Shown one piece after another: positions 1 to 22,054 of a stretch of DNA of 22,054 nucleotides. Numbering within the stretch: position 1 is the stretch's first letter; every line of letters starts with the position of its first letter. A program made the position numbers and the translations under genes. This DNA comes from Pleurotus ostreatus/Saccharomyces cerevisiae fusant (lineage: Eukaryota; Opisthokonta), in contig JAMQCK010000467.1 of the NCBI GenBank assembly GCA_024196135.1, positions 1 to 22,054 on the forward strand, read 5' to 3'. Under the pieces are notes generated by a model. That model searched no databases, was not told the DNA's origin, and saw nothing but the letters and a program-made list of their open reading frames with translations.

Positions 1-492
1 AGGCTGATCCTCGCCTCCGTGCGCTCGTTGTCTGACTCCGACCGGTCGCGGTCATGCCCTTCACGGAGGCAAGTATGAAGGTGAACATGCCTTCATTAAT
101 CCACGCAAAAGGCTATCGCCGTAGGCATAGTTTAGGACAGTTGAGTTCAAGGCAGCTTGCAGAACGGTAAGAGCTATGCTTATCTAATGGATGCCATACA
201 CTGCGGACTGACTTTGCAAGCTTCCCAGATCGACAGGGGATAGGCGAGGCTCGAGAAACTCGCGGCCTCCGAGACCCGAAACTGAGGTTCGACCGCGTCG
301 AACAAAAGTATCTCGCTTGGCAAATCGCCGCCGCCATGTCGCACAACAATCATTGCCTCGCGCGATTGAAGTGGGCTCTACCCAGCCGGGTCCCGGGCAT
401 CTCATCTCGCCACGATTCGTCGCCAGGTCCGCCAGAGGTCCGTCCTCTCCGACCGCGTTTCGCTCAAAGTCTCCGGCCCTGCTCGACGGCCA
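1..492. other. Upstream region of the GH71 gene, no gene seen
   Basis: Only short open frames without family features occur here. The stretch presumably contains the GH71 promoter and perhaps the edge of an off-window neighbour. A 9-bp inverted repeat (13-21 against 62-70) is present but has no evident role. Confidence 0.6.
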
Positions 493-499
493 TATAAAA
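493..499 (+). promoter_or_regulatory. TATA box of the GH71 gene
   Basis: TATAAAA lies about 100 nt before the chosen ATG at 600. It supports that ATG over the in-frame upstream TTG, and it supports a separate promoter for this gene. Confidence 0.7.
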
Positions 500-599
500 T
501 GGCATCCGCCTCGACTGCTTCTGATCTTTACCGTCGCTTCCTCTTATTAAGCGACTTGTTCAGTCAGCCATTCCCTTGATTCATTCTTTATACCGCAAA

Positions 600-2694
600 A
601 TGCGGCCCTCACTCCTTTTCACAGCGCTCGTTTCGACCGCCATCCTCTCCTCCCCCGCCGCGGCCCACCGTCGCCGCGCGGTTCACCGTGTCCGCCAAGA
701 TACAGACCTCAGCAACCGTGCGCTCGTCGAGGCAGACGTCGAGGCGTGCATCCGTATCGGCGGTTCTGCCGAGAGCTGCCACTCTGACTCCGACGACGGC
801 AGCTCTCAATCGAGTATACCCGGCTCTAATTCAGGACCGTCCTCCGGCGCTACCTCTGCTACTGTGGGCGTCTCTACGCCTGTTGTGACTGCCACTGGCA
901 CCGCAGGCGCTCCAGTTTCGGAGTCAAGCGCTAGCGGCAGCAGCGGTGCCGCCACCTCAAGTGCGCCCGCCACGACCGTCTCCGGCTCCGCTCCTGGCGC
1001 ATCCGTCACTGGAAGCGCCCCTGGCTCCTCTGAATCTGGATATGTTACTGGAACGGCGTCGGGCTCGGGCGCCGTATCCGGTACGGCTACCGCCACCTCT
1101 GGCGCGCCTTCAGCGACCTCGTCCGTCATCGCATACGACGGCGAGAAGTATGCGATCGTGCATCACATGCTGGGCAACACGTACGTATATCGTCTTCGTC
1201 ATGGGCCTATGTTCTAGATACTAAAGGATCTCCTAGATACACGTACCGCCTTGCCGACTGGATCACCGACCTCGTCCTGATTCAGGAAGCTGGCTTCGAC
1301 GCGGTCGCGCTGAACACTGGACCGTAAGCAGGTATTTCGAGCTACCGGGAGGACCAACTAACGTTATACTCAGCGACTGCTGGCAAAAGGCATCCGCGGA
1401 CCTTGCATACCAAGCTGCAGCGGCCTTGAACACTCCACTCAAGCTCTACTGGTCGTTCGACATGAACACGTTCCCTCAGGCTGGCGATGAGGACGCGGCG
1501 AAGATTGCTGCGTACATCAACGAATACGCGACAAATCCGTTCACCTTCAAGGTTAACGGCCTGCCCTTCGTCTCCACGTTCTCCGGCGACCAATATTCTT
1601 CCTCCTTTGGCAAGTCCGTCTGCGGCGGGTGAGGTCACGTATCGTCAATGCGCTTCTTCCAGCAACTCACACACTCATCAGCTGGGACTACGTCCGCTCG
1701 CTCGTACCCACCGATATGTACTTCGTCCCCGCCTTCTTCTTCGCCAACAACCAGACCATCGCTGGCGTCAAGGATTGCGTCCAGGGTCTCTTCCAATGGA
1801 ACTCCGCGTGGTCCATGGATAACGGCGAGGTCTCGAAGTCCACCGACCTCGACTGGGCGACACAACTCGGTGCGAACAAGACGTACATGGCCGGCATCTC
1901 ACCGACGTTCTTCTCGCACTACCCAACGGAGGGCCTCAACAAGAACTGGGTGTATCGCGCGGATAACAACTACGCGAAGCGCTGGCAGCAGGCGACAGAG
2001 ATCAATGCGCCGATGGTGCAGGTAATCTGTGCGTACTCAACTCGGGCTGCCTTCTCGGTGATAAGTATAGACGGGGATCGGCAACTGACCATCCTCTCCA
2101 GCCTGGAACGACTTCGGCGAGTCGCACTATATCGGCCCGCGCCCCTCGTCCGTCCAGCTCCAGCCGACGAACACCACCTGGGTCAACGCCAACAACCACC
2201 TCCCCTGGGCGCGCATCACCAAGCCGTACATCGAGACCTACAAGAACGGTCAGCCGTCCGCGCTCGGCTCCGACCTCATCGTCTGGGAGTACCGCACGCA
2301 TCCCGCAAACGCGACGGCGGCGGCTGACCCTATGGGCCTTCCCGAGCGCGCTGAGCTGTTGAAGGACGAGATCTATATTACTGCGTACCTCTCTGCCTCA
2401 GCCGAGGTGCACGTGCAGGTCGGCTCGCTTGAGGGCAAGTTCCAGGTACGATGCAGATCTCTCCCATTCTCCTCACGATGCTAACCGCCTCGTCAGGCCA
2501 AGGCTGGCCTGAACCACTTCACGCAGCCCTTCGAGCCCGGCTTCGTCACCGTCGGCATGTGGCGGGACGGCGAGAACGTCGGCGGTACGCTCACGGGCGA
2601 GCGGGAGATCGTAGCGGAGCCGATTCTGTACGACTTCAACCCCGTCGTCGAGCAATTCTTCCACGATCCAGCTTGGGAGGCATGCGAGGCGTAG
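600..2694 (+). CDS. Secreted GH71 alpha-1,3-glucanase (mutanase) with N-terminal Ser/Thr-rich stalk
   Basis: Spliced from six exons (600-1180, 1237-1323, 1374-1628, 1682-2028, 2102-2445, 2497-2694), closing in frame to 603 residues. The start is the ATG at 600, about 100 nt after a TATA box. Residues 1-22 are a signal peptide ending in AAA, so the product should be secreted. Residues about 66-176 are almost only Ser, Thr, Gly, Ala and Pro, a likely O-glycosylated stalk. The catalytic domain runs from about 184 to the end and carries GH71 landmarks: HHMLGNTY (188-195), LYWSFDMN (247-254) and SWNDFGESHY (424-433). The family hydrolyses alpha-1,3-glucan, a component of fungal walls and some bacterial exopolysaccharides, so roles in wall remodelling or in attacking other fungi are both possible. 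Known ascomycete mutanases usually put the linker and binding module after the catalytic domain; here the stalk comes first and no C-terminal module is present. Splice junctions were chosen by GT-AG and family continuity. Confidence 0.93.
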
Positions 2695-3043
2695 ATAAGT
2701 GGTGTCGCTCGTGGATTTATATGTTATAGCGAGAACATGATGGGGTGAATAGCCTATGTTACCAGGTAACTATCGATGCATAATAGATGCGCTTACCAGT
2801 CTGAAGAGAAGATCGCAAGGGGCCGATTCAGTCAGCGAATTAAGATGTGTACTGTGAAAGCAGATGCATTGCAAAGTGCGAAGGTAGCTAGAAAACATGC
2901 GTAGATATTGCGTGCAGAAAATGAGACAGTGCGATGATGAGGATGAAGCGCTGGAGGATGGTAAATATGTGAACATGCGAGAGTAACTAATAGACGATGC
3001 AGTGAGGAAGATGGGGTCTTAAGTCGAGGGCTGTGAGAAGCCT
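2695..3043. other. Convergent 3' intergenic region
   Basis: AT-richer spacer between the stop of the GH71 gene (+) and the stop of the first jelly-roll gene (-). It should hold both 3' UTRs and polyadenylation sites. No coding signal or notable repeat was seen. Confidence 0.6.
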
Positions 3044-4028
3044 TTACGAGTGCGTGTAGTCACCGACGCCAGCCCTGAAGAATGCAAGTCAGACGAAGCA
3101 CTCAAGAGGAGAGATAGAGGAGCTCACATGACGGCGGTCTCCCCCTGATAGGTCGCGCGGTAGGTTCCGAACTTGGCACTGCGAGAAAGTCAGTGATGAG
3201 CATTCGATGCATGAAGACGCAGCACTTACGCAGTCTTGCTAGACCCAAGCGCGCCCTTCGCGCTGTACGTCAGTAACAACTGCTTTGTGGCAGCGTCAGT
3301 GACCGTGTAAGTAATCGAGCCTTGCTGGCCGTATGTGATGCTGGGAAAATTGTTAGCGCTGCCTAAGGCATCCATCACGATCTGAGCGTACCTCATGGAA
3401 TGGAGCGTCGTCCTGTCGACGAACTGCGACAGCGGGATGCTTGGGCAGCTGCTCCCGCTGCTATCACCGCCTCCAAGACCCAGCAGGCCTCCGCCGGAGG
3501 ACGGTTGCGACTGGCAAAGCGTCTGACTCTCGATGCCAACCTGGCCATTCTTCGCGTCCAGCGTGACCACCGGCATCCCCGTCGTGTCGTCGAACACCTG
3601 CATCAAGTGGAAGAACGTCGAGCCCGTGCCCGTGCTCCCATAGAGGTACATCTTCCACCCATACGTGTGCTTCTCGCCCGCCGCGGCCCACGGGACGCGG
3701 AACTCGTTGCGCTGGCGCGGCGAGTCGAGGTGGTTGGTGTCGAGGTTGGCTTTCGGGTCAGCGGAGAGTTGGAATGAGTAGCAGGTGCCGATGGCAACCT
3801 TGGGGTCTGCGCAGGGGTATTTGATGACGCCTGAGGGTAGATGAGTGAGTGGGATGACTGTTGGGCGACGGGTGATTGCATACCTGAGGAGTCGTATGAG
3901 AGCTGACCGCCGTAGACGGTGCCGTACTTAAGTGAGCTGCCGTCGTTCAGCGTCTGCTGGGCGGGCGCGGCGCGGCAGGCGGAGATGAATAGGAGAGCCA
4001 GAGCCGAGGTGTATAATGAAGTCTTCAT
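3044..4028 (-). CDS. Secreted jelly-roll protein, polysaccharide-lyase-like (paralog A)
   Basis: Five exons on the minus strand (4028-3884, 3830-3392, 3340-3230, 3178-3128, 3074-3044) give 258 residues ending THS. Residues 1-21 are a signal peptide. The mature protein has paired cysteines (55/65 and 154/177), a strongly conserved core from DPKANLDTNHLDSP (73-86) through QRNEFRV (88-94), then FFHLMQVFD (121-129), VVTLDAKNG (136-144) and a late KFGTYRA (234-240). The order of an RNEFRV strand, an HLMQ strand and a KFGTYR strand recalls concanavalin-A-like polysaccharide lyases (heparin-lyase or glucuronan-lyase type); this is an inference from pattern, not from a search. Between C154 and C177 lies a Gly/Ser/Leu-rich loop absent from its neighbour. 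The gene is a tandem duplicate of the one at 4847-5818 with the same intron positions. Secretion is well supported; the enzymatic activity is not. Confidence 0.85.
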
Positions 4029-4846
4029 GGTGACTTAGATGGAGTTGTATCGTGTCGACGGGTTATGTCTTGTCGGCGAGTGGTCCTATGTTGAGGTGGT
4101 GTTGGTGTTGAATGCCAGACCCCATCTCAAAGAGCCCTTATATACTCGAGAGAGCCGTTGCTCGGGACTCATATGTGAGTGAGTCCATACACAGCCGGCT
4201 CATCGACGGGTAGCGGGAAAGTGGAAGTCTCCCTCAGGCGAGGGGCGGTGCATGTCTCATTGTACGCGGTTACCGGGGATGGAGAGATATGCTGGAGATG
4301 TCAGCGGTCAAGCTTTTGAGGGCCCTCTTGCCTGATATGACCTTTTCTCCCTGATAGATAGATGCGTTAGTGGTGTTTGGGTCGAACAGAGGAGATTGTC
4401 ATTAGCCAGTTGTGCGCAAGACTTGGTAGAGCTTGCGAGCGTCACGTAGTCGGGATGCACCCAGAGGCAGTGTAAAGCATGAGACGCGTCGTCTTAGTTA
4501 CCAAACCCTTCGCCGTCTCAGACAGACCGTGGCCGTGCTGGTTTAAGGCTCACCGTGAGACTTCACGGGGTTAGCCGACGGTGCCCACGGTCATGTGACG
4601 AGGGCATAATCGAACATCGGTGCCTCACAAAAGAAGGTGCGGCGTCGGTCAAAGGCTAGATGAAGGGAGCAAGCGAAATGAAAGCACAGTGATCCATTGG
4701 GCAGAATAACATAGACGACAGCAGCGTAGCATAGCGTAGTGTATAGCAGAGGACAAGTAAACGACAGCAAGGTGGACACAGCACGCGGTAACAGAGCTCA
4801 TTTATGAGCACGCAAAACAGAGAACAAGCGAGCCCCTCTTCCGAGA
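4029..4846. other. Spacer between the two jelly-roll paralogs
   Basis: Contains the promoter of paralog A (TATA box at 4137-4144) and the 3' flank of paralog B. The open frames here are short and do not resemble either paralog, so there is no sign of a third degenerate copy. A small hairpin with 6-bp arms (GCTCAT and ATGAGC separated by TT) lies near 4797-4810, just downstream of the paralog B stop; it could be part of its 3' UTR. Confidence 0.55.
4137..4144 (-). promoter_or_regulatory. TATA box of jelly-roll paralog A
   Basis: TATATAAG on the minus strand about 110 nt before the ATG at 4028. The same octamer occurs at a similar distance before paralog B, so the core promoter was duplicated with the gene. 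Confidence 0.65.
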
Positions 4847-5818
4847 TTAGTTCTGTGTGTAGTCGCCGACGCCAGCACTACAGAATATGGGTGAGCGGCT
4901 TGCATCATACCTAGCACGGTAATTCACTCACAGTACAGCAGTCATCCCCTGGTAGGCGGCGCGATAGGTGCCGAATTTGAGTCTGTAGCAGTGTTAGTAT
5001 CGGATCGAGAGCTCGATGAGTATGGATGGACGGAACGAAGGAAGGTGGGATATATGAACGGAAAAGGAGGGCGACGTACGCGGTCTTGCTCGTGCCAAGC
5101 GCCCCTTTTACTGAATACGTGAGTAACGTCTTCTTCGTTGACGCGTCAGTGACGGTGTAAGTCAGCGATCCGGAGGGTCCATAGGTGATCCTACAAGTAC
5201 AGGAAGTCAGCGAGAGGGTCAAAGTAGAGTCGGCGTCCGCGCACTCACTTCATCGTATGTACGGTGGTCCTGTCGGTATAGCTCGCCATCGGGATACTCG
5301 GGCAGCCGCTCTTGCACAAGTTAGTGCTCTCGATCTGTACGCGCCCGTTCCGCGCGTCGAGCGTGATCACCGGCTGCAGCGTGTTGTAGTCGAGGATCTG
5401 CATGAGGTGGAAGAACGTGCTCCCGGACCCGGTGCTGGAATAGAGGTACTGCTTCCAGGAGTAAGTGTGCGTCTCGCCCGCGGCGGCGTAGGGGACGCGG
5501 AACTCGTTGCGTTGGCGAGGGGAATCGAGATGGTTGGTATCAAGGTTCGCTTTGGGGTCCTTGGAAAGGGACAGGGAGTAGCAGTTGCCGATGGCGATCT
5601 TGGAGTCAGTGCAGGGGGTCTTGAGGACGCCTACGTGAGTATGTAAGTGCGCGCACGGGGTGAGGATGAAAGGAGTACGCACCCGAAGCTTCCCACCTCA
5701 GCTGCCCCGCCTGGCCATTACTCAACTGGTTTCCGTTGTTGAGCGTGGTCTGAGAGGGTGCGGCGGAGCATAGCGATGCCGCGGCAAAGAGGATTGACGT
5801 GAAAGTGTTGGCCTTCAT
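4847..5818 (-). CDS. Secreted jelly-roll protein, polysaccharide-lyase-like (paralog B)
   Basis: Five exons on the minus strand (5818-5683, 5630-5249, 5190-5080, 4982-4932, 4877-4847) give 236 residues ending TQN. A signal peptide covers about residues 1-20. It shares long identical blocks with paralog A: DPKANLDTNHLDSPRQRNEF (70-89), STFFHLMQ, TLDA.NG, then ITYG, SKTA, KFGTYRA and AGVGDYT. Exons 3, 4 and 5 are exactly 111, 51 and 31 nt in both genes, and the phases match, so the pair arose by whole-gene tandem duplication. Its second cysteine pair is spaced by only three residues (C-KSG-C), where paralog A has 22. The function is unknown; a carbohydrate-binding or lyase role outside the cell is a reasonable guess from the jelly-roll-like strand pattern and the secretion signal. 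Confidence 0.85.
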
Positions 5819-5958
5819 GTTGACGGTGGACGAGGTGCGGCTTGAGGTGAGCAGCGAAAGGGGGTGGTGTTGACGAGATCGGCTTGAGGGAGGGAGGGGG
5901 GCGAATTTGGCTTGAGGTGGCACCGAGATACGGATAGGGAAAGAGAAGGAAGGACCAC

Positions 5959-5966
5959 CTTATATA
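5959..5966 (-). promoter_or_regulatory. TATA box of jelly-roll paralog B
   Basis: TATATAAG on the minus strand about 140 nt before the ATG at 5818, identical to the octamer before paralog A. Confidence 0.65.
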
Positions 5967-6311
5967 CGACGACCCTTTTCGACGGGAGCAGTACGAGCCA
6001 GGAATTCGGGTGGAGCTGCCAGTTAAGGGTAGGACATACTCATTGTTGATCGTCGTCAAGCGCGTTGGCAGTGCAAGAGTTTAGCGATAGCCGGCCAAAG
6101 CTGCTGATGCCTCAGACATCGGAAGGAATTGACATGAGATGTCCCAGATGGTTGCCGCGAGGACGCGACTGTTGCCATTGTCGACAGTATTTGGTCAGGG
6201 AGTACATAAGAGCCGATTCTCAGAAAATGATGCGGGGGTAAAATTGTTCTGCCATGCGAGGCAAAGGTCAGCAAGCTGCAGCGGTCGTTGCTTCGACATG
6301 GCTGTTCGGGA

Positions 6312-6347
6312 TGAGTCACGCACGTGCCTGCCCTCACGTGGCGTCAC
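6312..6347 (-). promoter_or_regulatory. Cluster of E-box, AP-1-like and CRE-like sites
   Basis: Within 36 nt there are TGAGTCA (6312-6318, AP-1/Gcn4-like), CACGTG at 6321-6326 and again at 6335-6340 (E-boxes for bHLH factors), and GCGTCAC (6341-6347, half of a CRE-like site read on the other strand). It lies about 500 nt upstream of jelly-roll paralog B and beyond the TRK stop codon, so paralog B is the nearest gene it could control. Function is inferred from motif density only. Confidence 0.4.
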
Positions 6348-6790
6348 AGTTGAACATGTCACACCGGAGCCATCAGAGATTTTAGCTTTTCACACTCGAA
6401 CAACGCGGGTACGAAGCACAGCAACCGATCCAGTCTATCTAATTGTTCCAAGGTATCAGAAAAATAGGGGAATAGGTCTATGATAGTATGCGCCAGTCCA
6501 TAGCCGCGACAGTAAGCGCTAGTAGTCCGTATCTTCCAGTCTTGATGATGAGTGTGTTGTAGGGATATATTCGTATCGCTGAAGAGGGATATACTCGTAC
6601 GTGCTCCTGTAGCGGGTATGAAAACATAGCCTGTTGATTCCGTCCAATTAGCGCCTCCAGAGATGAAGGCGGTCGATAAATAATAGCTCTTGCCGCTGGT
6701 TCATACACAAGGCTGCGCGGGTTCGTGGTCGAGAAAATCAAACAAACGCAGGAGTGCTCACCATTACAGTCAATTCTACATCCAACGGCC

Positions 6791-9700
6791 TCACCGAGAC
6801 ACAATCTGCCGCAGAGGGATTGCCTCAACAACAGCGTCCGGCTTGCCCGCATGATCACTCTCTTCGCTGACTACGGCGCTGGGGGCGCCCTTTCCGAGCG
6901 CGGTCGTACTGCCCGCGATGGTCGCGCTGTGCCCTTCGGTGGTGCTCTCCTCGGACCTCTTCTCTTGTGGAGGGTGGCCGTCAAGCTTCTCATGCTCCGC
7001 GCCGTCAGTCGCCGGGATGCTGCTCTGCGTAACGAGCTCGCGCGGGAGGAGCACGGCGCGGTCGACGGCGACGGGGAGACCACGGTGGCGGCCGCGGACC
7101 CTGTAGAAATAATTAGGAAACTAGAGTGCAGCAAGCAGAGTAGGGGGTGAGGTATGCGTACATGATGATGATGACAACAATTTTCGATAGCGGGCGCATG
7201 GCGCCGACGAAAGCGTAGTTATCCTACGACCACAGAGTCAGCTTCGACGCAGCACATAGGTCTTCGGCAACCTACACTCGGAAAGCCCAAGCTGAGCCCG
7301 ATTCCACCGAATGCGCTCACGAGTTCAAAGATCTGGGAGTCGCTCATCAGCGTGCTAATAATTTATCTTTTGCGCTGTGCTTACCACTCGGAAGAGGTCA
7401 AACCACTTCTTGTCCGGGTCGATGAGGTGCCCACGCTCAATCACGGCAACAAGGAAGACTCCCCAAACAAGCCACCAGATATCTGTGAGGGGTCAGCGGC
7501 GAACGATGCGACCTGGAATCAGGGCCAGCAAAAGAGACGGGCGCTCACCTACGGACACCTGCCTCCTCAGGTGCCACCCAACGTACCGACCGACGCGCTC
7601 GCGAGGTGCGAGTTCTCGCATGTCCTGGTCAACCTATGAAGGAGTTAGATGATGGAGTTCGAGATTTGAGTCCCTGGGAATGCGGAAGGACAGTGGAGGG
7701 TGCGAGTGGACGGCAAGGATGCGGACAGCCAGCGTATAGTCGTTGCCCTAGCATATGTAAGAAATAGAGACACTCACCACATCCGGCTCATCATCATCGT
7801 CCTCCTCCGGAGCCTCGAACACGCCCAAGGACCGCTCTTCATACACGTTGGTCGACCGGATGGAGAGTGCGACCGGGTACACAGCGATATACATCATCAC
7901 CACGTAGAGGAATCTGAACCGCGTCAGCGTCTTGCATGGTCCAAACGACTCAAATTTCGGGGAAGCTGCACGTACTGCAATGCAGGCGCGATATCCGTCA
8001 TTGGCACGATCGGGAAACCACTCGCGCGAGCAGCAAGCCCCTGGAACAAGCCCGACACGGCTTTCTCAGCGGCCGGGAGGGCAGTATAGAAGGGTAGGCC
8101 GGAGTCTGAAGGCGCGAGTCAGCAAAATGAATTGAATCTGGCTACCAACGACGAGAGAAGGGAGGTGAGCACTTACTGAGCACTGGAAACATCAACCACT
8201 CGGCAGCACTGAAGACGACCAGACAGATGACGAGGAACCAGGTTTGCGGTGCGGGGAACCTGGAGGTCGTTGATCAGCATCACGAGCAGTCGAAGGATGG
8301 AGGTCCAGCAAGTATCAGCGGTGAGGCTGCCTACTCACAGATAGATGAAGCACCGACGCGGATACTTCAGCAAGAATTCCGTCGCCTGGCCCAGTTCGCC
8401 CTGTCCTCCAGAAGCCTTTGAGAGGGCCCAACTGTGCGCACCAAGTCAGACAAAGTACGCGCAAATGGGATGAATCACTGACATCGTGAAACGAAGGCTG
8501 CGCCTCTGGTCAGCCGAAGAAACTTAGCGGGCGCAAGCTAGTACGCACAGAATGGGCTGAAGAGGACGTTAGCGAGCTGCTCAAGAAAACGATATGGAGG
8601 CGGCACCCACCAAAGCATGGTTCCCTGCAAGAATACACAGTCCAACACCAACTGAAGGGAGCGTGAGCGACATTGTTTCGGTGACGACTCCGTTTACTCA
8701 CCGACCATTGGCCACGCGTTCCGGAATGGCACCATGCCGGCATCCACCAGTGACATGCCACCGCCCGTGTACGCGCTCATAACCTGGAAGACCGAGAACC
8801 TAGGCGCACTGTGAGTTCATCACAGAAACCTAGCAACGTGCATTTCACATACCATCCTATAGTGACCGGACGCACTTGACCGCCCGCCTGAGCGGCTGTC
8901 ATGCCATTAGCATTGGGATGATGATTCACAGAAGACGCTCGTCAACTCACTAAAGACGTCCGAATATGCATTCGTCGCAGCAAGCCATGGCGCGAAAATC
9001 AAGCAGGAAATAGCTTGGACGCCGATGAGGTACTGAGAATCGGAGTCAGTTCGCATCGAATAGTGTCAATGCGGGGATGCTACTGACCGCTGGGACTAAG
9101 TAGGACAATAATCGCAGGGCGCGGTACTCCGCGCCACCAATTTTCTCCACATCGTCCTCCGTCAGCTCGTCCGTCTCGAAGTAGCCATTCCGCCAGACAC
9201 GCAGGCGACCCCGAAGGTCTGCGAGGAAGGAGTCATGGCCGGTGTGATGCTCGGTCTGGAAAGGAAGATCGTCAGCCGTGCTCATTCATCTCATCGTATG
9301 AAGAACGCCTGCACCCACCTTCACCTCCAGCGCATTCTTCAGCTTATCCGTCACGCCCGGCGCAGCCGCTCTCGCCGCTGCCGCCAAAAGTGCCGCAGGC
9401 CCAGGGAAGCCGCCGAGGCCCGTGTACTTGTGCGGGGACTCGTAGCGGGTGGAGAGCGGGTCGGCGTAGGGCGGGCTGGGTGGTGGAGATCAGTGGGGTC
9501 GTCAAGGAGAAGAGGGGATGGTAGCCAAAAGGATGGTAGGCAAGATGAAGGAAGATGAATGGGATGAAGGGTACGTATAGCCTATACGAAGTGAAAAGAT
9601 AGCACGTATAGACTGAGAAGACGGCTCATATGAAGGGTCAGAAGACAGGCGCAAAGATAGTATGTGTCAAATGTGACGGCAGGCAGATGAAGGGATTGAA

Positions 9701-10979
9701 TGTGTGACGGAAGGGAACAAAGGACGACGGGTGGCAACAGAGGCCGGGAGCACGCAAGTCCACGTACCCATTCATGTCGACGGCGTTCTTGCGCGCCGGG
9801 GTGTTCTTACGAGTGGGTTGCGGGAGATTAGGCGGGTAGATCAGGGTTCCTCGAGGGGCGAGGACAGTCGTGCCGCGACGAGTGGGAAAGCGTTCTGAGA
9901 TAGGTTGAGCAGGTGTGGAAGACGACATATGTAAGGGAAAAGTCACTCACCCATCATCTTCTGCTGCCTCTCGACCGCGTCTGCAAAAGCCACGCCAGTA
10001 CCCTTGCGCTTCGCCGCGCGACTTCTGTGACCCATCGACACCCCGCTAGCACGCGAAGCGACTGGCGTGAGCTGCGGCAGGTCGATGTTACCCGACTGCG
10101 GTGACGAGCTTAGGATCTGTGCATCCGAAAGGAATTGCTCCTCAGCCGTGTCTGAGTCCGAATCAGAATCGGAGTGCAGCAGGTCATTCAGAAAGCCCGA
10201 GCGGTGGCGGTTGCGCTCGACGAGGGTCGCCGCAGGGGTGGGGCCCGGCGTAGGCTGCTGAACGCCAACCTTCGGTGTCATGCGGCCGTCAGAGGGGATG
10301 AGGGTAGCGTGTGTGGAGGGCGCTAGCGCAGTAGCCTGGGCAGAAAGCGTCGGCTCGGTGGTGGTGGGCGCTGACATCTGGTCGATGATGCCCTTCTTGG
10401 TGCGCTGCATCCACATGGGGAGCCGACGGTGCTCCTCGAGCTCCTTCTTGACGACGTACTCGCACTTGACGCGGAAGTAGCGCATGCGGACGAGGAGCAT
10501 GGCGTAGGAGACGGTAGTGATGTTGCCGCAGAGCATGAGGATGTACAGAATGACCTAAGGATGACCGCATTAGCGTACTTGTTGTAGAAAGGATGAAGGG
10601 GGAAGGAGAGGAATCCGTGAGCGCGCACAACACACACCTGCTGGACCTTTGACAGCGCGCTGAGATTGGCGGTTGTCAGGCCGCAGACAGTCATAGCGCT
10701 ATAGCACAGGAACAACGCGTCGAGGTAGGCAAGGTTGATCGGCTCATCTCCAGACGTCGTGGTCGTCGTGGACCCGCTATGCGGGCCAGCCGCATAGAAT
10801 ATGCCGGACAGAATGAGGGGAATGAACGTGAACGCCAGCAGATGTACGCGGAAGAAGTTGAGGTCGCTGATCTCGGCCCAGATGGCTTTGAGCCCAGTAC
10901 GCGGTGGGGGGCTGGGATTATCGCCACTTGCCTGCCCGTCGGGGCCATGGCCGTTCTCAACGTCGGCGGGGGAGGACAT
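6791..10979 (-). CDS. trk1: TRK-type high-affinity potassium transporter
   Basis: Twenty exons, minus strand: 10979-10638, 10554-9951, 9894-9768, 9475-9319, 9255-9088, 9032-8951, 8895-8853, 8799-8702, 8651-8611, 8556-8549, 8503-8483, 8431-8339, 8259-8177, 8105-7976, 7913-7778, 7633-7549, 7482-7385, 7332-7276, 7223-7162, 7100-6791; total 914 residues. It has the four membrane-pore-membrane repeats of TRK/HKT carriers: pore segments SAMTVCGLTT (about 94-103), SAYTGGGMS (516-524), ARASGFPIV (648-656) and SAFGGIGLS (778-786). The start region NFFRVHLLAFTFIPL (41-55) is typical of fungal TRK. A long hydrophilic cytosolic loop (about 150-440) with an acidic Ser/Asp run follows the first repeat, then LGGFPGP. 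The plasma-membrane protein imports potassium. Exon 10 is only 8 nt and exon 11 only 21 nt; intron 3 is long (292 nt). The tail after RGRHRGLPVAVD is hydrophilic and Ser/Glu-rich. Confidence 0.94.
9574..9611. repeat. CGTATAG palindrome and extra copy inside the long TRK intron
   Basis: CGTATAG (9574-9580), one base, then CTATACG (9582-9588) form a 15-nt perfect inverted repeat. A third copy, CGTATAG, follows at 9605-9611. All lie inside the unusually long third TRK intron (9476-9767), which also carries several GATGAAGG-like words. Confidence 0.6.
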
Positions 10980-12149
10980 TGGGTCCGCGGAGGCAAATGT
11001 GCCTGTCGATCGTTGTCGCCGTTGCAGCCGCTGCTCTTGTACGCCGTGTCCTGGACCGTGAGGCGCTCGGTCGACTCCCCTTCGTCAGTGTCGGATCCAC
11101 GTCTTGCAGATCGGCCCTTCGTCCTCGCGTAAAGTTCGTGGGCGGTGTTCAGGAAGCAGACAGACCCCGGTCCTCGAGGCGGACGCCGGACGCGCAGCGA
11201 AACATCACCGGCCCGGAACAGAGCAAGAATAGGACATCGAGACTGGTCATGATGAATCACGCATCGCTGATTTGTATCCATCTCGTCCTCCCCTTCAAGC
11301 TCATGTTCGTTATTCGTTTGCAGGAACGAACCGACCCAACTAGATCTGACTTTGCAGCAGCTGAATCTGCAGCATATCGCGTGCATACCGAATCTTATCC
11401 ACCTCGCCAGCAGGCGCAGCTGATGCTTGAGCGCGTCGAGGGCGAGGAATGCGGGTGAGGCGCCTTCAAGCGAAGGATACTGATATACAAAGTCTGGGGA
11501 TGCCGATTTACTGCTATTTCGAGCATTGGTAGGGTCTTGAAACTGAACACACATGAAGCGCATCCGTAATGCCCGAAGCAGACCCAGCACGATATTTAGC
11601 GGCAACTTCATCGAGCGCTAGCTTTCTGAGAGAACTTGCATGAGCGTACGCACTCAGAAGAAGGGAATAGCAGGGCAAGTATGAGGTTCTGACACCAGCG
11701 ACATGAAGGGAGGAGACAAATCACGTTGGGCTAAGCCATGCTTGAAGCCCGCGGATCCCATGGACTTTAGTAGTGACCCCTGCGCTCAGTGCCTCTCGAA
11801 TCCAGCAGAACCGTTCGTGAACTGAGAAGCACAATTGTAGACGCAACTTGCCATACGAGTCTTCTCCCCGACGAGCGCTGTTTCGATCTATATGTAAGCG
11901 GGTACAGATGAGTAGAAGCCAGTCTATCATCCCGCTGATGCGGTACAACCCCGAGGGCATTCTGCGCATCCAATCGCGGATGGCCATCGCGGGCTACGCG
12001 AGGGCGTAGGCGCCGAGGCGTCTTCGTGCGACTCCGTACGCCTCCCACATCCGCTTCGATTTGCACCAGTCCAGCCGAACCAACCATCCCCACATCGGCG
12101 GTGTGCGTGCACGTCCCCGAGGTCCACTCCTTATAAAGTCGGCCCTCAC
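10980..12149. other. TRK upstream region and citrate carrier 3' flank
   Basis: About 1.2 kb without a supportable gene. Minus-strand open frames run from here into TRK exon 1, but in a frame different from TRK and with no recognisable domain, so I treat the right-hand part of the TRK side as 5' UTR and promoter. The 11460-12149 part should hold the 3' UTR of the carrier. No tRNA, repeat or TATA box of note was seen. Confidence 0.5.
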
Positions 12150-13558
12150 CTATGCGATGAGCCGCATGACATTTTCGTATACCGTGAATACGATCCCTCC
12201 ACTGCACTGTAGAAATCGTCAGCAAGTGTCACGAATGCTGTGTGTAGATGCACTCACCACCAACCGTACCAACCGTGGACCCGTGCCTGTCCAGAAGCGC
12301 AGGATACCCTCTTCGGTGGCGATGCGGTACGCGCAGTGCAGGACGCCGCGGTATTGTGAGCGTGCATCGAGCGATTGCATGCGGGTCTTGACGACGCTGG
12401 GAAGGTGTGTAAGTATGGTATTGGGTACGTAGATCGAGCTGTAAGGATGATTTCGAGCACGACGAGTTGGAAGGGTGATTGAAGAAGTAGAGAAGGCAGG
12501 TTGGCGACGGCACAGAGGAGCGGGATGAAGGTGTAGGAAAGTGAACTTGACAACTTACTCTAGCGGCATCGTCGTGTAGACGGTGACCAACCCTGCGACC
12601 GCACCGATACCGAAGGTGATCGTTGAGGGAAGCTGTTGACCGGGACGTGCGGTGGACTAGGATGCGGATAAGCATGCAGCTTGACTAGAAATGGGATGGG
12701 ATACGCACCTGCACGAACTGCTTGAGCGTCGTGTACGTCGTGAACCGCACGGCAGAGTTCGCGCCTTGTCGGGCCATCTGAAAGAAGATTGAGCATGTCG
12801 GCTACTTCAGAAGAGCAGGGATCACTCTTCAAGAGGGCGAGGGACACTCACGACTGGTATCAAGCCACGGTAGATACCGCGGATGCCTTCTGTGCGCACG
12901 ATGGATATGGTGCCGTGCACGAGGCCGCGGTATTGGGGGTTCGGGCGCTTCGCATCGTCGATGAGCTTGGTCCTGGAAGGAGGGTGAGCGGGGTGTTCTT
13001 AATGAGAGAGAAAATAGACGCACTTGATCGTCTCGCTCGGCGTCACCGCGAGTATTGCCTCTGCCATTCCTGCGCCCAGCCCCGCTGCATGCCTCATGAG
13101 TTGCCTGTTCCCCGCGCACGACCAGTACATACTTACCTAGCAAGCTCCTTGGCGCGCTCACTTTGCCCTACATATTCGTCAGCATTCTCTTTTAGTGATC
13201 CGTAGCCTCCACTCACATTCTCGTCCGCCAACATCGCCTTCAGATGATCATAGGTCAAAAACCTGACCCCCGCCTTCGCCGCGTTCCCCACCACCAACGC
13301 GCCGCACCCCGCATACAAGCCCTTCACCCCATGCTCCTTCACAGTATTGCGCAGAATACTCAGCGGCGCCTCCCTCTGGCCGCCAAACTGCGCGCGCGTC
13401 TTGACGAACTCGGTCGGGTAGGTGATGAAGGCCTCGACGGCGCCCGCGGTCGCGCCGGCGAAGAGGGAGTGCGCGGCCTTTTCGCGTTTGGCTGGAGATG
13501 AGGACGTGGATGTAGAGGGGGAAGCCGCGGCCGCGGCTGCGGTGGTGGAGGTGCTCAT
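12150..13558 (-). CDS. ctp1: Mitochondrial tricarboxylate (citrate) carrier
   Basis: Eight exons on the minus strand (13558-13217, 13167-13137, 13084-13024, 12972-12852, 12777-12709, 12632-12559, 12396-12258, 12206-12150) give 297 residues, the usual length of the family. Three mitochondrial-carrier repeats are marked by the signature P-x-[DE]-x-x-[KR]: PTEFVKTR (48-55), PSETIKTK (140-147) and PLDVVKTR (231-238), each ending the first helix of a repeat. The context words GLGAGMAEAILAVTPSET and the ending SGGIVFTVYENVMRLI are characteristic of the citrate carrier subgroup CTP1, which exchanges citrate for malate across the inner membrane and feeds cytosolic acetyl-CoA. The first 25 residues are Ala/Ser/Thr-rich and not conserved. 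The gene lies head-to-head with the deacetylase gene, 863 nt apart. An alternative would be another di/tricarboxylate carrier of the same superfamily. Confidence 0.92.
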
Positions 13559-14421
13559 GGTGGGTGGAGACGGCGGTGAGGGGGCGTCCGACTCACTGAC
13601 GCGCTCGCCGCCACGCGTGGTGATCTTGATCGTCGATCAGCGCGGTGTGCATCACGATGATGAGCTTCGAGTTCGACTCGACCTGGACACACATTCTTTA
13701 CAGAGACTTTCGGGACTGCTGTGTTCATGTACCTCCATAATTCCGCCCGACTAGGACTCTTTGATGCTGGGCGAGGCCAGTCCTGAGCCGCTCGCATCGT
13801 CGGGTGGTTAGGCCAGTTCCACTTGGACATGACCCTCTAGACAGACAACGAAGTAAATAAGCCACGAGTAGCGATACCATGAACTCCCATACGTCTCAAG
13901 CTTTTCACGTAGTACTCGGAATCTATCGGTCTAGGAGAGCTGCTTATGCCATAGCCCACCGTCGAGGTTTTCGGCACTTGCCGCCCACGGAAGAAGCCGA
14001 GTGCGATCACCCTTACCTAAGTGCCACGAGACGTGCTCTTGACTTCAACGCCGAACACGCATAAGCGACCGAAAGCGCACTTCCTCTTTTTTCAAGCCCT
14101 CTCTTTCACCAGGATTCGGTGTAGCGCTCTGTTTACAGCTTATTAGCCCCACTTGCCAAGACCGAAGCCTCGAAGGTCCAACATATTCGTCTGGCGCAGG
14201 ATACAACAAGGCATCTTGTTCTTGACGCGCGACTTCAACGCGCTTGTGGGCTAGGCGGACAATCAGTAGTGAGTGTGCCCTCTATCTACGGTCTACGCTT
14301 TGCTATCTAGGCCTGAAACACGCTAAGTATCATTCGGTCCTTGTACCGTCCTTTCTTCGCCCGAGTGACCTTGTACTGATCCCTACAATAGACTTTCCAA
14401 TCATCTGCTCTACGGGTCAAG
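13559..14421. other. Divergent promoter region between citrate carrier and deacetylase
   Basis: Both flanking genes start at its edges and are transcribed outward, so this stretch must hold both promoters. No TATA box is obvious for either, in keeping with housekeeping genes. Short open frames inside it show no family resemblance. Confidence 0.55.
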
Positions 14422-16437
14422 ATGGTACGGACATACGAGAAGTTCACCTACTCGGGCTCGCCCTACTTTCCCGATCGCGGCCCGTATGGGGTGGCAGAAC
14501 CCATAACGGAACGAATAAACGTGAGTGCCCCTTCGCGTCAATCAGACCGCTTGCAACGGTGCTCTGAGCTGAAGTGCTTGTACAACCTGGATCTATACTT
14601 ATCTCAATGCTGTAGCCTCATTCACGACCAGCGGTCTCGTATTACTTCCCAAAAGGCGTCGGCTCTTATCACTTCGGGGTGAGTAGCCCGAGGGTTTCTC
14701 GAGTCGCTATCATTCTGAACAACGCCACGCAGGAACTACACCCCATGAAGCCGCACCGTCTTACATTGACAAACGCGCTTGTCATGGGCTATGGCCTCGA
14801 CAAGCAGATACACGAAATCTTCGACGCACGACCAGCCACCCGAGAAGAGCTCGAAGTGTACCACGACGCGGATTATATCGAGTACTTGAGCAAGTAAGCC
14901 ACCTTTTTCACCTCCTCCTCCTCTCCTCGCCCAATCCTCTCCTCACACTTCTTGCCCCTACTACTGTTCTGACCCTCACTGCGTTCCAGAGTCACGCCAC
15001 AAAACCAAAAGTCCATGAAAGCCGAAGTGGAGGCGCACAACTGCGGCGAGGACTGTCCCGTCTTTGCGGGAATGTACGAGTTCTGCCGCAAGTACGCTGG
15101 CGGGACGCTCGCTGCGGCGAGGAAATTGTGCTCGGGGAAGACGGACATCGCGATCAACTGGTCGGGCGGGCTTCACCACGCGAAGCGAGGCGAGGCGAGC
15201 GGGTTCTGCTACGTGAATGATATTGTGCTGGGTATTTTGGAGCTGTTGAGGTGAGTCTCGCGAACTTCGCATTGTTGATTCTTTGTCGTCGGCGATGCTC
15301 ACTAGGTTCAGATACTACCCACGAGTGCTCTATATCGACATCGACATCCACCATGGCGACGGCGTCGAGCTGGCCTTCTACCACACCAACCGCGTCATGA
15401 CCCTCTCCTTCCACAAGTACACCGGCGAGTTCTTCCCCGGGACCGGCAAGCTGGACGATAACGGCATAGGCCTCGGGAAGCACTTCGCACTCAATGTACC
15501 GCTGCAAGACGGGATCGACGACAAGATGTATTTGGATTTATTCAAGAGCATCGTGAACGACGTGCGCGACAAGTACCAGCCTTCCGCAATCGTACTGCAG
15601 TGCGGAGCAGACTCGTTGGGTTGCGATCGTTTGGGCGCGTTCAATCTGTCCATCGCAGCCCATGGGGCGTGCGTTGGCCATGTTCGCGCCTTCGGCATAC
15701 CGCTGCTGGTCGTCGGTGGCGGCGGGTACACCCTCAACAACGTCAGCCGCTGTTGGACGTACGAAACAGCCGTCCTCGCCGGCGCAACCGTACCCGACGC
15801 CCTCCCCCGCACACCGTACGATTCCTTCTTCGCCGACTCCCGATGGACTCTCCACCCGCCACTCACCGGGCGCGTCGACAACCAGAACACGCCGCAGAGC
15901 CTAGCGAAGATCACTAGCGCCATCCGCGGCAAGCTGCGCTACCTCGAGGGCGCGCCCAGCGTGCAGATGCAGGAGATCCCGCCAGATCTGGAGGGTTTGC
16001 TGGCAGAGGAGGAGCGCACGGCGGAAGAGCACGCGGAGGAGCGCGGCGCGGAGTCGGCGGGCGAGTTTCGCGAGGCGGAGGACAAGGCTGAGCCTGAGGG
16101 TGTTAGTGATTCCATGCGCGTCGACTCCGAGGACGTGGAGGCGGATACCTCGGGCGTGTACGGGCGGCGGACGGGCCCTGCTCGGCGAGCGCGCACGCGC
16201 ACCCGGGCGAACGCGGTGCCACATCCGCATACGGACGATGACAGCGCGTCCGACGTGCCTGCACCAACGAAGAGGGGAAGGGGCAGAGGCCGCGGTCGCC
16301 CGCGCGGCCGGGGGAGGGGAGGTAGGGGGAGAGGGGCGCGGCCCACAGTAGCAACAGCAGCAGCCATAGAGGACACCACCGCGGGCGAATCGTCCACGGT
16401 GGACTCCCCGGCACCGGAGATGGAGGTAGATAGTTGA
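14422..16437 (+). CDS. hos2: Class I histone deacetylase, HOS2/HDAC3 type, with acidic and GRG-rich tail
   Basis: Five exons (14422-14520, 14616-14678, 14733-14893, 14990-15250, 15306-16437), 571 residues. The deacetylase domain spans about 42-435. Visible active-site elements are the charge-relay histidines in GGLHHAKR (H170, H171), the zinc ligands D208 and H210 in DIDIHHGDG and D302 in [12 protein letters not shown], and the transition-state tyrosine Y336 in [18 protein letters not shown] matches the HDAC3/HOS2 wording rather than the RPD3 one. HOS2 enzymes remove acetyl groups from histones H3 and H4 in the SET3-type complex in the nucleus. A 40-residue N-terminal extension precedes the domain. 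The C-terminal 130 residues are unusual: an acidic Glu/Ala-rich segment, an Arg-rich patch, then KRGRG...GRPRG (517-538), which contains an AT-hook-like core. The first exon is 33 codons; the stop is TGA. Confidence 0.95.
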
Positions 16438-16627
16438 TCCGGGATCTGCCGATGTGAAGGCACGGAAGTTGAAGTTGCGTCACGCGTGACAGCACTTCTT
16501 GCCACCGACAACTGCGACCCCCGTTGCCAGCCTCCTGCCGTCTTGTACCCGCTTTTGCATCTTGGCGACTGTATACTACTTGGACTGTCTTAACCCTGCT
16601 TGACCCTCACCGCGCTTGTCGTCTGCC

Positions 16628-17449
16628 ATGGATCGCCTCTTCCTCAGCAAGGATAGCTTCCTCTATGACTTCCCTCCCGCTGTCGCTCTGCTTGGGAAAA
16701 ACCACGACCGAGCAGTCGCGAAGCTGACGCCATACCTCGAGGACGGCTCGTTGTCTCAGAGGGACTTCGACAGCACCCTGAACCTGGTCGACACCGTAAT
16801 GGACGAACGTCTGAGCGTGAGCATGCGAACCTTCTCGAAAAAATTGCCTGTTGTTCATGAAAATCACAGCGGACGAATAGGATCATACACTACGCTGGAT
16901 TCTGGGCAGTCAGCATGCTCGCGACGAACAGAATGCTATCGCGGCGACGATGGCCATTCCCCGCGCGCGCCGTAGTCAACATGGTGCCAGCGGCGGCTGC
17001 AGCCGAGCTCTATCTGGTGAACCGAGTAATCCTCGTGGACCACACCAGATGGGAAGGCGGCCTCGCCAACCGTACGCGCATGCGTGGCATACTCTCTGAG
17101 CTGGCCCACTTAGGTAAGTTCAACGCTTCCTTGCTGCGTCTCCACGTCAAAGTCTCACGCTTCGACAGAATACGGCACGGATACGGTGGCTCAGGCTGAG
17201 CAATCAACAGCACCAGAAGCTGAGCAGCCCGTTGGACGCTGGGCAGAGCTTCGCAGGAAGTGGGCGGCCTCGAGAGCGAAACGAACCTCGGTCGCACAAA
17301 TAGCTGCCCAGGCTGCTGGTGCCGAGGACCCCGTGGAGGTCGCAGAGGCGACCATACCCACACGTCCGCACGAATCTGCTGCGCTTACGGCGGAGGAGAG
17401 GCGATTCAAGGAGCTTGTGGATATACGGGAAAGGACTTCGTCGTACTAA
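16628..17449 (+). CDS. Small two-helix membrane protein of unknown function (paralog 1)
   Basis: Three exons (16628-16816, 16870-17113, 17169-17449) give 237 residues. I do not recognise the family. Residues about 39-55 are a conserved TPYLEDGSLSQRDF helix-like block. A hydrophobic segment (about 71-86) and an Ala/Val-rich one (about 97-112) are separated by a basic SRRR loop, so a hairpin in a membrane is likely. The C-terminal 110 residues are hydrophilic, with VGRWAELRRK and a closing AEERRFKEL motif. The next gene (17958-18840) has the same exon plan, phases and motifs in the same order, so the two are tandem duplicates. The ATG is 190 nt after the deacetylase stop. The two-helix layout is loosely reminiscent of OCIA-domain proteins, but this is weak. 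Intron 1 is placed at GTGAGC, which keeps phase. Confidence 0.8.
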
Positions 17450-17957
17450 TTTGCCTTCCAAAGTTGTAAGACGTACTTTGTAGATTGTACATCTCCATCA
17501 TAGACGACTCACCCCCCCTCCCTTTCACTGTATTTCAAGCCTACATATACATAGACAACATATAGCTTAGTACTTTGCTTTTGGCATCTCATCCCTATGC
17601 ATACATATCATCACTCGAACAACTGGATTCCCCCCACATCGCCCTTCATGACCAGGAAAGCCCTCGAACACACGTAGTTTTGGCCTTGAGGGTACTATGG
17701 CTGAGGACGAGTTGCACGTATGACCGATCCCCTGGCAGAGTGCGAGATTTGTACGGCGGGGCGGGCTCGCTTTGAGGTTATGGACAGGTGTGGGTCCACA
17801 TAATCGCGCGCACGTGCTCTATTGCCGCACGGCATCCGACCGCGTCCAGTGCGGTCATCTTCCTTCCTACCTTCACGTCGGTGGGTTCGACGAAAGATCA
17901 TACGGTGCAGCTATAGAGGATAAGTCAACATCCTGAAATCCCAAACAGACGCGCAAT
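17450..17957. other. Spacer between the two-helix paralogs
   Basis: Holds the 3' UTR of paralog 1 and the promoter of paralog 2. No gene, TATA box or strong repeat was seen; the left part is pyrimidine-rich. Confidence 0.5.
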
Positions 17958-18840
17958 ATGGACCCCTCAGCTGGGTCCTCCTTCAGTGCTGAATCAACCG
18001 GCAATGGCGAGCCAGACCGGCGGATGCCGTTCCCTCTCGCGATCTTGGGAACTCAGCGCGAGACTGCTGCCAACCTTCTGAGGCCCTACATCGAAGAAGG
18101 TCGTCTAAGCGAGAGCGATGCGGAGCGCACGCTGGACCTTGTGTCGGCGGACAAGACGGTATGTATAATCACCATTTCGTCAATAGTGAATAGCTGAGCG
18201 CCGAACGAACTGATGATATTCTTCAGATCTTCCACCGCGCGGTCGTCCCCGCGGCTGTGGGTACTGCCGTATCCGTCGTGCTATACTACGCGATGTCGCG
18301 CAGGGGATACTCGCTAGGCAAGCGCGTCATGGTCCCCGCTGGAGTCGGCACCATCCTTGGGGAAACCATCACCATCAAGCGCCTCCGAGACGACTACGCG
18401 GGCTGGAAGAACGGGCTGACCGACGAGCCTGCGATGCGCGAGGTCCTGCGCGAGCTGATGTATGCTAGTAAGTGCAACTATCCACTTCAGATATGCCGAC
18501 GCCTTGATACCAACGCATCACAGACAACCGCCGCAGAGAGGCGCCAGGTCAAGGACCTGCGCCGGCTCAACCTGGTCGCGTGCAGCAGCAATTGCAGGCT
18601 GACGCGCCTGTCGACCGCTGGAGCGAGTTGCGGAAGGAAGCTGGCGTGACGCAGCCGTCGTCGTGGGATACGCTCCGGCAGTCGAAGGGGCGCGCGGGGC
18701 TGCCTCCGCCCATAGCACCAGCGTCTCCCATCGGAGCGCAGGCCGCGGCGGCGTCGCCGCCCGCGGAGCAGCTGGAGATGACGCCGGAAGAGCGGCGCTT
18801 CAAGGAGATGATGGACAGGGAGAACAGGCCGTCGATGTAA
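17958..18840 (+). CDS. Small two-helix membrane protein of unknown function (paralog 2)
   Basis: Three exons (17958-18158, 18227-18467, 18524-18840) give 252 residues. It shares with paralog 1 a block reading RPYIEEGRLSESDAERTLDL, then a first hydrophobic helix (about 72-90), a basic turn MSRRGY, a second Gly/Ala/Val-rich helix (about 101-116), a middle GLTDEPAMREVLREL block (paralog 1: GLANRTRMRGILSEL), VDRWSELRKEAG and the ending PEERRFKEMMDRE. The long C-terminal part is rich in Pro and Ala and looks disordered. The intron phases (0 then 1) are identical to paralog 1. No signal peptide is seen, so an internal membrane such as the mitochondrial or endoplasmic-reticulum membrane is possible, but no location can be assigned. 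The stop faces the P450 gene, 418 nt away. Confidence 0.82.
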
Positions 18841-19258
18841 GCGCACTAGTGTGCTGGTATGCAGACGAATGCGACGCGACCCTCGAGCAATCCCCTCTCA
18901 TTCCTTGATATGGCATCCTCTTTGGTACGAAGAGACCATTGCGGTACAAGACGGTAGGAGTTCAAGAAGCGAGTGTCATAGCATTCGTGGCGTAAAGGGC
19001 AACATATTTCGTACACAACAGGTATCAAGTTCAGTCCTCGTCAAAATGTCCATCGCACTAGCAGCTACTCAAGAATGCAGTCCTCGGCCGCAGAGGCACG
19101 GACGCTGTAGGTTCTTACACGCGCGGTGCATCCCCGCCCGTTGAAAGCACTCCATCATGCCGACGTCTCAGAGGCAGCGTAAAGATGCAAACACCCAAGA
19201 CTCGGCGTACAGACGCAAACACTCCAAGAGTCGGCGCACAAACAGAGTTCAAGAGGCT
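18841..19258. other. Convergent 3' intergenic region
   Basis: Lies between the stop of two-helix paralog 2 (+) and the stop of the P450 (-). No gene is supported. It contains a two-copy tandem repeat at 19183-19239 close to the P450 stop. Confidence 0.55.
19183..19239. repeat. Two-copy imperfect tandem repeat, unit 28-29 nt
   Basis: Unit 1 (19183-19210) and unit 2 (19211-19239) both follow the plan AGA-Y-GCAAACAC, then CCAAGA, then TCGGCG, then AC, with few substitutions and one extra base. It sits in the expected 3' UTR or 3' flank of the P450 gene. Confidence 0.7.
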
Positions 19259-21851
19259 TTACATCGCCTGCGTCTCCAGCAGCGCGTTCTGCACCAGCCT
19301 CAGCGCCTGCTCCGAGCGGGGCTTCATGGAGCACTGGAAGGGCTTCGGATGTCTGTAAGGTGCGTTAGCGGTATGATCTCCAGCGGTAGGTACGATCATG
19401 AGCGGTGAGTTGGATCAAGGTGGCAAGACACATCCGCGGAGCCGACTCGACTCCAGGGGACGGTCGCCCAAATCCGGGGACAAACGGACGCCCGATTTAG
19501 GGAACGTAATCCCCGATTTCGTAGCTCGTGTGCCCGATACTCCCAAACTCCCGCCCGATGCCCGATCCTCTCTAAATAGAGCACTTACCTGACGAAGCCC
19601 GTGGAGAACTCGCTCGAGGGCGTGATCTCCGCGCCTGTCTCATCGCGGGCCTTTTCGATGCTGAAGACAGTGGAGATGCGCGAGTTCAGGAGCCAGAGCG
19701 CTGCGTCGGCGAGGTGGCGGCCAGGGCTGAGAAATGAGGTATAAGTTCAGGCGACCCGGGAGACCGTTACGTGGTATAGCTCACCATCGCCTATGGAGAA
19801 GAATGAGTAAGCGATGGTCTACAAGCACATCTTACGCACGTACCTTCTTCCGAAGCCAAAGACGCAGTCTGAAGCGTAGAAAGAATGAAAGTCCAGGTCA
19901 GCGGCTGACAAGTGTCATCGCGACGGAGACGAACCGCGTGGATCTCTCAAGTCAGGATTCTCGAGGTAGCGTTCCGGGCGGAATTGATGGGGGTTCTCGC
20001 AGTCGTAAAGCATAGCGCTGGGCATATTAGATAGCGGAAGAAAAAGAAAAAGTTCAAAACGCACTAGATGTTGGGTATGACGAAGGCATCTTCAGGAATG
20101 AGATAACCCTTGTAGATGTCGTCCTATCGCGAATGATGTGAGTCTTGGTCTAGGGAAACAAGGACAGGGACGCCTATACCTGCATTAGGCGATGTGGTAT
20201 CGCCAGCGGGACCGGGACGTTCCACCTGAACGGCAATTCATTGACATCGACTCTCACGTCTCACGGCAACGCGTTGCGCACCTGTAACACTCCTTCACGA
20301 CACACTCGAAATACGGCATCAACGGCCGATCCTCGAAAGTGGGGAGGCGGTCGGGTCCAACGACGCGATCAATCTCCTCTTGGACCTTGGCGTAGACCTC
20401 TGGATGGAGAACCATGGCGAGCATGAACACTTCCGCCATGCAGGTCGTCTGTACGTTGTCAGTAAGGCGGAAGCGTCACTGCGAGACAGAGGGTCTTACG
20501 GTATCCTCGGCAGCTGTCACCGACTCAGCGCGAAGCCCATGAACGAAGTCCTCACGTACCCGCGAACAGCGTCCCCGCGGCGCCCCTGATGTCATCCTCG
20601 TCTTCTTGCGACAAGGTTCCCTTACCGGCCGCGGTATATTGCTCGAGCATCCGTGCCGTGAACGATGGCTGGGCGGTACCGGCGCTCTGGCGCCTCATCA
20701 GTCACCATTCTAGTAAGCTCGTTCGCCGCACTCACCATCTGTTGCCTGACTTGCTCGAAGGGTAGGTTCATCATCTCGTCGACGGCTTGCCGTACCTCTT
20801 CGGCCTGTCTCTTGAAGCCTGCCAATGGCGCCCAGGTCGGCAGTTTCCTGTGCATTGAAATCAGTGGAGGAATCCGAGGATTGAGAGCGCTCACACACTT
20901 CATAGACGGGAAGAATTCGACTAGGTTCGAGATGGGATACATATTGCCAATCTGAACCGTCAGTGTAGAGGCATGGTCGACTGCGAGCCGACGTTAGAGC
21001 GTACACTACCGAGGGGTTTTCATCGCACTTACCAATCTTGACTAAAGGATCATCAACGGACGCGACATCGTGACCGTAAGCAACTTTGAGCATAGTGCCA
21101 GCTGCAAATCTGAAACGGCATGAGCTATCGGCTACAGGCCGTCTAGCGCTCAAGAAGGCGCACCCTTTGATGTGATCCATCCAGTTATCTGGCGTCTTCA
21201 ACAAGTTATCGAGCGCGATAGCGGTCTGGCGCAACTCCAGAGGCGTCATGCTGTCGACGGCCTTCTGGTTCAGCACTTGTTGAACGAAGCGCCGGTGCTT
21301 TCGGAAGCGCGGTCCGCTGCAGGCACATTAAATTGATGTTGGGTGAAAATATGAATGGACGTACTAGTGAACGTGAGTTGTGGCATTGCCCCATCCCATC
21401 CTATGGCACGCGGTTAGCACCATGCGAAATCCACGAGCATGTCATGACTGACAGTTCAGCAAGCATCACGAATCGAGGACGGTCGGAGTAGATGGCGCTA
21501 CGCCTCTCCATGAGATCCTGAGCAGCCTCGAACGTGTTGAGTATGATCATATGTTTGCCGAAAATCTCAAGATGCACGACATCGCCTGGCCTACAAGTCA
21601 GCCTACTGCAACCCACGGGACCCGCTGCGCCGCGTCTCACCATATCGCTCCCTCCACTGCATGAACGTAGCCTCCGGCGCCTGCGTGGGCATGTCAAGTA
21701 CATTGCCTATGAGCGGCTTCCGCCGCGGACCAGGCGGATAAGGCGGGCGTGAACTGCCGGGTGCGTACAGCAGAGTCGCAGCACCGACGACGCAGGCAAT
21801 GGCGAGGGCGCCCGCGGTCGTGGATGACATGGTGGTGGTGAGAGAAGACAT
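19259..21851 (-). CDS. Cytochrome P450 monooxygenase, 17 exons
   Basis: Minus-strand exons: 21851-21641, 21585-21453, 21400-21365, 21316-21164, 21109-21033, 20980-20899, 20847-20736, 20686-20560, 20513-20500, 20448-20282, 20225-20180, 20123-20065, 20017-19935, 19868-19844, 19790-19785, 19726-19589, 19352-19259; 520 residues, the normal P450 length. An N-terminal membrane anchor (about 15-30) is followed by a Pro-rich hinge (PPYPPGPRRKPLIGN). Landmarks: YGPRFRKHRR (C-helix), AAAEDTTT (310-317, I-helix oxygen-binding motif with Ala where Gly is usual), ECYR (368-371, ExxR), FRPERY (418-423) and FGFGRRRCPG (437-446), with heme ligand C444. It is an endoplasmic-reticulum enzyme needing a reductase; the substrate is unknown. 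Wording resembles the multi-gene basidiomycete P450s annotated as O-methylsterigmatocystin-oxidoreductase-like. Exon 15 is 6 nt and exon 9 is 14 nt. A second in-frame ATG at 21830 is an alternative start. Confidence 0.93.
19491..19566. repeat. CCCGAT hexamer array with 21-nt period inside the last P450 intron
   Basis: CCCGAT starts at 19491, 19512, 19533, 19554 and 19561, that is, at steps of 21, 21, 21 and 7. The bases between copies are not conserved. The array lies within the last P450 intron (19353-19588), which at 236 nt is about four times the usual length in this gene. Confidence 0.75.
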
Positions 21852-21886
21852 CGAATCCCACGCCTTTACGCATATGAGCGTGTCTC

Positions 21887-21893
21887 TTTTATA
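21887..21893 (-). promoter_or_regulatory. TATA box of the P450 gene
   Basis: TATAAAA on the minus strand, 36 nt before the ATG at 21851 and 57 nt before the in-frame ATG at 21830. If transcription begins about 30 nt downstream, the first ATG would have a very short leader, so the second ATG may be used as well. Confidence 0.65.
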
Positions 21894-21941
21894 CCTAGTA
21901 GACGGCATGTCACGCGGGTCTGGGCGCCCACTTTTTGAGCC

Positions 21942-21989
21942 ATCGGGGGTCGTGCGTCCCGATTCTCTTCCTATGAGATCGGGATCGGG
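21942..21989. promoter_or_regulatory. ATCGGG/CCCGAT cluster upstream of the P450
   Basis: ATCGGG at 21942-21947, CCCGAT at 21958-21963, and two abutting ATCGGG copies at 21978-21989, all within 48 nt and about 50-100 nt upstream of the TATA box. The same hexamer forms the array in the last intron. A binding site for a transcription factor is an inference. Confidence 0.45.
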
Positions 21990-22054
21990 CTTTCGGCTGA
22001 TTGAACAAGACAGCTCATCGATCAGCTATCCCAGGTATCCCCTGCGGTTGTTTT

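Follow-up and report, generated by a model that had tools for sequence, protein, structure and literature searches.

A probable six-nucleotide microexon carrying most of the heme-ligand cysteine codon in a predicted Schizophyllum commune cytochrome P450 gene

Microexons of 2 to 10 amino acids were reported in 2005 in the cytochrome P450 genes of Phanerochaete chrysosporium, the shortest exon being 6 bp, and alternative splicing was also proposed by the authors (PMC1184071). A 1-nt exon was reported in 2026 in CYP621A of Fusarium from manual annotation, with splicing backed by SRA reads (PMC12940212). In Schizophyllum commune, intron retention is the commonest type of alternative splicing event and makes up 43-44% of events in coding regions (PMC5034255).

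The sequence analysed here (the window) is a stretch of 22,054 nucleotides, contig C688 in a genome of 40 Mb. Positions 21667-22054 overlap the end of contig C297 (L083 7050-7437) with 99.2% identity over 388 bases, and the two contigs are probably neighbours.

The P450 gene and its divided heme motif

The coding region was modelled at 21851-19259 on the minus strand, with 17 exons encoding 520 amino acids. All 16 introns are GT-AG and no internal stops were found. Intron lengths are 46-66 nt for 15 of the 16; the last intron (19588-19353, minus strand) is 236 nt, far above the others. The closest catalogued protein was that of S. commune Tattone D (P0001), at 99% identity, and the window is assigned to S. 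commune on that ground. P0001 is the representative of a cluster of 11 member sequences and was the only member examined. It begins at residue 8 (Met8) of the model; the start codon is uncertain, and Met8 may be used instead.

P0001, which was scanned in place of the window's own protein, scored 228.8 bits against the PF00067 profile (cut-off 22.8). The window protein matched solved P450 sequences with a best E of 6.4e-40. Both the ExxR of helix K (ECYR) and the acid-threonine pair of helix I (AAEDT) were read from the gene model. At the sequence level, the profile match, the heme motif, the ExxR and the acid-threonine pair of a cytochrome P450 were all found. Taken jointly with constitutive inclusion of the microexon described below, it is very likely that this is an intact, working cytochrome P450 gene of S. 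commune.

The heme motif is spread over three exons of the minus strand. Exon 14 (19868-19844, 25 nt) contributes CVFGFGR plus two bases of the Arg442 codon, its 3' end reading ...GGA AGA AG. Intron 14 (19843-19791, 53 nt, GTACGT...CCATAG) is in phase 2, with CTTAC and CTCAT as candidate branch sites close to its 3' end. Exon 15 (19790-19785) is the 6-nt microexon GCGATG, with TAG just before it and GTGAGC just after. It carries the last base of Arg442, the whole of Arg443 and the first two bases of Cys444, the heme thiolate ligand. Intron 15 (19784-19727, 58 nt, GTGAGC...TTCTCAG), also in phase 2, splits the cysteine codon as TG/C. Exon 16 (19726-19589) starts CCCTGGC, read as C/CCT GGC, the third base of Cys444 followed by Pro-Gly. 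The three exons and their boundary bases agree fully with the preliminary description, as do the two flanking introns, which are of ordinary length for this gene. Its statement that the 6-nt exon supplies the cysteine was right for two bases of the codon; the third sits in exon 16.

With exon 15 included, residues 437-446 read FGFGRRRCPG. With exon 15 skipped, the frame is kept, RRRC becomes RS, and the reading is FGFGRSPG, which has no thiolate cysteine. The earlier claim that R-R-C-P-G requires the 6-nt exon, and that skipping it in frame gives R-S-P-G, was borne out. The PROSITE heme-signature pattern matched the included form and gave no match to the skipped form.

A relaxed form of the heme motif was sought on both strands of the window. 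The motif could be broken by two introns at most, each 38-109 nt long, and the first had to fall 6 nt or more past the start of the motif. The junction of exons 14, 15 and 16 was the one solution. Transcript reads using other sites that restore the cysteine had been named in the preliminary description as one finding that would tell against it. No single-intron join over 19868-19680 restored FGxGxRxCxG; of the four single-intron joins that link FGFG to HLADA in frame, none has the motif. When the 117-nt interval was shuffled with dinucleotides preserved, an exon of the form AG/6 nt/GT that restored the cysteine arose in 259 of 50,000 shuffles (0.5%). A chance fit is therefore unlikely yet possible, and independent evidence was needed.

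Second copy, congeners and homologues

A second contig, C216 (L084 + L039), is collinear with window positions 12248-21931, with 89.8% identity over 9.7 kb. Probably the assembly is heterozygous and C216 represents the other haplotype. Its P450 coding sequence has neither gaps nor stops and differs from that of the window at 29 nucleotides in synonymous and four in nonsynonymous codons (pS 0.080, pN 0.0033). The small number of nonsynonymous relative to synonymous differences points to purifying selection on the protein. All 32 splice dinucleotides are the same in both copies, and exon 15 is unchanged, within a run of 20 identical bases. Introns 14 and 15 together are identical at 82 of 112 aligned columns (73%), made up of 42 of 53 positions in intron 14 and 40 of 58 aligned positions in intron 15, plus one gap. 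As stand-alone proof the six shared bases are weak, the chance of such a match being approximately 0.15 at 73% identity. Conservation of exon 15 in this copy is supportive, not decisive.

Divergence between the copies is uneven along the gene. Introns 12-15 (20064-19727, compared with L039) have 69-89% identity and introns 1-11 have 90-100%, as if the border of a haplotype block lay within the gene.

P0001 contains FGFGRRRCPG, which lends indirect support to inclusion of exon 15 in transcripts. The models of two congeners do not contain it: that of S. fasciatum (P0002) reads FGFGRRPGRH and that of S. amplum (P0003) reads FGFGRSPGRH, the latter having the same FGFGRSPG as the skipped form of the window gene. 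Aligned to the window protein, both lack residues 443-444, and these are the sole gaps over residues 71-490. The residues at the two junctions, R and S, would be the products expected from CG/Y and AG/Y. Two congener models that lack exactly the residues bounded by exon 15 are best explained by missed 6-nt exons. An equivalent of exon 15 would then be present in the DNA of the congeners, and both catalogue entries are probably wrong at the heme motif. The two proteins nevertheless pass the profile test, with 199.0 bits (P0002) and 196.5 bits (P0003) against the Pfam cut-off of 22.8. The prediction that gene finders would overlook the exon apparently holds for S. fasciatum and S. amplum but not for S. 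commune, whose model P0001 includes it.

Homologues were counted among the best 120 of 1411 matches. The heme cysteine was present in 116 of these 120, and an uninterrupted [FY]GFGRRxCPG in 113. Together with the two models lacking residues 443-444, this argues that an intact conserved protein needs the exon. In P0054 and P0056, Y replaces F (YGFGRRRCPG) and the motif is otherwise regular. Seven of the 120 were irregular at the exon 14/15 junction (P0002, P0003, P0063, P0068, P0070, P0073 and P0094). The model of P0073, from Dendrothele bispora, reads FGFGRRQVITDCPG, with four additional residues immediately before the cysteine, which may point to a further intron or very small exon there. A further search, with the C-terminal portion of P0003 as query, returned 25 proteins and among them no further cysteine-less protein; all 12 new ones had the cysteine in the motif.

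A second very small exon was found in the same gene. Exon 9 (20513-20500, minus strand, 14 nt) encodes A-A-E-D-T, the acid-threonine (oxygen-activation) motif of the I helix, so that both catalytic motifs are carried on very small exons. By alignment, 16 homologues among the best 120 lack the acid-threonine pair; this count replaced that from a loose I-helix pattern, which 28 of 132 proteins failed to match. Four of the 16 (P0067, P0076, P0077 and P0091) simply have no counterpart for three or more of the five residues, and most of the remainder had unrelated residues in place of the motif. These absences apparently reflect a missed 14-nt exon in the models concerned.

Splicing and age of exon 15

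Splice sites were scored with leave-one-out matrices built from this gene alone, a small sample. On these scores, the donors of introns 14 and 15 ranked 2nd and 4th of 16, and the acceptors 8th and 3rd. Retention of either intron leads to an early stop, and skipping of exon 15 requires removal of a 117-nt intron. Good sites, ordinary intron lengths, the size of the skip intron and stops on retention together lead one to expect that the introns are spliced one by one and that the exon is always included. Exon 15 is thus in all likelihood a constitutively included 6-nt microexon, a very short internal exon with GT-AG introns on either side. The two short introns would most likely be removed singly by intron definition, and the joining of exons 14, 15 and 16 would give FGFGRRRCPG. 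We infer constitutive inclusion together with splicing of this kind from the sequence; the exon would be obligatory because most of the catalytic cysteine codon lies in it. Most likely the exon was created by the gain of intron 15 at a point 6 nt downstream of where an older intron 14 ends, a gain that would predate the split of the sampled Schizophyllum species.

Low-level splicing noise is compatible with constitutive inclusion and differs from it in degree only. Exon 15 would normally be included, and some skipping or retention would yield degraded RNA or inactive protein; we regard the chances of this as about even. The difficulty of recognising very short exons counts toward such noise. 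Retained intron 14 or 15 would end in the early stops noted above, and in S. commune retention outnumbers every other kind of event (PMC5034255).

It is rather unlikely that the 6-nt exon is old and common to many Agaricales in this P450 group, as opposed to a Schizophyllum novelty. The models of Guyanagaster (P0063), Desarmillaria (P0068), Tricholomella and Pleurotus (P0070 and P0094) go wrong right after FGFGRR; a gene finder that steered clear of a microexon could have kept intron 14 in the model. P0063 and P0068 have an 18-residue insert straight after FGFGRR, the ends of which can be back-translated to AG/GT... and ...YAG/R, as expected if a phase-2 intron of 54 nt had been retained where intron 14 lies. 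The break in P0070 and P0094 falls at this point too, where they read R-S-A, as an unspliced AG/GTC donor could give. On the favoured reading given above, these inserts and breaks mean that intron 14 probably predates Schizophyllum. Alternatively, the in-frame inserts in P0063 and P0068 may be the work of a gene finder avoiding a microexon, and intron 15 would then be older too. However, an ordinary intron at the intron 14 position alone accounts for the breaks, and the motif is uninterrupted in the great majority of the best 120 homologue models, as counted above.

Other P450 loci of the same genome were scanned as 83 overlapping loci plus the window, taking the solution with the fewest introns. 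This partial survey covered 43 of 103 clustered P450 regions together with loci from other searches, and counted loci with a recognisable motif only. The motif was found at 15 distinct places. The 17/6/7 split of its codons over three exons occurred in C688 (the window) and C216 only; of the other 13 places, four have no intron in the motif and nine have one intron at other positions. A microexon shared with paralogues was set aside on the absence of this split elsewhere in the partial survey. The introns in the heme motifs of L044, L057, L061, L021, L082 and others divide it as 10/20, 6/24, 15/15 or 9/21, none at the site of exon 15.

The preliminary description had further proposed that inclusion or skipping switches the enzyme between active and inactive forms. 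Under such a regulated switch, exon 15 would be included or skipped according to condition, and FGFGRSPG would be a deliberate heme-less protein. Six nucleotides are a multiple of three, so skipping stays in frame, and the skipped form is recorded in catalogued congener proteins. P450 genes are also enriched among the alternatively spliced genes of S. commune (PMC5034255), and inclusion of a 20-nt microexon in Trichoderma Xlr2 was reported to depend on glucose (PMC11121469). Against this, the splice sites flanking exon 15 are good. A regulated microexon usually, though not necessarily, has weak sites or a skip intron of ordinary length; here weak sites are lacking, and the 117-nt skip intron is atypical beside the 46-66 nt of 15 of the 16 introns. 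Of the alternative splicing events in S. commune coding regions, 1% are exon skipping (PMC5034255). Gene-finder errors are a simpler account of the skip-form entries, since irregularities of other kinds occur at the junction in five further homologues among the best 120. The switch is accordingly improbable. It is just as improbable that developmental regulation of exon 15 decides the heme ligand, with FGFGRSPG, as in the S. amplum model, a real second product. If the switch were true, splicing would decide whether a P450 receives its heme ligand.

That GCGATG is not an exon at all, the gene having decayed or lost its cysteine and the fit being due to chance, is very improbable: the shuffles that also restore the cysteine with a 6-nt exon and the cysteine-less models of S. 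fasciatum and S. amplum speak for it, but the gene is otherwise intact and subject to purifying selection, the exon is kept in the C216 copy, and the independent S. commune protein P0001 has the motif.

Comparison with known systems

A cysteine-less catalogue entry resembles a dead or non-heme P450 yet passes Pfam. Activity inferred from predicted mushroom proteins would be misleading exactly at the catalytic residues. No published microexon carrying the P450 heme cysteine was found in the literature searched, subscription journals being mostly outside its scope.

Microexons surveyed in plants are likewise very short (15 nt or less) and mostly unannotated (PMC8831610). That survey differs in its organisms and in being based on RNA-seq (PMC8831610). 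The Trichoderma Xlr2 microexon is likewise fungal, bears part of an essential motif and is missing from the JGI model (PMC11121469). It differs in its length of 20 nt, in belonging to a transcription factor and in an inclusion that reportedly depends on glucose (PMC11121469).

In CYP621A, as here, a fungal P450 microexon lies inside a conserved motif and is required to assemble the protein (PMC12940212). There the exon is 1 nt long and falls in the PKG motif, and its omission breaks the frame (PMC12940212); exon 15 is 6 nt long and falls in the heme motif, and its omission is in frame. The P450 genes of P. chrysosporium are likewise from a basidiomycete; their short introns are numerous and their smallest exons measure 6 bp (2 amino acids) (PMC1184071). 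The passages cited from that report do not give the place of the 6-bp exon in its gene (PMC1184071); exon 15 here holds most of the heme-cysteine codon. Fungal P450 microexons were already known. On the best reading, what is notable at the present locus is that the catalytic cysteine is the cargo of a constitutive, easily misannotated exon.
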